From Bacteroidetes bacterium HGW-Bacteroidetes-10 (GTDB taxonomy: Bacteria; Bacteroidota; Bacteroidia; Bacteroidales; UBA932), in NCBI GenBank assembly GCA_002842695.1, contig PHDT01000005.1:1-64000 (forward strand): a stretch of 64,000 nt of DNA, given 5' to 3'. Positions 1 to 64,000 of the stretch are shown here, one piece after another. Numbering within the stretch: the first letter of the stretch is position 1; each line of letters starts with the position of its first letter. A program made the position numbers and the translations under genes. Under the pieces are notes generated by a model, which saw only the letters and a list, made by a program, of their open reading frames with translations, did no database searches and was not told where the DNA came from.

Positions 1-570
1 CACTGGATAAAGGAGGCTGGAGCAAACAAGCTTGTGGTGGGTTCGCAGGCAAGGATTCTTTATGCCGATTCTGAAGGGCGTATGAAAATTGCCCTTGAGA
101 TGAACAGGGCAATAAGGGAGGGAAGAGTATCTGCTCCCATTGTTCTTGGCAGAGACCATCACGATGTTTCAGGAACCGACTCTCCGTACAGGGAGACATC
201 AAACATATATGACGGATCTTCATTTACTGCCGATATGGCAATTCAGAATGTAATCGGGGACTCGTTCCGCGGTGCAACATGGGTATCTGTACACAATGGC
301 GGAGGTGTTGGCTGGGGAGAAGTAATAAATGGCGGATTCGGAATGGTTATTGACGGAAGCGAGGATGCAGACAGAAGAATAAAAAATATGCTTCACTGGG
401 ATGTGAACAACGGAATTTCAAGAAGAGCATGGGCAAGAAACAAGGGTGCCATCTTTGCCATTAAAAGAGAAATGGAGAGGACACCCCTGCTGACTGTTAC
501 TATACCGAATATTGCAGACGATGAGTTAATCGCCAAGACCGCTGATCATATTTTCAACAGCAAATCCTAA
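1..570 (+). CDS. hutU: Urocanate hydratase, C-terminal part (5' end outside window)
   Basis: The frame is open from base 1 and ends in TAA, giving 189 residues of the C-terminal part. Urocanase converts urocanate to imidazolonepropionate with tightly bound NAD+ in the cytoplasmic histidine degradation pathway. The visible stretch carries family-typical blocks: ARILYADSEGRMKIA, GRDHHDVSGTDSPYRE, SNIYDGSSF, and a glycine-rich VHNGGGVGWGE segment. The active-site region lies upstream and is not seen. No other hut gene follows, so the rest of the histidine pathway is either upstream or elsewhere. The last 45 bp overlap the convergent lipocalin gene. Identification is firm because these blocks are very conserved. 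Confidence 0.95.
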   Translation, partial: HWIKEAGANKLVVGSQARILYADSEGRMKIALEMNRAIREGRVSAPIVLGRDHHDVSGTDSPYRETSNIYDGSSFTADMAIQNVIGDSFRGATWVSVHNGGGVGWGEVINGGFGMVIDGSEDADRRIKNMLHWDVNNGISRRAWARNKGAIFAIKREMERTPLLTVTIPNIADDELIAKTADHIFNSKS

Positions 571-1041
571 ACTTGAAGCATAGGCTTTGAGGTCACTTAC
601 TGCCTTTGGATCAGGGTTCCGTTCACGGGCCAGGATCCAGAGGTATTTTCTTCCCGGGTCACCTACTAGTGCAATTGAATAATCCTTATCCACACTCAAC
701 ACCCAGTAATCTCCGGCAAATGGCCAAAAGAAGCTCACCTTGAGCTTTGACGGCTCATTCGGATCGGGAACCCACGCGCGCCCCTTAACCTCCTTGAAGC
801 GGCTCTTCTCTGCAATTACGCGCCCCTGATTGATTACCGTCACATCTCCGTTGTCACGCAGCTCATAAAATGCAGTATTTTCTTCAAGTCCCTCTTCAAA
901 TGTGTTGGGAAGGCGTGATATCTCGTACCACTTACCCATATACCTTTTAATCTCAAAATTCTCCTGGGTATCGAGAACCAGATGCGGCGCTGAACAGGAG
1001 AAGCCAAAGAGTGATGCGATAACCAAAATATATTTCTTCAT
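526..1041 (-). CDS. blc: Lipocalin family lipoprotein (Blc-like)
   Basis: A 171-residue protein. The N-terminus MKKYILVIASLFGFSC looks like a lipoprotein signal with Cys16 as lipidation site, so it is probably membrane-anchored in the envelope. The lipocalin signature follows at once: YMGKWYEISRLP, then a WVPDPNEPSKLKVSFFWPF segment and YWVLSVDKDYSIALV, as in bacterial Blc, which binds fatty acids or lysophospholipids and has been linked to membrane maintenance. A start 21 bp upstream is possible, but the MKK start gives the sensible signal peptide. The 3' end overlaps hutU by 45 bp on the opposite strand. The ligand is inferred from the family only. Confidence 0.9.
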   Translation of the reverse strand: MKKYILVIASLFGFSCSAPHLVLDTQENFEIKRYMGKWYEISRLPNTFEEGLEENTAFYELRDNGDVTVINQGRVIAEKSRFKEVKGRAWVPDPNEPSKLKVSFFWPFAGDYWVLSVDKDYSIALVGDPGRKYLWILARERNPDPKAVSDLKAYASSLGFAVENMISGLGD

Positions 1042-1091
1042 TATTTTTAAGAATTGTTGCAACTGTTACACTTTATAATTTTCAGACAAAC

Positions 1092-1099
1092 TACTTTTG
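1092..1099 (+). promoter_or_regulatory. -7 box TACTTTTG upstream of the ferredoxin-like gene
   Basis: This is an exact match to the Bacteroidetes -7 consensus TAnnTTTG. It lies 22 bp before the ATG at 1122 in the divergent intergenic region with the lipocalin gene. No clear TTG is visible at the usual upstream spacing. Confidence 0.5.
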
Positions 1100-1121
1100 C
1101 ATCATAAAATTAACAATAAAA

Positions 1122-2048
1122 ATGAAAAGAACAGTAATTAAAATAGATGAAGAGCTTTGCAACGGATGCGGCAATTGTGTTGAGGGATGTCACGAAGGTG
1201 CCCTTCAGCTTATTGACGGAAAGGCTGTAATGATAAGCGACCTCTACTGCGATGGCCTGGGAGCATGTATAGGCGAGTGCCCGGTGGGAGCTATAGAGCT
1301 AATCGAAAAAGAGACTGAGCCATATAATGAAATTGCCGTAATGGAAAGAATATCTTCCAAAGGTGAAAAAGTTGTGCTCGCACACCTTCAGCATCTTAAA
1401 AATCACGGAGAGATGGAGTGGTTTAATCAGGGAGTTGAGTGGTGCAAAGAGAACAACTTCAAACTGGATCTTTCAAAAATTGGTGACCACCCGGCAGTGA
1501 AGGTTGAGGCTCCTCACTCTCATGCACATGCTCACAAACATGCTCCTGAAGTACATTCAAATGAGGGTAAAGGAATGGCCTGCGGATGCCCCGGCTCTAT
1601 GGAGAGGGACTTCAGGGCAGCGGCCCCTGCATTTACACCTGCAAAGGCTCCTCAGATTTCAGGTATGTCAGAACTCCGCCAGTGGCCGGTTCAGCTTCAC
1701 CTGCTTAACCCTGCTGCGGGATACTTTAAGAGTGCAGATGTGCTTCTTGCCTCTGACTGCTCTGCATTCACCCACGGGTCATTCCATGAGACATTTCTGA
1801 AGAACAAAACGCTGGCTATAGCATGCCCTAAACTCGACAGCGCAAAGGAGTCATATGTTGAAAAGCTGGCAATGATGATTGACGAGTCAAAGATTAATAC
1901 TCTCACTGTTCTTATAATGGAAGTTCCCTGCTGCGGAGGTCTTATTCAAATTGCGCAGGCGGCGCGAACTAAGGCCGCAAGAAACATCCCGGTAAAGCAG
2001 ATTGTTATGTCAATCAAAGGCGAGGTTCTGAGCGAGGATTGGGTATAA
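1122..2048 (+). CDS. Ferredoxin-type 4Fe-4S protein with histidine-rich linker
   Basis: A 308-residue soluble protein. Residues 1-60 form a two-cluster ferredoxin domain. The first motif is C13-x2-C16-x2-C19-x3-C23. The second is C43-x5-C49-x3-C53-P, where Leu46 sits at the position of the usual second cysteine, so the second cluster may have an open or non-cysteine ligand. Around residues 132-146 there is a His-rich run (HSHAHAHKHAPEVH), then MACGCPGSMERDF near residue 153, and a VPCCGG motif near residue 268. Proteins of this layout occur in anaerobic Bacteroidetes and Firmicutes with no assigned role. Electron transfer is a family inference. Metal binding by the His run is only a suggestion. 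It appears to be monocistronic and ends at a strong terminator. Confidence 0.75.
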   Translation: MKRTVIKIDEELCNGCGNCVEGCHEGALQLIDGKAVMISDLYCDGLGACIGECPVGAIELIEKETEPYNEIAVMERISSKGEKVVLAHLQHLKNHGEMEWFNQGVEWCKENNFKLDLSKIGDHPAVKVEAPHSHAHAHKHAPEVHSNEGKGMACGCPGSMERDFRAAAPAFTPAKAPQISGMSELRQWPVQLHLLNPAAGYFKSADVLLASDCSAFTHGSFHETFLKNKTLAIACPKLDSAKESYVEKLAMMIDESKINTLTVLIMEVPCCGGLIQIAQAARTKAARNIPVKQIVMSIKGEVLSEDWV

Positions 2049-2080
2049 CTTTTTTCAGTAATCCGTTCTTAATATGAAAT

Positions 2081-2114
2081 AAAAAAAGGAGCTTCTCATG
2101 AGGCTCCTTTTTTT
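2081..2114. terminator. Bidirectional rho-independent terminator
   Basis: AAAAAAAGGAGC at 2081-2092 pairs with GCTCCTTTTTTT at 2103-2114, and CTC/GAG inside the loop extends the stem. The A tract on one side and T tract on the other allow termination of both the ferredoxin gene (+) and the doxX operon (-). Confidence 0.85.
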
Positions 2115-2135
2115 AATTTTTTCTGCAGCAGATTA

Positions 2136-2558
2136 TTACTTTTTCTTCCCGAAAAGCAGATAGTCCAGGGAGAATGATCCTGCACCTGTAAAGAATAACC
2201 CGGCAAAGATAGCCAGATAAATAATTGCCAGTTCTTTAACTGCAACAGGATCTGCCGCGTGTGCAACAAATACTGCAACACCCATGGCAAAAACCAGCGG
2301 AATAGCAGAGAGTCTGGTAAGCAGACCAAGAACAATCATAATTGCAGCAACAAATTCAGCTGCAATAAGAAGAATCACAGACAATGATGTTCCAATTCCA
2401 AGCGGGTCGAATCCGCCTGCAACCATATTGTCGAAGTTCTGGATTTTTGACCATCCGTGGGTCATCATCAGCAGACCTGCAGCTGCGCGGATAATGAGCA
2501 AAGCGAGAGAAATAGTCTTCTCTTTTGCCGGAGCACCGTAAAGTAAAAATTTAATCAT
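2136..2558 (-). CDS. DoxX family membrane protein
   Basis: 140 residues with four predicted hydrophobic segments (about 18-36, 56-78, 82-102 and 108-125). The GLLMMTHGWSKIQNF motif in the first helix is typical of DoxX/DoxD-like proteins, a family that includes a subunit of an archaeal thiosulfate:quinone oxidoreductase and many small redox-linked membrane proteins. It is the last gene of a leftward operon with a thioredoxin lipoprotein, a MarR regulator and a DUF302 protein (20 bp gap to DUF302). The neighbours support a role in thiol or sulfur redox balance at the membrane, but no substrate can be read from the sequence. Confidence 0.85.
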   Translation of the reverse strand: MIKFLLYGAPAKEKTISLALLIIRAAAGLLMMTHGWSKIQNFDNMVAGGFDPLGIGTSLSVILLIAAEFVAAIMIVLGLLTRLSAIPLVFAMGVAVFVAHAADPVAVKELAIIYLAIFAGLFFTGAGSFSLDYLLFGKKK

Positions 2559-2578
2559 ACTTGTGATAGATTTAAGAA

Positions 2579-2977
2579 TTAGTACTGTTTAACAAGTGGT
2601 TCCAAAATATGTTCAATATCATTGAATGCCAGGGTCATCACCTTTTCGGTAACTCCTCCGGCCTGAGCTGCGAGAACACCGGAATTCATTCTTGAAATAT
2701 ACACTTTACCTTCTGTAGTTGCATATACAGAAATACGGCACGGCATAAGGGAAGAGTATATTCTCTGTTCGTCCAGGCTTAGCATCTGAACAGAATAGTC
2801 CGGACGGCAAACCTCTACAACTGTAACAGGTGGCACATCATATCCGTGTTTTGCAAGAGATTGATGGAGATGGTGCATATGCAGCACGTTCCACTTGGTA
2901 TTTTCAAGTGCTGCCAGTATTTTTTCCACAGTCTCTTCTACGCTGTATTTACTTTCGTTATTTATAAACATTTCCAT
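2579..2977 (-). CDS. DUF302 domain protein
   Basis: 132 residues, almost entirely one DUF302 domain. The recognisable parts are the VVEVCRPDYSVQML segment, the PCRISVYATTEGKVYISRMN core and the C-terminal VMTLAFNDIEHIL helix. Two conserved cysteines lie in the ECRP and PCRI motifs. No signal peptide is visible, so it is probably cytoplasmic. The molecular function of DUF302 is not established. It often sits beside redox or sulfur genes, as it does here: 5 bp after marR and 20 bp before doxX. Confidence 0.85.
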   Translation of the reverse strand: MEMFINNESKYSVEETVEKILAALENTKWNVLHMHHLHQSLAKHGYDVPPVTVVEVCRPDYSVQMLSLDEQRIYSSLMPCRISVYATTEGKVYISRMNSGVLAAQAGGVTEKVMTLAFNDIEHILEPLVKQY

Positions 2978-2982
2978 GATTA

Positions 2983-3339
2983 TCAGATTATTTGTTTAAC
3001 AAAATGCTCAAGAGGCTCAGTTAGCTGAATATCTGAACTCTCTATCTCGGACAGTTTTTCGTGTCCTGAACTGGTGAGTACAAAATACATCTGTCTCTTG
3101 TCTCTTTCACCGAGTACTCTTTCAATGTACCCTCTCTCCTCTACCGACCGGAGTAATTTGGATGTGTTGGAGCAGGTGAGATTTATCTCCTCTGCTATCT
3201 CTCCCGAAGATAGTCTTTTATCTTTAAGACAACAAAGAACCATACCTTCGTTCAGGCACATCTCGTGCTCCTTATGAAATTTTGTTTCAAAATCTGTTAT
3301 CGAACGGCATACATCCCTTATTGCGCATAGCTTTTTCAT
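2983..3339 (-). CDS. Short MarR-type winged-helix regulator, cysteine-rich
   Basis: 118 residues from the ATG at 3339, which is preceded by a GAGGA-like site. An upstream in-frame start would run into the thioredoxin gene. A winged helix-turn-helix occupies about residues 29-95 (LSSGEIAEEINLTCSNTSKLLRSVEERGYIERV, then RDKRQMYFVLTSSG as the wing). It has six cysteines (5, 11, 28, 36, 37, 56), which would suit a thiol-based redox switch. It is clearly paralogous to the regulator at 3994, and Cys5 and Cys36 align between them. It is co-transcribed with trx, DUF302 and doxX and probably autoregulates that operon. The inducer is unknown. Confidence 0.85.
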   Translation of the reverse strand: MKKLCAIRDVCRSITDFETKFHKEHEMCLNEGMVLCCLKDKRLSSGEIAEEINLTCSNTSKLLRSVEERGYIERVLGERDKRQMYFVLTSSGHEKLSEIESSDIQLTEPLEHFVKQII

Positions 3340-3349
3340 AATTATTCCT

Positions 3350-3853
3350 CTATCTTTTAAGCAGAGTCTTTTCAATTGCATTCTTGATCACATCCTTTGG
3401 AAGTGCACCCTGAGCAACCTGAGGATCTTCACCCATTGGTATAAAAAGCATTGTGGGAATACTTCTGATTCCAAAAGCCGAAGCAAGCTCTGTCTCTGCC
3501 TCTGTATCTACTTTATATATATAAATCTCACCATGATATTCTGCTGCAAGTTCTTCAAGAATTGGGGCAAGTGTCTTGCACGGGCCGCACCATGATGCAT
3601 AAAAGTCTACTATTGCAGGTTTGTCGCCCAGATATTTCCACTCAGTTGAATTCTTTTCGTAGTTAACTACTTTCTGAAGGAACTGTGCTTTTGTAAGATG
3701 GATTGTCTTAACTGCAGAGTTTTTTCCCGATTCGGCCGCATCTGAAATTGATCCGGCAGGCCGATTCTCTCCGTTTTTGCTGCTTGCAGAACTGCATCCA
3801 GGAACTGCAATTGCCAATGTTAACAATAATATTGTAAAATGTTTCAGTTTCAT
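3350..3853 (-). CDS. Thioredoxin-fold lipoprotein
   Basis: 167 residues. The N-terminus MKLKHFTILLLTLAIAVPGC is a lipoprotein signal with Cys20 as the likely lipidated residue. A low-complexity linker (about residues 21-48) precedes a full thioredoxin domain with DFYASWCGPCKTLAPIL (active site CGPC) and the cis-proline motif SIPTML. The CGPC sequence is that of reducing cytoplasmic thioredoxin, but the signal places it outside the inner membrane, where it would act as a disulfide reductase or oxidoreductase. It is first in the leftward trx-marR-DUF302-doxX operon, 10 bp before marR, and has a good promoter upstream. Confidence 0.92.
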   Translation of the reverse strand: MKLKHFTILLLTLAIAVPGCSSASSKNGENRPAGSISDAAESGKNSAVKTIHLTKAQFLQKVVNYEKNSTEWKYLGDKPAIVDFYASWCGPCKTLAPILEELAAEYHGEIYIYKVDTEAETELASAFGIRSIPTMLFIPMGEDPQVAQGALPKDVIKNAIEKTLLKR

Positions 3854-3884
3854 AAAAAATTTGATTTCTCTTTGTTTACATTTG

Positions 3885-3914
3885 CAAAATTAAATATAAT
3901 TTCCATTAAAACAA
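3885..3914 (-). promoter_or_regulatory. Promoter of the trx-marR-DUF302-doxX operon
   Basis: Read on the minus strand, TAATTTTG (3885-3892) matches the -7 consensus TAnnTTTG, and TTG (3912-3914) lies 19 bp upstream, the usual Bacteroidetes -33 spacing. The predicted transcript start is about 25-30 nt before the thioredoxin ATG at 3853. Confidence 0.7.
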
Positions 3915-3928
3915 ATTTCCATAGGAAA
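3898..3928. repeat. Direct repeat AATTTCCAT x2 plus dyad TTTCCATAGGAAA (operator candidate)
   Basis: AATTTCCAT occurs at 3898-3906 and again at 3914-3922, a 16-bp period. The second copy is part of the dyad TTTCC-ATA-GGAAA (3916-3928). The repeats lie between and over the -7 and -33 elements of the leftward promoter, in the 140-bp region between two MarR genes. This is a natural place for a MarR operator, but binding is inferred. Confidence 0.5.
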
Positions 3929-3993
3929 ATATTTATTTGAAATCTGAGTTATAATTACTTATTTTGTTGAATTATTTATATTAGCAATTAGTT

Positions 3994-4344
3994 ATGGATG
4001 AGATTTGTAGAATTAAGGATTTGTACAGGACATTGTACATATTTGAGAAAGATTTTCAACAGAAATACAGAATAACCATAAATGAGGCTATGCTACTGTG
4101 TGCACTCAAGGATGGTCAGCCAAGAAGTGCAAATGAACTGTGTGAATTCATAGGTCTCTCCAACTCGAGGGGTTCAAGAATTATCAACACATCTGAGGCA
4201 AAAAAACTGATTGAGAGAGAGATGGGCAAAGATGACAAGAGAAAAATGATATTTACATTATCAGACACCGGAAAAATCAAGGTTAATGAAATGGCAAAGG
4301 AAGAACTTGTGATAAGCAACCAGCTCCGCGATCTTCTTAAATAG
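3994..4344 (+). CDS. Short MarR-type winged-helix regulator (paralogue of the 2983 gene)
   Basis: 116 residues. It aligns end to end with the divergent MarR protein: the N-terminal CRIKDLYRTLYIFEKDF matches CAIRDVCRSITDFETKF, followed by the same INEAML-LC-ALKDG helix, an HTH with SANELCEFIGLSNSRGSRIINT, and a wing around DDKRKMIFTLSDTG. It keeps Cys5, Cys36 and Cys50. It is the first gene of a rightward unit with an acyltransferase (7 bp downstream) and an acyl-CoA ligase, so it probably regulates these, itself, or the divergent redox operon. The ligand or redox signal is unknown. Confidence 0.85.
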   Translation: MDEICRIKDLYRTLYIFEKDFQQKYRITINEAMLLCALKDGQPRSANELCEFIGLSNSRGSRIINTSEAKKLIEREMGKDDKRKMIFTLSDTGKIKVNEMAKEELVISNQLRDLLK

Positions 4345-4351
4345 AACATAG

Positions 4352-4912
4352 ATGAAAACAATTTCAAAGTTTATACTTAAAATGATGGGATGGAAGGTTA
4401 TGGAGCCTCCTGTTCCCGAGCCAAAGTGTATAATCCTTGGCGTTCCGCATACCTCTGCTTGGGATTTTGTGGTCTCTTACCTTTACTATCAATCTGAAGG
4501 ACATACTGCAAATATTATGGTCAAAGAGAGTTTCTTCAGATGGCCTTTTGGCAAAATAGTCAGATCAATGGGCGGAATTCCCGTACATCAGGGGAAGGGT
4601 GCAACTCTTGCCAGACAAATGATAGAAGAGTTTGAAAAGAGAGAGGTTATGCACCTTGCGATAGCGCCTGAGGGAACAAGAGCTCGCAATGAAAAGTGGA
4701 AAACCGGCTTTCACACTATAGCGAGGGCTGCAAATGTCCCGGTTTATCTCGGTTATTTCGACTGGGGCAGAAAAGAGGTAGGAAGAGGTGAGAAATTTGA
4801 ACTTACAGATGACGTTCAGGGTGACCTGAAAAGAATAAGACAATGGTATGTGAACAAGGGTGTCAGGGGGAAGTTCAATGAGAACTTTGCTACTGGCAAA
4901 GATTTGGAATGA
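4352..4912 (+). CDS. 1-acylglycerol-3-phosphate acyltransferase family protein (PlsC-like)
   Basis: 186 residues. It has the acyltransferase blocks in order: HTSAWD near residue 33 (the HX4D catalytic motif), SMGGIPVHQGKG near 75, and APEGTRARNEKWKTGF near 107. These define the PlsC superfamily, which moves an acyl chain from acyl-ACP or acyl-CoA onto a lysophospholipid or similar acceptor at the inner membrane. It is shorter than canonical PlsC and lacks a long N-terminal membrane domain, as in the small stand-alone acyltransferases of Bacteroidetes. It sits between a MarR regulator and an AMP-binding acyl ligase, which points to acyl recycling or lysolipid re-acylation rather than primary phosphatidate synthesis. 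Confidence 0.88.
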   Translation: MKTISKFILKMMGWKVMEPPVPEPKCIILGVPHTSAWDFVVSYLYYQSEGHTANIMVKESFFRWPFGKIVRSMGGIPVHQGKGATLARQMIEEFEKREVMHLAIAPEGTRARNEKWKTGFHTIARAANVPVYLGYFDWGRKEVGRGEKFELTDDVQGDLKRIRQWYVNKGVRGKFNENFATGKDLE

Positions 4913-4950
4913 TTGTTGCAGGATTACACTTGACTCATTAATATTTAAAA

Positions 4951-6681
4951 ATGCAATCAAAAGAATTCAATACTTTAAAGGACTTATTTAACTACAGCAT
5001 AGATAAATACAAGGGCAATAACGCTTTCGCATATGTAGACGGTAAATCTTACACTTACGGCCAGCTTGGAGAGGAGACCATAAGAATAAACGAGTTACTT
5101 CTCGAAGCAGGAATTGGTGCCGGAGCTAAAGTGGCTCTTCTTGGGCAGAACATGCCAAACTGGCCTGTCGCATACTTTTCTGCTGTAGCTTTTAACAGAA
5201 TAATCGTACCTGTATTGCCTGACTTCGCAGAAGCGGAGATCAGGAATGTAATAGAACACTCAGAATCTACAGCTCTGTTTGTATCGCAGAGACTTGCAGC
5301 TAAGGTTCCCGCAGATCTTATGGAGAGCCTTAATGTTGTAATTGATCTGGATACTCTTAGGGTAATCAGAAGCAAGTCCGCTCAAAGAGCAGAAATTACC
5401 TCAGATCCCGCCACCGGCGATCTGGCAGCAATTATTTATACTTCCGGCACTACCGGAAATTCAAAGGGAGTAATGCTAAGCCATAAAAACCTCTGCTCTC
5501 AGGTATATGCAGTAAACATACTAAGGCCAACATTCGACTGGGATGTATGGCTATCTGTACTTCCACTCTCTCATACAATGGAAAGCAGTCTTAGCATGCT
5601 TCTGCCAATGACAGCAGGTGCATCTGTGTTTTACATGGAAAAGGCCCCTACCCCATCGCTACTTGTACAGGCACTTGCCAAAGTCAGACCCACAACTATG
5701 CTGAGCGTGCCTCTCATTATTGAGAAGATATACCGCAACAGCATATTACCTAAGTTTAACGGCTCTGCGCTTATGAAAACTATTTACGGTACAACTCCGG
5801 GGAGAAAGCTTCTCAACAGGGTTGCCGGAAAGAAGCTGATGAAGACATTCGGAGGCAGGATACGATTCTTTGGAATTGGAGGAGCAAAGCTTGACGGAAC
5901 AGTTGAACGCTTTTTAATTGAAGCACGATTCCCATATGCTATTGGCTATGGCCTTACTGAAACCGCTCCTCTACTGGCCGGAGCAGTTGGAAAGCAGGTC
6001 AAATGGCAATCAACAGGACCTGCAATGCATGGTGTTACTCTTAGAATTGACAATCCAAATCCTGAAAACGGAGAGGGGGAAATCGTGGCTAAAAGCCCAA
6101 GCGTAATGATGGGATACTACAAAAATCCAGATGCTACAGCTCAGGCATTTACTGCAGACGGATACTTCCGCACCAAGGACCTTGGAATAATTGACCATAC
6201 CGGAAGGCTATTCATTAAAGGGAGACTTTCAAACATGATTCTGGGCCCGAGCGGAGAGAACATCTATCCGGAGGAGATTGAGTCGGTTATCAATGAACAC
6301 CCTATGGTTGCCGAATCTGTGGTTACTCAGTACAAAGGAAAGCTCGTTGCTCTTGTGCACTTCAACCCGGATAAGCTAAAGGCCCTCGAAGAGGCAAAAG
6401 AGGAGGCCATTGCAGTATACTACGAAAAGAAAGAGCAGCTTTTGCATTCGTTTGAAGAGACAAAAGAGCAGTTGCTTCACTCATATGAAGAGACCAAGGA
6501 TGCCGCAGTAAAAATCTTCAATGAAAAAATTGAACAGCTTAAGAAAGAGGTATATGACTATGTTAACACAAGGGTTAACAAGTTCTCAAAAATCTCTGCT
6601 GTAAAGGACCAGCCCCACCAGTTCGAAAAGACAGCTACTCAGAAAATAAAGAGATATCTCTATATGGAAAAGAAGAAATAA
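4951..6681 (+). CDS. Long-chain acyl-CoA (or acyl-ACP) synthetase with hendecad-repeat insertion
   Basis: 576 residues of the adenylate-forming superfamily: AIIYTSGTTGNSKGVMLSH (P-loop, about 157-175), GYGLTETAPLL (about 331), and YFRTKDLGIID followed by FIKGRLSNMI (hinge region). It activates a fatty acid with ATP and joins it to CoA or ACP. The unusual part is residues 483-537, inserted in the C-terminal lid domain before KFSKISAVKDQPHQFEKT: five consecutive 11-residue units such as KEQLLHSFEET and KEQLLHSYEET, predicted to form a long amphipathic helix that could bind membrane. It lies 38 bp after the acyltransferase gene and ends at a strong terminator. Confidence 0.9.
   Translation: MQSKEFNTLKDLFNYSIDKYKGNNAFAYVDGKSYTYGQLGEETIRINELLLEAGIGAGAKVALLGQNMPNWPVAYFSAVAFNRIIVPVLPDFAEAEIRNVIEHSESTALFVSQRLAAKVPADLMESLNVVIDLDTLRVIRSKSAQRAEITSDPATGDLAAIIYTSGTTGNSKGVMLSHKNLCSQVYAVNILRPTFDWDVWLSVLPLSHTMESSLSMLLPMTAGASVFYMEKAPTPSLLVQALAKVRPTTMLSVPLIIEKIYRNSILPKFNGSALMKTIYGTTPGRKLLNRVAGKKLMKTFGGRIRFFGIGGAKLDGTVERFLIEARFPYAIGYGLTETAPLLAGAVGKQVKWQSTGPAMHGVTLRIDNPNPENGEGEIVAKSPSVMMGYYKNPDATAQAFTADGYFRTKDLGIIDHTGRLFIKGRLSNMILGPSGENIYPEEIESVINEHPMVAESVVTQYKGKLVALVHFNPDKLKALEEAKEEAIAVYYEKKEQLLHSFEETKEQLLHSYEETKDAAVKIFNEKIEQLKKEVYDYVNTRVNKFSKISAVKDQPHQFEKTATQKIKRYLYMEKKK
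6397..6561 (+). repeat. Five in-frame 33-bp units encoding 11-residue repeats
   Basis: The units are 6397-6429, 6430-6462, 6463-6495, 6496-6528 and 6529-6561, encoding KEEAIAVYYEK, KEQLLHSFEET, KEQLLHSYEET, KDAAVKIFNEK and IEQLKKEVYDY. Units 2 and 3 differ by one residue but at several synonymous bases, so the duplication is not very recent. Confidence 0.8.
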
Positions 6682-6699
6682 TTGCGTTCTAAATTCCCT

Positions 6700-6741
6700 A
6701 AAAAAAACATCTCCGGCAAAATTGCCGGAGATGTTTTTTTT
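6700..6741. terminator. Strong bidirectional terminator
   Basis: A 20-bp perfect stem (6700-6719 with 6722-6741) around a 2-nt centre, with a GC-rich core (ATCTCCGGCAA) flanked by A8 and T8 tracts. It separates the acyl-CoA ligase gene (+) from the convergent metallophosphatase gene (-) and can serve both. Confidence 0.92.
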
Positions 6742-6793
6742 AGCTTAAAACCAGTGATGTACATCTGTCTGAAATCAGAAGAGGGGTAACATA

Positions 6794-7645
6794 TTAAAAT
6801 GTAACATCTATCCTGCCCACATATACTCCTGCAGCCCCTGTCTGAGCAACAATAACATCCTTTCCTTCCCTGTTCTTCATAGTTACAGGAGCTTCAAGAA
6901 ATGTGTGTGAGTGACCGCCAATAATCATGTCTACATTTGATGTCAGCTTAGCAAGTTCCGTATCTGAAGGATTCTTTTCAGAACCATCGTCAAAACCAAT
7001 ATGGCTAAGTACTATTACAAGGTCGCAACCCTTCTTCTCCCTAAGCATCTTCGCAAGTTTGTTAACAACCCGGACAGGATTCTGATAAACAAGATTTGTC
7101 CTTGATGTCTCTGCAACATATCCTCTGAGGTCAATGAGTACACCTATGATGCCAATTCTCCTTCCACCCTTTCTTATAATGGTATATGGCTTAATCATCC
7201 CTTTAAGCGGAGTTGCGGAAAAATCATAATTGGCACATAAAGTAGGATATTTTGCCTTTTTAAGCCTCTCGGCCAGCTGTTGCTGTCCATTATCAAACTC
7301 ATGGTTGCCAAGGCAAACAGCATCATACTTCATGGCATTATAGAGCTCAATTTCTGCATAACCCTTAAAGAGGGTAAAATATGGAGTTCCCTGATTGTAG
7401 TCTCCTGCATCAAGCAGCAGTACACTCTTGTGTTCGCCTCTTACCTTCTCAATATAGTTGGCTCTTCTCTGAAATCCCCCAAGCCCGGCATTTCTGCCGC
7501 TTGCCGCAGGTTCAATATTGCTGTGGGTGTCGTTGGTGTGCAAAATAATGAGATCCTGCCCGGAGAGTGTTACGGAGAATGCAGTGATAACAAATGCAAC
7601 CGCTGCAAGCCTTAAGTATTTTACATGTTCTGTATTATATTTCAT
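6794..7645 (-). CDS. 5'-nucleotidase-type metallophosphatase, catalytic domain only
   Basis: 283 residues from the ATG at 7645, which has a GGGGAGGAG site just upstream. A longer frame is open but overlaps the upstream gene. A hydrophobic N-terminal stretch (AAVAFVITAFSVTLSGQ) looks like a signal peptide. Metal-binding motifs of the UshA family catalytic domain are present: LHTNDTHSN, LLDAGDYNQG, CLGNHEFDNG, VLSHIGFDDG and IIGGHSHT. It would hydrolyse 5'-nucleotides or related phosphoesters in the periplasm with two metal ions. The C-terminal substrate-binding domain is missing and is encoded by the gene immediately upstream (16 bp gap), so the two products probably work together. Confidence 0.9.
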   Translation of the reverse strand: MKYNTEHVKYLRLAAVAFVITAFSVTLSGQDLIILHTNDTHSNIEPAASGRNAGLGGFQRRANYIEKVRGEHKSVLLLDAGDYNQGTPYFTLFKGYAEIELYNAMKYDAVCLGNHEFDNGQQQLAERLKKAKYPTLCANYDFSATPLKGMIKPYTIIRKGGRRIGIIGVLIDLRGYVAETSRTNLVYQNPVRVVNKLAKMLREKKGCDLVIVLSHIGFDDGSEKNPSDTELAKLTSNVDMIIGGHSHTFLEAPVTMKNREGKDVIVAQTGAAGVYVGRIDVTF

Positions 7646-7661
7646 CTCTTCTCCTCCCCTG

Positions 7662-8432
7662 TTAATCTTCATATTTAACTCTTCCATCCAGTTTTGCTGA
7701 GACTTTAAGCCCCTTTGCAGAAAAACCGGCAATCTTTTCAATTATTGCATCCCTGATGAGCAACCCAGTCTCTTCTACCTTTATTGCATCCTTGAGGGCA
7801 AGAACATTATCTCCGCCGCTAAGAAGAAAATCAATTGTAGCAATCCGGTAGGTTTTTGAATCATCAAGCTTCTCTCCGTTAATGAAGAGCTCTTCAATCT
7901 CTCTGTCATCTTCATCAATAACAATTTTGACATTTCCGGAGAGTGCCTCTACCCTGTTTCTTGCAAAAGATTCAAAAAGAGCACGTACAGATTTGCCGGG
8001 AAGATCCAGAATTACAACATAATTCTCAAAGGGAAAAATTGAATAGATATCATACAGCCTGATGTTTCCTCCCGGAAGAGCAGCACGGATTCCGCCAAAA
8101 TTTGTCAGCCCGAAATCAACTTTTCCTCCGGACCTTTTTGCAGCAAACTCCACTAGTGCATCGGCCGCAAAGTTGGACAACAAAGACTCTGGTCTTCCGG
8201 AACGCATTTCTGAATCAGAAACACCAATTACCTCCTGCATCTTTCTGTCCATTTCCGGTTTATATCTGGCAATTATTGCTTTTACAACCGGCTCCTCGGG
8301 TAAGTCATGGCTCTTGTCCATAAGTACCCTCTCTGCCTTGTAGCTGTATCTCAGATTCTGAGCCTCGAGAGGCGACGAGATAAAAATAGCCAGGGCAATT
8401 GTTGCAAATAGTATTTTTGAGATAAATGTCAT
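7662..8432 (-). CDS. 5'-nucleotidase C-terminal domain protein (substrate-binding half)
   Basis: 256 residues with a signal peptide (about residues 1-24, ending LEAQ). The rest is the 5'-nucleotidase C-terminal domain: SLLSNFAADALVEFAAK, NFGGIRAALPGG, YSIFPFENYVVILDLPG and YRIATIDFLLSGGDN. In UshA-type enzymes this domain holds the base of the nucleotide. Here it is a separate secreted protein and is transcribed before the catalytic half, the reverse of the domain order in the fused enzyme. Both halves have their own signal, so this is a true split and not a frameshift. It follows the ABC permease gene by 10 bp. Confidence 0.88.
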   Translation of the reverse strand: MTFISKILFATIALAIFISSPLEAQNLRYSYKAERVLMDKSHDLPEEPVVKAIIARYKPEMDRKMQEVIGVSDSEMRSGRPESLLSNFAADALVEFAAKRSGGKVDFGLTNFGGIRAALPGGNIRLYDIYSIFPFENYVVILDLPGKSVRALFESFARNRVEALSGNVKIVIDEDDREIEELFINGEKLDDSKTYRIATIDFLLSGGDNVLALKDAIKVEETGLLIRDAIIEKIAGFSAKGLKVSAKLDGRVKYED

Positions 8433-8442
8433 TTTTGGTGTG

Positions 8443-9795
8443 TTAGTATTTTAACCATTTAACAATTTCCTTCCAGTTTGGTTTCTTTCCGTACATAAGA
8501 ATTCCAACTCTGTAAATTTTTGCTGACACAAATGTCATGAAAAGGAAAGTGCCAATGAGCAGTCCCAGAGAGAGTGCCAGCTCCCACGCAGGTACATCGC
8601 CAAATGGAATTCTTGCCATCATTACCATTGGCGAAGTGAATGGAATAATTGAGCCCCAGAACGAGAGCGAACTTCCCGGATGCTGGAATGTGTGCATCAT
8701 AAGGAATAATCCTATTATGAGAGGCAGTGTTACCGGCAGCACAAGCTGCTGGGTATCTGCTTCGTTATCCACTGCAGAGCCTACTGCGGCAAATAGTGAT
8801 GCATATAAAAGGTAGCCCAGAATAAAGTATGCAAGGAATACCAGAATAATCTCAGTGAAATTCACTTCACCCAGAGCCCCCATAATGTCTGAGAATGGAG
8901 ATGAATCTTCCTGCAGGGAACTTGTTAACTGAGCAATCTCTTCGCCCTGAGCTCCGGCTATTCCCTGTGTCATTTGTGTTGACTGAACAAGCGTGTCTGT
9001 TCCCATAAACGACTGCACTCCTGCAAGTATTCCAACAGAGAGAAGAATCCATATAAGGAACTGAACCAGAGCGACTGATCCTACACCAAGTATCTTGCCC
9101 AGCATAAGTTCAAACGGTTTTACAGAAGAGACAATAACTTCCACAATTCTGTTGGTCTTCTCTTCAATAACACCTCTCATCACCATTGAGCCAAACATAA
9201 AAATAAACATGTAAATGAGGATACTTGCTATATATGCAATTGCCATGTAAATTTCAACCACTGATCGCTTTTCCTCACCCTCTTCGTCGAGTGTAAATGT
9301 CTTGACAGAGATGTTGGTTTTTATATCTTTCAGAATAGAGTCCAGGTTTTCAATATTGTATTTATCCAGTTTCTTTTTCTCTACAGCCTTACTTACGCCC
9401 TTTTCAATTTCGTCCTTTGTGTCCACATTAAGCTGCTTTGATGAGTACGCCGCAACAGTAACATTCATAAGAGAGTCGGGAGCAGAGATCTCAACGAGAG
9501 CAATGTATCCCTTTTCTGAGAAGCTCTTTTTGAGCTCTTCTGCAGAGGTCTCGTTGTCGTAGGTCCATGTATGAGCATCTGTATCCTTAAAAAAGCCCTG
9601 AGTTACAGCAGATGGATCTGAGACCAGCATTTTCTGACCCTTCTCTCCCTCTGACATAAGCATAATGGCAGATGGTAGAATCATAAGAGCCGCAAAAAAT
9701 ATGGGGGTGAGGATTGTCAGGAAGATGAAGGATTTCTTTTTGACCCTTATCATGAACTCCCTTGATATGATTAGAAATAATTTATCCAGTTTCAT
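8443..9795 (-). CDS. ABC-2 type transporter permease (NatB/YhaP-like)
   Basis: 450 residues. One membrane segment near residues 24-45 is followed by a large extracytoplasmic domain (about 50-180, including ISAPDSLMNVTVAAYSSKQLN), then a cluster of five or so membrane helices from about 183 to the C-terminus (AIAYIASILIYMFIFMFG, ILGVGSVALVQFLIWIL, IILVFLAYFILGYLLYASLFA, LIIGLFLMMHT). The GVIEEKTNRIVEVIVSSVKPFELMLGKILGVG segment is a hallmark of the NatB group of Na+ or drug exporters. The partner ATPase gene is 10 bp upstream. The substrate cannot be read from the sequence. Confidence 0.9.
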   Translation of the reverse strand: MKLDKLFLIISREFMIRVKKKSFIFLTILTPIFFAALMILPSAIMLMSEGEKGQKMLVSDPSAVTQGFFKDTDAHTWTYDNETSAEELKKSFSEKGYIALVEISAPDSLMNVTVAAYSSKQLNVDTKDEIEKGVSKAVEKKKLDKYNIENLDSILKDIKTNISVKTFTLDEEGEEKRSVVEIYMAIAYIASILIYMFIFMFGSMVMRGVIEEKTNRIVEVIVSSVKPFELMLGKILGVGSVALVQFLIWILLSVGILAGVQSFMGTDTLVQSTQMTQGIAGAQGEEIAQLTSSLQEDSSPFSDIMGALGEVNFTEIILVFLAYFILGYLLYASLFAAVGSAVDNEADTQQLVLPVTLPLIIGLFLMMHTFQHPGSSLSFWGSIIPFTSPMVMMARIPFGDVPAWELALSLGLLIGTFLFMTFVSAKIYRVGILMYGKKPNWKEIVKWLKY

Positions 9796-9805
9796 GTCCT
9801 TGAAT

Positions 9806-10711
9806 TTAGCTTACCAGTTTAATAAAAATATCATTCATTCTTGGAATAAGTTCCCTGTAGGAAACAATATCCACCTTTTCTACCAGCTCTCCCAGTATTG
9901 CTCTTGAAGCTACATCTTTGTTAACTTCAAGAACTGCTCTTCTCTCATTCTTGTAAACTTCGTCCGAGATTAGATTAAAGTGAGAATTTGTTGCAAGCTG
10001 AGTTTGAGATTCTGAACGGTAAATTACCTCTACCTCGTTTCTTCCGTGTTCACGGCGAATCTGATCAAGCCCGCCGGAAATAATTAGTTTTGATTTATTT
10101 ATAAGAGCAATGTTATCACACAACTCCTCAACTGATTCCATATTATGGGTCGAAAGTATTATAGTTGCTCCGTTTGCCTTCATATCCAGAATCTCTTTTC
10201 TGATAAGCTGAACATTTACCGGGTCAAATCCGCTGAATGGTTCGTCCAGTATAAGGAGAGAGGGCTTGTGAAGTACTGTTGTTATAAATTGCACTTTCTG
10301 AGCCATTCCCTTTGAGAGCTCCTCTACTTTTTTGTTCCACCAGGCCTGAATGCCAAATTTCACAAACCACTGTTTGAGTTCCCTGTTTGCATCCGACTGG
10401 CTTAATCCTTTAAGACGTGCAAGATAAAGAGCCTGCTCACCAACTTTCATTTTTTTGTAAAGACCTCGCTCCTCTGGCAGATAGCCTATAAAAGCAATAT
10501 CAGATGGTTTGATGGGTTTTCCGCGAAATAGTACCTCTCCGGTATCCGGAACAGTAATTTGATTGATAATCCTGATTAGCGTTGTCTTACCGGCTCCGTT
10601 AGGACCCAGCAGGCCGAAAATGGATGCTTCCGGCACATCAATAGAAACGCTGTCAAGTGCAGTAAACTGGTTAAATTTCTTAACCACATTGTTACAACTG
10701 ACAATACTCAT
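9806..10711 (-). CDS. ABC transporter ATP-binding protein (NatA/YhaQ-like)
   Basis: 301 residues with Walker A GLLGPNGAGKTT (about 33-44), a Q-loop near INQIT, signature ELSKGMAQKVQ, Walker B LLILDEPFSGFDP and switch histidine LSTHNM. The C-terminal part (about 220-300, ending ELIPRMNDIFIKLVS) is the usual extension of this export subfamily. It powers the permease encoded 10 bp downstream, forming a two-gene ABC exporter. It seems to begin a leftward unit that runs through the split nucleotidase genes, with a TATCTTTG box 34 bp upstream. Confidence 0.92.
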   Translation of the reverse strand: MSIVSCNNVVKKFNQFTALDSVSIDVPEASIFGLLGPNGAGKTTLIRIINQITVPDTGEVLFRGKPIKPSDIAFIGYLPEERGLYKKMKVGEQALYLARLKGLSQSDANRELKQWFVKFGIQAWWNKKVEELSKGMAQKVQFITTVLHKPSLLILDEPFSGFDPVNVQLIRKEILDMKANGATIILSTHNMESVEELCDNIALINKSKLIISGGLDQIRREHGRNEVEVIYRSESQTQLATNSHFNLISDEVYKNERRAVLEVNKDVASRAILGELVEKVDIVSYRELIPRMNDIFIKLVS

Positions 10712-10744
10712 TAGTAAAAAAAATTATGGGATTTATTAATGAAA

Positions 10745-10752
10745 CAAAGATA
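10745..10752 (-). promoter_or_regulatory. -7 box TATCTTTG before the ABC exporter operon
   Basis: The plus strand reads CAAAGATA, which is TATCTTTG on the minus strand, an exact TAnnTTTG match 33 nt upstream of the ATPase ATG at 10711. It lies in the short gap after the HhH gene, so the exporter can be expressed on its own. Confidence 0.5.
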
Positions 10753-10764
10753 TATAAACAATTC

Positions 10765-11727
10765 TCACTCTAAATAATATTTGAGAATTTTTGCCAGTTC
10801 TGCCCTGATTATTCGGTTTGTAACCAGGATGGCAACGCTCATTGCACCCTTTCCGGACTGTTCCCTGAATTTAATAATTGATCTTGCAGCATATGCTCCA
10901 ATGTATGGATTTGCCGACAGCTGTTCTGCCGTTGCATCTGCAAGTTTTAAACGAGTAATTTTTGTACTGTCTGCCCAGATACGATTGTTGAAAATTGAAT
11001 ATCTCTCATTATCAATCCCATAAACCTCCATAAGCTGTTCACAAAATGCGAATCCGCCCAATCTTTTTCTATACTCCAAAATTCTGGATGCAAAAAATGG
11101 CCCAATGCCGGGAAGCGAAACCAGCTCTGCCGAATCTGCACTGTTTAGTTCAAGTTTATTCTGAGCCACCAGTTCCCTGGTGTTGACGGGTTCATATGCC
11201 ATGTTTTGGGATGAGTCCCCGGATTGAAGCAGATTGTCAGATATTGAGGGATTATTATCTGAAAGTTCAGCTCTTGTTTGTGAGAGAGACTTCACAGATG
11301 GTATCATTACACAATCCTTAATTCTCAGATAACTCTCCTTTTTAAGAGTGTAGATCTTCTCAAGATCAGATGCCTTTCTGAATTTTCCGCCCTTATTTCT
11401 GTAGCTGATTATAACCGAGGCCTCTCCGGCGCTTAGACCAAGCATCATTAGCTCCTCTTTTCCAGCTATATTTGGGTCAAAGCGGAAGAGTCTGATTTTT
11501 CTGTCTGGTTTAATCTCTTTTTGTGCAAATTGCCTCATTTCGGCAGATTGGGTTTCCCCGGAAAAGTTATTTGAACGCTCCTCTGAGAGGGGTTCAGACC
11601 CGGCCTCCGAAACGGATATTTTGAGAGTCCCTGCAATAAAAATTGCAGCCTCTGCTGCCAGTACAATTAAAATTAAAGCCACTACGCCTCTTGCGTGTGA
11701 TCTTGTCATTCCGTCCCTGCTTCTCAT
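10765..11727 (-). CDS. Helix-hairpin-helix DNA-binding protein (ComEA-like)
   Basis: 320 residues. The ATG at 11727 has a GGAGGAGAGAG site. One membrane segment near residues 14-32 (VVALILIVLAAEAAIFIAG) anchors the rest, probably outside the inner membrane. Two ComEA-type HhH modules follow: FDPNIAGKEELMMLGLSAGEASVIISYRNKGGKF (about 104-137) and LELNSADSAELVSLPGIGPFFASRILEYRKRLGGF (about 192-226). A third, weaker module follows (KLADATAEQLSANPYIGAYAARSII). ComEA binds incoming DNA in competence. Here dprA lies in the same window but far away. A role in DNA uptake is a family inference. Confidence 0.85.
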   Translation of the reverse strand: MRSRDGMTRSHARGVVALILIVLAAEAAIFIAGTLKISVSEAGSEPLSEERSNNFSGETQSAEMRQFAQKEIKPDRKIRLFRFDPNIAGKEELMMLGLSAGEASVIISYRNKGGKFRKASDLEKIYTLKKESYLRIKDCVMIPSVKSLSQTRAELSDNNPSISDNLLQSGDSSQNMAYEPVNTRELVAQNKLELNSADSAELVSLPGIGPFFASRILEYRKRLGGFAFCEQLMEVYGIDNERYSIFNNRIWADSTKITRLKLADATAEQLSANPYIGAYAARSIIKFREQSGKGAMSVAILVTNRIIRAELAKILKYYLE

Positions 11728-11754
11728 CTCTCTCCTCCATTAAAAAAATTGTTG

Positions 11755-12432
11755 TTATTTATGGTCACACCCGGCCACCACCAGAACAATTTCGCCCTTA
11801 GGCTCACTGGCCGTATACCAGGCAATGAGTTCACCCAGAGTCCCCCGCCTGTTCTCTTCGTGAATTTTTGTGAGTTCTCTTGAAACACATGCGATTCTCT
11901 CCTCAGAAAAATACTCAGCCATTTGTGTAAGAGTCTTCACAAGTCTGTATGGCGATTCATAGAATATCATTGTCCTCTCCTCTGTACTTAGCTCTCTGAA
12001 TTTTGTCTGACGGCCCTTTTTAAGCGGAAGAAAACCTTCAAAACAGAACCGGTCCATAGGCAAAGCTGAATTTACAAGTGCCGGTACAAAAGCAGTGGGA
12101 CCAGGTAATGTTTCAACCTCAATACCCCGATCCCTGCAAATTCTGGCAAGGAGAAACCCCGGGTCTGAAATTCCTGGAGTACCGGCATCTGAAATCAAGG
12201 CTATATTGAGCCCGGCCTCAATTCTCTCTGCGACTTTCTCTATGGTCCTGTGTTCGTTAAACTTGTGGTGAGGTTCCATTCTCGTTGTAATCTCGTACCG
12301 TTTCATAAGAACAGAACTTGTTCGGGTATCCTCTGCAAGAATGAGATCTGCCTCCTTCAATATCCTCACCGCCCTGAATGTCATATCTTCAAGGTTGCCA
12401 ATTGGTGTGGGTACTATATAAAGCTTAGGCAT
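11755..12432 (-). CDS. rsmI: 16S rRNA (cytidine1402-2'-O)-methyltransferase
   Basis: 225 residues. It has the SAM-dependent tetrapyrrole-methylase fold with RsmI motifs YIVPTPIGNLEDMTFRA, LAEDTRTSSVLM, ALISDAGTPGISDPG, LPGPTAFVPALVNS and FYESPYRL. It methylates the 2'-O of C1402 in 16S rRNA, tuning the ribosomal P site. It is shorter than E. coli RsmI because the C-terminal extra domain is absent, as in many Bacteroidetes. The ATG at 12432 overlaps the end of the upstream gene by 8 bp. A TTG one codon earlier is possible. Function is secure from the motifs. Confidence 0.95.
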   Translation of the reverse strand: MPKLYIVPTPIGNLEDMTFRAVRILKEADLILAEDTRTSSVLMKRYEITTRMEPHHKFNEHRTIEKVAERIEAGLNIALISDAGTPGISDPGFLLARICRDRGIEVETLPGPTAFVPALVNSALPMDRFCFEGFLPLKKGRQTKFRELSTEERTMIFYESPYRLVKTLTQMAEYFSEERIACVSRELTKIHEENRRGTLGELIAWYTASEPKGEIVLVVAGCDHK

Positions 12433-13204
12433 CAAACCTCCTCCTCAGTATCATTAAAAATCTGTATACACTGTTTGAGTCCTCATCCCACTCAGGAAAA
12501 GCACCCTTCACATAATCCACAGCTTCGTCGAGATTATTCATCTCATTAATTCGCTCTATACTAAGCCTGTACTGCTCCTCATCATCATTAAACAGCTCCT
12601 TTATGTAAAAAAGTTTGTCATTAAGAGTGATGGCCTGCTTGATATCAGCCACCTTAGAGCCTGGCAGGTCTGTTCTCCACGAGTGTCTTGCATTTCTTGC
12701 CGCGTCAAGAATTGGGACTGAGTCGTCGAACAGTTCAAGCTCCTCTTCGTCGTCATCTGCAAAAAGAGAGTGTGGTTTATCACTTACTGCCAGCTTTTCA
12801 GGAACTCTTACAACAGGCTTGACAATAACCGGTTCTTCTTCAATTTCAGTAACCATCTCATTTGTCCCGGCAGATTTGGAAAGTGGTCTGGATGAAGCAA
12901 CAGAAGCCGGTGCGGGAATAATTGATCTTGAAACATTCAGCTGAACATCTGCAAAAGCTCTTTTAAGCTCCGCGAATGACTGAGTCAGCTTTCTTACCTC
13001 CTCTGCTTCAGGCGATGCAACTGTGATTTCTTTTACTGAAATATCTTTTAGTGTGACAAGTTTCTGCCTTATCATATCGGCAGCTATGAAAATCTCCTCC
13101 CATTTTAGTGGTGAAATCTGCTCATCTCTTTCAACAGCACTAAGATCTTGTAATAATCCGGAAATTATCAGTTTAATTTCGGAAACTTTGTCAATATTTA
13201 ACAT
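12425..13204 (-). CDS. Conserved protein of unknown function with acidic linker
   Basis: 259 residues, no signal peptide or membrane helix. The N-terminal part (1-95) is predicted helical and possibly coiled coil. A low-complexity proline/serine stretch follows (about 98-145), then a very acidic run ([13 protein letters not shown], about 152-164), then a folded C-terminal part (about 182-259) with [22 protein letters not shown] and [19 protein letters not shown]. That C-terminal region resembles conserved hypothetical proteins of Bacteroidales, but I cannot give it a function. It is translationally coupled to rsmI (overlapping by 8 bp) and shares an intergenic region with tdk. Confidence 0.75.
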
Positions 13205-13213
13205 CCTTCTTTT

Positions 13214-13237
13214 TATCTTTGTATAGATACAAAAGTA
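13214..13237. promoter_or_regulatory. Face-to-face overlapping promoters, tdk (+) and the 12425 gene (-)
   Basis: TATCTTTG at 13214-13221 faces right towards tdk (ATG 13244). TACTTTTG on the minus strand at 13230-13237 faces left towards the gene starting at 13204. Together they form the dyad TTTGTAT-AG-ATACAAA (13218-13233). The two predicted transcript starts fall within a few bases of each other, so the polymerases should exclude one another. Confidence 0.6.
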
Positions 13238-13243
13238 AGCAAA

Positions 13244-13807
13244 ATGTTTTTAGAAAGCGCAAAAAAAGCCGGGTGGATAGAGGTGGTCTGCGGCTCCATG
13301 TTCAGCGGCAAAACCGAGGAACTTATCAGAAGACTAAAGAGAGCGAAATTTGCAAACCAACGGGTTGAGATTTTTAAGCCTATGATTGATGTGAGATACT
13401 CTGTTGCAGAGGTTGTCTCTCATGACTCCAATGCAATCCGGTCTACTCCTGTTGATTCACCGGCCAGCATTTTGCTCTACGCCGGAGATGTTGATGTTGT
13501 AGGGATAGATGAGGCTCAGTTTTTTGATCAATCTATTGTTGATGTTTGCCAGCAACTGGCAGCCAGTGGAGTAAGGGTAATAATTGCCGGACTTGATATG
13601 GATTATCTGGGAAAACCTTTTGGTCCCATGCCGGCTCTCATGGCTGTTGCCGAATATGTCACCAAGGTTCATGCAATATGTGTAAAGTGCGGAAATCTTG
13701 CGCACCATTCTCACAGGACAAAAAAAAGCGACAAACTGGTCGTACTTGGTGAAAAAGACACCTACGAACCAATTTGCCGCCACTGCTTCAATGCAATAGC
13801 TAAGTAG
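13244..13807 (+). CDS. tdk: Thymidine kinase (type II)
   Basis: 187 residues. The P-loop [17 protein letters not shown] lies at about 17-33, the Walker B / DEAQ motif GIDEAQFFD at about 88-96, and the lasso-region motif [16 protein letters not shown] precedes a zinc ribbon made of CVKCGN and CRHC. These are the features of bacterial TK1-like thymidine kinases, which phosphorylate thymidine to dTMP for nucleotide salvage in the cytoplasm. It ends 3 bp before the convergent lipoprotein gene. Length is normal for the family. Confidence 0.96.
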
Positions 13808-13810
13808 CTA

Positions 13811-14269
13811 TTACTGTGCTGGAGCTGCTTCTACAACTTTGCGGATAACCATAGCTTTACCTTCGTGGGTAATGCCAGCCTCTGCGTTAACGCCAGTGTA
13901 GTTTACGTAAAGTGTATCAGCTGCAACTGACATGTTACCAGAAAGCTCAAGAGTTTGAGCGCAAGTCATTGAGCCAGTAAAGTTAACAGCTGCATCAGCT
14001 ACTGTAGCGATACCACCAACTGTTACGTTTGTGCTGTCGTTAACCATGATAACTGCTGTGAAAGTGCTGTCTGCAAGGTACTCAAGCTCGATTGGAGCTG
14101 CAAAAGTCTGAGTTGAAGGAGTTCCAGTTGAGTCAAGTACTGTAACAGTAATTGAGTCAACACCTGACCACTGACCTACTAGTTGTTCTGATACCGGAGC
14201 TTCTTTAGTTCCGCATGATACAAGTGCTACGCCAAGGGCAGCAACTGCGAGAATTGATTTAACTTTCAT
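13811..14269 (-). CDS. Small lipoprotein, probably highly expressed
   Basis: 152 residues. MKVKSILAVAALGVALVSC is a clear lipoprotein signal (Cys19). The mature part begins TKEAPVSEQLVGQWSGVDS and is rich in Thr, Val, Ala and Ser with alternating patterns that suggest a small beta-barrel. The GQWSG motif recalls the start of lipocalin-like proteins, but this is not a firm match. Codon use is strongly biased (many GCA/GCT, GTT, CTG, AAC), unlike the neighbouring alr gene, which suggests high expression. The promoter upstream is one of the best in the window. Function is unknown. Confidence 0.8.
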   Translation of the reverse strand: MKVKSILAVAALGVALVSCGTKEAPVSEQLVGQWSGVDSITVTVLDSTGTPSTQTFAAPIELEYLADSTFTAVIMVNDSTNVTVGGIATVADAAVNFTGSMTCAQTLELSGNMSVAADTLYVNYTGVNAEAGITHEGKAMVIRKVVEAAPAQ

Positions 14270-14307
14270 TTTATAAAATGTTTTAGGTTTGTTTGTTAAT
14301 TCGGCCG

Positions 14308-14336
14308 CAAATGTAGAAAGTTTTTTGATACGACAA
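14308..14336 (-). promoter_or_regulatory. Promoter of the small lipoprotein gene
   Basis: On the minus strand TTG (14334-14336) is followed after 18 bp by TACATTTG (14308-14315), a full match to the Bacteroidetes TTG / TAnnTTTG pattern. The leader would be about 35 nt. The strength fits the codon bias of the gene. Confidence 0.7.
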
Positions 14337-14356
14337 TCATTTTTTTAAACATTTTG

Positions 14357-14364
14357 TAACTTTG
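14357..14364 (+). promoter_or_regulatory. -7 box TAACTTTG before alr
   Basis: Exact TAnnTTTG match 19 bp before the alr ATG at 14384. No clear TTG is visible at the right distance upstream. Confidence 0.5.
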
Positions 14365-14383
14365 TCTTTGAAATTTATTTTAA

Positions 14384-15478
14384 ATGCAACATTCTACTCT
14401 CCAAATCAGTCGGTCGAACCTACTTCACAACTTTAGTTTTTTTCGATCAAAACTCTCAATATCAACTAAATTACTAGTACTGGTTAAGGCAAATGGCTAT
14501 GGTCACGGAGATACGGAAATCTCTCGGCTCGTGGAAGAATTTGGTGCCGATTATTTAGGTGTAGCCTTTCCAATTGAAGGTGAAAAACTGAGAAAAGCAG
14601 GTATTAAGTTACCAATTATAATCCTAACACCCGGTATTGACAATTTTGACGAAATAATTTCACATGATCTCGAGCCGAGTATAATTAGTCCCGAATCTGC
14701 AATTTCTTTTGCAAATGCTGTAAAAAAGGCAGGAAAAAGTTCGTGGCCGGCACATATTAAGATTGACTCCGGAATGAGCCGTGTGGGATTTGTAAGAGAA
14801 GAGATTCAATGGCTCACTGATTTCCTTTCGGAGAACTCGCAAATAGAGGTAAAGTCCGTGTTTTCGCATCTATCATCTGCCGAACATGAAATGCACGATC
14901 AGTTTACTCTTGACCAGATAAATTTATTTTCAGAGGCTTACGACCAGATATCATCCGTAACAGGTACCAAACCTATAAAACATATTCTTAACTCGTCCGG
15001 AATTGAGCGGTTTTCTCAATATCAGTTTGATATGGTAAGACTGGGTATTGGCATTTACGGATCTACTTATGTTGAGGGAAACGATCTGCTTAAACCTGTT
15101 GCCTCTCTGGTTTCGCCAATTGTGCATATTAAAAAAATTAAGGGGGCAAGCGTTGGCTACGGCAGGCACGGACAGGTTGGGTCTGAGGAGAGAGAAATTG
15201 CCACACTCCCGATTGGCTATGCAGATGGTGTTAACCGCCATCTGGGAAGGGGTAATTTCTCATTTATGGTAAACGGTAAACCAGCTCCAACAATCGGAAA
15301 TATCTGCATGGATATGTTTATGCTTGATGTAACAGGGTGCAACGCAAAAACAGGTGACACTGTAACAATCTTTGGAGAGAATCCCACTGCTCTTGAAATC
15401 GCACAGAAACTGGGAACAATTACATACGAAGTTTTTACCTCTGTACCTGCCAGAATAATCAGGAAAATTACTGAATAG
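14384..15478 (+). CDS. alr: Alanine racemase
   Basis: 364 residues. The pyridoxal-phosphate lysine sits in LLVLVKANGYGHG (about 31-43). The second catalytic site region and family blocks are visible: IKIDSGMSRVGF, SSGIERFSQYQFDMVRLGIGIYG, LPIGYADGVNR (catalytic tyrosine region) and NICMDMFMLDVTG. The enzyme interconverts L- and D-alanine and so supplies D-Ala for peptidoglycan. Length matches the stand-alone enzyme. In many Bacteroidetes alr is fused to a MurF-like domain, but here it is not. It has its own -7 box and ends 9 bp before convergent holA. Codon use is somewhat richer in A+T than in its neighbours. Confidence 0.96.
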   Translation: MQHSTLQISRSNLLHNFSFFRSKLSISTKLLVLVKANGYGHGDTEISRLVEEFGADYLGVAFPIEGEKLRKAGIKLPIIILTPGIDNFDEIISHDLEPSIISPESAISFANAVKKAGKSSWPAHIKIDSGMSRVGFVREEIQWLTDFLSENSQIEVKSVFSHLSSAEHEMHDQFTLDQINLFSEAYDQISSVTGTKPIKHILNSSGIERFSQYQFDMVRLGIGIYGSTYVEGNDLLKPVASLVSPIVHIKKIKGASVGYGRHGQVGSEEREIATLPIGYADGVNRHLGRGNFSFMVNGKPAPTIGNICMDMFMLDVTGCNAKTGDTVTIFGENPTALEIAQKLGTITYEVFTSVPARIIRKITE

Positions 15479-15487
15479 ATATCTAAT

Positions 15488-16537
15488 CTAGTTCATTATC
15501 TTGAAGACAAGTTCCTGAAGCAGTTCTCCGTCTGTTGCCTCTCCCCTGTCGTTGCTTTTCCCCATTCTGTCATATTTACGAATGAGAGCCATTGCAGCCA
15601 TGCATTTTCTCAGAGGATAGTTTTTTGATGCTGTATCATATTCTGCAAATGCAAACCTGTATATACCTGCAGACATTGCGTCTCCCTCATTAACCCTGCC
15701 GTTTCCGGCAGCTTTAAGTGCATGAAATTTCAGAATTTTGGTAAAATGGCTGAAGATTGCAGCGAGAGTCATTATTATCGGATACTGCTTATCATTTAAG
15801 GCAAAATGGAATACTATCTTAAAGGCCTTCTCGCTGTTTTTAAAGGAAAGAGCGTTAGTGAGCTCAAACACATTATACTCTCTGCTGATTCCAACATTCC
15901 TTTCCACATCCTCTGCTGTAACAAGTTTTTTACCCTCATCTGAGTTCACAAGTATTTTATCCAGCTGAACAACCAGCTTTCTTAACTCGGTTCCGCTGAA
16001 TTCTGCCAGCATTGCAGAAGCTTTTTCCTCTATAGAATACCCCTTGCCAGAAAGATAACTTCCAATCCAGCCGGCAATCTCCCACTCCCTTAGGGCAGAA
16101 GATTCTAGCATAAAGCCATCTTTTGCGGCAACTGCACTTTTATAAAAACGGGTTCTTTTATCGAGTGTCTTACCCGTAAATGATAATATCAGAATTGTAG
16201 AAGGTAAAGGCTGAAGAACATAGGTCTCCAGCAATTCCAGATTTTTCAGGAACTGAGCCTCTCTTACAACAACAAGCTGTCTTGCTGACATCATCGGATA
16301 GCGGCGGGCGGCCTCAACAATCTGTCTAGTATCGGTCTCGTTTCCGTAAAGAAGCAGCTGGTTAAAGCCTCTCTCTTCAGGAGTGAGCGCCCTCTCCATT
16401 ATCTCTTTTGAGATTACATCTGAATAGTATGGCTCGTCTCCGGCAAGAATATAGAATTGGCGAAACCTTCCCGATTTAATTTCGGCAAGGATTTTATCGA
16501 AGCTTCCTGCTGTGGTTTGAGATGATGATTTAGCCAT
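15488..16537 (-). CDS. holA: DNA polymerase III delta subunit
   Basis: 349 residues from the ATG at 16537. An upstream extension is open but its sequence is not like the family. Recognisable parts are FDKILAEIKSGRFRQFYILAGDEPYYSD at the N-terminus, YPMMSARQLVVVREAQFL, and the domain III region ISREYNVFELTNALSFKN. HolA is the clamp-loader subunit that opens the beta clamp and, like other clamp-loader subunits, carries an AAA+ fold without ATPase motifs. It is transcribed divergently from the HsdR-N-like gene, an arrangement common in Bacteroidetes. Confidence 0.93.
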   Translation of the reverse strand: MAKSSSQTTAGSFDKILAEIKSGRFRQFYILAGDEPYYSDVISKEIMERALTPEERGFNQLLLYGNETDTRQIVEAARRYPMMSARQLVVVREAQFLKNLELLETYVLQPLPSTILILSFTGKTLDKRTRFYKSAVAAKDGFMLESSALREWEIAGWIGSYLSGKGYSIEEKASAMLAEFSGTELRKLVVQLDKILVNSDEGKKLVTAEDVERNVGISREYNVFELTNALSFKNSEKAFKIVFHFALNDKQYPIIMTLAAIFSHFTKILKFHALKAAGNGRVNEGDAMSAGIYRFAFAEYDTASKNYPLRKCMAAMALIRKYDRMGKSNDRGEATDGELLQELVFKIMN

Positions 16538-16587
16538 AGTTCCTGTGGCGCTAAAATAGATAAAAAGGGTATAACCGGCAAATTTTA

Positions 16588-16595
16588 TATCTTTG
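16588..16595 (+). promoter_or_regulatory. -7 box TATCTTTG before the HsdR-N gene
   Basis: Exact TAnnTTTG match ending 11 bp before the ATG at 16607. The mRNA leader should be only about 4-8 nt long. Confidence 0.55.
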
Positions 16596-16606
16596 CACAC
16601 TCAATT

Positions 16607-17026
16607 ATGCCGTTAAAAATGAGAGATACAATTTTTGATCCCGTAAGAAAAAAGAGGGTTGCGCTCACTCCCGAAGAGGAGGTCAGACAACAGCTCATAG
16701 GGATGCTCTCAGTTTCAAAAGGATTTCCGCTCCATCTTATGAGTTGTGAATATTCAATTGTAATTAACGAGAACAAATTCAGGGGAGATCTTGTTGTTTT
16801 CTCCAGGGATGCGAAACCGATACTTCTTGCAGAGTGCAAGGCCCCGTCCGTAAAGATAAGCAGAGCGGTATTTGAACAGATTCTTACATACAACAGAAAT
16901 TTAGGAATCAGACATATTCTGCTTACCAACGGCCCGGAGACCTATTTTGCCTCATTCAGCAAAGAGAGCGGCACCTATATATATAAAAACGACATACCAG
17001 ACTACAATGAACTTTCTCAAGAATAA
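16607..17026 (+). CDS. Stand-alone HsdR N-terminal-like PD-(D/E)XK nuclease domain protein
   Basis: 139 residues. The whole protein matches the N-terminal nuclease domain of type I restriction HsdR subunits: LTPEEEVRQQLIGMLSVSKGFP, then the PD-(D/E)XK core with Asp61 in FRGDLVVF and Glu76-x-Lys78 in LLAECKAP, and a Gln in the following helix (FEQILTYNRNLGI). The catalytic residues are intact. No helicase domain, HsdM or HsdS is nearby, so this is not a remnant of a local restriction system. Such orphan genes are found beside holA in many Bacteroidetes, which hints at a housekeeping role in DNA repair or replication. It overlaps cca by 20 bp. Confidence 0.85.
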   Translation: MPLKMRDTIFDPVRKKRVALTPEEEVRQQLIGMLSVSKGFPLHLMSCEYSIVINENKFRGDLVVFSRDAKPILLAECKAPSVKISRAVFEQILTYNRNLGIRHILLTNGPETYFASFSKESGTYIYKNDIPDYNELSQE

Positions 17027-18407
17027 AATATTCACAATCGTAAGCGAAGAGGCCGGGCTATCAGGCGTAAGGGCGTTTGTCATTGGAGGCTTTGTAAGAG
17101 ACTGCCTGCTTGGGAGAAAAAGCAAGGATATTGATATTGTTGTTGAGGGAAGTGGCATTGAGCTGGCAGAAAAGGTCGCAACCAGACTTGGGGTAAGATT
17201 AACTGTTTTTAAAAACTTTGGCACTGCAATGCTCAAATCCGGTAGTATAGAGGTGGAGTTTGTAGGAGCCAGAAAAGAGTCTTACAGATCTGACTCAAGA
17301 AAACCGGTAGTTGAGGACGGGACTCTGGAAGACGATCAGAAAAGACGTGATTTTACAATAAACGCACTTGCTTTTAGTCTTCAGAAAGAGGATTTTGGGA
17401 ATCTGGTCGATCCATTCACTGGTGTAAGCGATCTTCAGCAGGGACTTATCAGAACTCCGCTTGATCCTGATACAACTTACAGCGACGACCCACTGAGAAT
17501 GATAAGGGCTATCCGCTTTGCTTCCCAGCTTTCATTTTCAATAGTCCCCGAGTCCCTTGAGTCAATCAGCAGAAACAGGGAGAGGCTTAAGATTCTTTCA
17601 AGAGAGAGAATTGCAGACGAACTCAATAAAATTCTGCTCTCAAAGAAACCTTCTGTTGGGTTCTATCTTCTGGACCAGACGGGACTTCTTGAAATAATGC
17701 TGCCGCAGCTTGTAAAGTTAAAGGGTGTGGAGTCGGTTGAGGGAAAAGGGCATAAGGAAAATTTTTCGCACACTCTTCAGGTTCTTGATAATCTTGCACA
17801 TAAAAGCGACAATCTGTGGCTTAGATGGAGTGCCCTCCTGCATGACATCGCAAAGCCAAACACAAAAAATTACGAACCGGGTATAGGGTGGACCTTTCAT
17901 GGACACGACTTTGTTGGAGGAAAGATGGTGCCGAGAATATTTCAGCAACTTAAGATGCCACTAAACGAAAAGATGAAATATGTCCAGAAGATGGTGCAGC
18001 TTCACTTAAGGCCTATTGCCCTGGTTCAGGAAGAGGTTACAGATTCGGCCGTAAGGCGGCTTCTGTTTGATGCCGGAGACGACATTGAAGATCTGATGAT
18101 GCTTTGCGAGGCAGACATCACCTCTAAAAATGAGAAGCTGGTAAAAAAGCACAGAAATAACTTTGAACTTGTGAGGTTTAAACTTATTGAAGTTGAGGAG
18201 AAGGATGCAGTTAGAAATTTCCATAATCCAATCTCAGGTGAATATATCATGGAGACATACGGACTGAAGCCTTGCAGGGAAATTGGTCTGATAAAAGAGT
18301 TTATCAAGAACTCAATTCTGGATGGAGTTATTGGAAACAATTTTAATGAGGCACGAATGCTAATGGAGAACAAAGCTGCAGAAATGGGGCTTAAAAAAGT
18401 CCTCTAA
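17007..18407 (+). CDS. cca: CCA-adding tRNA nucleotidyltransferase with HD domain
   Basis: 466 residues from the ATG at 17007. Class II nucleotidyltransferase motifs: FVIGGFVRDCLLGRKSKDIDIVV (GG and DxD), RRDFTINALAFSL, DDPLRMIRAIRFA and ERIADELNKIL. A C-terminal HD domain follows with HDIAKP (about residue 284) and HGHDFVGG. The family adds or repairs the 3'-CCA of tRNAs; the HD domain gives phosphohydrolase activity in some members. The start lies inside the HsdR-N gene, so the two are translationally coupled. The stop codon interlocks with that of the convergent histidine kinase gene (4-bp overlap). Confidence 0.94.
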   Translation: MNFLKNKIFTIVSEEAGLSGVRAFVIGGFVRDCLLGRKSKDIDIVVEGSGIELAEKVATRLGVRLTVFKNFGTAMLKSGSIEVEFVGARKESYRSDSRKPVVEDGTLEDDQKRRDFTINALAFSLQKEDFGNLVDPFTGVSDLQQGLIRTPLDPDTTYSDDPLRMIRAIRFASQLSFSIVPESLESISRNRERLKILSRERIADELNKILLSKKPSVGFYLLDQTGLLEIMLPQLVKLKGVESVEGKGHKENFSHTLQVLDNLAHKSDNLWLRWSALLHDIAKPNTKNYEPGIGWTFHGHDFVGGKMVPRIFQQLKMPLNEKMKYVQKMVQLHLRPIALVQEEVTDSAVRRLLFDAGDDIEDLMMLCEADITSKNEKLVKKHRNNFELVRFKLIEVEEKDAVRNFHNPISGEYIMETYGLKPCREIGLIKEFIKNSILDGVIGNNFNEARMLMENKAAEMGLKKVL

Positions 18408-19750
18408 AGACAAACTCTGGGAATTGTGAAGGTAAAAATTGATCCCTTTCCGGGGGTGCTTATTACATCTATTCTTCCACCATGGTTTTCAATAAACCCC
18501 TTGCAGAGAATAAGCCCCAGACCGGTTCCCTTTTCTCCGCCTGTACCAAGAACAGTATTCTGCTTTACATCTATTCTGAACAAATTGTTAACAGTCTCCT
18601 GATTCATCCCTGTTCCGTTATCGCCAACGGACACAGTTACGACATCTTCCTCATCTCTAGCCTCCACCCAGATTTCTCCGCCTTCTTCAGTAAACTTCAG
18701 AGAATTGCTCAACAGATTTCTCACAACAGTATCTATCATTTCACGGTCAAAACATGCTTCAAGGTTATTATCCTTAACCCTGTTGAAAATATTCACCTCT
18801 TTTTGTGAAAAGAGAGTCTTCATAAGTTCAACATTTGAATTAATCACCTCAGAAAGATTGTTTCTGCATTTATTCATCTTCATATTTCCGGACTGAACTC
18901 TTGACCATGCAAGCAGATTGTCCAGAAGGGCGTACACATCGTGTGAAGAATGTTTCAGAGCCAGAAGGGATTCAGAAAATTGCTCCGGTGTAAACTCTTC
19001 TGTGTTATCGGACAAATACTCCAGAAAAGTTGACATTGTGCCAACGGGACCTTTTAGATCGTGTGAAATAATTGAAAAGAAACGATCCTTCGCCCGGTTG
19101 TTGTCTGCAAGTTCCTTGTTTTTTCGGGTTATTTCATCTGCCAGCCTTATAAGTTTCTGTTCTTTGTCTCGGAGAACCTTCTGATTGACAATAATGACAA
19201 AAAGCATCATCAGAAAGAGGAAAACAGCAGAAACTATTCTGAATTCCGAAACAGCATTTTCCGGAAAGATGTAGAGTGCCCATTCAGGTTGCATTAAGTA
19301 CTCAACATAAATAAAGGAGATGAGGCTCAACAGCATTAAAAAGACTGTGTAGAAAAACCTTGTTGATTTAAATGTCAGCAGAGGTACAACAGACATCAGT
19401 ATCAGATAGTAGTGAAATCCGGGACCGGGACCAAACCAGAGAGCAGACAACAGAATAAAAATTCCGGAAACAATAAGGTTAAGAAGAAAACCCGAGATAA
19501 AAACCCCTCCCCTCATGTTTAAAAGCCGGCATCCACCTGCAAGTAATGCAGCGATAACGAGGACAACTACAACATTTGAATAGAGTGTAAAATTTTTAAT
19601 TGCAAAAAAAAATGCCAGCAGAAAAGGTACCGCAACAGCAATGTAAATGGCCAGGTTGTTTGCCCTCCTGACAGCCATATTAATATCACTGCCTTCGGGA
19701 TCGAAGGTATTGAATTTGCTCAGATTATGAATTAATGAATCAAATCCCAC
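18404..19750 (-). CDS. Membrane sensor histidine kinase without adjacent response regulator
   Basis: 448 residues. Five or six hydrophobic segments between about residues 33 and 190 form a membrane sensor without a large periplasmic loop. A short coiled coil (EQKLIRLADEITRKNKELADNNRAK) leads to the H-box FFSIISHDLKGPVGTMSTF (His about 230), N-box NLLSNSLKFTEEGG, G1 VGDNGTGMN and G2 GGEKGTGLGLILCK. All catalytic motifs are intact. No response regulator lies next to it, so it is an orphan kinase whose partner is elsewhere. Its upstream region is exceptional: an 18-bp perfect palindrome and a 166-bp inverted-repeat element. Confidence 0.9.
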   Translation of the reverse strand: MGFDSLIHNLSKFNTFDPEGSDINMAVRRANNLAIYIAVAVPFLLAFFFAIKNFTLYSNVVVVLVIAALLAGGCRLLNMRGGVFISGFLLNLIVSGIFILLSALWFGPGPGFHYYLILMSVVPLLTFKSTRFFYTVFLMLLSLISFIYVEYLMQPEWALYIFPENAVSEFRIVSAVFLFLMMLFVIIVNQKVLRDKEQKLIRLADEITRKNKELADNNRAKDRFFSIISHDLKGPVGTMSTFLEYLSDNTEEFTPEQFSESLLALKHSSHDVYALLDNLLAWSRVQSGNMKMNKCRNNLSEVINSNVELMKTLFSQKEVNIFNRVKDNNLEACFDREMIDTVVRNLLSNSLKFTEEGGEIWVEARDEEDVVTVSVGDNGTGMNQETVNNLFRIDVKQNTVLGTGGEKGTGLGLILCKGFIENHGGRIDVISTPGKGSIFTFTIPRVCL

Positions 19751-19770
19751 ACCGGTTATTTTTCCGAAAT

Positions 19771-19788
19771 TTACAAAATATTTTGTAA
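19771..19788. promoter_or_regulatory. 18-bp perfect palindrome upstream of the orphan histidine kinase
   Basis: TTACAAAATATTTTGTAA at 19771-19788 is a perfect 9+9 palindrome, 21 bp before the kinase start (minus strand). Its position suits an operator or core promoter element. No regulator can be named. Confidence 0.55.
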
Positions 19789-19807
19789 TTCATCACAATA
19801 GATAGCT

Positions 19808-19973
19808 CAATCACACCAAATAGCAGCGCTGTTTTTCTTTACGCTTTTTTCTTCGTGTTTTCAGGGGCTTGCGGGACTCCTCGCTGCGCTCGTCAAACAG
19901 TCCTCAGCCTTTTTCCTGAAAACACTACAGAAAAGAAGCTAAAAAACATCGATTCTGCTAATTGGTGTGATTG
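19808..19973. repeat. 166-bp nested inverted-repeat element (MITE-like or structured RNA)
   Basis: The ends CAATCACACCAAATAGCAG (19808-19826) and 19955-19973 are inverted repeats with 18 of 19 matches. Inside, GTGTTTTCAGG (19855-19865) pairs with 19915-19925 exactly. Further in, GGCT (19866-19869) pairs with 19906-19909 and GGACT (19874-19878) with 19899-19903. All arms are nearly concentric, so the whole piece can fold into one long hairpin. There is no coding sequence. It could be a small non-autonomous mobile element or a dispersed intergenic repeat; a non-coding RNA is the alternative. Confidence 0.6.
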
Positions 19974-20089
19974 GTCTATTTCTTATCTCTGATGAATAAC
20001 AAAAATCCAGAGTCTGGAAAAGTCCTGCTCTGGATTTGTGTAAAAATTCTTTACTGATTATTGGTGCGCCCGAAGGCAGTGTAAAGATA
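19974..20089. other. Remainder of the 339-bp gene-free gap 19751-20089
   Basis: The gap between the orphan kinase and the beta-helix lipoprotein holds, from left to right, the 18-bp palindrome, the 166-bp inverted-repeat element and a terminator hairpin. Nothing else could be recognised in it, and no protein frame looks real. Confidence 0.5.
20003..20037 (-). terminator. Terminator of the TonB receptor / beta-helix operon
   Basis: AAATCCAGAG (20003-20012) and CTCTGGATTT (20028-20037) form a perfect 10-bp stem with a 15-nt loop. On the minus strand the hairpin is followed by TTTTGTTATT, fitting a rho-independent terminator 53 bp after the beta-helix gene. Confidence 0.75.
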
Positions 20090-21586
20090 TTAATAGGCTG
20101 TATTCTGAGGGTCAAAGTTGGCCCATTTAAGAGTCCAGTTGTCGGCTGCGGCATCGCTTCTGAAGGCACCAATGAAATTAACTTTGTCAAAGAATGCAGA
20201 TGCAAGAATGTTGTCAGTAAAGAGATTCTCCTTGCCGGTGAGCGGGCTGCCGGCAGAAGGGCCCCAGTTAGCTCCTGCTGCAACAGATACCGGCTGCTTA
20301 AGCAACAACTCTGCAGATGTTGTTAACTTTAGGTTAGTCAAGCCTGCCTGCTTAAAATATGAAGAGGAGAATGATTCTGAAGCCGTTTTATCAAAAGTGG
20401 ATGAGTTTACAGAAAGTGAGTCCTTGAATGAGGCATCCTTATCGCTTCCAGATATTTTCATGCCGGCGATGATTATGTTTTTAAGGACAAGTCTTCCGTC
20501 TGTGGCTGCGCTTTGTGTTTGTGAACCCTTATCGTTACATATCATAATTCCAACGGGATATCCAGAAGCGACAGAGTTAAAGCAGTGAAGATTTGATCCT
20601 CTTCTTATCTGTATTGCTGCCTGATGCTGTCCCAATTTTGAGCCATTGTTAGGATTGAATTCACCCCCGTCAATGTATGCGGTTGTGTTCTCGAACCTTG
20701 AATCCTGAGCAGCAGCTCCAATAAGAGTGATATTTGAAAAAACAGGTCTGGTTATTGGTAGCTGATTTGGGGCATCGCTGTTGTTATCAGACTCAAAACC
20801 ATTTGAGATTGATTTGTCTGCGATCTTTGGATGTCTTACTCCAAGGGCAAACTGAATGTTTCCCCTGAATCCCGCATCTGTATCAAAATCGTCATCCCAG
20901 CCATGGTATGAAATCAGGTACTTTGCATTCACTGTTCCTCCAAACCACTCGAATGAGTCGTCGTTTGAGTATGATACCTGAATGTGATCAATTGTTGTTC
21001 CGTTGCCCACAGAGCCAAGAGTAAGTCCGTTAATCTCCTGGTCTGCCTTGAAAGGGTAACCAGCAAACTCAATCCTAATGTGAGAGAGAACTCCTGAGTT
21101 ATCGGCATCGTTGTTTCCGCCATGTTTAGATCTTGGGCCTCCTTCAATAATCATCTCACTTTTATTGTTGGTTGCGTTTCCGCAAACAATAACGCCGCCC
21201 CAGTCACCCGGTTTTCTCTGGCCAGCCGGCTGAGCAGATGTAAAAACAATGGGAAGGTCTGCTGTTCCCCTTGCAATGATTTTGGCTCCCTTCTCAACTA
21301 TGAGTGCTGCCTTGGTGGCCTTGTCTCCCTTAATTATCGTTCCCGGCTCAATTGTAAGGGTAGCACCTGCGGTTACATAAACCCATCCCTTTAGAAGATA
21401 AGTTCCCTTTTTAAGTGTGTAGTCCTTAGTAATTTCAAACTCCTGAACACCACTTCCGATTTCATTTGTATTGAATATTACCTGTTCTTCTTCCGGTTCC
21501 GGAACTACCGGAGCGGGGTTCTTCTCACATGATGCTGCTATCATTAGAAATGCTACAGCAAGAATCGGATAAATTTTACGTTTCAT
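20090..21586 (-). CDS. Right-handed beta-helix surface lipoprotein, TonB-receptor partner
   Basis: 498 residues. The signal MKRKIYPILAVAFLMIAASC makes it a lipoprotein (Cys20). After a proline/glutamate linker comes a domain with repeated short beta-strand motifs: YLLKGWVYVTAGATLTIEPG, GDWGGVIVCGNA, GVLSHIRIEFAGY, EINGLTLGSVGNGTTIDHIQ, VSYSNDDSFEWFGGTVNAKYL and WDDDFDTDAGFRG. This is a widespread Bacteroidetes lipoprotein type, commonly encoded beside a TonB-dependent receptor as here (26 bp downstream). The acidic DDSFEW and DDDFDTDAG loops could bind metal or ligand. The substrate is unknown. No SusD homologue is present, so it may play the surface-binding role itself. Confidence 0.8.
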   Translation of the reverse strand: MKRKIYPILAVAFLMIAASCEKNPAPVVPEPEEEQVIFNTNEIGSGVQEFEITKDYTLKKGTYLLKGWVYVTAGATLTIEPGTIIKGDKATKAALIVEKGAKIIARGTADLPIVFTSAQPAGQRKPGDWGGVIVCGNATNNKSEMIIEGGPRSKHGGNNDADNSGVLSHIRIEFAGYPFKADQEINGLTLGSVGNGTTIDHIQVSYSNDDSFEWFGGTVNAKYLISYHGWDDDFDTDAGFRGNIQFALGVRHPKIADKSISNGFESDNNSDAPNQLPITRPVFSNITLIGAAAQDSRFENTTAYIDGGEFNPNNGSKLGQHQAAIQIRRGSNLHCFNSVASGYPVGIMICNDKGSQTQSAATDGRLVLKNIIIAGMKISGSDKDASFKDSLSVNSSTFDKTASESFSSSYFKQAGLTNLKLTTSAELLLKQPVSVAAGANWGPSAGSPLTGKENLFTDNILASAFFDKVNFIGAFRSDAAADNWTLKWANFDPQNTAY

Positions 21587-21612
21587 CTTAATTATAATGA
21601 ATTAGTTGGTTG

Positions 21613-24450
21613 TTAAAATTTGTATTGTATTCCCAGATAGAGCCCTGCTCCTGGTTTAAAGCTCTTGGCAACCTGACTCCTCTCCTGAACCTCTCCGTTC
21701 CCGTCTATATATCTTGGATATTGTTCAAAAACTACTGGCTGATTGAGGATGTCGCGAAAAGAGGCCTTCAGCTCTGTTTTCTTTCCTATTCTCTTGGTGA
21801 TAACTAAGTCTAATATATCTCTTGGCAGTTCATAAGTATCTGGCACATCATTATTGATACTTGCACCTGAACCGGTATCTACCCTGCCTATACCCACGAT
21901 TCTGCGTCCAATTCTGTTATACATGAGCCCTACACTCAGGCCTGCCTCAGGTTTATCGTAGAAAAGCGAACCATTTACAATGTAAGGCGATTGCCCCTGC
22001 ATTGCCCTGTCCTTTTCAAGCGATACAGACTGGTCAAAATCTACTGTACTTGAAATCATTGCAGCATTAAGTCCCAGAGTAAGCTCTTTCACACCCAGAA
22101 AACCGAGATTTTTACGAATATCCAGTTCGACTCCGTAGTTTGTTGCAGAGAGTGCATTTTCAAATGTATATGTGTAAGAACCACCTGCATCCAGATATGT
22201 CCACTCAATAGGATTGATAAAGTATTTGCCAAACAGGGCAAATGTTACATATTCACCAGCTGAAGGGTAGTACTCATATCTCAGATCGAAGTTGTGAATC
22301 TTTGCCTGTTTGAGATCCGGATTACCTTTAACATCTGAGAAGAGGTTGAAATCGTAGAAAACTGACGGGGAGACCTCACGAAACTCTTGTCTGTTTACAG
22401 ATGAGCCGTATGCCACTCTGAAGAGGTTTCTCTTGTCAAGATTAAATGAGGCGTTTAGTGAAGGGAAGAGATCAAAGTGGTTGTAATCCTTATCCTTTGT
22501 AGAAAACTCATAAATCTTATCGTAAGTGGTAAGCCTCATCTGGCCCGTCTCAGCCCTCAGACCGGCAATGATATTAAATCTGCCGGCAGGAATTTTCCAT
22601 GACATATATGCAGAGCCGGCCATGTTTCTTCCCTTGTAACTGTTCCGGTTATCTGTATCTTCGTAAATATAGAGTTTGTCTGCAGAGAAATTCTCATCCA
22701 GAAGAATCTTTTCAACCACCTCACGATATACAAAATCAGCAGGAACAGCATATCTGTTAAAGCGATAGAAAAACTGCCTGTTGCTGTAATCCCTTGTTTT
22801 ATACTCTCCGTAAAAACCTGCCTTAACCTCACTCAGGATGTCACTTCCCAGTGCAACAGGAAGAGTGTAGTTTCCCGACACCGAGAAAATGTGCTCATCA
22901 AGATTTGAAAAATCTCTTGTAATCTCATTCTGATCAATTGCCATATGACCAAAATATTCATCTCCGGCTACATTATTCTCCTCTCTGTTTATTATGCGCC
23001 TGTCGGGCTGATTCATCCCCGCATAGGAGTAGCCCGCATTCCAGTCATAATCTCCTCTTCCCACTTTGCCGCTTCCGCTGAACTGACCTGTGTAGGTTGT
23101 CCTGGCCGAGTAGATATACTCCTGCTTCTCCTGTATATATTTTGAGCTGATGTTCTGCCATCCCTCCCTTGTTGTATACCTGTTCTTGCCAAGCTGGTTA
23201 AAGATATTCCTGAATTCAATCTTGCTCTCTCCCTTCAGGAGTGTGATATTGAGCATGGCTCCAATTTTGTCGTCAATTGTATACTGGTTGTCTACATAGT
23301 TATAAATATATTCAGACTGGTCACTTACTGAGTTGTAAACCCCAAACCTGGCATTCTGCATATCTCCAAATGTCTGATATCCGTGTGAGTAGTTAAGGGC
23401 GCCCACAACTCCCAGCTCTGCGCCACCTTTTAATGAGTAGTGTCTGTTTACCATAACATTCAGCCTTTGATCAGGTATAGGTTGCTGACGTTTAACCCTC
23501 CAGTCATTTCTAAAGCCCTCCTTTGTTATCTGAGTTACCAAAGCCTTATTATCGTTGTCCATTCTGAGGGGAACAACAGGTTTCAACCCTCTGGCCCCAT
23601 TATCGAAACCAAGAAAGTCGGTAACTGATGCTGTATTGTAGAAATGGTCATTAAAATGAGTTGCACTATTAAGGTTCATTCCATATGTAATGACTGTCTC
23701 ATTTTCAGAAGGCATACTCTTTGTCATGATTTTCACAAAACCTCCAGAAAAATCCGACGGGATTTCTGCGCTTGGAGATTTAACAATCATTATACTCTCC
23801 AGCTGAGAACCTGGCAGCATATCAAATGAGAAAGAGCGGGTGTCTGAATCTGTACTTGGGACGGCGTTGTTGTTAATCCATACGTTGTTATACCTTCCTG
23901 CAAGGCCTCTTACAACAATGTACCTATCATTAATTATTGATACTCCCGGAATTCTCTTTACTACCTCTGCCGCACTTCTGTCCTGAGATCTGGAAATCTG
24001 GCGTCCGGAAATTCCGCTCATAACAGCACCCGAACTTCTTGTCGCTTCAACCATTGCTATTTCTGAATTCATCCTTTTCACAGATGTAACAACAATCTCA
24101 TTAAGCTGAGTTGCGTTTTCCTCAAGCATAATATCAAAAGTATTGTTACCGGAAGTAACAGAAAGGTCACTAACTAAAATAGAATGATAAGATATACAAT
24201 CTATTCTGGTTCTGTATTTTCCTGCAGGAATTCCTGATATTAAATAATTACCGTCAATATCTGTTGATGCTCCTTTCTGAATTTCTTCCAGATACACAGT
24301 TGCTCCAATTACCGGCAAACCGGTCTTTTTTTCAATTACTGTTCCCCTGAGAGTGCCGCTGCCTTGTGCTGCAGATTCTTCTGCGGCAAACATTAACAGA
24401 ACGGCTGCAATGATTTGAATAGCTTTGATGATTCTTTGTTCCACTTTCAT
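21613..24450 (-). CDS. TonB-dependent outer-membrane receptor with CarboxypepD-reg-like domain
   Basis: 945 residues. Signal peptide about 1-29 (ending SAAQ). A carboxypeptidase-regulatory-like domain (about 30-115: GTLRGTVIEKKTGLPVIGATVYL, STDIDGNYLISGIPAGKY) precedes the plug (VVKRIPGVSIINDRYIVVRGLAGRYNNVWINN, then GGFVKIMTKS) and a long beta-barrel ending in an aromatic residue (YLGIQYKF). It would import a ligand across the outer membrane using the TonB-ExbB-ExbD system. It differs from SusC-type receptors in lacking a SusD neighbour. It forms a two-gene operon with the beta-helix lipoprotein and is divergent from a two-component system that may control it. Confidence 0.93.
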   Translation of the reverse strand: MKVEQRIIKAIQIIAAVLLMFAAEESAAQGSGTLRGTVIEKKTGLPVIGATVYLEEIQKGASTDIDGNYLISGIPAGKYRTRIDCISYHSILVSDLSVTSGNNTFDIMLEENATQLNEIVVTSVKRMNSEIAMVEATRSSGAVMSGISGRQISRSQDRSAAEVVKRIPGVSIINDRYIVVRGLAGRYNNVWINNNAVPSTDSDTRSFSFDMLPGSQLESIMIVKSPSAEIPSDFSGGFVKIMTKSMPSENETVITYGMNLNSATHFNDHFYNTASVTDFLGFDNGARGLKPVVPLRMDNDNKALVTQITKEGFRNDWRVKRQQPIPDQRLNVMVNRHYSLKGGAELGVVGALNYSHGYQTFGDMQNARFGVYNSVSDQSEYIYNYVDNQYTIDDKIGAMLNITLLKGESKIEFRNIFNQLGKNRYTTREGWQNISSKYIQEKQEYIYSARTTYTGQFSGSGKVGRGDYDWNAGYSYAGMNQPDRRIINREENNVAGDEYFGHMAIDQNEITRDFSNLDEHIFSVSGNYTLPVALGSDILSEVKAGFYGEYKTRDYSNRQFFYRFNRYAVPADFVYREVVEKILLDENFSADKLYIYEDTDNRNSYKGRNMAGSAYMSWKIPAGRFNIIAGLRAETGQMRLTTYDKIYEFSTKDKDYNHFDLFPSLNASFNLDKRNLFRVAYGSSVNRQEFREVSPSVFYDFNLFSDVKGNPDLKQAKIHNFDLRYEYYPSAGEYVTFALFGKYFINPIEWTYLDAGGSYTYTFENALSATNYGVELDIRKNLGFLGVKELTLGLNAAMISSTVDFDQSVSLEKDRAMQGQSPYIVNGSLFYDKPEAGLSVGLMYNRIGRRIVGIGRVDTGSGASINNDVPDTYELPRDILDLVITKRIGKKTELKASFRDILNQPVVFEQYPRYIDGNGEVQERSQVAKSFKPGAGLYLGIQYKF

Positions 24451-24469
24451 TAATATTTGAAATATGTGG

Positions 24470-24477
24470 CAAAAGTA
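24470..24477 (-). promoter_or_regulatory. -7 box TACTTTTG for the TonB receptor operon
   Basis: Plus strand CAAAAGTA reads TACTTTTG on the minus strand, a match to TAnnTTTG, 20 nt before the receptor ATG at 24450. Confidence 0.5.
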
Positions 24478-24487
24478 TCCTCTCCAT

Positions 24488-24515
24488 GTTAAGCAGTTAA
24501 GTCAAAAAAATTAAG
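24488..24515. promoter_or_regulatory. TTAAG direct repeats between TonB receptor and response regulator
   Basis: GTTAAG occurs at 24488-24493 and 24496-24501, and ATTAAG at 24510-24515. They lie just upstream of the TonB receptor -7 box in the divergent region. OmpR/PhoB-type regulators bind direct repeats, but the 8-bp and 14-bp spacings are not canonical, so this is a weak operator candidate. Confidence 0.3.
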
Positions 24516-24563
24516 AAATTATTACATGAGGGCCTAGTTCGTAATAATTATGAAACAATAAAC

Positions 24564-24571
24564 TAAATTTG
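24564..24571 (+). promoter_or_regulatory. -7 box TAAATTTG, start codon 5 bp downstream (leaderless)
   Basis: Exact TAnnTTTG match ending at 24571 with the response-regulator ATG at 24576. Transcription should start at or next to the A of the ATG, giving a leaderless mRNA. Confidence 0.6.
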
Positions 24572-24575
24572 CACC

Positions 24576-25313
24576 ATGGAAAAAAAGAGAGTCCTTGTTG
24601 TAGATGACGAAGAGGATCTTTGCGAGATTCTCCGCTTCAACCTGAACAATGCAGGTTATATTGCCGATACCGCCTATTCGGCAGAAGAGGCTTTTTCAAA
24701 ACTCAAGAACAATTACGACCTGCTGCTGCTGGATGTTATGCTGGGGGGAATCTCAGGATTCAAACTGGCAGAACTCATCAGGGAGGAGTATCACAACAAT
24801 GTTCCCATAATCTTTATCACTGCCCGGGACTCAGTTGAGGACAAACTAAAGGGGTTCGGAACCGGCGCAGATGACTACATCCCTAAACCTTTTTCCGTAA
24901 AAGAGGTTATTGCAAGGGTGCAGGCTGTTCTTAGCAGAAGTGAATACAGAAAAAGAGAGCTTGAAACAGCTGCAGATATTACATCGGCAGAAAAGAATGA
25001 AATCCACAGCACTGCTCTTGTTCACGGAGGGATGATTATTAATCCCGAATCAAAACTTCTTACAATTGACGGCGAAAATATCAAACTCACCAAAAAAGAG
25101 TTTGAAATATTATTTATGCTTGCAGATGAGCCGGGAAAAATATTTTCAAGGAGTAAAATTCTTGATATGGTATGGAAGAACGAAGCCTATGTCCTTGAAA
25201 GAACAGTTGATGTTCACATTGCAAGGCTGAGAAAAAAGCTGATCCGGTACGGAAGCTCTATAGTAAATCGCTCCGGATATGGTTATTGTTTCGAATACAA
25301 TGAAGGGAATTAA
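24576..25313 (+). CDS. OmpR/PhoB-family response regulator
   Basis: 245 residues. Receiver domain 1-120: acidic pocket VDDEED, phospho-acceptor Asp in LLLLDVMLGG (about residue 52), Thr in FITARD and Lys in YIPKPF. A linker (about 125-155) leads to a winged-helix DNA-binding domain (KLLTIDGENIKLTKKEFEILFMLADEPGKIFSR, VDVHIARLRKKLIRYGSSIVNRSGYGY). It pairs with the histidine kinase that follows (14-bp overlap). The domain types and kinase are PhoB/PhoR-like. The divergent TonB receptor operon is the obvious candidate target, but this is inference. Confidence 0.93.
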   Translation: MEKKRVLVVDDEEDLCEILRFNLNNAGYIADTAYSAEEAFSKLKNNYDLLLLDVMLGGISGFKLAELIREEYHNNVPIIFITARDSVEDKLKGFGTGADDYIPKPFSVKEVIARVQAVLSRSEYRKRELETAADITSAEKNEIHSTALVHGGMIINPESKLLTIDGENIKLTKKEFEILFMLADEPGKIFSRSKILDMVWKNEAYVLERTVDVHIARLRKKLIRYGSSIVNRSGYGYCFEYNEGN

Positions 25314-26718
25314 GAAAATTGGCTACAAGTATCAGGTACTGATATATTTCTCTCTGCTTATAGCGGCAGTGTCACTGGCCTTTGCTTTCATGTACACACA
25401 CCGCGAGAGAGTTGTTAAAATGGAGGTTCTTAAGAGCTCTATGGCTCCCTATGCAGATCTTATCTATTCAAGTTTATCTGCAGATTCTCTATCACTTGAC
25501 AAAGAGGCGGTCTCAGATGCTATGGAGCGATTGTTACCTGTAGTCCCATCTTCATTCAGGGTAACGGTACTGTCTGAAGATGCCTGGGTTCTCTTTGACA
25601 ACAGCGCAGATAAAGATATTGTAACAGATAATCATCTGAACAGACCGGAACTGGCACAAGCCAGAAAGACAGGAACCGGATCTGAGATTCGCTTCTCAAA
25701 GACACTTAAGAGAGAGTACCTCTATCTGGCAAAACACTATCCCGGCTTATACGTTAGAATTGCCCTGGAATACAGCGAAAGTGTACTTCCGGTTGTGATT
25801 GTCGAAAACAGATATATGGTATTCATCCTGATGGTTTTCGCAGGAGTCATTGCTGCCCTGGTAATCATTATCAGACGAATCAGCCGTCCTGTTAAGGCAC
25901 TTAAGGAGTTCGTGGGAGTTGTAAAAGATGGCGGTGACGATTTTAACGGAATCAGATTCACTGACGACGAACTGGGTGAGGTAGGAGAGAAAATAATGAC
26001 TGCATTCCGCCAGCTGGAGGAGACCAAACGTTACAAACAGGAGCTGACCCATAATGTTGCCCACGAACTAAAGACGCCTGTGGCAGGAATAATGGGATAC
26101 CTTGAAACACTGTTGCAGCAGGAGAATATTGAAAAGGAACAGTCCCGTTTTTTTCTTGAGAGAGCATACGCACAGACTATAAGGCTATCTGCCATTATAA
26201 ATGATATTTCAATTTTAAACAAAATTGAAGAGGCTCCGGACAAGTTTGGAATTGAGACAATAAATATTCATAACTGTATTGACGAAATCAGAAGCGACCT
26301 CTCTTTCAGGCTGGAAGAAAAAAGGATTGAATTTCACAACATGATTGACGAAAAACTGGAAATCCAGGGTAGCTATATTCTCATTTACTCGCTTTTCAAA
26401 AATCTTATAGACAACTCTGTAGATCACGCCGGCGATGGAGTGAAAATTTTTATTGAAAATACTTCTGCACTTTCCGGATTTGCCGGATTCAGATACTACG
26501 ATACTGGAAAAGGTGTTGCTGAGGAGCACAGAGGAAGAATTTTCGAGCGATTCTACCGGGTTGAAAAGGGAAGAAGCCGCAAAAGCGGAGGCTCCGGACT
26601 GGGACTCTCAATTGTGAAGAATGCCGTAACTCTGCATAAAGGCACAATTAAAGCAGGTAATCATCCAAATGGGGGATTACAATTCGAATTTACATTAGGA
26701 CTGAATCTGAAATCTTAG
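25300..26718 (+). CDS. PhoR-like sensor histidine kinase
   Basis: 472 residues from the ATG at 25300, inside the regulator gene. One membrane helix at about 14-34, an extracytoplasmic sensor region of about 135 residues, a second helix near 168-190 ([21 protein letters not shown]), and a HAMP-like linker ([14 protein letters not shown]). Kinase motifs: H-box [22 protein letters not shown]-box [16 protein letters not shown]1 [13 protein letters not shown]-box [14 protein letters not shown] and G2 [18 protein letters not shown] is typical of the PhoR subfamily. The signal is unknown. Its stop codon interlocks with that of convergent folE. Confidence 0.93.
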
Positions 26719-27314
26719 TGAAGTTTAACACCTATCAGGTGCATAAACTCCTCTCTTGTACGAATATCTTTAAGAAAGGCTCCAGTAAAAGCAGATGTTG
26801 TTGTTACAGAATTTTGTTTCTGAACACCTCTTATCTGCATGCACATATGGGAAGCTTCAATAACGACAGCCACACCAAGAGGATTTAGTGTATCCTGTAT
26901 GCAATCCCGAATTTGTACTGTAAGTCTCTCCTGAACCTGAAGCCTTCTTGAAAATGCATCAACAACCCTTGCAATCTTGCTTAGTCCGGTTATATATCCA
27001 TTTGGAATGTATGCTACATGCGCCTTTCCGTAAAAAGGAAGCATATGATGTTCACAGAGTGAATAAAGTTCAATCTCCTTGACCAGCACCATCTGCTGGT
27101 ACTCCTCTTTAAATTTAGCAGAATTGAGAATAGCAGCAGGATCTGTGTCATAACCCTGAGTTAGAAACTGAATAGATCTTGCTACTCTTACCGGTGTTTT
27201 TTCCAGCCCTTCCCGAGATGAATCCTCCCCTATCAAATCTAGTATATTCTTATAGTTTACAGCCAGTTTCTGAGTTGTCTCTTCGTCGTACTGCTCTATC
27301 TTTGTATATGCCAT
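26715..27314 (-). CDS. folE: GTP cyclohydrolase I
   Basis: 199 residues. Diagnostic blocks: [18 protein letters not shown], the zinc site [45 protein letters not shown] and [18 protein letters not shown]. The enzyme makes 7,8-dihydroneopterin triphosphate from GTP, the first step of folate (and queuosine precursor) synthesis. The zinc-binding cysteine and histidine residues are present, so this is the zinc-dependent FolE1 type. Note that queA, a later queuosine gene, is also in this window. The gene is leftward, tail to tail with the histidine kinase. Confidence 0.97.
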
Positions 27315-27324
27315 AATAAATGTC

Positions 27325-27332
27325 TAATTTCG
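27325..27332 (+). promoter_or_regulatory. -7 box TAATTTCG before mqnB
   Basis: Matches TAnnTTYG, the common variant of the Bacteroidetes -7 box, 31 bp before the mqnB ATG at 27364 in the region divergent from folE. Confidence 0.4.
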
Positions 27333-27363
27333 TGCAATATTACAAAAAAAAAGAGAATACAAC

Positions 27364-28041
27364 ATGAGAATACTGATGACTGCAGCTGAGGAGGAGGAGA
27401 TCATCACAGCCCGTCAGGCTTTCAATTCCTTATCCAAAAGCGAGCAATTTGCCCTCGACATAACATACATGCTTACAGGCATCGGCACCACTTCTACCAG
27501 TTACAGACTGACTAAGATGCTCAACTCGGCATCAGCTCCCTTTGACCTGGCCGTTAACATAGGAATAGCTGGCAGCTTTACTGCCGATTTTCCTATCGGG
27601 TCAGTTGCAAGAGTGGAGAAGGAGTTCTTCGGAGATCTGGGTTTCGAGACTTTCACAGGATTTCAGACATTGTTTGATTACAAGATTCTTGATGCAGACA
27701 CACATCCTTACAGGGGTGGTGCTCTTCACTCTCCTTCCCTTTCACAATCAGTGGAAAATGCGATGTCTCAATATGGAAAAGCAACTGGAGTGACTGTTCA
27801 GACTGTAAGTGGTCTTCCGGAGAAAACCATTCAGCTTTTGAAGGGATTCGAGCCTCAGATAGAGAGCATGGAGGGTGCTGCATTTTTCTATGTTTGTATT
27901 CTTGAGAAGATTCCTTTTATTGAAATCAGATCTGTTTCAAACGCAGTTGGAGAGAGAGACAGAAGCAAATGGAATATTCCGCTGGCTCTGGATTCACTAA
28001 AAAATGCAAACAAAAAATTGTTTGAATCTCTGTTGAAATGA
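27364..28041 (+). CDS. mqnB: Futalosine hydrolase
   Basis: 225 residues of the nucleoside phosphorylase fold: TGIGTTSTSYRLTKML, LAVNIGIAGSFTADFPIGSVARVEKEFFGDLG, VQTVSGLPE, QIESMEGAAFFYVC and IRSVSNAVGERDRSKWNI. The last two blocks are typical of MqnB, which releases hypoxanthine from futalosine in the alternative menaquinone pathway. The gene overlaps mqnD by 4 bp (ATGA), and the pairing of these two genes makes the assignment secure. Confidence 0.95.
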   Translation: MRILMTAAEEEEIITARQAFNSLSKSEQFALDITYMLTGIGTTSTSYRLTKMLNSASAPFDLAVNIGIAGSFTADFPIGSVARVEKEFFGDLGFETFTGFQTLFDYKILDADTHPYRGGALHSPSLSQSVENAMSQYGKATGVTVQTVSGLPEKTIQLLKGFEPQIESMEGAAFFYVCILEKIPFIEIRSVSNAVGERDRSKWNIPLALDSLKNANKKLFESLLK

Positions 28042-28895
28042 AACTAAAACTAGCATATTCACCCTGCCCAAATGACACCTTTGCTTTTCATGCAATGATT
28101 CACGGCCTTATAGATACAGAAGGCCTTGAATTCGAAACTGTTCTTGGAGATGTAGAGCAACTCAATCAGGGTGCAGCATCAGGCAAGTACGACATTTGTA
28201 AACTGAGCTATCATGCATTTTTCCAGCTTTCAGACAGCTATGTAATGCTACGCTCAGGAAGCGCTTTGGGATATCATAATGGCCCCCTTTTAGTCACTGC
28301 TCAAAACAACCCTCTGGCCAACCTTAAAGGTGAAGAACTTGAAAAGGCTCTCTCTAATTCCAGAGTTGTAATTCCCGGCAAGATGACAACCGGGGCACTG
28401 CTTCTCAAGGTTGCCTACCCTACAATAAAAGAGGCAACTCCTATTGTTTTTTCAGACATTGAAAAAGAATTACTTGAAGGAAAATTCGACGCGGGAGTTC
28501 TGATTCATGAAGCAAGATTTACATACAGGGAAAAGGGACTTACGCTTATAACAGATCTTGGAGAGCACTGGCAAAATATTTCAGGTTTGCCTGTCCCACT
28601 TGGTGGAATTGCAATATCAAGAAGGCTGCCGGCAGATACAGCCAGGAAAATTAACAGAGTTTTGCGCAGGAGCATAGAATTTGCAATGAAAAATCCTGAG
28701 AAGTCCCGGGAGTATGTAACATGTCATGCTCAGGAGATGGATCCCCTGGTACAGAAGAAGCATATTGACCTCTTCGTTAACGATTACAGTATCGATATTG
28801 GAGTAGATGGAGAGAGAGCTGTTAATGCTCTCTTCAGAAAACTCACACAGGTTAGTCCGGAAATTATTTTCAGAGATGACCTCTTTATTTTGTAG
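28038..28895 (+). CDS. mqnD: 1,4-dihydroxy-6-naphthoate synthase
   Basis: 285 residues. The family opening LAYSPCPNDTFAFHAMIHG is present, followed by GDVEQLNQGA, YDICKLSYHAFF, RSGSALGYHNGPLLV, IPGKMTTGALLL and LIHEARFTY. MqnD belongs to the periplasmic-binding-protein fold and converts cyclic dehypoxanthine futalosine to 1,4-dihydroxy-6-naphthoate. With mqnB overlapping by 4 bp, the organism makes menaquinone by the futalosine route; the other mqn genes lie outside the window. Confidence 0.96.
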   Translation: MKLKLAYSPCPNDTFAFHAMIHGLIDTEGLEFETVLGDVEQLNQGAASGKYDICKLSYHAFFQLSDSYVMLRSGSALGYHNGPLLVTAQNNPLANLKGEELEKALSNSRVVIPGKMTTGALLLKVAYPTIKEATPIVFSDIEKELLEGKFDAGVLIHEARFTYREKGLTLITDLGEHWQNISGLPVPLGGIAISRRLPADTARKINRVLRRSIEFAMKNPEKSREYVTCHAQEMDPLVQKKHIDLFVNDYSIDIGVDGERAVNALFRKLTQVSPEIIFRDDLFIL

Positions 28896-28919
28896 ATTTA
28901 CCGATTAAAACATCTTGAG

Positions 28920-29627
28920 ATGAGCAACGCAGTTATTAAAATCCACGACATTAAAAAGATTTATAAAGTTGGCAACCAGGAAGTAAGAGCACTGGATGGA
29001 GTTGACCTTACGATTAACAGAAATGAATATGTCGCAATAATGGGCCCTTCAGGTTCAGGAAAATCTACAATGATGAACATATTGGGATGCCTTGACAGTC
29101 CAAGTGATGGTTCATATGTGCTTAACGGAATTGATGTATCCCAGATGGCAGATAATGATCTTGCAGAGGTAAGGAACAAGGAGATTGGATTTATTTTCCA
29201 GTCGTTCAATCTTTTACCCAGATATTCTGCTCTGGAGAATGTTGCATTGCCTCTCATTTATTCCGGAGAACCAAAAAGCGTCAGAGATATGCGCGCAGAA
29301 CAGGCCCTTTTGAGCGTCGACCTCACCGATCGTATGCACCACAAACCAAACGAACTTTCGGGTGGACAAAGACAAAGGGTTGCAGTTGCAAGGGCGCTTG
29401 TTAACAGCCCTTCGATAATACTTGCGGACGAACCAACCGGAAACCTCGACTCAAAGACATCAATAGATATTATGAAACTTTTTGAGAAAATTCACAACAA
29501 GGGGAATACAATAATTGTTGTAACTCACGAAGAGGATATTGCAAGACATGCCCACAGGATTATTCGTCTGAGAGACGGCAAAATAGAGTCAGATGAAAGA
29601 AACACCAATCCTGTAGTACACTCATAA
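28920..29627 (+). CDS. ABC transporter ATP-binding protein (LolD/MacB type)
   Basis: 235 residues. Walker [20 protein letters not shown] (about 41-59), Q-loop [22 protein letters not shown], signature [16 protein letters not shown], Walker [17 protein letters not shown] and switch VVTHEED. These sequences belong to the MacB/LolD/FtsE cluster, whose ATPases drive mechanical export or lipoprotein release rather than bulk transport. No permease gene is adjacent, so its partner is elsewhere. It is 24 bp downstream of mqnD and 24 bp before the cobalamin adenosyltransferase, probably in one transcript. Confidence 0.92.
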
Positions 29628-29651
29628 CCGCCGTCACCAAATATTACAGAG

Positions 29652-30197
29652 ATGAAAGAGATGAATATATACACAAAAACAGGTGATAAGGGAACAACTT
29701 CGCTTGTTGGAGGTGCAAGGGTAAGCAAGGACAATCCAAAAGTAAATGCTTACGGGAATGTTGACGAACTTATCTCCCACATTGCCCTTCTCAGAGCAGA
29801 TGCATTTGGAGCACCATTTCACGAAAATCTTCGTCGCATACAGGCAAATCTGATGCTGGTTGCTGCGCATCTTGCTGCAGACGATCACGGAGCAAAAAAA
29901 CTAAAGCCATTTGACCCTGCAGAAACAGAATTTCTTGAAAAACAGATAGACATAATGGTGGGAGAGCTGCCTGAACAGACAGCATTCATCCTTCCGGAAA
30001 GGCCCAGGGTTGCAGCTGAGTGTCATATTGCCAGAACAATTTGCAGAAGAGCCGAGCGCTCATGCATTTCATTAATGACGGAGCCAAGAATCGAAATATC
30101 AGTAAAGTATATCAACAGGCTCTCAGATTATCTCTTTGTCTATGCTCGTTATCTGGCCATGATTAATGGTGTTGCCGATGATTTTTGGCAACAATAG
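29652..30197 (+). CDS. Cob(I)alamin adenosyltransferase, PduO type
   Basis: 181 residues. Family motifs: IYTKTGDKGTTSLVGGARV at the N-terminus (ATP-binding), NAYGNVDELISHIALLRA, FILPERPRVAAECHIARTICRRAERS (ATP and cobalamin site) and KYINRLSDYLFVYARY. It transfers the adenosyl group of ATP to cob(I)alamin to make the B12 coenzyme, so the cell uses adenosylcobalamin-dependent enzymes. An in-frame ATG three codons downstream is an alternative start and would put the motif closer to the N-terminus. It follows the ABC ATPase gene by 24 bp. Confidence 0.93.
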   Translation: MKEMNIYTKTGDKGTTSLVGGARVSKDNPKVNAYGNVDELISHIALLRADAFGAPFHENLRRIQANLMLVAAHLAADDHGAKKLKPFDPAETEFLEKQIDIMVGELPEQTAFILPERPRVAAECHIARTICRRAERSCISLMTEPRIEISVKYINRLSDYLFVYARYLAMINGVADDFWQQ

Positions 30198-30198
30198 A

Positions 30199-30228
30199 TT
30201 GCAAATCAAATTTTATTGAGTATCTTCG
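30199..30228 (+). promoter_or_regulatory. Promoter of the DUF2795 gene and trkA
   Basis: TTG (30199-30201), 19 bp, then TATCTTCG (30221-30228), the TAnnTTYG variant. It lies immediately after the stop of the adenosyltransferase gene and about 50 nt before the ATG at 30283. Confidence 0.6.
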
Positions 30229-30282
30229 CACACTATTTCCAAAAAATTAACCCAAGTACTTAATAATTAATTATTTACAACT

Positions 30283-30504
30283 ATGTACTGGACACTAGAA
30301 CTTGCTTCAAAACTCGAAGACGCTCCATGGCCCGCAACTAAAGAAGAGTTGATAGACTATGCAACCAGATCGGGTGCACCACTTGAAGTAATTGAAAACC
30401 TTGAAGATCTGGAAGATGATGGCGAAGTTTACGATAGCATCGAAGACATCTGGCCTGATTATCCAAGCAAAGAGGACTTCTTCTTCAACGAGGAGGAGTA
30501 CTAA
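30283..30504 (+). CDS. Small acidic DUF2795 protein
   Basis: 73 residues, beginning MYWTLELASKLEDAPWPATKEELIDYA and very acidic in its second half (EDLEDDGEVYDSIEDIWPDY). It matches the Bacteroidetes DUF2795 family over its entire length. Function is unknown. The fold is predicted to be small and helical, and the conserved PWPATKEELIDYA helix suggests a protein-binding role. It sits 10 bp before trkA and has its own promoter, so the two are probably co-expressed. Confidence 0.9.
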   Translation: MYWTLELASKLEDAPWPATKEELIDYATRSGAPLEVIENLEDLEDDGEVYDSIEDIWPDYPSKEDFFFNEEEY

Positions 30505-30514
30505 ATTATAAATT

Positions 30515-31864
30515 ATGAAAATCATCATCGCCGGCGCAGGTGATGTCGGTACACACCTTGCCAAAATGCTCGGGAACGAGGATCATGAACTCACCGTAAT
30601 TGACAACGATGAGCTCAGACTTAACCATGTCGGCGAAGTAGCAGATATCATTCCAATATTCGGGTCTCCCACATCTATTGCCACACTTGAAAAGGCAGAG
30701 GTGAGGAAATCCGATCTCTTTATTGCCGTTAGCCCCGCTCAGGAGCAGGATGTTAACATCATTAGTGCCATGCTGGCCAAAAAGATGGGAACAGGCAAAG
30801 TTACAGCCCGGATAAATAATGATGAGTATCTAAAAAACGAAAACAAGCTCCTCTTTACTGAGATGGGTATTGACCTTCTTTTCTATCCTGAAAAGATTGC
30901 TTCGCATGAAATTATTGACCTGCTTAAACAGACAGGAACATCTGAATTTATGGATTTCTCCGGCGGAAAACTTCAGCTGATTGTTTTTCGTCTTGATGAT
31001 GGTGCGCCTCTGATTAACAAAACACTCTCCGATTACTCTGTTTCCGGGGTTGAACCAATGTACAGAGCCGTAGCAATTGCGAGGGATGGTCAGACAATCA
31101 TTCCCCGGGCTTCAACAAAGTTCAAGGAGAAGGATATTGTGTTTGTGATTTCAAAAAGAGCCGGAGCCCAGGAGGTTATGAGCTACTCAGGGAAAAACAA
31201 CATTGATGTCAAAAGACTCATGATTGTTGGTGGAGGCCGCATTGGCGAAATGGTGGCAAAAAAGCTTGAGAATTCTGTTGACTATATCAAGCTCATTGAG
31301 AGAAGACGCGAAAGGTGCGATGTTCTGAATGAAAGCCTCAGCAAGACGCTTGTCATTAACGGAGATGCAAGAAATACAGACCTGCTCATTGAGGAGGATG
31401 TAAATGACTTCGATGCATTTGTTGCTGTTACAAGCAGTTCCGAGACAAACATTCTCTCATGCGTTATGGCTAAAAAGATGGGGGTCGCAAAAACAATAGC
31501 AGAGGTCGAAAACATAGACTACATTAAACTGGCGGAGGGAATGGGAGTTGATGCTGTAATCAACAAAAAGCTCATCACTGCCAGCCGTATTTTCAGATTC
31601 ACTCTCTCCAACAAGGTTCAGTCTATAAAATGCCTTAACGGATCTGATGCAGAGATTCTTGAATTTATTGTTAATCCAAACAGCAAAATTACTCAGGACA
31701 AACTTCGTAATCTTGGCTTCCCCAAAGATGCAATCATAGGAGGAGTAATAAGAGGTACAAACAGTTTTATTGCACTTGGCGATACTGAAATCAAGCCTTA
31801 CGACAGGGTTGTCGTATTCGCTCTTCCAAGCGCACTTACAAAGGTGAACAAGTTCTTCGCCTGA
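30515..31864 (+). CDS. trkA: Trk potassium uptake regulator TrkA
   Basis: 449 residues in two tandem RCK units. Each has a Rossmann NAD-binding motif: IIAGAGDVGTHLAKML at the start and MIVGGGRIGEMVAKKL at about 231. Each is followed by a TrkA-C domain (FMDFSGGKLQLIVFRLDDGAPL and AEILEFIVNPNSKI). TrkA is the peripheral cytoplasmic subunit that gates the TrkH/KtrB potassium channel in response to nucleotides. In many genomes trkH lies next to it, but here an aspartase follows, so trkH is elsewhere. No terminator is visible behind it. Confidence 0.95.
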   Translation: MKIIIAGAGDVGTHLAKMLGNEDHELTVIDNDELRLNHVGEVADIIPIFGSPTSIATLEKAEVRKSDLFIAVSPAQEQDVNIISAMLAKKMGTGKVTARINNDEYLKNENKLLFTEMGIDLLFYPEKIASHEIIDLLKQTGTSEFMDFSGGKLQLIVFRLDDGAPLINKTLSDYSVSGVEPMYRAVAIARDGQTIIPRASTKFKEKDIVFVISKRAGAQEVMSYSGKNNIDVKRLMIVGGGRIGEMVAKKLENSVDYIKLIERRRERCDVLNESLSKTLVINGDARNTDLLIEEDVNDFDAFVAVTSSSETNILSCVMAKKMGVAKTIAEVENIDYIKLAEGMGVDAVINKKLITASRIFRFTLSNKVQSIKCLNGSDAEILEFIVNPNSKITQDKLRNLGFPKDAIIGGVIRGTNSFIALGDTEIKPYDRVVVFALPSALTKVNKFFA

Positions 31865-31963
31865 TTTTCTCACAAATAATATTTATTGCTCTGAATTATT
31901 ACCAAAATGATTCAGTTTGATTATAATTTTTCTTGTTTTTGTACAATGGAGATTATAATTTAT

Positions 31964-31971
31964 TACCTTCG
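31964..31971 (+). promoter_or_regulatory. -7 box TACCTTCG before aspA
   Basis: Matches TAnnTTYG, 30 bp before the aspA ATG at 32002. A TTTG at 31938-31941 is 22 bp upstream, slightly longer than the usual spacing. Confidence 0.45.
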
Positions 31972-32001
31972 CGGACATTTTTAATCATAAATATTGCGAT
32001 T

Positions 32002-33432
32002 ATGAGCAAAACCAGTATCAAACCAGAAGGAAAGATGCGAATTGAGCATGACCTTCTGGGTGACAGAGAGGTGCCATCAGAAGCACTGTACGGAGTTCAG
32101 ACTCTCAGATGTATTGAGAACTTTGACATAAGCAGGCAGCTGCTTTCACAGTATCCTCAGTTTATCAAGGGGCTTGGAATTGTAAAGATGGGAGCCGTTC
32201 TGGCAAACCATGAACTTGGCCTTATTGAAGATAAGGTTAAGGATGCAATTGTGGAAGCTTGTCAGGAGCTTATCGACGGAAAACATCTGGAGCATTTTCC
32301 AATTGACATGATTCAGGGTGGAGCGGGTACTTCTGTGAACATGAATGCAAATGAGGTAATTGCCAACAGAGCACTTGAGATTATGGGCAAAGAGCACGGG
32401 CAGTACGAATTCTGCAGCCCCAACGACCATGTAAACATGGCTCAGTCAACTAATGATGCCTACCCGAGTGCAATGCATATCGGACTTTTTATTAAACATT
32501 TTGAAGTGAGAGAGTCACTGGAAAAGCTGATTGCATCTCTTGAAGCAAAGGAGAGAGAGTTTGCCGGCATAATCAAAATGGGAAGAACCCAGCTTCAGGA
32601 CGCAGTCCCTATGACACTGGGACAAAGTTTCGGAGCTTTTGCGTCTGCAATGAAACATGAACTCAGAAGGCTGGACAAGGCCTCCAGGGAACTGCTCTAT
32701 ATTAATATGGGTGCAACAGCAATCGGGACCGGAATTACTGCTGAGCCTGGTTATGCAGAGGCATGTATTTACCATATCAGAAAAATAACAGGCTGGGACC
32801 TGAAACTTTCATACAATCTTATTGAAGCGACTCACGATACATCATGCATGGTGGCATACTCTGCTGCTCTGAGATCGATTGCCATAAGGCTTTCAAAAAT
32901 GTGCAATGACCTGCGTTTCCTCTCATCAGGACCAAGGACAGGCATTGCAGAGATTAAGCTTCCTCCAAAACAGCCGGGATCATCAATCATGCCGGGAAAA
33001 GTGAACCCTGTTATTCCGGAAGTTGTGAATCAGGTTTGCTTTAAGGTGATTGGTAATGACCTTACAATTACTATGGCATCTGAGGCAGCTCAGCTGGAAC
33101 TTAATGTGATGGAACCGGTTCTTGTACACAGCCTTACTGAATCCAGCGACTGGATGAAGAGGGGAATGGATGCCCTCCGCAAGGAGTGTATTGACGGAAT
33201 TGAGGCAAATCCTGAGCATTGCCGCGAAATGGTGGAGCATTCAATTGGTATAGTTACAGCGCTCAAACCTTTCATCGGATATGCAAAAAGTACAGAGATA
33301 GCAAGCGAAGCTCTGGCAACTGGCGGAAGTGTTTATCAGCTTGTTCTTGACAAGGGAATACTTACTAAGGAACAGCTTGACAAGATTCTGGATCCTAAAA
33401 ACATGATCAGACCGGTTAAGATTTCAATCTAA
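32002..33432 (+). CDS. aspA: Aspartate ammonia-lyase
   Basis: 476 residues from the ATG at 32002. The opening MRIEHDLLGDREVPSEALYGVQTLR is aspartase-like. Further family blocks: GGAGTSVNMNANEVIANRALE, GRTQLQDAVPMTLGQSF, MGATAIGTGI and the signature GSSIMPGKVNPVIPEV (about 326-341), whose serine acts as the catalytic base. It converts L-aspartate to fumarate and ammonia, feeding anaerobic fumarate respiration and nitrogen supply. The fumarase C family is the main alternative, but the N-terminus and GVQTLRCIENF favour aspartase. It ends at a strong hairpin terminator. L-asparaginase (ansA) elsewhere in the window would feed it. Confidence 0.94.
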   Translation: MSKTSIKPEGKMRIEHDLLGDREVPSEALYGVQTLRCIENFDISRQLLSQYPQFIKGLGIVKMGAVLANHELGLIEDKVKDAIVEACQELIDGKHLEHFPIDMIQGGAGTSVNMNANEVIANRALEIMGKEHGQYEFCSPNDHVNMAQSTNDAYPSAMHIGLFIKHFEVRESLEKLIASLEAKEREFAGIIKMGRTQLQDAVPMTLGQSFGAFASAMKHELRRLDKASRELLYINMGATAIGTGITAEPGYAEACIYHIRKITGWDLKLSYNLIEATHDTSCMVAYSAALRSIAIRLSKMCNDLRFLSSGPRTGIAEIKLPPKQPGSSIMPGKVNPVIPEVVNQVCFKVIGNDLTITMASEAAQLELNVMEPVLVHSLTESSDWMKRGMDALRKECIDGIEANPEHCREMVEHSIGIVTALKPFIGYAKSTEIASEALATGGSVYQLVLDKGILTKEQLDKILDPKNMIRPVKISI

Positions 33433-33458
33433 CCAGACGGTTTGGCAAACTACACAAT

Positions 33459-33485
33459 AAAAGGGCAGCTTAAAACTGCCCTTTT
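33459..33485 (+). terminator. aspA terminator, abutting the next promoter
   Basis: AAAAGGGCAG (33459-33468) pairs with CTGCCCTTTT (33476-33485) around a 7-nt loop and is followed by T-rich DNA. The next gene's -7 box starts only 3 bp after the stem. Confidence 0.85.
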
Positions 33486-33488
33486 TCT

Positions 33489-33496
33489 TATCTTTG
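33489..33496 (+). promoter_or_regulatory. -7 box TATCTTTG, start codon 4 bp downstream (leaderless)
   Basis: Exact TAnnTTTG match ending at 33496 with the ABC-F ATG at 33501, so the mRNA should be leaderless or nearly so. Its upstream promoter half lies within the terminator stem of aspA. Confidence 0.6.
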
Positions 33497-33500
33497 CAGC

Positions 33501-35399
33501 ATGGCAAGTATACTTCAGGCAGAAAAGCTTTCAAAATCCTACGGCATTCGCACACTATTTGAAAACCTTGATATTAACATCAATGAGGGGGATAAAATTG
33601 CCCTTATAGCTCCCAACGGAAGTGGCAAGAGCACGTTGCTTCGTGTTCTGGCCGGCAAGGATTTTTCTGATGGTGAGGGAACGGTAAAGCTTAAAACGGG
33701 AGTTAAAGTTGCCTGGCTTGAGCAGGAGCCGGAATTAAACCCGGAGAATACTGTCTTCGAGGAGGTATTTGGCGCATCTGACATTCTCTCTTCTGCAATT
33801 ATGGAGTACGAAGCTGCTTTGCTTTCGCACGATCAGGCAAGACTGGAAAAGGCAATTCATGAAATGGATTCCAGAAATGCATGGCAGTACGAAATTAAGG
33901 TCAAACAGGTACTTACAAGGCTTGATCTTACTGAGATAAATATGTCTGTATCTGCTCTTTCAGGCGGACAGAGAAAAAGGGTTGCACTGGCCTCAATGAT
34001 GATTCATGATGCAGACCTTATTGTGCTTGACGAGCCAACAAACCACCTGGACCTGGAGGTAATTGAATACCTTGAGGAATATCTTAAGAGAACCTCATCA
34101 TCTGTACTTATGGTTACCCACGACAGGTATTTCCTGGACAGGGTCTGCAACCATATTCTTGAACTTGACAACGGAAAGATGTTTGCATACAAGGGAAACT
34201 ACTCATACTTTCTTGAAAAGAGAGAAGAGAGGGTAGAGAACTTTAACACAGAAACTGAAAGAGCAAGAAACCTGCTCAGGGGTGAACTTGAATGGATGAG
34301 ACGGATGCCTCAGGCAAGAGCAACCAAGGCCAAGTACAGAATTAATGCATTTTATGAATTAAAGGAGAAGGCAGAGCGCACTATTAGAGAGAAGAGTATG
34401 CGGATTGATGTGGGCAGCTCAAGGCTTGGAACCAAAATCATAAACTGCAAAAATATAAGCCACTACTGGGGAGATTATTGTTCTGTCGACAATTTCACAT
34501 ACAATTTTGCCAAGGGAGAGAAGATAGGAATTGTTGGTGCCAACGGCGCCGGCAAAACAACTTTTCTGAACATAATGACAGGAGATATTAAGCCTGCATC
34601 CGGCGATATCGAATGGGGAGAGACTTTGGTAATAGGTCATTACAAACAATCGGGTCTCGATTTTGACCCTCAGGAGACTGTGATTGAGGCGGTAAGAAAA
34701 ATTGCGGAGGTTGTTTCGCTGGCAGATGGTTCTGTTATGCCTGTCTCTCAGTTCCTGAGCAGGTTCCTCTTCCCCCACTCCTCTCACAACACAAAAATTG
34801 AGCGACTTAGCGGTGGCGAAAGGAGAAGACTCTATCTGGTTACCGTTCTGATGAAGAGTCCAAACTTTCTGATTCTTGACGAGCCCACAAACGACCTTGA
34901 TATTGTAAGCCTTAATGTTCTGGAAGAGTATTTATCGACCTTCCCTGGATGTCTAATTATAGTTTCTCACGACAGATACTTTCTGGACAAGCTTGCAGAC
35001 CACCTCTTCGTATTTGAAGGTGAGGGGATGATTAAGGATTATGTGGGAAAATACTCAGAGTACCGTGAGCTGATGAAGGATAAGGAGCGTGAGGCAGAAC
35101 TGGCAGAGAGGGGCAGAAAAGAGAAGGAGGCAGAGAAATTAAAAGCAGCAGAGAGAGAGAATCAGCCTGCAAAGGGAACAGATACTTCCGGTAAAAAACT
35201 ATCCTGGAAAGAGCAGAGAGAGCTGGAGACGGTTGAGAAAGAGATTGCCTCTCTTGAAAAAGAAAAAGGCAGCCTTGAGACTGCCCTTTCTTCCGGAAAC
35301 CTCTCTTCAGATGAGCTTACTAAAGCTTCGCTCAGAATCGGAGAGATTATTTCTCTTATTGACTTAAAGAGCGACCGCTGGCTTGAATTAAACAGCTAG
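33501..35399 (+). CDS. ABC-F ATPase with C-terminal coiled coil (Uup-like)
   Basis: 632 residues with two ABC domains in one chain and no membrane segments. Domain 1: LIAPNGSGKSTLLRVLAG, ALSGGQRKRVALASM, LIVLDEPTNHLDLEV. Domain 2: IVGANGAGKTTFLNIM, RLSGGERRRLYLVTVL, LILDEPTNDLDIVS. The linker between them carries ELEWMRRMPQARATKAKYRINAF. The last 100 residues are charged and helical (KEREAELAERGRKEKEAEKL, then a Glu/Lys coiled coil). This arrangement resembles Uup, an ABC-F protein with a DNA-binding or ribosome-associated C-terminal coiled coil. ABC-F proteins act on ribosomes; the exact role here is inferred. Confidence 0.9.
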   Translation: MASILQAEKLSKSYGIRTLFENLDININEGDKIALIAPNGSGKSTLLRVLAGKDFSDGEGTVKLKTGVKVAWLEQEPELNPENTVFEEVFGASDILSSAIMEYEAALLSHDQARLEKAIHEMDSRNAWQYEIKVKQVLTRLDLTEINMSVSALSGGQRKRVALASMMIHDADLIVLDEPTNHLDLEVIEYLEEYLKRTSSSVLMVTHDRYFLDRVCNHILELDNGKMFAYKGNYSYFLEKREERVENFNTETERARNLLRGELEWMRRMPQARATKAKYRINAFYELKEKAERTIREKSMRIDVGSSRLGTKIINCKNISHYWGDYCSVDNFTYNFAKGEKIGIVGANGAGKTTFLNIMTGDIKPASGDIEWGETLVIGHYKQSGLDFDPQETVIEAVRKIAEVVSLADGSVMPVSQFLSRFLFPHSSHNTKIERLSGGERRRLYLVTVLMKSPNFLILDEPTNDLDIVSLNVLEEYLSTFPGCLIIVSHDRYFLDKLADHLFVFEGEGMIKDYVGKYSEYRELMKDKEREAELAERGRKEKEAEKLKAAERENQPAKGTDTSGKKLSWKEQRELETVEKEIASLEKEKGSLETALSSGNLSSDELTKASLRIGEIISLIDLKSDRWLELNS

Positions 35400-35412
35400 C
35401 CGCAACTTTCTG

Positions 35413-37089
35413 TTACTCCATAAGTTTCTTGTACTTAAACCTTTTAGGTGTGATATCACCCATCCTGCGTTTCTTGTTCTCTTCATATTCGCTGTAAGAA
35501 CCCTCAAAGAAGTAAATCTTTGAATCGCCTTCGAAGGCAAGTATGTGAGTTGCTATTCTGTCCAGGAACCAGCGGTCGTGCGAAATGATAACTGCGCATC
35601 CGGCAAAGTTCTCCAGACCCTCTTCGAGTGCTCGTATTGTGTTTACGTCTACGTCATTTGTAGGCTCGTCAAGAAGAAGAACGTTGCCCTCCTCTTTAAG
35701 TGCAAGAGCAAGGTGAAGACGGTTTCTCTCACCACCGGAAAGGATTCCGCATTTTTTCTCCTGATCTGCTCCTGAGAAGTTAAACCTGGAAACATACGCC
35801 CTGGCATTTACCTCCTTATTGCCAAGCTTCACAAATTCCGAATTCTGAGAAATAGTCTCATATACAGTTTTGGTTGCATCGATATATTTGTGCTGCTGAT
35901 CTATATAAGCTGTCTTTACTGTCTCTCCCACAGAGAAGGTTCCTGAATTTGGCTTGTCAAGCCCCATAATAAGACGGAAAAGTGTTGTCTTACCGGCTCC
36001 GTTTGGCCCGATTACACCCACTATACCTGCAGGAGGAAGTTTAAAATTGAGTCCCTCAAAGAGAATTCTGTCCCCGAATCCTTTTGTGACATCAATTGCC
36101 TCAATTACTTTATCTCCAAGCCTTGGTCCGTTTGGAATAAAGATTTCAAGTTTCTCCTCTTTAGTTCGTCCATCCTCATTTAGCATCTTTTCGTATGCAG
36201 AGAGACGTGCTTTTGATTTTGCCTGTCTTGCCTTAGGGGACATTCTCACCCACTCAAGCTCACGCTCGAGCGTTTTGCGTCTTTTGCTCTCCTGCTTCTC
36301 TTCTGTTGCAAGACGCTTGGATTTCTGGTCAAGCCATGAAGAGTAGTTACCCTTCCATGGAATACCCTCTCCCCTGTCGAGTTCAAGAATCCATCCGGCT
36401 ACATTGTCCAGGAAGTACCTGTCGTGGGTAACTGCAATTACAGTTCCCTTGTACTGCTGAAGGTGAGCCTCAAGCCACTGGATACTCTCAGTATCGAGGT
36501 GGTTGGTTGGCTCATCAAGAAGAAGCACATCCGGTTCGCGGAGAAGAAGACGGCAAAGAGCAACCCTGCGCTTCTCACCACCACTCAGGTGTTTGATAAT
36601 TGCGTCAGGTTCAGGACACTGAAGAGCATCCATCGCTCTTTCAAGTTTTGAATCGATATCCCAGCCGTTTACATGCTCAATTTTGTCTGTAAGTTCACCC
36701 TGCAGATCAATAAGTTTTGCCATCTGGTCGTCATCCATTGGCTCCATGAACTTGTTGTTCACCTCTTCGTACTGCTTAAGCAGAGACACCACTTCGTGCA
36801 CACCCTCCTGCACCACCTCAAGAACTGTTTTGTTCTCATCCAGGTGAGGTTCCTGCTCCAGATATCCCACTGTATAACCCGGTGCCCACACAACATCACC
36901 TTCGATTGCTGTCTCAACACCTGCTATTATCTTTAAAAGGGTAGATTTACCAGAACCATTAAGACCAATGATTCCAATTTTCGCTCCGTAAAAGAAGGAA
37001 AGGTAAATGTCCTTAAGAATTGCTTTGTTGTTTGTAGGCAAAATTTTGCCCACCCCGTTCATTGAAAATATTATCTTCTCGTCTGCCAT
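35413..37089 (-). CDS. ettA: Energy-dependent translational throttle protein EttA (ABC-F)
   Basis: 558 residues, the length typical of EttA. Domain 1: KIGIIGLNGSGKSTLLKIIAGVE, HLSGGEKRRVALCRLLL, VLLLDEPTNHLDTES. The linker ELEWVRMSPKARQAKSKARL is the P-site tRNA interaction motif region. Domain 2: VGVIGPNGAGKTTLFRLIMG, ILSGGERNRLHLALALK, LLLDEPTNDVDVNT. EttA binds the ribosomal E site and gates entry into elongation according to energy charge. Its neighbour 13 bp away is a second ABC-F gene in convergent orientation; the two are only distantly similar, so this is not a recent duplication. Confidence 0.94.
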   Translation of the reverse strand: MADEKIIFSMNGVGKILPTNNKAILKDIYLSFFYGAKIGIIGLNGSGKSTLLKIIAGVETAIEGDVVWAPGYTVGYLEQEPHLDENKTVLEVVQEGVHEVVSLLKQYEEVNNKFMEPMDDDQMAKLIDLQGELTDKIEHVNGWDIDSKLERAMDALQCPEPDAIIKHLSGGEKRRVALCRLLLREPDVLLLDEPTNHLDTESIQWLEAHLQQYKGTVIAVTHDRYFLDNVAGWILELDRGEGIPWKGNYSSWLDQKSKRLATEEKQESKRRKTLERELEWVRMSPKARQAKSKARLSAYEKMLNEDGRTKEEKLEIFIPNGPRLGDKVIEAIDVTKGFGDRILFEGLNFKLPPAGIVGVIGPNGAGKTTLFRLIMGLDKPNSGTFSVGETVKTAYIDQQHKYIDATKTVYETISQNSEFVKLGNKEVNARAYVSRFNFSGADQEKKCGILSGGERNRLHLALALKEEGNVLLLDEPTNDVDVNTIRALEEGLENFAGCAVIISHDRWFLDRIATHILAFEGDSKIYFFEGSYSEYEENKKRRMGDITPKRFKYKKLME

Positions 37090-37106
37090 AAATTATTAAT
37101 TTGCGG

Positions 37107-37114
37107 CAAAGATA
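37107..37114 (-). promoter_or_regulatory. -7 box TATCTTTG before ettA
   Basis: Plus strand CAAAGATA reads TATCTTTG on the minus strand, 17 nt before the ettA ATG at 37089. Confidence 0.5.
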
Positions 37115-37122
37115 ACATTAGA

Positions 37123-38376
37123 TTACCGCTTTCCCAACTTGAGAACGAGTGAGTCAAGATATTGTATAGATTTAACAGAATCCGAAACATGTTTAATGTT
37201 CATAATCTGCATATTGAACATTTCTCTGTTCTCCTTTTTTACAGGATCTGCAGGGGGTGCCTCCATCTTTAGCGGATTAATTGCCTTACCATCTTTCCAT
37301 ATCCGGAAGTCAAGATGCGGACCTGTTGAGAGTCCGGTACTGCCTACATATCCAATCACCTCTCCCTGTCTGACTCTTTTCCCTTTTGACAGTCCTTTTG
37401 CATAAGCAGAAAGGTGAAGGTATGCAGATGAATAGGTTGAGTTGTGTCTGATTTTAACTGTGTTTCCGCCGCCTCCGGCATAGGCTTTCTGAATTACGAC
37501 TCCGTCACCAATACTCATTACCGGTGTTCCTTTTGGAGCCGCATAATCTATACCCGTGTGCGGTCTAACAATCCTGGTAACAGGATGTCTTCTGGAATAG
37601 GTAAAACCGGATGAAATTCTGGTAAAACTGAGCGGAGCCTTGAGGAAGGCTTTTCTGAGATTCTCCCCCTTTTCATTCCAGTATTGCGGAACCTCATCCT
37701 GTACAAAACGGTATGCCTCATACATAACTCCTCCATGCATAAAGTATGCTGCCTGCACAGAGCCTATGTCAAGAACTTCGTCTCCCGCAAGTATCTCTTC
37801 ATATATTACACGAAACGAGTCACCTTTCCTAAGACCAAAGAAGTCAATAGTCCATGCATATATCTCAGACAATCTGAGGGCAAGCATTGGGTTTATCCCT
37901 GCTTTTGACATGTCATTCCAGAGTGATGTGTTAATTGTTGCTTCCGCAACCCTTGTGCGAACCGTAACGGCAATTTCATCAACTTTTACAAAAATAGAGT
38001 CGTGGACACCAAAGGTAACATATGAAGTCTTTGAGTTTTGATATACCATATATGCAAGTTTTGGCTCCTCATCAAGTGTATAGTATGCCTTATACTCATT
38101 GCCAACTTTGAGTTTTTTTAAGTCGAAAGTTCCTCTTGCTGCCTGTGTAAGGGAGTATACATCTGCACTTTGCGCACCAAGTTCAGACATTAAAGTGGTA
38201 AAAAACTGCCCCCTTTTTACAGTACCCTCTCTCATCTGAAATTCAGAAACAGGAATTCCAAATTCAGAGAGCTCTTGAGCCGGGGCTTCCGTTTGTGATG
38301 TTACTTGTTCTTCTGTATTATTGTTATTGCATGCAACCAGCAGAATAACAGCGATTAACGGGGCTAAAAATTTCAT
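37123..38376 (-). CDS. M23 family peptidoglycan endopeptidase, lipoprotein
   Basis: 417 residues from the ATG at 38376 (a TTG two codons upstream is less likely). MKFLAPLIAVILLVAC is a lipoprotein signal (Cys16). A central region (about 40-250) resembles the helical and LysM-like domains of Bacteroidetes M23 proteins, and a LytM domain follows: RPHTGIDYAAPKGTPVMSIGDG (H and D zinc ligands), YLHLSAYAKGLSKGKRVRQGEVIGYVGSTGLSTGPHLDFRIW. The usual HxH at the end is HLD here, so the third zinc ligand would be an aspartate. The predicted activity is cleavage of peptidoglycan peptide crosslinks during growth or division. It is divergent from the mraZ cluster. Confidence 0.88.
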   Translation of the reverse strand: MKFLAPLIAVILLVACNNNNTEEQVTSQTEAPAQELSEFGIPVSEFQMREGTVKRGQFFTTLMSELGAQSADVYSLTQAARGTFDLKKLKVGNEYKAYYTLDEEPKLAYMVYQNSKTSYVTFGVHDSIFVKVDEIAVTVRTRVAEATINTSLWNDMSKAGINPMLALRLSEIYAWTIDFFGLRKGDSFRVIYEEILAGDEVLDIGSVQAAYFMHGGVMYEAYRFVQDEVPQYWNEKGENLRKAFLKAPLSFTRISSGFTYSRRHPVTRIVRPHTGIDYAAPKGTPVMSIGDGVVIQKAYAGGGGNTVKIRHNSTYSSAYLHLSAYAKGLSKGKRVRQGEVIGYVGSTGLSTGPHLDFRIWKDGKAINPLKMEAPPADPVKKENREMFNMQIMNIKHVSDSVKSIQYLDSLVLKLGKR

Positions 38377-38395
38377 ATGCAAAAGTTTCTTAATC

Positions 38396-38403
38396 CAAAG
38401 ATA
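38396..38403 (-). promoter_or_regulatory. -7 box TATCTTTG before the M23 gene
   Basis: Plus strand CAAAGATA reads TATCTTTG on the minus strand, 19 nt before the ATG at 38376. Confidence 0.5.
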
Positions 38404-38478
38404 TAGAATTTAGGGGAGGGTGTTGATAAAATTGTGGAAATATTTGTAAAAAAATGTAAACAAGTGGAAAACATTTTT

Positions 38479-38486
38479 TAATTTTG
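38479..38486 (+). promoter_or_regulatory. -7 box TAATTTTG before mraZ (dcw cluster promoter)
   Basis: Exact TAnnTTTG match 35 bp before the mraZ ATG at 38522. It is the only good box upstream of the dcw cluster. No TTG is present at the standard distance. Confidence 0.5.
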
Positions 38487-38521
38487 CATAGGTCGAAAAA
38501 AGAGAGGCCGGAATACGCAAC

Positions 38522-38968
38522 ATGGTCAAATTCATAGGAGAATATACTGCTAAAGTGGACGACAAGGGAAGGCTAATTCTTCCTTCTCCGTTCAAGGCAG
38601 CCATATTGCCCGGCGGCGACCTTCGATTGGTAATCAAAAAGGATCTCTTCTCCGATTGTCTGGAGATGTACACTTACGAAGAGTGGGCGAAGGAGAGCGA
38701 GCAGGTTAAATCCCGGCTCAACTTCTTCAACAGAGACCACTCACGCTTCTGGCGTGAATATATGCGCGACCGGGCAACAGTTGAGCCCGATGAAAAACTT
38801 GGGAGAATTTCTGTTCCCAAAAGACTGCTTGAACAAATTGGAGTTGGAAAAGAGGTGGTATTTGCAGGCAACGACCACAAAATTGAGATCTGGGCAAAAG
38901 AGGCCTTTGACAACAACAAGCTCAACGACAGCGATTACCTGACACTTGCAGAAAACATTTTAGGATAG
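38522..38968 (+). CDS. mraZ: Division/cell-wall cluster transcriptional regulator MraZ
   Basis: 148 residues. Two MraZ repeats are visible, each an AbrB-like swapped-hairpin DNA-binding unit: FIGEYTAKVDDKGRLILPSPFKAAI and the second DEKLGRISVPKRLLEQIGVGKEVVFAGNDHKIEIWAKEAF. MraZ is a ring-forming repressor of its own operon in the species studied. Here too it is the first gene of the cluster, 12 bp before rsmH. Length and repeats are normal. I could not find clear repeated operator sites upstream. Confidence 0.96.
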   Translation: MVKFIGEYTAKVDDKGRLILPSPFKAAILPGGDLRLVIKKDLFSDCLEMYTYEEWAKESEQVKSRLNFFNRDHSRFWREYMRDRATVEPDEKLGRISVPKRLLEQIGVGKEVVFAGNDHKIEIWAKEAFDNNKLNDSDYLTLAENILG

Positions 38969-38980
38969 GGAGGTATAGAT

Positions 38981-39892
38981 ATGAGTGAGTATCATACACC
39001 GGTTCTGTTAAAAGAGAGTGTATCAGCACTGGCTATACACGACGGGGGCATCTATGTGGATGTCACATTTGGCGGAGGCGGTCACAGCAGGGAGATCCTG
39101 TCGCAGATGGGAGAAAAGTCAAGGCTGATAGTCTTTGACCGCGACCCTGATGCTATCCTTAATGCTCCTGATGACAAAAGGCTGATTTTTATAAACAATA
39201 ATTTCCGCTTTGTACACAACCACCTGAAGAACGCAGGGTATGGTGAGGTTGACGGAATTCTGGCAGACCTGGGAGTCTCTTCTCATCAGTTCGATACAGA
39301 AGAGAGAGGTTTTTCCTTCAGGTTTGATGCAAAGCTGGACATGAGAATGAATCCGCTTACCAAAATGGGAGCGGCAGAGATACTGGAAAGTTATGAAGAG
39401 GAGGCTCTGTCCAAAATGTTTTGGGAGCTGGGAGAGGTAGACAACAGCCGCAAGGTGGCAAAGTTTATCTGTAAAGCGAGAGAGAATGAAAAGATAGAGA
39501 CTACATATCAGCTTAACCATATTCTTGAGCCTCTGACACCAAAACCTAACGGGCACAAATATCTGGCTAAGATATACCAGGCTCTCAGAATTGAGGTTAA
39601 CGGAGAGATGAGGGCACTTGAGGGTTTTCTTACAGGCGCTCTTAAGGCCCTTAAACCCGGCGGAAGACTGGCAGTAATAACATATCACTCTCTTGAAGAC
39701 CGGATGGTTAAGAATTTTATGCGCTCCGGGAACACAGAGGGAAAAATTGAAAAAGACTTTTACGGAAAACAGGAGTCGCCCCTGAAGCTTGTTTTCAAGA
39801 AACCGGTGCTTCCCGCAGAGAGCGAGATAGCATCCAATACAAGGGCAAGAAGTGCAAAATTAAGAGTAGCAGAAAAGATTGAGGAGGAGTAA
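38981..39892 (+). CDS. rsmH: 16S rRNA (cytosine1402-N4)-methyltransferase
   Basis: 303 residues. Motifs: HTPVLLKESVSAL at the start, YVDVTFGGGGHSREIL (SAM-binding), DGILADLGVSSHQFD, RGFSFRFDAKLDMRMN and LAVITYHSLEDRMVKNF. RsmH adds the N4-methyl group to C1402 of 16S rRNA, the same nucleotide that RsmI (at 11755) methylates on the ribose, so both enzymes of that modification are in this window. It has a good ribosome-binding site (GGGAGG) and lies 12 bp after mraZ and 3 bp before the ftsL-like gene. Confidence 0.97.
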   Translation: MSEYHTPVLLKESVSALAIHDGGIYVDVTFGGGGHSREILSQMGEKSRLIVFDRDPDAILNAPDDKRLIFINNNFRFVHNHLKNAGYGEVDGILADLGVSSHQFDTEERGFSFRFDAKLDMRMNPLTKMGAAEILESYEEEALSKMFWELGEVDNSRKVAKFICKARENEKIETTYQLNHILEPLTPKPNGHKYLAKIYQALRIEVNGEMRALEGFLTGALKALKPGGRLAVITYHSLEDRMVKNFMRSGNTEGKIEKDFYGKQESPLKLVFKKPVLPAESEIASNTRARSAKLRVAEKIEEE

Positions 39893-39895
39893 CTG

Positions 39896-40216
39896 ATGGC
39901 AAAGAAGAAATGGGTATCGGACATAATGGGCGGACAAATCCTCATAAGCAGCGGAATCATGCAGCAAATGGGATTTGTTCTTTACATTTTCCTACTTGTG
40001 ATACTGTACATCTCTTTGAATTTTACAATTGAGAACAGACTGGTGACCGAAAGGCACAATCAGAGGGAAATTAAAAACCTGAAGGCACACTATACGGGTA
40101 TTAAGGCTCGACTGCTTTATCAAAGCAAGCGAATTGAGATTGAAAAGAAACTGGTGGAATACAACTCGGAGCTGAAATCTCCGGTTAATCCTCCTTCAAT
40201 TATTGAACTGGACTGA
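39896..40216 (+). CDS. ftsL: FtsL-like cell division protein
   Basis: 106 residues with one membrane helix (about 25-42, VLYIFLLVILYISLNF) and a following extracytoplasmic coiled coil (NRLVTERHNQREIKNLKAHYTGIKARLLYQ). The sequence has little direct similarity to E. coli FtsL, as expected for this poorly conserved protein, but size, topology and position between rsmH and the PBP gene identify it. In Bacteroidetes this gene is often labelled as FtsL-like. It would bridge FtsQ and the FtsW-FtsI complex. It starts 3 bp after rsmH and ends 2 bp before ftsI. Confidence 0.85.
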   Translation: MAKKKWVSDIMGGQILISSGIMQQMGFVLYIFLLVILYISLNFTIENRLVTERHNQREIKNLKAHYTGIKARLLYQSKRIEIEKKLVEYNSELKSPVNPPSIIELD

Positions 40217-40218
40217 TT

Positions 40219-42336
40219 ATGAAAGATATTATTTCCAAAGTAGGAATAATCTACTTCTTCATGGTACTCTCCGCCATACTGGTTATTGGCAGGATAGTGC
40301 ATCTCCAGTTTTTTGCCAAGCTCCCGGTTAGTTCTGAGGAGATTTCATTCCGCATTGAGGAGATTGAGGCAGTAAGAGGAAGTATCCTTGCAAGTGACGG
40401 ACGCTCCCTCGCAAGTTCAGTTCCATACTATCAGGTAAGGATGGACTGCAAATTCCCTGAAGACTCAACATTCAACAACAATATTGACTCTCTCTCATTT
40501 TATTTATCGAAGTTTTTCGGAGATAAGAGTGCCGGAGGATATAAGAGCGAGCTTGTGGCTGCACGCAAAAAAGGGAACAGATACAAAGCTGTTGGAAACC
40601 GCCTCGTTGATTACGCAGAGCTTATGGAGATAAAGAACTTCCCGCTCTTCAGACTTAAGGGGAACAGAGGTGGATTTATAAGCGAACAAAAGAGCAAGCG
40701 GAACAATCCATACGGACGTTTGGCATACCGTACAATAGGTTTTACCAACTCAAACGGAGTAAGTGTGGGTATTGAGGGGAGCTTTGACTACTACCTCAAG
40801 GGTATCCCGGGTAAGCAAACTGTTCAGCGGCTTCTGGGCGGTGAATGGATGCCGGTAAACGTAGACCAGGCAGTTTTGCCTCAGGATGGTCTGGATGTGA
40901 AAACAACATTGGATATAGATATTCAGGAGGCGGCAGAGAATGCGTTAAGGAATCAGCTTTCACTCTCAGATGTGTTTGAAGGCGCAACCGCAATTGTAAT
41001 GGAGGTTGAGACTGGAGCCATTCGTGCAATCACAAATATGAAAAAGATGTCAAACGGAATGTTTGATGAATCATTCAACTATGCAATTGGACAGGCAACA
41101 GAACCGGGTTCAACATTTAAGCTTGCAACTCTTGTTGCTCTGATTGAAGACGGATATGTAACTCTTGACACTCCGGTAGATGCTGGAAACGGGAAATGGC
41201 AATACAGTACAAAGCTATTTACCGATGTAACCAAGGGGGGATATGGCCAGATTGATGTAAGAAAGGCATTTGAGAAATCGTCAAACGTTGCATTTGCAAA
41301 ACTCGCAGTTGAATACTACGCAAACAACGAAAAGAAATATGTAGACAGGCTTCACAATATGAAGCTGGGTGAGAAATTCGGTCTGGATATCATGGGTGAG
41401 GGTAGATCTGTAATACACTCTCCGGGCGATCCTAGCTGGTCTAAACTAACTCTGCCAATGATGGCAATGGGTTACGCATCATTGCTTACACCTCTTCATA
41501 CTCTTGCATTCTACAATGCAATTGCAAACAGAGGTAAAATGATGAAGCCATATTTTGTTGAGAGGCTGGAAAAACACGGAGTAACAGAGAAGGAGTTCAA
41601 ACCTCAGGAGATGAGTGGTTCAATCTGTTCAGAATCTACAATTAAGGCTGTCCATGAGGCATTGCGCGGTGTAGTTGAACATGGCACAGGCAAAACAATC
41701 AACGATCCGAGATATAAAATTTCCGGCAAGACCGGTACTGCACAGATTGCTTTCGACGGCAGGTACATAGACTCGCAGGGATACAGAAAACACCAGGCCT
41801 CTTTTGCCGGCTTCTTCCCGAGTGACAATCCAAAGTACACCGCGGTTGTAATTCTTTATACAAACAAGACAAGGGCAAACTTCTACGGAGGATCCTGGGC
41901 AGCACCTGTTTTCAAACAGATTGCAGACAGAATTTATGCAAACAATCCTCAGTGGAGCGCGCCGGTACAGGGTAAGGGCAAGGTTACTCTGACCAAGCCT
42001 CATATCATGTCTGGCCGTGCTAAGGAGACTTCAAAACTTATGGCTTCACTCCCGTCTGCCGACAAATACGGCAAGGCCTCGGGAGAGTGGATCAGCTTTA
42101 GCCGCGACTCCCTTGAAAGAGTTGTGGCAGAAGAGTATCATATTGACAGGGACAGCGTGCCCGGAGTTCTCAATATGGGGCTCAGAGATGCTTTGTATAT
42201 ACTGGAGAATCAAGGATACAGGGTGAAATTTACCGGCAGGGGAAGAGTTATTGCTCAGACACCTGCTCCCGGAGTTTGGGCAGAAAAAAACTCAATTATC
42301 AACATTCAACTTTCTGAGGAATATGAAACTAGATAA
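40219..42336 (+). CDS. ftsI: Division-specific penicillin-binding protein (FtsI/PBP3) with PASTA domain
   Basis: 705 residues. One N-terminal membrane helix (about 8-28) and a pedestal domain (FRIEEIEAVRGSILASDGRSLAS) precede the transpeptidase domain with its three motifs: S298-T-F-K301 (active-site serine), S354-S-N356 and K504-T-G-T507. The final 60 residues (VPGVLNMGLRDALYILENQGYRVKF, then VIAQTPAPGVWAE) form one PASTA domain. It cross-links septal peptidoglycan at the division site. The PASTA tail is common in Bacteroidetes orthologues. It overlaps the start of murE by 14 bp. Confidence 0.95.
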   Translation: MKDIISKVGIIYFFMVLSAILVIGRIVHLQFFAKLPVSSEEISFRIEEIEAVRGSILASDGRSLASSVPYYQVRMDCKFPEDSTFNNNIDSLSFYLSKFFGDKSAGGYKSELVAARKKGNRYKAVGNRLVDYAELMEIKNFPLFRLKGNRGGFISEQKSKRNNPYGRLAYRTIGFTNSNGVSVGIEGSFDYYLKGIPGKQTVQRLLGGEWMPVNVDQAVLPQDGLDVKTTLDIDIQEAAENALRNQLSLSDVFEGATAIVMEVETGAIRAITNMKKMSNGMFDESFNYAIGQATEPGSTFKLATLVALIEDGYVTLDTPVDAGNGKWQYSTKLFTDVTKGGYGQIDVRKAFEKSSNVAFAKLAVEYYANNEKKYVDRLHNMKLGEKFGLDIMGEGRSVIHSPGDPSWSKLTLPMMAMGYASLLTPLHTLAFYNAIANRGKMMKPYFVERLEKHGVTEKEFKPQEMSGSICSESTIKAVHEALRGVVEHGTGKTINDPRYKISGKTGTAQIAFDGRYIDSQGYRKHQASFAGFFPSDNPKYTAVVILYTNKTRANFYGGSWAAPVFKQIADRIYANNPQWSAPVQGKGKVTLTKPHIMSGRAKETSKLMASLPSADKYGKASGEWISFSRDSLERVVAEEYHIDRDSVPGVLNMGLRDALYILENQGYRVKFTGRGRVIAQTPAPGVWAEKNSIINIQLSEEYETR

Positions 42337-43780
42337 ATTACTGCAGGGCATAACAACAGGTGAAAAGGGAAAGGCAGTCAGGATGGATTCCGAGATTGGC
42401 GGAATCTGCTTTGATTCGAGGAGTATTAAATCCGGTGATTTGTTTATTGCCGTAAGGGGAAGTGCATCAGATGGCCATCAGTATATAGGAATGGCTCTTG
42501 AAAAGGGAGCAGTTGCAGTTCTATGCGAAGAGATTGCTGCTGAATTTAAAAATTCACCTCTTATCGTTACTCCTGACAGTCATCTGGCCCTGGGAGTTGC
42601 TGCATCAAATTTCTACGGAAGTCCATCAGAAGCAATGAAGGTTGTAGGCATTACAGGTACAAACGGAAAAACAACCACTGTAACGCTTATGCACAGACTC
42701 TTTACTGGCTTGGGGTATAAATGCGGATTGCTCTCCACAATTGTAAACTACATTGGTGACAAGGAGGTTGAGGCAACTCACACAACACCAGATCCCGTAC
42801 AGATGAATTCACTTATGGCAAGAATGGCTGCCGAGGGATGTGAATTTTGCTTTATGGAGGTAAGCTCTCATTCACTTGATCAGAAAAGGACCGCAGGGAT
42901 TCATTTTACCGGAGGCATTTTCTCCAATATTACCCACGACCATCTTGATTACCACAAAACATTTGCAGAGTATATTAAAGCAAAGAAGAGCTTCTTTGAC
43001 AATCTTGGAGAAGATGCCTTTGCTCTTACAAATATTGATGACAGGAACGGCATGGTAATGCTTCAAAACACACCTGCCAGAAAATACAGGTACTCCTGCA
43101 TCTCCCCTGCCGATTTCAACTGTCGTATTATCGAGAAGGGACTCGATGGTATGCTTGTTAAAATTGACAACCAGGAGGTCTGGACAAAATTTATTGGTGT
43201 TCACAATGCATACAACCTGCTTGCCGTTTACTCTGCCGCGATCCTTCTGGGTGCCGGATCTGAGGAGGTGCTGGTTCAGATTAGCGCACTAACAAGTGTT
43301 GCAGGAAGACTTGAGTACATCAAGGGATTCAGGGAACTTACAGCAGTTGTTGATTATGCCCACACACCAGATGCGCTGGAAAATGTGCTGAAAACACTTA
43401 AGGACAGTGCAGACGGTAAAGAGATAGTAACAGTATTCGGATGCGGCGGAAACAGAGACAAAACCAAACGTCCTGAAATGGCAAAGGTTGCCGCAAAATA
43501 TTCAGATAAAGTTGTTGTCACATCAGACAATCCACGTTTTGAGGAGCCTGAGGCAATAATTGAAGAGATAAAGGCCGGATTTGAAGTTACAGAGAGAGCA
43601 AAAGCACTCTTTATTACTGACAGAAAAGAGGCAATAAGAACCGCCCTGATAATGGCAAATCCCGGGTCAATCGTACTGGTGGCCGGAAAGGGACACGAAA
43701 ACTATCAGGATGTGAAAGGGGTGAAACATCACTTTGATGACAAAGAGGTAATAACCGGAGTATTTGATCAAAACATTTAA
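42323..43780 (+). CDS. murE: UDP-MurNAc-tripeptide synthetase (meso-diaminopimelate adding)
   Basis: 485 residues from the ATG at 42323. Mur ligase motifs: [17 protein letters not shown] (ATP-binding), [30 protein letters not shown] and [15 protein letters not shown]. The DNPR motif ([10 protein letters not shown], near residue 402) is the signature for meso-diaminopimelate as third residue, so the peptidoglycan is of the Gram-negative type. The catalysed step is addition of diaminopimelate to UDP-MurNAc-L-Ala-D-Glu. The gene begins within ftsI, so translation is coupled, and stops 4 bp before mraY. Confidence 0.96.
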
Positions 43781-43784
43781 AGCT

Positions 43785-45065
43785 ATGTTGTACAATTTAT
43801 TTGACTATCTAAAGGATTATGTAGACTTCCCGGGACTGGGCCTCTTCAGGTACATTTCGTTCCGCGCATTCTCTGCAATAATTCTGTCAATGCTCATAGC
43901 CTTGTTTCTGGGCAAAAGGATTATCAACAAACTGGCAAAAAAACAGATTGGTGAAAGCATAAGAGATCTGGGACTTGAGGGTCAGATGCAAAAAAAAGGC
44001 ACTCCTACTATGGGCGGAATAATCATCCTTGTATCATTGCTTATTCCTGCAATTCTTCTTGGGGACCTTACAAACATTTATGTGCAATTAATGATTATTA
44101 CAACCATATGGCTTGGTTTCATAGGTTTTCTTGATGACTATATTAAGGTTTTCAAAAAGAACAAAGAGGGTCTTAAGGGAAAATTCAAGATTGTAGGCCA
44201 GGTAGGTCTTGGCCTTATCGTTGGCGTCAGCCTCTATCTGAGTGATCAGGCGGTAGTAAGAGTGCCGTCAACTTCAGATGCTCTTGAGTCGCACGCAGAG
44301 GTGATAAGCCAGGAGGGATTTTCAGATAAGGTTGGATACTTCAGGGATGAAAAAAGTACAATAACAACAATTCCGTTCGTAAAGGACAACGAGTTTGATT
44401 ATGCATGGCTTTCTCCTGTGGGAGGTGAGCTTGGCGAAAAAATCAGCTGGGTAATATACATACTCATGGTTATTTTCATTGTAACAGCAGTTTCAAACGG
44501 CACAAACCTTACAGATGGCATGGACGGTCTGGCAACAGGTGTCTCGGCAATAGTAGGCGTTACACTTGCTGTACTTGCATATCTGTCCGGCAATATCATT
44601 TACGCCAACTACCTTAATATAATGTACATCCCCAATACCGGAGAACTTGTAATTGTTTTGGCAGCATTTATTGGAGCACTGGTTGGGTTCTTGTGGTATA
44701 ACTCCTACCCCGCCCAGGTCTTTATGGGAGATACAGGGTCACTGGCCATAGGAGGTATTATTGCTGTTGCAGCTATCATGATTCATAAAGAATTGCTCAT
44801 TCCAATCCTGTGTGGCATATTCTTCGTGGAGAGCCTCTCAGTGATAATACAGAGACTCTATTTCAAATACACAAGAAAGAAATACGGCGAAGGTGTAAGG
44901 GTATTTAAGATGTCACCGCTGCACCACCATTTTCAGAAAGAGGGAATTCCGGCAATCATTCAGTTTCCGAAAAGAGCTCTTCCTGAGGCCAAAATTGTTG
45001 CAAGATTCTGGATTATTGCAATAATACTGGCAGTTGTAACAATAGTAACGTTAAAAATCAGATAA
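43785..45065 (+). CDS. mraY: Phospho-N-acetylmuramoyl-pentapeptide transferase
   Basis: 426 residues with about ten membrane helices. Conserved motifs: [31 protein letters not shown] (with DD), [33 protein letters not shown] and [12 protein letters not shown]. MraY makes lipid I from UDP-MurNAc-pentapeptide and undecaprenyl phosphate. It is longer than the E. coli protein (360 aa) because of an extra loop of about 60 residues (about 150-215, [23 protein letters not shown]), a feature also known in other Bacteroidetes. The ATG at 43785 is preferred over a TTG seven codons upstream that overlaps murE. Confidence 0.95.
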
Positions 45066-45068
45066 AAT

Positions 45069-46403
45069 ATGTCTAGAATAGTAATTCTTGGAGGCGGAGA
45101 GAGCGGTGTGGGAGCAGCTGTACTTGCATCTGTAAAGGGATATGAAACATTCCTTTCGGACTGCAATATGCTTCAGGACGATGCTAAGGCAATGCTTGAC
45201 AGATTCAATATTCCATATGAAGACGGAGGGCACACCAAGGAGAAGATTCTCAATGCAGATGAAGTAATCAAAAGCCCGGGAATTCCGGATAGTGTTCCAA
45301 TTGTAGAGGAGATACTCGCATGCGGAATTCCTGTAATCTCCGAAATTGAATTTGCCGGCAGATTTGACAGATCAAGAAAGATTTGCATAACCGGCAGCAA
45401 CGGAAAGACCACTACAACCTCAATTATTTATTTTCTGATGAAAAACGCAGGTCTTAATGTAGGTCTTGCGGGAAACATTGGTCAAAGTTATGCATTTCAG
45501 GTTGCAACAAAGGAATATGACTATTATGTTCTCGAACTGAGCAGCTTTCAGCTTGACGGCATTTATGACTTCAAGGCAGATATAGCGGTACTTCTCAATA
45601 TAACTCCGGACCACCTGGATCGTTATGACAACAATATGGAGAATTACATCAAGGCAAAATTCAGGATTACCCGAAACATGTCTTCAGATGATTGCTTTAT
45701 TTTCTGCGCAGACGATGAGATAAGCATTTCGCACCTCAACAAAATTGTCCTGCAGGCCAAAAAATTACCTTTCAGCCAGACAACAGAGGTAGAAGAAGGA
45801 GCATTTCTCAAGGAGGAGCAAATGCATGTTGTTTATAATAACGACAACTATCAGATGTTTGTTAATGAACTTTCACTCCAGGGTAAACACAACATATACA
45901 ACTCAATGGCTGCTGCCATAACCGGAAAGGTTCTTAAGATAAGTAACGAAGTTGTGAGGGAGAGTCTGTCGAGCTTTAAGGGAGTTGAGCACCGTTTGGA
46001 AAATGTGCTTAAAGTCAGAAATGTTTTATACATAAACGACTCAAAAGCTACCAACGTAAACTCAACCTGGTATGCACTCGAGAGTATGAAGAGCTCAGTA
46101 GTATGGATTGCCGGGGGAAAAGACAAAGGAAACGACTACTCTCCACTTTATGATCTGGTAAAGGATAAGGTGAGGGTACTCATCTGCATGGGAGTTGACA
46201 ACAAAAAACTCCACAGCGAATTTGGAGAGATGGTAGATGAAATCTACGATGCAGGATCGGCAGCTGAAGCAGTAAACATTGCATACAAGTGTGCAAAGCA
46301 GGGAGAGACAGTACTTCTTTCTCCTGCATGTGCAAGCTTTGACCTGTTTAAGAATTACGAAGACAGAGGAAAACAATTTAAAGAGGCAGTTGCCGCACTT
46401 TAA
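45069..46403 (+). CDS. murD: UDP-MurNAc-L-alanine--D-glutamate ligase
   Basis: 444 residues. A Rossmann-like start (IVILGGGESGVGAAVLA), then the ATP site ITGSNGKTTTTSI, GLAGNIGQSYAFQ, YVLELSSFQLDGI, LNITPDHLDRYDN, VEHRLENVLKVRNVLYINDSKATN and VWIAGGKDKGNDY. These are the MurD blocks in order. It adds D-glutamate in the cytoplasmic stage of peptidoglycan synthesis. It sits 3 bp after mraY and 2 bp before ftsW, within one operon. Confidence 0.96.
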   Translation: MSRIVILGGGESGVGAAVLASVKGYETFLSDCNMLQDDAKAMLDRFNIPYEDGGHTKEKILNADEVIKSPGIPDSVPIVEEILACGIPVISEIEFAGRFDRSRKICITGSNGKTTTTSIIYFLMKNAGLNVGLAGNIGQSYAFQVATKEYDYYVLELSSFQLDGIYDFKADIAVLLNITPDHLDRYDNNMENYIKAKFRITRNMSSDDCFIFCADDEISISHLNKIVLQAKKLPFSQTTEVEEGAFLKEEQMHVVYNNDNYQMFVNELSLQGKHNIYNSMAAAITGKVLKISNEVVRESLSSFKGVEHRLENVLKVRNVLYINDSKATNVNSTWYALESMKSSVVWIAGGKDKGNDYSPLYDLVKDKVRVLICMGVDNKKLHSEFGEMVDEIYDAGSAAEAVNIAYKCAKQGETVLLSPACASFDLFKNYEDRGKQFKEAVAAL

Positions 46404-46405
46404 TC

Positions 46406-47629
46406 ATGGGAGAGAGCTTTATAAACAGACTTAAGGGAGACAAGGTGATATGGGTGATTGTTATCGCTCTGTCGCTTATCTCTATTGCTGCAGTATATTC
46501 GTCAAGCAGTTCGCTGGCCTTCAGAGAGGAGAAGAGCACATTTTTCTATCTTCTCAAGCAGCTGCGTTTCGTAATATTCGGCCTTACAGCTCTGTATATC
46601 TGCTCGCGAGTTCCACTTGGATGGTACCGCAAGATTGCCTATCTGGGAATGCTTCTGGGAATTGGACTTCTTGTCGCGACTATTGCTTTTGGTAGTACAA
46701 TTAACGATGCCGAACGGTGGATAACCATATTTGGAATCTCCTTCCAGCCAAGTGAAATAGCCAAGATAACTACAATGCTCTATCTTGCCAAAGTTCTGGA
46801 AGACCACAAATTTGAGTCTTTCAAGGAGTTTACCCTATGGATTCTTATTCCTCTGGGAATTGAGCTTCTGCTGATTCTTAACGGAAGTGCCTCAACTGCG
46901 TTGGTTCTTGGGGGGCTTTCATTTCTGCTGCTTATAATCGGAGGTATCAAAACAGGCCATCTTGTAAAAACAGTTGGTATTGCAACTGGTATAGTTGCGG
47001 TTGTAATTATGATGCACTTCGCGTTCGGCTTCTTTCCAAGGATTGCGACAATGGTATCGAGGGTAAAAAATTTCGCAGTTGAAAAGACTCTGGATGAAAA
47101 CCTCACTCCACAGGAAAAGCAGCGGGAACTGGATAAGACATTTCAGGCAGATATGGCAAAAATAGCTATTGCCTCTGCAAACATAATAGGAAAGGGTCCG
47201 GGAAAAAGTACACAGCGTTATGTACTGCCTCACCCCTATTCAGATTTTATTTATTCAATCATTGTTGAGGAGTGGGGACTGGTAGGAGGAACTGTAATTC
47301 TTCTGCTCTACCTCTGGTTCCTCTACAGGTGCATAGCTATTGCGCGGGGATGTATTAAAATGTTCTCTGCAATAACTGTAATTGGACTGGGTTTGCTCAT
47401 CGTTTCACAGGCGATGCTGCATATACTGGTAAATGTGAGTATTCTTCCGGTAACGGGGCACACGCTCCCGCTCATTAGCCTCGGGGGAACTTCGCTCATT
47501 ATCATGAGTTCTGCATTCGGGATTATACTTGCAGTCAGCCGCAGTGTTGAGAACAGCAAGTGTAAGTCACCTGTGCCTGCAGAGGGTGAGTTATCGGAAA
47601 ATAATAGAGAGGAGGCAATCGAACTATGA
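46406..47629 (+). CDS. ftsW: Septal peptidoglycan glycosyltransferase FtsW
   Basis: 407 residues of the SEDS family, with about ten membrane helices. Typical features: SIAAVYSSSSSLAF, the large loop GKGPGKSTQRYVLPHPYSDFIYSIIVEEWGLVGG, and ILPVTGHTLPLISLGGTSLI near the end. The PHPYSDFIYS motif contains the catalytic aspartate region of SEDS polymerases. FtsW polymerises glycan strands at the septum with FtsI as partner. It is encoded 2 bp after murD and overlaps murG by 4 bp (ATGA). Confidence 0.95.
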   Translation: MGESFINRLKGDKVIWVIVIALSLISIAAVYSSSSSLAFREEKSTFFYLLKQLRFVIFGLTALYICSRVPLGWYRKIAYLGMLLGIGLLVATIAFGSTINDAERWITIFGISFQPSEIAKITTMLYLAKVLEDHKFESFKEFTLWILIPLGIELLLILNGSASTALVLGGLSFLLLIIGGIKTGHLVKTVGIATGIVAVVIMMHFAFGFFPRIATMVSRVKNFAVEKTLDENLTPQEKQRELDKTFQADMAKIAIASANIIGKGPGKSTQRYVLPHPYSDFIYSIIVEEWGLVGGTVILLLYLWFLYRCIAIARGCIKMFSAITVIGLGLLIVSQAMLHILVNVSILPVTGHTLPLISLGGTSLIIMSSAFGIILAVSRSVENSKCKSPVPAEGELSENNREEAIEL

Positions 47630-48741
47630 ATAGAGAGCCAAGAATAATAATCAGCGGAGGAGGTACCGGAGGACATATATTCCCGGCAATCTCAATCGCA
47701 AATGAGATAAAGAGGGTATCACCTGGTGCTGAAATCCTTTTTGTAGGTGCATTGGGCAAAATGGAGATGGAGAGAGTTCCTGCTGCGGGATACAAGATTG
47801 AGGGCTTGCCTGTGGCCGGATTAAGAAGAAAACTGTCACTGTCAAATCTGCTTCTTCCATTCAAGGTACTCAGAAGTGTAAGAAAGGCCGGGAAAATTCT
47901 TGATGAGTTCAAACCTGACGCGGTTGTGGGTGTTGGCGGATATGCAAGTGCTCCCCTTCTCTGGATGGCAGGAAACAAAAAGATTCCATATCTGATTCAG
48001 GAACAGAATTCATATGCAGGACTAACCAACAGAATTCTTGCAAAGAGAGCAGGAATAATATGCGTTGCGTATGACGGAATGGGAAAGTTTTTTCCTGAAG
48101 AGAAGATACTCATTACCGGAAACCCGGTAAGAGAGGGAATCAAAATGACAACACCGAAGATGAAGCTTGAGGGTAGAAAACACTTTGGAATAGCTGCCGG
48201 TAAAAAGGTATTACTTGTAACTGGAGGAAGTCTTGGAGCGAGGACTCTCAACAGTGCCGTTCAGGAGTGGATAAAAACCCATGCTGAATGCGACATGGAT
48301 ATTATCTGGCAAACCGGTAAATTCTACAAAGAGGAGATTGACCATTTTGTTGCCGGGAATCCCAGAGAGTGGGTTAAGAACTTTGCATTCATTGACAGGA
48401 TGGATCTTGCGTTTGCATCGGCAGATGTGATTATTACAAGAGCAGGTGCAGGAACAATTTCTGAGTTAAGTATAGCAAAAAAGGCTTGTATTTTTGTTCC
48501 GTCACCAATGGTTGCAGAAGACCATCAGACTCATAATGCAAGGTCACTGGTAGACAAAGGTGCTGCTCTTATGGTGAAAGATCACGAAGCACATCAATAC
48601 CTAATGTCAACTGCGGCAGAACTTATTACAGACCCTCAGAGAATTGAAGAGCTTGAAGAGAAAATTGGTCATATGGGATACAAAGACTCTGCATCTGTGA
48701 TTGTACACGAACTATTTAAACTTACAGGAGGGAGAGAATGA
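47626..48741 (+). CDS. murG: Undecaprenyldiphospho-muramoylpentapeptide beta-N-acetylglucosaminyltransferase
   Basis: 371 residues of GT28. Motifs: ISGGGTGGHIFPAISIANEI, VGVGGYASAPLLWMA, IQEQNSYAGLTNRIL, VTGGSLGARTLNS, and the sugar-nucleotide site ITRAGAGTISELSIAKKACIFVPSPMVAEDHQTHNARSL. It adds GlcNAc to lipid I, giving lipid II, on the inner face of the membrane. It overlaps ftsW at its start and murC at its end, each by ATGA, so translation is tightly coupled. Confidence 0.97.
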   Translation: MNREPRIIISGGGTGGHIFPAISIANEIKRVSPGAEILFVGALGKMEMERVPAAGYKIEGLPVAGLRRKLSLSNLLLPFKVLRSVRKAGKILDEFKPDAVVGVGGYASAPLLWMAGNKKIPYLIQEQNSYAGLTNRILAKRAGIICVAYDGMGKFFPEEKILITGNPVREGIKMTTPKMKLEGRKHFGIAAGKKVLLVTGGSLGARTLNSAVQEWIKTHAECDMDIIWQTGKFYKEEIDHFVAGNPREWVKNFAFIDRMDLAFASADVIITRAGAGTISELSIAKKACIFVPSPMVAEDHQTHNARSLVDKGAALMVKDHEAHQYLMSTAAELITDPQRIEELEEKIGHMGYKDSASVIVHELFKLTGGRE

Positions 48742-50111
48742 AAAATGTATATCTGATAGGCATTGGCGGCATAGGGATGAGCGCTCTTGCAAGATACTAC
48801 AGACATGCCGGGTCAAATGTGGCCGGCTACGACAGAACACCCAGCAAACTCACACAGGAGCTGGAGAACGAAGGAATTGCAATACATTACGAAGACAATA
48901 CATATCTGATTCCTCAGCCATTCAGGGAGGAGGCAGAGGAGACTCTGGTTATATACACACCTGCAGTACCTGCAGATATGAGTGAACTTGAATATTTCGG
49001 TTCACGCCCATACCATATGGTAAAGCGCTCAAAAGCACTTGGAGTGATTGCTGCTGGCAAGAAGACCCTGGGTGTTGCCGGAACTCACGGAAAGACAACA
49101 ACTTCAACAATGCTGGCACATATCTTTACCTCTTCAGGCAAAGGGTGTACAGCTTTTCTTGGCGGAATTTCAAAAAATTACCATACAAACCTGCTTCTCT
49201 CAAACAGCGAATATCTGGTTGCTGAGGCCGATGAATTCGACCGCTCCTTCCTGCAGCTGTATCCTGATACTGCAATTATTACATCAACAGACGCAGATCA
49301 TCTTGACATTTACAACAACCACGAAAGTATAAAAGAGGCTTTTGCGGCATTTGCCTCGCAAGTAAAAGAGGGCGGCAAGCTGATCCTGAAAAAGGGTATT
49401 GTTCTGGATTCTCACCTGGCCGGGGGAGTAAGACAATTCACTTACAGCTTTGACTCTGTTGCAGATTTTTACGCAAAACATCTGGAACTTAACGAGAGTG
49501 GATACTTCAACTTTACTCTAGTACATCCTGGCGGAGAGATTAAAGATTGTACACTTGGTATTCCGGGCTGGGTAAACATAGAAAATGCCATTGCAGCATC
49601 TGCAGCAGCACTTCTTAACGGAATCGGCGAGAAGGAACTCAGAGAGGCCCTGGCAGCATTCAGCGGAGTGGAGAGAAGATTTGACATTCACATAAACACG
49701 CCAGCTATTTCATACATTGATGACTATGCTCACCATCCGAGAGAGATTTCAGCAGCAATAAGTTCTATCAGAAACATCTTCCCGGGAAGAAGACTGACAG
49801 CAGTATTTCAGCCACACCTCTATTCAAGGACCAGGGACTTTGCAGCAGATTTTGCAGAGAGCCTCAGTGCTCTGGATGAACTTATACTGCTTGACATTTA
49901 CCCTGCAAGAGAACTACCACTTGAAGGGATAACCTCAGCTGTGATTTTCGACAATGTTAAACTGGAAGATAAGGTTCTTATTAAAAAGGAAGAGCTGATG
50001 GATACACTTAAATCCAGAGACCTTGACATCCTTATTACATTCGGGGCCGGAGACATTGACCGCTTTATTTCACCAATTACCAACATGATAAAGGAGAGGT
50101 TCAATGTTTAA
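48738..50111 (+). CDS. murC: UDP-MurNAc--L-alanine ligase
   Basis: 457 residues. Motifs: YLIGIGGIGMSALARYYRHAG, GVAGTHGKTTTSTMLAHI (ATP-binding), LVAEADEFDRSFLQL, TSTDADHLDIYNN, FSGVERRFDIH, DDYAHHPREISAAI and FQPHLYSRTRDF. It attaches L-alanine to UDP-MurNAc, the first peptide step. It is placed after murG as in E. coli, but without the murB and ddl genes that follow there; these must lie elsewhere. It overlaps ftsQ by 8 bp. Confidence 0.97.
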   Translation: MKNVYLIGIGGIGMSALARYYRHAGSNVAGYDRTPSKLTQELENEGIAIHYEDNTYLIPQPFREEAEETLVIYTPAVPADMSELEYFGSRPYHMVKRSKALGVIAAGKKTLGVAGTHGKTTTSTMLAHIFTSSGKGCTAFLGGISKNYHTNLLLSNSEYLVAEADEFDRSFLQLYPDTAIITSTDADHLDIYNNHESIKEAFAAFASQVKEGGKLILKKGIVLDSHLAGGVRQFTYSFDSVADFYAKHLELNESGYFNFTLVHPGGEIKDCTLGIPGWVNIENAIAASAAALLNGIGEKELREALAAFSGVERRFDIHINTPAISYIDDYAHHPREISAAISSIRNIFPGRRLTAVFQPHLYSRTRDFAADFAESLSALDELILLDIYPARELPLEGITSAVIFDNVKLEDKVLIKKEELMDTLKSRDLDILITFGAGDIDRFISPITNMIKERFNV

Positions 50112-50922
50112 AAAAATACTCATATATACCGGCTATACCATACTGTTTGCTTCACTGGCGGCATATTTTGTCTTGTCATCCATGCTGGAGAAGCAGGAAA
50201 GCTCCAAGGTCAAGTGCAGAAGAATTGAAATTACTGTTCTTGACAGCGCCGTGAACAGATTTGTGACAATAGCAGAGATCCGCGGACTTATACAGGAGGA
50301 GGGAATCAATGTTAACGAAAGCAAGCTCAGACATATTAATCTTCACGAGCTTGAAAACATTCTGAATAACAGAACTGCAATCAGACGCTCAATAGTCAAC
50401 TACAGCGGGCAGGGAATTCTGCATGTACGAATTGAACAGAGGCGTCCTGTTCTCAGGCTGGAGACCGAAAACGGAGGATTCTACATGGACGAGACAGCAT
50501 ACATGTTTCCTTTGGTAAAGACATTTACATCTTATGTGCCTGTTGTAACAGGATTCATTCCTTTGAATCTTGTTCCGGGTTACAGAGGAAGAATAAAGGA
50601 GAACAGGGAGTGGGCAGAGGGAATGCTGGAACTGGGCCTCTTTATAGATAAAAACGAACTGCTTAACGCTCAGGTAGAGCAAATATTCATAGACGAAAAG
50701 GGAGACCTTCACATAATACCCCGGGTAGGGCAACATGAGATTGTGTTCGGCAAGCCGGACAATGTAGAGGCAAAATTCGAAAAACTGATGGCCTTCTATA
50801 ATCATGTAATACCTAATGCAGGATGGGACAAGTATAAAACAATCAGCCTGCAGTACAGCAATCAGATAGTTTGCACAAAAAGAGACAATAAAACAAAAAA
50901 TAATAAAAACCTGAACATATGA
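50104..50922 (+). CDS. ftsQ: FtsQ-type cell division protein
   Basis: 272 residues. One membrane helix (about 7-27, YTGYTILFASLAAYFVLSS), then a POTRA-like segment (CRRIEITVLDSAVNRFVTIAEIRGLIQ) and a beta domain (VRIEQRRPVLRLETENGGFYMDETAYMFPL). The last part carries the conserved-type QVEQIFIDEKGDLHIIPRVGQHEIVFGKPDNVEAKFEKL. It is more divergent than the neighbouring genes but its position between murC and ftsA and its topology fix the identity. It would link FtsL and the early divisome. It overlaps ftsA by 4 bp. Confidence 0.88.
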   Translation: MFKKILIYTGYTILFASLAAYFVLSSMLEKQESSKVKCRRIEITVLDSAVNRFVTIAEIRGLIQEEGINVNESKLRHINLHELENILNNRTAIRRSIVNYSGQGILHVRIEQRRPVLRLETENGGFYMDETAYMFPLVKTFTSYVPVVTGFIPLNLVPGYRGRIKENREWAEGMLELGLFIDKNELLNAQVEQIFIDEKGDLHIIPRVGQHEIVFGKPDNVEAKFEKLMAFYNHVIPNAGWDKYKTISLQYSNQIVCTKRDNKTKNNKNLNI

Positions 50923-52271
50923 AAACTTACACGGCAGCCGTTGACCTTGGCACTACAAAAGTTGTGAGCCTGGTTGGTGAAAAGAGCGAATCTGGATACA
51001 AAATCATTGCCTTTAAGGAGGCTCCGTCAAAGGGCATCATGAGAGGTGAGGTGGTTAATATCATGAATGTCCTTGAGTCGCTTAACCCTACTCTCGAGGA
51101 GATCAAAAACGAGAACAATATCGAGATTAAGGAGGTTTACGTAGGTATTGCTGGTCAGCACATCAGATGTACAGATGAAGGTTGCAAAAGGAACAGGCAA
51201 TATCCAGATCAGCTGATTACCCAGAAGGAGATCGATGATATGCGTGAAGAGATGTACAAAACAAGGGTTAATGCCGGTGAAAAAATTCTGCATGTAATTC
51301 CTCAGAGCTATAATGTTGACGACCACATTGGACAGACAGAGGTTGTTGGAATGGTAGGCAGCCAGGTTGAGGGTAACTATAAGATTTTTATTGGCAGAAC
51401 AAACTCTGCAGAACATAGTAAATCTGTTATCAACCGTGCCGGGCTTAAACTTAAGGAGCTGGTTCTTGAGCCTGTTGCATCTGCACTGGCAGTTGTATCT
51501 GAAGAGGAGATGGAGATGGGTGTTGCAATGGTTGATATTGGAGGTGGCACAACAGACCTTCTGATTATTGAAAATAACATTATCAGACATACAGCAGTTA
51601 TTCCTTTTGGTGGAAATTCAATTACAGAGGATCTGAAACAGGGATGCGGTGTATCTTCTAGAAATGCAGAGCAGATGAAAATTCAGTACGGCTCTTGCAT
51701 CACTGATTATGCTCCGGACAACAAGACTGTAGTTATACCTGGGATTGGCGGCCGTGATTCAAGGGAGGTCTCCTTCAAGGTTATTGCCAGTATAATCGAA
51801 GCAAGGGTTGCAGAGATTGTAGAGGCAATAATGTATGAGATAGAGCGCTCGGGATATCAGGAAAAACTTGCAGCAGGTATTGTTCTTACAGGAGGGGGAT
51901 CTCAGCTTGCACATATCTGTAACTATGTTAGTTACAAGACAGGCTACGAAACCAGAATTGCCTCTCCAAAAATAAATATTACCTTTGACTCTCCGGAAGC
52001 TGTGAGCAAACCAAGCTCTGCAACAGCTGTAGGACTGCTCATTTATGGCATTGAAAACAGCAAAAGTGATGCTGCATTGCCACAAAATGAAGGTAACAGA
52101 ATGGTAAATACTACACTCTTCCCTGAGGAGGAGATTGTGGCAGTTGAAGCTGCTCCTGTTAAAGAGGAGAAGAAACAGCCAAAGGCTGCCAGACAGGGAG
52201 GCGGCAAATTTATATCCAATATAAAGGATAGTATCAGCTTCTTTTTTGATTCAGGAGATAACGAAGCATAA
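50919..52271 (+). CDS. ftsA: Cell division protein FtsA
   Basis: 450 residues of the actin-like ATPase family: VDLGTTKVVSLVGE (phosphate 1), EVYVGIAGQHIRC in the 1C domain, AMVDIGGGTTDLLIIE (phosphate 2), and GIVLTGGGSQLAHI (adenosine). FtsA tethers FtsZ to the membrane through a C-terminal amphipathic helix. The C-terminal end here, GGGKFISNIKDSISFFFDSGDNEA, has a suitable amphipathic stretch (FISNIKDSISFFF). A proline/lysine-rich linker precedes it. It lies 2 bp before ftsZ. Confidence 0.96.
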   Translation: MKTYTAAVDLGTTKVVSLVGEKSESGYKIIAFKEAPSKGIMRGEVVNIMNVLESLNPTLEEIKNENNIEIKEVYVGIAGQHIRCTDEGCKRNRQYPDQLITQKEIDDMREEMYKTRVNAGEKILHVIPQSYNVDDHIGQTEVVGMVGSQVEGNYKIFIGRTNSAEHSKSVINRAGLKLKELVLEPVASALAVVSEEEMEMGVAMVDIGGGTTDLLIIENNIIRHTAVIPFGGNSITEDLKQGCGVSSRNAEQMKIQYGSCITDYAPDNKTVVIPGIGGRDSREVSFKVIASIIEARVAEIVEAIMYEIERSGYQEKLAAGIVLTGGGSQLAHICNYVSYKTGYETRIASPKINITFDSPEAVSKPSSATAVGLLIYGIENSKSDAALPQNEGNRMVNTTLFPEEEIVAVEAAPVKEEKKQPKAARQGGGKFISNIKDSISFFFDSGDNEA

Positions 52272-52273
52272 CA

Positions 52274-53662
52274 ATGGAAATGAAAGATATAATTCCGGTA
52301 AACTGGGAATCCAATAACTCTATCATTAAAGTGATAGGTGTTGGGGGCGGCGGCGGAAACGCAGTCAGCCAGATGTATCAGCAGGGGATAAAGGATGTAG
52401 ACTTTATGATCTGCAATACCGACACAATGGCTTTAAAAAACAGCCCTGTTACCGAAAAGGTACAGCTTGGCCACTCCCTTGCAAAAGGGCTGGGCGCCGG
52501 CTGTGATCCTGAGAGAGGTCGTGCGGCTGCAATGGAATCAATTGATCAGATCAGAGAGTCTCTGACCGGTCATACTGAGATGGTTTTTATTACAGCAGGA
52601 ATGGGCGGTGGCACCGGCACGGGAGCAGCTCCCGTAATTGCCAGGATTGCCCACGATATGGGTCTTCTGACAGTTGGAGTTGTTACTCTTCCTTTCCGTG
52701 ACGAAGGCCAGGAGTTCCTCAAGAGGGCAATTGTGGGAATTAAAGAGCTGGAGAGATATGTAGACAGCCTTCTGATTATTGACAATCAGAAAATTTACAA
52801 AATATTTGGTGAGCTTAACATTTTTGATGCATTTCCAAAGTCAAACTCTGTTTTGAGTTCGGCGGTAAAAGGTATAGCAGAGATCATCACCAGACCAGGT
52901 TTCATAAATGTTGACTTCGCAGACGTTAAAATGATAATGTCAAACAGCGGAATGGCACTTTTGGGAACAGGAACAGCTTCCGGAGAGAACAGAGCAATCC
53001 GTGCTGTTGAAGAGGCATTTTCATCTCCATTGCTTAACGATTATGACCTTAAAACTGCAAAGGGTGTTCTTGTTAACATCACTTCAAGCAACAATAATGG
53101 TCTTACAATGGCTGAGCTCTCTCAGATAATGGACTACATCAAGGAGTACACAGGTGACCGTGTAATGAAGTTCAAGAGAGGTGTGGTAAATGATCCGGAA
53201 ATTGGAGAAGCAATTAGTGTTACTGTAGTCGCTACAGGCTTTGACATGCACTCGCTTCCTCAGATTTCCACAGAAGGGGACAGACTTGTAGAGACTGTTA
53301 CACTTGGCGAAGATTACCAGATTCCTGCAAACAAACCACAGGTTGTGATTGACCTTAAAAATCACGGAGTGGAACTTCCTGTTAACAGGCCAGAGAGGGC
53401 AAAGACAACTTTTACTCCTAAACAAGTTTCAGATACACCAAGAGAAAAACCTGCTCTCATTATGGGTGCAGAGGATAATATAGTTGAGCTGGAGACACAA
53501 CCTGCTTACATTAGAAGACGAGTTATGATTAACAAGGAGGAGAGGCCTGCACCTCAGCAGCCTGCCGAGAACAGGGGCAGCGGATCTCTAAGAATTGAAG
53601 AGAGAGATGGCAAGCAGCACCTTATGTCAGATAACTCATACCTTCATCAAACACAAGACTAA
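52274..53662 (+). CDS. ftsZ: Cell division protein FtsZ
   Basis: 462 residues. Tubulin-like GTPase with [19 protein letters not shown] near the N-terminus, the signature loop [20 protein letters not shown] (about 111-130), [18 protein letters not shown] and the T7 loop region [13 protein letters not shown] long variable linker (about 320-445) with basic and proline-rich patches leads to a C-terminal tail [11 protein letters not shown], which resembles the conserved Bacteroidetes end with an NSFLH/NSYLH motif used to bind FtsA. FtsZ forms the Z ring. It closes the dcw cluster; gltX follows 9 bp later. Confidence 0.97.
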
Positions 53663-53671
53663 TTAAAAGAG

Positions 53672-55216
53672 ATGACCGGAAGAACACGAGTTCGTTTTGC
53701 GCCAAGCCCTACAGGCCCTCTTCACATGGGGGGCGTGCGTACTGCTTTGTACAACTACCTTTATGCAAAACAGAGAGGGGGAGATTTTATTTTAAGAATT
53801 GAGGACACAGATTCTCAGAGATTCGTACCCGGAGCAGAAGAGTACATTATCGAGGCTCTTGCCTGGTGCGGTATCTCTCCGGATGAAGGGGTGGAAAACG
53901 GGAAAATGGCAGAAACGCCATCCGAAAAGCATCCGCACGCCCCCTACAGACAGTCTCAGAGAAAACCTCTGTACAGAAAATACGCCGAGCAACTTATTGA
54001 AAATGGGTTTGCATACTACGCATTCGACACATCAGAGGAGCTTGATGCATACAGGAAAGAGGCAGAAGCAGGCGGAGATACCTTTACCTACAACTATCAG
54101 GTAAGGGAGAAACTGGCAACATCACTTAAATTATCTCCCGCGGAGACAGCCGAAAGACTCTCTTCGGGCAACCACTGGGTTATAAGGTTCAAAATGCCTG
54201 TTGACAGAATCGTAAAAATGACTGACCTTATAAGGGGAGATATTGAGGTCAACTCAAGCACCCTTGATGATAAGGTTCTGTGGAAAGCTGCAGATGAGCT
54301 GCCAACATATCACCTGGCCAATATTGTGGATGATCACCTGATGGAGATAACCGATGTTATCCGCGGAGAAGAGTGGCTTCCCTCCCTCCCTCTCCACTAT
54401 ATGCTTTATGAAGCTTTCGGCTGGGCCGGTTCAAAGCCCAATTTTGCACACCTTTCACTTCTTCTCAAGCCTGACGGTAAAGGAAAACTGAGTAAACGCG
54501 ACGGAGACAGACTTGGATTCCCGGTTTTCCCGCTGGAGTGGAAAAACAGCGAAGGCGAAATCTCAAGCGGTTATCGCGAAGAGGGATATTTCCCTGAAGC
54601 TTTTGTTAATCTGCTTGCGTTCCTGGGATGGAATCCAGGCACTGAAAAAGAGATCTTTACACTTGAAGAGCTCTCAGAGGCATTCTCACTTGACAGAGTT
54701 GTAAAATCAGGAGCAAAGTTTAATCCCGACAAGGCAAAATGGTTCAATCAGGAGTATCTCAGAATGAGGGATACCTCTGCTCTTGCAAATGAATTTGCGG
54801 CACTGCTTAACACAAAAGGTATATCAAGACCAATTGCATATATTGAACAAGTTGTAGAGTTAATCAAAGAAAGAGCTCATTTTGTGAAGGATTTCTGGGA
54901 GCTCTCAGATTACTTTTTTACAGCACCGGACACTTACGACCAGACAGTAAAAAACAAGTTCTGGAAGGAGGAGACCCCTTCTGTTCTTGAAAGTATTGCT
55001 AAAATGCTGGAATCTCTGGAACCATTTACAAAAGAGAATATTGAGCATAGCCTCTCCCCTTTCATTAAAGAGAATGGATGGCAGATGGGTGCTGTAATGA
55101 ATACGCTCAGGCTTGCCATGGTTGGAGCATCCAGGGGAGCCGGGGTTGCAGATATAATGGCACTTACAGGCAAACAGGAGACAATCTCCAGAATTGAAAA
55201 GCTTGCAAAAAGCTGA
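53672..55216 (+). CDS. gltX: Glutamyl-tRNA synthetase
   Basis: 514 residues. Class I synthetase motifs: RFAPSPTGPLHMGGVRTALYNYL (HIGH equivalent HMGG, about 16-19), RIEDTDSQRFVPGAEEYI, and KGKLSKRDGDRLGFP (KMSKS equivalent). The C-terminal anticodon-binding part is helical. It charges tRNA-Glu. Placement right after ftsZ (9 bp) suggests read-through from the division cluster. Length is normal. It ends 43 bp before a clear bidirectional terminator. Confidence 0.97.
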   Translation: MTGRTRVRFAPSPTGPLHMGGVRTALYNYLYAKQRGGDFILRIEDTDSQRFVPGAEEYIIEALAWCGISPDEGVENGKMAETPSEKHPHAPYRQSQRKPLYRKYAEQLIENGFAYYAFDTSEELDAYRKEAEAGGDTFTYNYQVREKLATSLKLSPAETAERLSSGNHWVIRFKMPVDRIVKMTDLIRGDIEVNSSTLDDKVLWKAADELPTYHLANIVDDHLMEITDVIRGEEWLPSLPLHYMLYEAFGWAGSKPNFAHLSLLLKPDGKGKLSKRDGDRLGFPVFPLEWKNSEGEISSGYREEGYFPEAFVNLLAFLGWNPGTEKEIFTLEELSEAFSLDRVVKSGAKFNPDKAKWFNQEYLRMRDTSALANEFAALLNTKGISRPIAYIEQVVELIKERAHFVKDFWELSDYFFTAPDTYDQTVKNKFWKEETPSVLESIAKMLESLEPFTKENIEHSLSPFIKENGWQMGAVMNTLRLAMVGASRGAGVADIMALTGKQETISRIEKLAKS

Positions 55217-55259
55217 ATCTGAAAAGATAAAAGAATCCAACTGATTAAATATTAAACAA

Positions 55260-55295
55260 AAAACACCGGGGTTGCATGAACAGCTCCGGTGTTTT
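55260..55295. terminator. Bidirectional terminator between gltX and galE
   Basis: AAAACACCGG (55260-55269) pairs with CCGGTGTTTT (55286-55295) around a 16-nt loop, with A and T tracts on the outside. It can end the long dcw-gltX transcript (+) and the galE transcript (-). Confidence 0.88.
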
Positions 55296-55312
55296 ACTTT
55301 TATGTCAGATTG

Positions 55313-56359
55313 CTATTTAGATCTTATTTTTTTCTCCCATTTCCAGGCAGACCTGAAAACCTCGTCCAGAGGTGTATCAGCACTCCATCCCAGAACAGCG
55401 TTGGCTTTCGAAGGATCTGCCCATACTTGCTCCACATCTCCTGCCCTTCTTCCTGCAATCCTGTAGTTTACATCTACTCCTGTAGCCTCCTTGAACATAT
55501 TCACAACTTCAAGAACAGATAACCCGCGACCTGTACCCAGGTTGAAATACTCAATATTACCATCCATTTCATCTGCCTTTTCGAGCATTCTGTCAACTGC
55601 CTTTACATGGGCCTTTGCCAGGTCACATACATAAATATAGTCGCGAATGCATGAACCGTCAGGAGTGTTGTAATCATTTCCGAATACACTCAGATGATCA
55701 CGCAGTCCAATTGCTGTCTGAGTAACAAAAGGAAGAAGATTCTGAGGAACGCCTCTTGGCAACTCCCCAATCTGAGCAGAGGGATGGGCTCCTACGGGAT
55801 TAAAATATCTGAGTGCAATCACTTTAAGAGCACCATTCAGGGCCAGGGCAGCATCAGCAAGAATCTCTTCACTCATCTGCTTTGTTTTTCCGTAAGGAGA
55901 GGTAGCCGGTTGCAGCGGGGCCGATTCACTTACAGGAAGATGCTCCGGTTTAGGCTGACCATATACAGTGCATGAGGATGAGAAAACCACAGATCCCCTC
56001 CTGCCGCCTGCGCTCATTTCCGACAGCAGACACAACAGTGATGAGAGATTGTTATGATAGTACTCCAGCGGTTTTTCCACACTCTCTCCCACAGCCTTAT
56101 ATGCTGCAAAATGTATTGCGGCCGAAATATCAGGGTGTTTCGCAAACAACACTCTCATGTGATCCTTGTCTGCACAGTCAAGTTCAAGAAACGTAATCTT
56201 TTTACCAAGAATACTCTCAATATTATCAATGACTTCGGGAGTTGAGTTTGAAAAATTATCAACCACAACAACTTCATACCCGGCGGCATCCAGTTCAACA
56301 ACTGTATGTGACCCGATGTATCCTGTTCCTCCTGTAACCAGAATTTTTGCCTTTTTCAT
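55313..56359 (-). CDS. galE: UDP-glucose 4-epimerase
   Basis: 348 residues of the extended SDR family. NAD-binding motif VTGGTGYIGSHTVVEL (about 8-23), VVVVDNFSNSTPEVIDNIE, the catalytic serine region VVFSSSCTVYGQPK, and the YxxxK motif SPYGKTKQMSEE (Tyr about 156). RYFNPVGAHPS and ITGRRAGD-like AGRRAGDVEQVWADP follow. It interconverts UDP-glucose and UDP-galactose for surface polysaccharide precursors. The ATG directly abuts the stop codon of the aminotransferase gene, so the two form an operon with a probable common role in envelope sugars. Confidence 0.95.
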   Translation of the reverse strand: MKKAKILVTGGTGYIGSHTVVELDAAGYEVVVVDNFSNSTPEVIDNIESILGKKITFLELDCADKDHMRVLFAKHPDISAAIHFAAYKAVGESVEKPLEYYHNNLSSLLCLLSEMSAGGRRGSVVFSSSCTVYGQPKPEHLPVSESAPLQPATSPYGKTKQMSEEILADAALALNGALKVIALRYFNPVGAHPSAQIGELPRGVPQNLLPFVTQTAIGLRDHLSVFGNDYNTPDGSCIRDYIYVCDLAKAHVKAVDRMLEKADEMDGNIEYFNLGTGRGLSVLEVVNMFKEATGVDVNYRIAGRRAGDVEQVWADPSKANAVLGWSADTPLDEVFRSAWKWEKKIRSK

Positions 56360-57487
56360 CTATTTGTTTCCTGCTATAAAGCTTTTAATTGTTTCTGCAA
56401 TATATTTCTGCTCTTCAAAGGTGAGCTCTGTATGCATCGGTAGTGAGAGCACCTCCCTTGCAAGCCGTACGGATACATCTGTTGAAGATCTTTTAACAAC
56501 CCTCTCTCTGAAAGCGGGCTGAGCTTCAATTGGATGAGGATAGTATACCATTGAAGGAATTCCCTTTGAGGCAAGATAAGCTTTCAAAGCATCCCTCTCC
56601 CTGTACTGTATGGTAAACTGGTGATATACATGCGTAGAAAAGGACTCCTCAAACGGAAGTGTTATCTCCTCCACATCTGCAAGCATCTCTCTGTATCTTG
56701 AAGCGGCCTCCTGCCTTGCGGCAGTATAAGTGTCAAGTCTTGACAGCTTTACCCTCAGAACAGCTGCCTGAATAGTGTCAAGTCGCGAGTTGCAACCTAC
56801 AATATCGTGCCTGTACTTCTCTTTCTGACCATGGTTGGCAATCATTTTAAGTCTCTCTGCAAGATATGCATTCGAAGAGAAGATTGCCCCCCCGTCTCCG
56901 TAACACCCAAGGTTTTTTGATGGAAAAAATGATGTGCACCCAATATCCCCTATTGTTCCGCAGCTTTTGCTCTCCCCGTTTGAAAAATGAAATTTTGCAC
57001 CCAAAGCCTGAGCATTATCCTCAATTACTTTAAGGCCCAGTTTCTGAGCAGCTGCCATCACACCCGCCATATCTGCAGAGTGACCAAAGAGATGGACAGG
57101 CATTACGGCCCTTGTCTTTTCTGAAACAACTTTCTCAATCTCTTCCGGATTAATGTTGAAATTTTTTGGAGATACATCTGCCAGAACCGGAACAAGTCCC
57201 AGAAGTGCGACTACCTCTGCAGTGGCAGCGTAGGTAAATGCAGGCAGAATTACTTCATCGCCGGGCTTAAGCTCCAGGGCCATGAGCGCAATCTGAAGTG
57301 CATCGGTGCCATTGGCACACGGGATAACATATTTACCTCCAAGATATGACCCCAGCTCTCCGGCAAACTTATCAACTTCACTGCCGTTAATGAAGTGAGC
57401 TTCCTCAATCACTGATGCAACGGCATTGTCAATCTCATCCTTAATATTGCGGTACTGACCCCTGAGGTCCAACATCTGAATGTTCAT
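56360..57487 (-). CDS. DegT/DnrJ/EryC1/StrS-family sugar aminotransferase
   Basis: 375 residues from the ATG at 57487; a longer open frame upstream is not conserved-looking. PLP fold type I: VIPCANGTDALQIALMAL, DEVILPAFTYAATAEVVALLG, MPVHLFGHSADM, VIEDNAQALGAKF, and the PLP lysine in SFFPSKNLGCYGDGGAIF. Such enzymes aminate nucleotide-linked keto-sugars during O-antigen, capsule or glycan synthesis. The exact sugar cannot be told. It shares the transcript with galE and has a very good promoter divergent from rpiB. Confidence 0.92.
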   Translation of the reverse strand: MNIQMLDLRGQYRNIKDEIDNAVASVIEEAHFINGSEVDKFAGELGSYLGGKYVIPCANGTDALQIALMALELKPGDEVILPAFTYAATAEVVALLGLVPVLADVSPKNFNINPEEIEKVVSEKTRAVMPVHLFGHSADMAGVMAAAQKLGLKVIEDNAQALGAKFHFSNGESKSCGTIGDIGCTSFFPSKNLGCYGDGGAIFSSNAYLAERLKMIANHGQKEKYRHDIVGCNSRLDTIQAAVLRVKLSRLDTYTAARQEAASRYREMLADVEEITLPFEESFSTHVYHQFTIQYRERDALKAYLASKGIPSMVYYPHPIEAQPAFRERVVKRSSTDVSVRLAREVLSLPMHTELTFEEQKYIAETIKSFIAGNK

Positions 57488-57507
57488 ATAATCGGTTGTT
57501 TGGACAA

Positions 57508-57537
57508 CAAATGTAGTAAATATCCTCCTTGAGCCAA
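57508..57537 (-). promoter_or_regulatory. Promoter of the aminotransferase-galE operon
   Basis: On the minus strand TTG (57535-57537), a 19-bp spacer, then TACATTTG (57508-57515), a textbook Bacteroidetes promoter. The ATG at 57487 is about 20 nt further on. Confidence 0.75.
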
Positions 57538-57558
57538 TAAAATAAAATGTTAACTTTG
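57529..57558 (+). promoter_or_regulatory. Promoter of rpiB-truB, back to back with the leftward promoter
   Basis: TTG (57529-57531), 19 bp, TAACTTTG (57551-57558), then the rpiB ATG at 57564, only 5 bp after the box, so the mRNA should be leaderless. The -33 elements of the two promoters form the palindrome TTG-AGC-CAA (57529-57537). Confidence 0.75.
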
Positions 57559-57563
57559 CCGCC

Positions 57564-58010
57564 ATGAATAAACTGACAAAAAGCATAGGAATTGCATCCG
57601 ATCATGCCGGATACGAACTCAAGGAGCTGCTCAAAAAAGAGCTGGCTGCCAGAGGATATACAGTTGAAGATTTTGGAACTCACTCTGCTGAAAGCATGGA
57701 CTACCCAGATGTAGCCCACCCGCTTGCATCTGCTGTGGAGAGCGGTAAGCTTCCGCAAGGCATTGCCATATGCGGCTCCGGCAACGGAATAAGCATGACT
57801 GTAAACAAACATGCTGGAATCAGGGCAGCACTATGCTGGACTCCGGAGCTGGCAAAGCTTGCCAGAAACCATAATGATGCAAACATCCTTTCACTTCCGG
57901 CACGTTTTATCTCGGAAGAAATGGCTAAAGAGATTCTTGAGGCATTTCTCACATCTGAATTTGAAGGCGGCAGACATGCAAACAGGGTTAATAAAATCGG
58001 GTGCCGATGA
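57564..58010 (+). CDS. rpiB: Ribose 5-phosphate isomerase B
   Basis: 148 residues of the RpiB/LacAB family: IGIASDHAGYELKELLKKEL, VEDFGTHSAESMDYPDVAHPLASAV, GIAICGSGNGISMTVNKHAGIRAALCW and HNDANILSLPARFIS. The CGSGNG motif with its cysteine is typical of RpiB. It interconverts ribose 5-phosphate and ribulose 5-phosphate in the cytoplasm. The stop codon overlaps the truB start (ATGA). The mRNA is predicted to be leaderless. Confidence 0.95.
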   Translation: MNKLTKSIGIASDHAGYELKELLKKELAARGYTVEDFGTHSAESMDYPDVAHPLASAVESGKLPQGIAICGSGNGISMTVNKHAGIRAALCWTPELAKLARNHNDANILSLPARFISEEMAKEILEAFLTSEFEGGRHANRVNKIGCR

Positions 58011-58756
58011 CCAGTAACAAAACCTATCTGATTCTTGATAAAACATCGCTCCCGGTAACTCCGTCAAGAGATCTGGAATCATATCCGGGCGGTATCGTGC
58101 TGGTGCTTGACAAACCATTGCACTGGACCTCTGCAGATGCAGTACGAAAGATCAAATTCCGCCTCCAGAGATACTTCAATCTGAAGAATATCAAGGTAGG
58201 TCATGCCGGCACACTAGACCCGCTTGCAACAGGTGTTCTGCTTATATGCATAGGCAAGGCAACACGTTCTGCAGAATCAATTCAGGCAGAGAGAAAAGAG
58301 TATATAGCCGATATCCGTTTTGGAGCCACCACACCATCTTATGACCTGGAAAAGGAGATTGACCAGACCTATCCTCACGAACATATTACTAAGGAGCTGA
58401 TTGAAAGCCTGCTTGATGGAATGAAGGGTGAAATTGACCAGATACCTCCTGTATTTTCTGCCAAGCTGATTGACGGCAAAAGGGCATATGAACTGGCCCG
58501 TGCGGGAAAGGAGACAGAGATGAAGCCATCCAGGATCTCAATATATGACCTTCAGGTTATCAACTGGCAAATTCCGGATCTGAAAATCGCCATCAGCTGC
58601 AGTAAAGGAACCTATATAAGATCATTTGCAAGAGATATTGGAGTTGCTGCCCAAAGCGGAGCCCACCTCTCAGGTCTGATACGAAGTGCCTCGGGATGCT
58701 TCAGGGTTGAAAATGGCTTATCGATGGCAGATGTTGAAGAAATCTTCAAAATCTGA
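58007..58756 (+). CDS. truB: tRNA pseudouridine(55) synthase
   Basis: 249 residues from the ATG at 58007, which overlaps the rpiB stop by ATGA. A GTG two codons upstream is possible. Motifs: GGIVLVLDKPLHWTSADAVRKIK, KVGHAGTLDPLATGVLLICIGKATR (catalytic aspartate), YIADIRFGATTPSYDLE, GEIDQIPPVFSAKLIDGKRAYELAR and CSKGTYIRSFARDIG. TruB makes pseudouridine 55 in the T arm of tRNAs. Length is a little shorter than E. coli TruB as the C-terminal PUA domain is reduced. Confidence 0.96.
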   Translation: MTSNKTYLILDKTSLPVTPSRDLESYPGGIVLVLDKPLHWTSADAVRKIKFRLQRYFNLKNIKVGHAGTLDPLATGVLLICIGKATRSAESIQAERKEYIADIRFGATTPSYDLEKEIDQTYPHEHITKELIESLLDGMKGEIDQIPPVFSAKLIDGKRAYELARAGKETEMKPSRISIYDLQVINWQIPDLKIAISCSKGTYIRSFARDIGVAAQSGAHLSGLIRSASGCFRVENGLSMADVEEIFKI

Positions 58757-58792
58757 AAAATATTTCAAATAATTGAAACATTTGTGACAAAA

Positions 58793-58833
58793 ATGCGTAT
58801 AAGAAAGAGTCGTCAACTTTTTATAAAACGCAT
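58793..58833. repeat. Imperfect inverted repeat before queA
   Basis: ATGCGT (58793-58798) and ACGCAT (58828-58833) frame an imperfect 41-bp dyad that also pairs AAA/TTT and AGT/ACT-like segments inside. It ends 2 bp before the queA ATG. A leader hairpin or an operator is possible; its shape is not that of a preQ1 riboswitch. Confidence 0.4.
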
Positions 58834-58835
58834 AT

Positions 58836-59885
58836 ATGAAATTATCGCAGTTCAACTACAACCTTCCAGCAGATACAATTGCCAAATATCCCGCCAAATA
58901 CAGGGATGAATCTAAACTTCTCGTTTTGCACCGCAAAACAGGTGAGATTGAGCATAAGAACTTCAAGGACATCCTTGAATACTGCCAGGAGGAGGATGTA
59001 TTCATCTTCAACAACACAAAGGTATTTCCTGCCAGACTTTATGGAAACAAGGAAAAAACCGGCGCAGAGATTGAGGTATTCCTTCTCAGGGAATTAAACA
59101 GCGAACAGAAACTTTGGGACGTACTTGTAGATCCTGCAAGAAAAATCCGTATAGGCAACAAACTATACTTCGGGGAGAATGACAGTCTGGTTGCTGAGGT
59201 TATCGACAATACAACTTCAAGGGGCAGAACTTTAAGATTCCTTTTTGACGGAACTCACGACGAGTTTAAGGCAACATTGTTCCGCCTGGGAGAAATGCCC
59301 ATTCCTAAATGGATCCGCTCTAAGGCAGAAAACATAGACACAGAAAGATATCAGACCATATATGCCCAGCATGAGGGAGCGGTAGCAGCACCTGCTGCCG
59401 GACTTCACTTTAGCAGAGAGCTTATGAAGAGAATGGAAATAAGGGGTATTAATACTACCGAGATTACTCTTCACATGGGTCTTGGTCACTTCCGCACCGT
59501 AGATGTAGAGGACCTTTCAAAACACAAGATGGACTCTGAACAGATGAACATCTCTGCAGAGTCTGCAAACGAAATCAACAAAGCCAAAGAGAAGGGAAGA
59601 AAAGTATTTGCCGTTGGAATTACAGTATTAAGAGCTGTTGAGACTTCTGTAACAACTCAGAGTAAAATTAAACCTTACTCAGGCTGGACCAATAAATTTA
59701 TTTTCCCTCCTTACAGCTTCTCAATCCCTGATGCGCTTATTTCAAACTTTCACCTCCCTCAGTCTACAATGCTAATGACAGTTGCAGCATTCGGGGGTTA
59801 TGACAATGTTATGAGAGCGTATAATGTAGCAATAAAAGAGGGCTACAAATTTGGAACTTACGGTGATGCGATGCTCATAATCTGA
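58836..59885 (+). CDS. queA: S-adenosylmethionine:tRNA ribosyltransferase-isomerase
   Basis: 349 residues. Motifs: [124 protein letters not shown] and the end region YGDAMLI. QueA builds epoxyqueuosine in tRNA using the ribosyl group of SAM. Its substrate precursor comes from the pathway started by FolE, encoded at 26715. It lies 79 bp after truB, with an inverted repeat just before the ATG. Confidence 0.97.
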
Positions 59886-59901
59886 TAAATCTGCAGAAAT
59901 T

Positions 59902-59940
59902 CAGAATTCTGGATTTAATTTCCCTGATTCTGTATTTTTT
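59902..59940 (+). terminator. Possible weak terminator after queA
   Basis: CAGAAT (59902-59907) pairs with ATTCTG (59927-59932), followed by TATTTTTT. The stem is short and A/T-rich, so read-through into dprA is likely. Confidence 0.4.
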
Positions 59941-59945
59941 CTGAC

Positions 59946-60000
59946 AATCATCGGGATACTTGATTTTATCTTTGAGATAAAAACATGTATCCCGATGATT
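59946..60000. promoter_or_regulatory. 55-bp near-perfect palindrome spanning the dprA promoter and start codon
   Basis: Centred on 59973, 24 of 27 base pairs match. The outer arms are perfect for 14 bp (59946-59959 and 59987-60000); mismatches are at 59960/59986, 59963/59983 and 59972/59974. The -7 box TATCTTTG (59967-59974) lies in the middle and the ATG (59985-59987) in the right half. In a read-through RNA from queA the hairpin would hide the start codon; in an RNA started at the internal box the left arm is absent. Confidence 0.7.
59967..59974 (+). promoter_or_regulatory. -7 box TATCTTTG for dprA
   Basis: Exact TAnnTTTG match ending 10 bp before the dprA ATG, in the centre of the 55-bp palindrome. 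The mRNA leader should be only a few bases long. Confidence 0.5.
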
Positions 60001-61094
60001 TATTATATGATATAGCGCTGAGCAAAATTTTCAGATACAGGGTGAACATTCCGGTCTCAATTATTGATAATCTTGGCTCGGCAAAGGCTCTCTTTGAAAT
60101 GAACAGGGAGATGCTTGGAGAGATTTTTAACCCTGGTCAGGTCTGTATTGATGAAATACTCAATCACAAGAATCTTGAAGAGGCGTCGGCAGAAATTGAG
60201 TGGTGCAGGGAGAAGGGAATCCGCATTCATCACCGGGATGATGAGGATTTTCCGCCAAAGCTCAGAAACTGCCCCGATGCTCCTGTTGTCTTCTTTTCTT
60301 TCGGAAACTGCAGTTTAAACACAGAGAAAATTGTTTCTGTAGTAGGTACCAGACTTGCATCTTCATACGGAGAGAATAGCTGCCGTAAAATTATCGGAGA
60401 GCTCTCTCAGTCTGGTTTAAAACCCGTAATTGCAAGCGGACTTGCATTTGGTATAGACATCACGGCACATCTTGCTGCTCTGGACTCCGGTCTTGACACA
60501 ATTGCCGTTCTGGCAAATCCTCTTGACAGGATTTATCCGGTATCTCACACCTCTCATGCCAGGCGGATAGTTAAACAGGGTGCTCTCATTACAGAGTTTG
60601 CCAGAGGCAGTGAGTCATTCAAGATAAACTTTGTTCAGAGAAACAGACTTATTGCTGGAATTGCATCGGCAACCATAGTTGTTGAATCAAGGGCAAGAGG
60701 AGGCGCTTTGATAACTGCAGAACTTGCACATTCATACTCCAGGGAGGTCTTTGCCGTACCGGGAAGGATATCTGATTTGCGCTCCGAAGGATGCAACAAT
60801 CTGGTAGCAAAGAATATTGCCACTATTTACACATCTGTTGATGAACTTCTTGCCTCTCTTGGATGGGACAGAGAGAAGCCGGCTGGTGAGACGGACGAGA
60901 GGAAATTGTTTTACGAGGGCGACCCGGACAAAGAAAAAATATTAGTAGCTTTGAGGCTGAATCCAGAACTGAATATCGATGAGTTACACGGAATTACGGG
61001 GCAGAAAATTCATGAGCTTACAGCAAGACTGCTTGAGCTTGAAATTGAAGGTTATCTCTGCTCCCTGCCCGGAAACCGGTATTCGGTGGTTTAA
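59985..61094 (+). CDS. dprA: DNA-processing protein DprA
   Basis: 369 residues. An N-terminal helical region (SAM-like, 1-70) is followed by the extended Rossmann-fold DprA domain: RIHHRDDEDFPPKLRNCPDAPVVFF, VSVVGTRLASSYG, VIASGLAFGIDITAHLAALD, LANPLDRIYPVSH, FVQRNRLIAGIASATIVVES and GALITAELAHSYSREVFAVPG. The last 60 residues (DKEKILVALRLNPELNIDELHGITGQ) match the winged-helix C-terminal domain. DprA loads RecA on incoming single-stranded DNA in natural transformation. Its promoter and start codon lie in a 55-bp palindrome. It is 12 bp before tatD. Confidence 0.95.
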   Translation: MYPDDLLYDIALSKIFRYRVNIPVSIIDNLGSAKALFEMNREMLGEIFNPGQVCIDEILNHKNLEEASAEIEWCREKGIRIHHRDDEDFPPKLRNCPDAPVVFFSFGNCSLNTEKIVSVVGTRLASSYGENSCRKIIGELSQSGLKPVIASGLAFGIDITAHLAALDSGLDTIAVLANPLDRIYPVSHTSHARRIVKQGALITEFARGSESFKINFVQRNRLIAGIASATIVVESRARGGALITAELAHSYSREVFAVPGRISDLRSEGCNNLVAKNIATIYTSVDELLASLGWDREKPAGETDERKLFYEGDPDKEKILVALRLNPELNIDELHGITGQKIHELTARLLELEIEGYLCSLPGNRYSVV

Positions 61095-61106
61095 CCAAAG
61101 CTGTAA

Positions 61107-61883
61107 ATGTCTGCATTAATTGATACCCACACACATCTCTACGACGAAGCATTCAGTGAAGACCTGAAAGAGGTTGCCGCCAGGGCAAAAGAGGCAGGTG
61201 TAGCTGCCTGCGTACTGCCAGCAATTGACAGCAGTTGTCACTCAAGGCTTCTTGAGTGCGCCGGCTCGATGCCCGGCTTTCTCTATCCCTGCGTTGGTCT
61301 GCATCCAACATCTGTGGGAAGCGACTGGGAGAGTGAACTGAACTTTGTTATTGAAGAGAGCAGCAGAAGAAAGTATTATGCCGTTGGGGAAATTGGCATG
61401 GACGGCTACTGGTCACGGGAGTTCATGAAAGAACAGGCTCACGTATTTAACAAGCAGCTGGAGCTGGCATCTTCAATGGATTTGCCAGTAATAATCCACT
61501 CCAGGGATTCATTTGAAGAGATCTTTGAAGTTCTGGAAAAATGCAGGCACCTTAACTTAAGGGGTGTCTTCCATGCCTTCTCAGGGAGTATTGAGACATT
61601 CCGCAGAATCAGCAAATACGGTAACTTTAAAATTGGGATAGGCGGAGTTGTCACCTTCAAAAACGCACATGTTGCTAAAACAGTTAAGGAGGCAGGTCTT
61701 GAAAACATCATTCTTGAGACAGATTCTCCATGGCTGACTCCGGCTCCTTTCAGGGGAAAACGCAACGAACCGGCCTATGTTGCCATAGTTGCCGGCAAGC
61801 TGGCAGAGATATTTGAGGTTTCTGAGGAGGAAATCGCAGCAACTTCTACTGCAAATGCCGTAAAATTGTTTAATTTGCATTAG
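61107..61883 (+). CDS. tatD: TatD-family metal-dependent deoxyribonuclease
   Basis: 258 residues of the amidohydrolase superfamily: IDTHTHLYDEAF (HxH), GLHPTSVGSDWE, GEIGMDGYW (metal-bridging Glu), IIHSRDSFEEIFEV, VFHAFSGSIETF and ILETDSPWLTPAPFRGKRNEP. All metal ligands are in place. TatD proteins are 3'-5' exonucleases acting in DNA repair or nucleic acid turnover. It follows dprA by 12 bp, so the two DNA-processing genes probably share a transcript. Members of the family are hard to separate by sequence, so TatD versus YcfH is not decided. Confidence 0.93.
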   Translation: MSALIDTHTHLYDEAFSEDLKEVAARAKEAGVAACVLPAIDSSCHSRLLECAGSMPGFLYPCVGLHPTSVGSDWESELNFVIEESSRRKYYAVGEIGMDGYWSREFMKEQAHVFNKQLELASSMDLPVIIHSRDSFEEIFEVLEKCRHLNLRGVFHAFSGSIETFRRISKYGNFKIGIGGVVTFKNAHVAKTVKEAGLENIILETDSPWLTPAPFRGKRNEPAYVAIVAGKLAEIFEVSEEEIAATSTANAVKLFNLH

Positions 61884-61897
61884 AAATCATTTACACT

Positions 61898-62932
61898 ATG
61901 AATTCATCCATACTCCTAATATATACCGGAGGCACAATAGGCATGAAACAAGATCCGGAAACCGGAGCTCTTATGCCATTTAATTTCAATCAGATACTCG
62001 ATGAGGTCCCTGAATTGAAAAAATTCGGATATAAAATAGACACTTACTCCTTCGAGCCACCCATTGACTCTTCCGATATCCAGACAGGATTCTGGATTGA
62101 GATAGCCAGACTAATAGAAAGTCACTACGATAATTATGATGGCTTTGTGATCCTTCATGGCACTGATACTATGTCATATTCTGCATCTGCACTTAGCTTC
62201 ATGCTTGAAAATCTCAGAAAACCCGTAATTTTCACAGGCAGTCAGCTTCCCATAGGGATGCTCCGCACGGACGGAAAGGAGAATCTCATATCTTCAATAG
62301 AAATCGCTGCTGCAAAAGATGAAAAAGGAGATGCAATGGTCCCGGAGGTTTGCGTCTATTTCGAGAGTCAGCTTTACAGGGGTAACAGAACTACAAAATA
62401 CAATGCAGAAAATTTCAGGGCATTCCGTTCGGCAAACTATCCTGTACTGGCAGAGTCCGGCATTCATATAAGATATAACAGGTCGTCCATAAGCTATCCG
62501 GAAAGTAAAAAGGCAAATCTTAAGGTAAATGATAAACTGGATACTTCTGTAGCAATTCTTAAGATATTCCCCGGAATCACAGAGCAATTCGTTGAGTCTT
62601 TTCTTAACATGAAGGGTCTCAGAGCTATAATACTTGAAACTTATGGTTCAGGGAACGCTCCAACTGCCAGCTGGTTTATTAATTCACTCAGGAAAGCAAT
62701 TGACCGAGGGTTAATAATTTTAAATGTATCACAGTGCCATGCAGGCAAGGTTGACATGGACGCATACTCAACCGGTATACTTCTCAAGAAGATAGGGGTA
62801 GTGAGCGGTTTTGACAGTACCACAGAGGCTGCTTTAACCAAATTATTTTTTTTACTGGGACATGAAACAGAAACTCAAGTTGTTAAAAATATCCTGGTAG
62901 AAAATTTGAGAGGGGAAATTACAATCAATTAG
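61898..62932 (+). CDS. ansA: Type I L-asparaginase
   Basis: 344 residues without signal peptide. First active-site threonine in LIYTGGTIGMKQDPETGAL, second in FVILHGTDTMSYSASALSFML. PVIFTGSQLPIGMLRTDGKENLISS and LETYGSGNAP are further family blocks. It is a cytoplasmic enzyme that hydrolyses asparagine to aspartate and ammonia, in line with the aspartase at 32002, which turns aspartate to fumarate. It sits 14 bp after tatD and ends at a hairpin. Confidence 0.94.
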   Translation: MNSSILLIYTGGTIGMKQDPETGALMPFNFNQILDEVPELKKFGYKIDTYSFEPPIDSSDIQTGFWIEIARLIESHYDNYDGFVILHGTDTMSYSASALSFMLENLRKPVIFTGSQLPIGMLRTDGKENLISSIEIAAAKDEKGDAMVPEVCVYFESQLYRGNRTTKYNAENFRAFRSANYPVLAESGIHIRYNRSSISYPESKKANLKVNDKLDTSVAILKIFPGITEQFVESFLNMKGLRAIILETYGSGNAPTASWFINSLRKAIDRGLIILNVSQCHAGKVDMDAYSTGILLKKIGVVSGFDSTTEAALTKLFFLLGHETETQVVKNILVENLRGEITIN

Positions 62933-62963
62933 TGCGAATTAAAAAAATCTTTTTAAATTGCAC
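62932..62963 (+). terminator. Hairpin after ansA
   Basis: GTGCGAATTAAAAA (62932-62945) pairs with the segment ending TTGCAC (62950-62963), with one bulge and one mismatch. It starts at the ansA stop codon and is followed by A/T-rich DNA without a long T tract, so it is a possible but weak terminator. The exbB gene begins 74 bp further on. Confidence 0.5.
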
Positions 62964-63036
62964 GATATTTGACGATAATAGAAAACAAATAACTATTTAA
63001 AATACATTGTTTAATACTTTAATCATTCAAAAATTT

Positions 63037-63795
63037 ATGAAAAAACTTTTCATGTTTTTGGCAGTAGTTGGTTTCATGACCATTTCTGCACAGTATGTTG
63101 CTGCTCAAACACCGGATCCAGCCGCTACCGAAACTGTTGACCAGTCGGCAGCAGCGCAGCAGGAGATTCCGATCCACCAACAACTCAAGGCCAAATTTAT
63201 TGAGGGAGGCGCCGGCTTTATGGCTTCTATCCTTATCGTTCTTATTCTGGGTCTTGCAATTGCCATTGAAAGAATTATTTACCTGAACCTGGCAACTACA
63301 AATACAGATAAGCTCCTTAAGAAAATTGAAGAAGCTTTTGCTACAGGCGGAGTTGAGGCAGCTAAAGATGTTTGCCGTAACACCAAAGGCCCGGTTGCTT
63401 CTATTTTCTATCAAGGTATTTCTCGTATGGACGAAGGTATCGAAGTTGTTGAGAAATCAGTTGTATCTTATGGTGGTGTTCAGATGAGCCAGATGGAAAG
63501 CGGTCTTACATGGATCTCTCTCTTCATTGCTACAGCTCCGATGTTGGGATTCCTTGGAACCGTTATTGGTCTTATCCAGGCATTCGACTCTATCGAAGCA
63601 GCAGGTGATATTTCACCAAACGTAGTAGCAGGTGGTATGAAAGTCGCTCTGATTACAACTGTAGGTGGTCTGGTAGTAGGTATTATCCTCCAGATTCTTT
63701 ACAACTACATCGTATCAAAAATCGACTCTCTCGTTATCTCAATGGAAGATGCATCTATCTCTCTTATTGATATCCTGGTAAAAGTTAAAAAATAA
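63037..63795 (+). CDS. exbB: MotA/TolQ/ExbB proton channel family protein
   Basis: 252 residues from the ATG at 63037; an upstream start would add a sequence unlike the family. The first 24 residues (MKKLFMFLAVVGFMTISAQYVAAQ) look like a signal peptide or extra helix, as often in Bacteroidetes ExbB. A polar linker with Pro and Gln follows, then three membrane helices (about 61-81, 158-180, 199-225) and the motif SIFYQGISRMDEG, PMLGFLGTVIGLIQAF (channel helix) and MKVALITTVGGLVVGII. It would form a proton channel with ExbD-type proteins to energise TonB or a related system. TolQ is the alternative. Confidence 0.92.
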   Translation: MKKLFMFLAVVGFMTISAQYVAAQTPDPAATETVDQSAAAQQEIPIHQQLKAKFIEGGAGFMASILIVLILGLAIAIERIIYLNLATTNTDKLLKKIEEAFATGGVEAAKDVCRNTKGPVASIFYQGISRMDEGIEVVEKSVVSYGGVQMSQMESGLTWISLFIATAPMLGFLGTVIGLIQAFDSIEAAGDISPNVVAGGMKVALITTVGGLVVGIILQILYNYIVSKIDSLVISMEDASISLIDILVKVKK

Positions 63796-63800
63796 CAACT

Positions 63801-64000
63801 ATGTCAAAATTTGCTAAATATTTACTATACATACTGTTTGCAGTATCATTGGTATTTATCGTAGGATTCTTTATTGACCAGGATGCAATGCTTGATTCAT
63901 TCCTATTCTACACATACGTGCTTGTAGGAATAGCTGTCCTTTCAATTCTGATTCTGCCTCTTATGAACCTTGGAAGTAATCCAAAAGGTTTGAAGAGAAT
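63801..64000 (+). CDS. Small two-helix membrane protein following exbB (3' end outside window)
   Basis: The frame begins MSKFAKYLLYILFAVSLVFI and is open to the window end (66 codons seen). Two membrane helices are visible, about residues 7-25 and 39-57 (FYTYVLVGIAVLSILILPL). It starts 5 bp after exbB. In many Bacteroidetes an uncharacterised small membrane protein sits between exbB and the exbD genes, and this fits that pattern. Its function is not known to me. It may be an accessory subunit of the ExbB/ExbD complex. Confidence 0.75.
   Translation, partial: MSKFAKYLLYILFAVSLVFIVGFFIDQDAMLDSFLFYTYVLVGIAVLSILILPLMNLGSNPKGLKR

Follow-up and report, generated by a model that had tools for sequence, protein, structure and literature searches.

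A hairpin enclosing a promoter-like box and the start codon of dprA, a candidate terminator with a nested promoter in one family of Bacteroidales

At the mobile elements IS10 and IS50, a transcript entering from outside folds on itself so that the transposase start is hidden, and a transcript begun at the inside promoter does not; the pairing uses the element's own terminal repeat. Hairpins at phage T4 I-TevI, I-TevII, I-TevIII and segB and at Aeh1 mobE form, according to the available part of one study, only on transcripts from an upstream promoter, where they hide the translation start, and the promoter of each gene is placed so that its own transcript cannot fold and the start is freed (PMC2988022). 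In E. coli, as far as the accessible text of another study goes, the DNA immediately upstream of start codons is depleted of inverted repeats, and most of the repeats that follow stop codons belong to terminators (PMC6060812). Transcriptome papers on Bacteroides treat promoter motifs and predicted terminators in the portions at hand (PMC7366714, PMC10994844), and a limited check of the open literature (titles and abstract openings) found no report of the arrangement described here.

We analyzed a 64,000-nucleotide stretch of DNA, hereafter the window, in which a palindrome encloses a promoter-like box and the start codon of the recombination and competence gene dprA. As at the T4-type hairpins, RNA initiated upstream is predicted to bury the translation start. 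In the available part of that work the T4-type hairpins hide a Shine-Dalgarno sequence and serve viral timing, whereas dprA is a chromosomal Bacteroidota gene with no Shine-Dalgarno sequence before its ATG in the window; a coding U-rich tract, the near-exclusion of a separate terminator and compensation over genus-level distances also set it apart from the T4-type hairpins as described there. Like an intrinsic terminator, the dprA hairpin has a G+C-containing stem followed by a U-rich stretch, and it lies at a site where relatives have a plain terminator-like hairpin; unlike one, its stem and loop contain the promoter box and start codon of the next gene, and its candidate U-tract is coding and imperfect. 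From the sequence, the T4-type nested-promoter principle combined with a terminator appears to be the best reading. The dprA hairpin is unlike the pairing in IS10 and IS50, which depends on the terminal repeat of a mobile element. Shine-Dalgarno sequences are seldom used in Bacteroidota.

The palindrome at the dprA start

The genes truB, queA, dprA, a tatD-family gene and a type I asparaginase gene follow one another in this order, all on the + strand. The features at the junction of queA and dprA are as follows.

58836..59885, + strand: queA, the upstream gene
59946..60000, + strand: the whole palindrome, or start-enclosing hairpin (from sequence, arm search, RNA fold and window scan)
59946..59959, + strand: outer 5′ arm, non-coding, its complementarity to the 3′ arm kept in relatives
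59964..59971, + strand: inner helix, 5′ strand (from sequence and fold)
59967..59974, + strand: TATCTTTG, a fit to the Bacteroides −7 consensus TAnnTTTG
59975..59982, + strand: inner helix, 3′ strand (from sequence and fold)
59985..61094, + strand: dprA, with a TIGR00732 match above its cut-off
59985..59987, + strand: dprA start codon ATG, within the hairpin
59987..60000, + strand: outer 3′ arm, covering dprA from the third base of codon 1 through the first base of codon 6
60000..60008, + strand: U-rich codons 6-8 (TTA TTA TAT), candidate terminator U-tract

The two 26-nt arms (59946-59971 and 59975-60000) are 92% complementary and separated by 3 nt; they comprise a perfect outer helix of 14 bp (59946-59959 with 59987-60000) and an inner helix of 8 bp (59964-59971 with 59975-59982). 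Position 60000 is at once the last base of the 3′ arm and the first base of the U-rich tract. A window-wide scan ranked this palindrome, centered at 59973 with 24 of 27 pairs, at the top of the 64-kb window, against a maximum of 20 pairs in 60 length-matched first-order random sequences. The arm search and the scan thus bear out the first-pass annotation of this DNA, which had described a palindrome of these dimensions with 14-bp perfect outer arms; the −7 box in its middle (59967-59974) and the ATG in its right half (59985-59987) are also where that annotation had placed them. Folded as RNA, the region reaches −29.9 kcal/mol (z −8.79), and none of 200 shuffles is as good. The runner-up palindrome (center 6721, 23/27 pairs) is an A8-stem-T8 terminator-like repeat between convergent ORFs. 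The surrounding perfect 22-bp inverted repeat at 6698-6743, with its A8 and T8 runs, has the looks of an ordinary two-way terminator and offers a yardstick for the terminators of this genome.

No second copy of the arm pair, of an arm (one mismatch allowed) or of an 86-base stretch was found in the assembly, which is 93.5% complete. A repeat, a REP element or a miniature mobile palindrome, for which many copies are expected, was therefore rejected, and the earlier concern that the palindrome might be one of many repeats is removed. An Rfam search of positions 58000-62000 gave sub-threshold matches only, mostly to other hairpin families, and since none reached the gathering score a described RNA family was also rejected.

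The −7 consensus of Bacteroides promoters is given as TAnnTTTG in the accessible part of PMC7366714, and no −33 TTTG is visible upstream of the dprA box in the window. If the box is centered at −7, transcription would start at about 59977-59979, and the mRNA would lack the 5′ arm and have a leader of 6-8 nt. In the predicted read-through RNA of the window, the A and G of the AUG are paired (0.95 and 0.99) and the U is mismatched. In RNA predicted from the presumed internal start the hairpin is lost and a local fold of −4 to −8 kcal/mol remains, in which the U and G of the AUG are still paired (0.73-0.94), leaving the start not fully open.

Pairing and terminator signals in related genomes

A dprA match was present in 191 of 199 sampled genomes of the family and in all 25 of the window's genus (g1). 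We examined dprA starts, selected by rule from alignments, in 148 genomes of 21 genera: 25/25 of g1, 3/3 of g27, 39/40 of g31 (one without a match), 20/26 of g30 (one without a match, five with a match short of the start or split) and, among the matches listed, 61 of the remaining genomes of the family. A start was scored as hairpin-enclosed when the duplex between about −70 to −11 and −2 to +24 reached −18 kcal/mol or lower and, when the left side was dinucleotide-shuffled 100 times, no more than 2 shuffles attained that value. By this rule the start-enclosing hairpin was found in 59 of the 106 genomes of six genera, and in five of the six (g1, 9/25; g18, 1/3; g27, 3/3; g30, 12/20; g31, 34/39; g22, 0/16). 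One rule-positive genome of g19 (G042) was discounted, its 5′ arm falling in the queA coding sequence; it is excluded from the 59 hairpin genomes yet included in the 60 of the box counts below. Other families of the order were sampled with 16 genomes, 13 with a usable dprA place and 12 with a called start, and none of the 12, one of them with a doubtful start, scored in a test with single-base shuffles (best duplex, −14.2 kcal/mol); a feature of the whole order was rejected on this count.

Within g1, the nine hairpins enclose both a −7-like box and the dprA ATG and represent eight distinct sequences, two being identical. Among the other 16 genomes of this genus, a terminator-like hairpin with a T run precedes the ATG in 14, and the rules detect neither element in 2. 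Five of the 39 g31 genomes fail the hairpin rule; two of these (G054, G201) carry a terminator-like hairpin by eye that our scan missed, and three (G089, G189, G221) carry weaker start-enclosing hairpins.

The arms differ in their letters between and within genera, being ATCATACTCCAT/ATGGAGTATGAT, GTCGGACTCC/GGAGTCCGAC and GATCGGAGTCC/GGACTCCGATC in g31 and ATCCCGTCT/AGACGGGAT in g30. In g1 they change together, from CCC/GGG to TCC/GGA and from GATGA/TCATC to GAAGA/TCTTC, and each of the two outermost pairs occurs in three types. In the alignment of the eight distinct g1 sequences (A1), 85.7% of 112 cells are paired (slid partners, at most 54.5%), and changes on both sides occupy 12 cells at 4 of 14 pairs (4.4 cells in shuffles), with the number of doubly changed pairs not above shuffles (mean 3.0; 143/500). 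The 33 distinct g31 sequences (A2) are paired in 93.7% of 427 cells (slid partners, at most 43.1%), with both-sided changes in 65 cells at 8 of 13 pairs (20.3 cells in shuffles). For the 11 g30 sequences (A3), in which the conserved helix starts just 3′ of the ATG, 96.4% of 110 cells are paired (slid partners, at most 66.4%) and 3 of 10 pairs are doubly changed. Further pair types are no more numerous than in shuffles for A1, A2 or A3 (145, 142 and 137 of 500). Some of the compensated changes leave the DprA protein as it is, for instance the synonymous GAT/GAC at codon 4 in g31. The symmetry is thus kept with compensating changes in relatives, a comparison that the first-pass annotation had put forward as a check, and this supports its RNA reading.

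The three alignments together contain 559 Watson-Crick cells; a further 43 cells read G-U on the + strand, and 6 read C-A, which is G-U on the other strand. Counted as distinct column and type, G-U and C-A stand at 9 versus 5. This strand asymmetry is supportive of RNA over DNA as the paired molecule, though not decisive.

The hairpin and a separate upstream terminator nearly exclude each other. With a terminator scan reaching up to 130 nt upstream of the start, one of the 106 genomes of the six genera has both elements, 58 carry just the hairpin, 37 carry just an upstream terminator and 10 carry neither (g1, 0, 9, 14 and 2; g30, 0, 12, 8 and 0, in the same order). The sole genome with both (G233) has a weak terminator-like stem 109 nt upstream, and one further genome (G065) combines a terminator with a hairpin slightly under the cut-off. 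Fifteen rule settings, the original included, preserve the near-exclusion, with the loosest terminator rules giving 5-7 genomes with both. On a tree of 77 DprA proteins, with the first ten codons omitted, the hairpin state changes at least five times, two of these being single g31 near-misses. The tree holds four well-supported independent pairs, of which 1-2 are informative and none runs the wrong way; a sign test on so few informative pairs cannot reach significance and is not significant, and Fisher values for the exclusion are overstated because related genomes are not independent.

Synonymous codon choice just downstream of the arm follows the hairpin. In 51 hairpin genomes, codons 6-8 contain 5.08 T of 9, versus 3.87 expected from the gene's own synonymous usage, an excess of 1.21 ± 0.10 as against 0.29 ± 0.13 in 22 terminator genomes. 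The excess in the hairpin genomes is 0.42 ± 0.10 over codons 9-12 and −0.33 over codons 13-16; within the arm it is 0.82 ± 0.14 at codons 3-5, which the U-tract does not explain. A stable G+C-containing stem, as in intrinsic terminators, is present in the predicted folds. The U-tract after the dprA hairpin is weaker than at plain terminators of the same genome, and the hairpin is absent from the list produced by a consensus terminator scan (loop up to 8, 5 T of 8).

The promoter-like box recurs in both classes of genome. TAnnTT lies between −30 and −5 in 58 of the 60 hairpin genomes (6/60 and 3/60 in two control stretches) and in 40 of the 41 terminator genomes (15/41 and 0/41 in control stretches). 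The longer TAnnTTTG, at 5 or 6 letters, is enriched in terminator genomes (35/41 versus 11/41 in the control) and not clearly so in hairpin genomes (37/60 versus 25/60 in a control stretch). In four terminator-type g1 loci (L010, L011, L013, L025) the T run reads TATTTTTG and lies 4 nt before the dprA ATG, so that the terminator's U-tract may also act as the −7 box for a dprA mRNA with almost no leader.

The hairpin is largely specific to dprA. The same rule applied to long loci scored 51 of 77 dprA starts, 2 of 73 queA starts (a near-identical genome pair) and 2 of 68 tatD starts. We also applied it to 625 ORFs (61 from the window, 299 from a sample of genome G000 and 265 from a sample of genome G072), keeping the best of at most 8 candidate ATGs for each. 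Twenty-five ORFs pass, dprA with the first of its candidate ATGs and the remaining 24 with ATGs at least 8 codons in; four of the 24 sit 8-28 codons in and could by position be true starts, two of them looking internal by eye. In the window and about 367 kb of G000 (360 ORFs), dprA alone scores at the first candidate start; the G072 sample, about 325 kb that does not include the dprA of that genome, has no such case among its 265 ORFs. The ORF control together with the queA and tatD counts rules out a general feature of gene starts. Locus L224 (genome G082) retains the start-enclosing hairpin although queA and dprA are separated there by an ORF that looks epimerase-like by eye. Because it is kept despite the intervening ORF, the hairpin goes with dprA rather than with queA.

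Weighing the readings

We propose that one RNA hairpin probably serves as the terminator of the upstream transcript and holds the nested promoter and start of dprA. Only transcripts arriving from upstream, through truB and queA, would form it. It would act as an intrinsic terminator whose 3′ arm is dprA codons 1-6 and whose U-tract is the U-rich codons 6-8, so that most read-through polymerase would stop at the very start of dprA, and any RNA escaping termination would carry its start codon in a stem and be poorly translated. The dprA promoter would lie near the hairpin apex; a transcript begun there would lack the 5′ arm, could not form the hairpin, and would be extended and translated. Some 60 bases would then hold a terminator, a promoter and the beginning of a coding sequence, and would shield dprA from the operon upstream. 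Conserved compensation, the near-exclusion of other terminators, the U bias and the position of the box support this reading, from which we infer termination, promoter activity of the box and start occlusion. Weighing against it are the comparatively weak U-tract, the unclear enrichment of the longer TAnnTTTG box, the pair-type counts no higher than in shuffles, the small number of independent switches, the residual fold over the AUG in RNA from the internal start, and the hairpin retained at L224 with another gene in between.

A purely translational switch, with the dprA start masked by the hairpin on read-through RNA and polymerase passing unhindered, seems unlikely to be the whole account. 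The start codon is indeed paired, all three of its bases in 31 of the 34 g31 hairpin genomes and its A and G in the window, and the layout equals that of T4 I-TevI as given in the available part of PMC2988022; yet such a switch leaves unexplained the terminator in most hairpin-less species and the synonymous U bias of codons 6-8, and the g30 helix begins only past the ATG. Since most hairpin-less relatives carry a terminator and codons 6-8 are U-enriched chiefly in hairpin species, the first job of the hairpin is probably to end the upstream transcript, and hiding of the start codon in read-through RNA is, from the modeled folds, likely secondary to termination. The RNA switch suggested in the first-pass annotation is retained in that an RNA hairpin with compensated pairing is present, with start hiding demoted to an added effect. 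Its corollary, that dprA is expressed from its own internal promoter rather than by read-through from queA, gains support from the symmetry kept with compensation.

That annotation had also offered a large DNA operator, and an operator or cruciform bound by a regulator at the dprA promoter would account for a long two-fold symmetry centered on the −7 box. We regard it as very unlikely: arm letters differ between genera and change pairwise within a genus, loop length varies while pairing is kept, no operator sequence is conserved in the relatives, and G-U cells on the + strand outnumber C-A cells, though by less when counted as distinct column and type. Template switching that repeatedly copies one quasi-palindromic arm onto the other needs no selection, can yield concerted changes and is compatible with the covariation counts taken alone; such a mutational artefact is nevertheless very unlikely, given that the hairpin is rare at other gene starts, that it accompanies the absence of a separate terminator and that U-rich synonyms outside the arms accompany it.

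If the terminator with nested promoter is real, a terminator can sit in the first codons of the next gene, shaping its synonymous codons and kept by compensatory change over genus-level distances, and terminator searches confined to intergenic space would miss such elements; dprA in these Bacteroidota would be insulated from the upstream operon. We put forward more tentatively, and with some doubt, a three-in-one element, with terminator, promoter and start codon in a single hairpin, that would have had repeated origins or persisted from genus to genus, specifically at dprA, and that would let only RNA begun inside it be finished and translated. Such an element would be a source-sensing switch of a recombination gene, chromosomal and non-viral.

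Three further observations concern the flanks and variants of the element. Upstream of the start-enclosing hairpin, hairpin-type loci of g30 (for example L112 and L116) carry another hairpin that is G+C-rich and lacks a T run. In g31 loci such as L090 and L104, a ATTGCTTTTYTG-like stretch recurs about 35 nt upstream of the box, before the 5′ arm. At locus L068 (genome G083), a hairpin CCGGCGC...GCGCCGG, located some 57 to 27 nt upstream of the dprA ATG, has TATCTTGG in its loop and a T-rich run after it, also upstream of the ATG; judged by its layout, this is perhaps an intermediate form, with a promoter nested in a terminator-like hairpin that leaves out the start codon.
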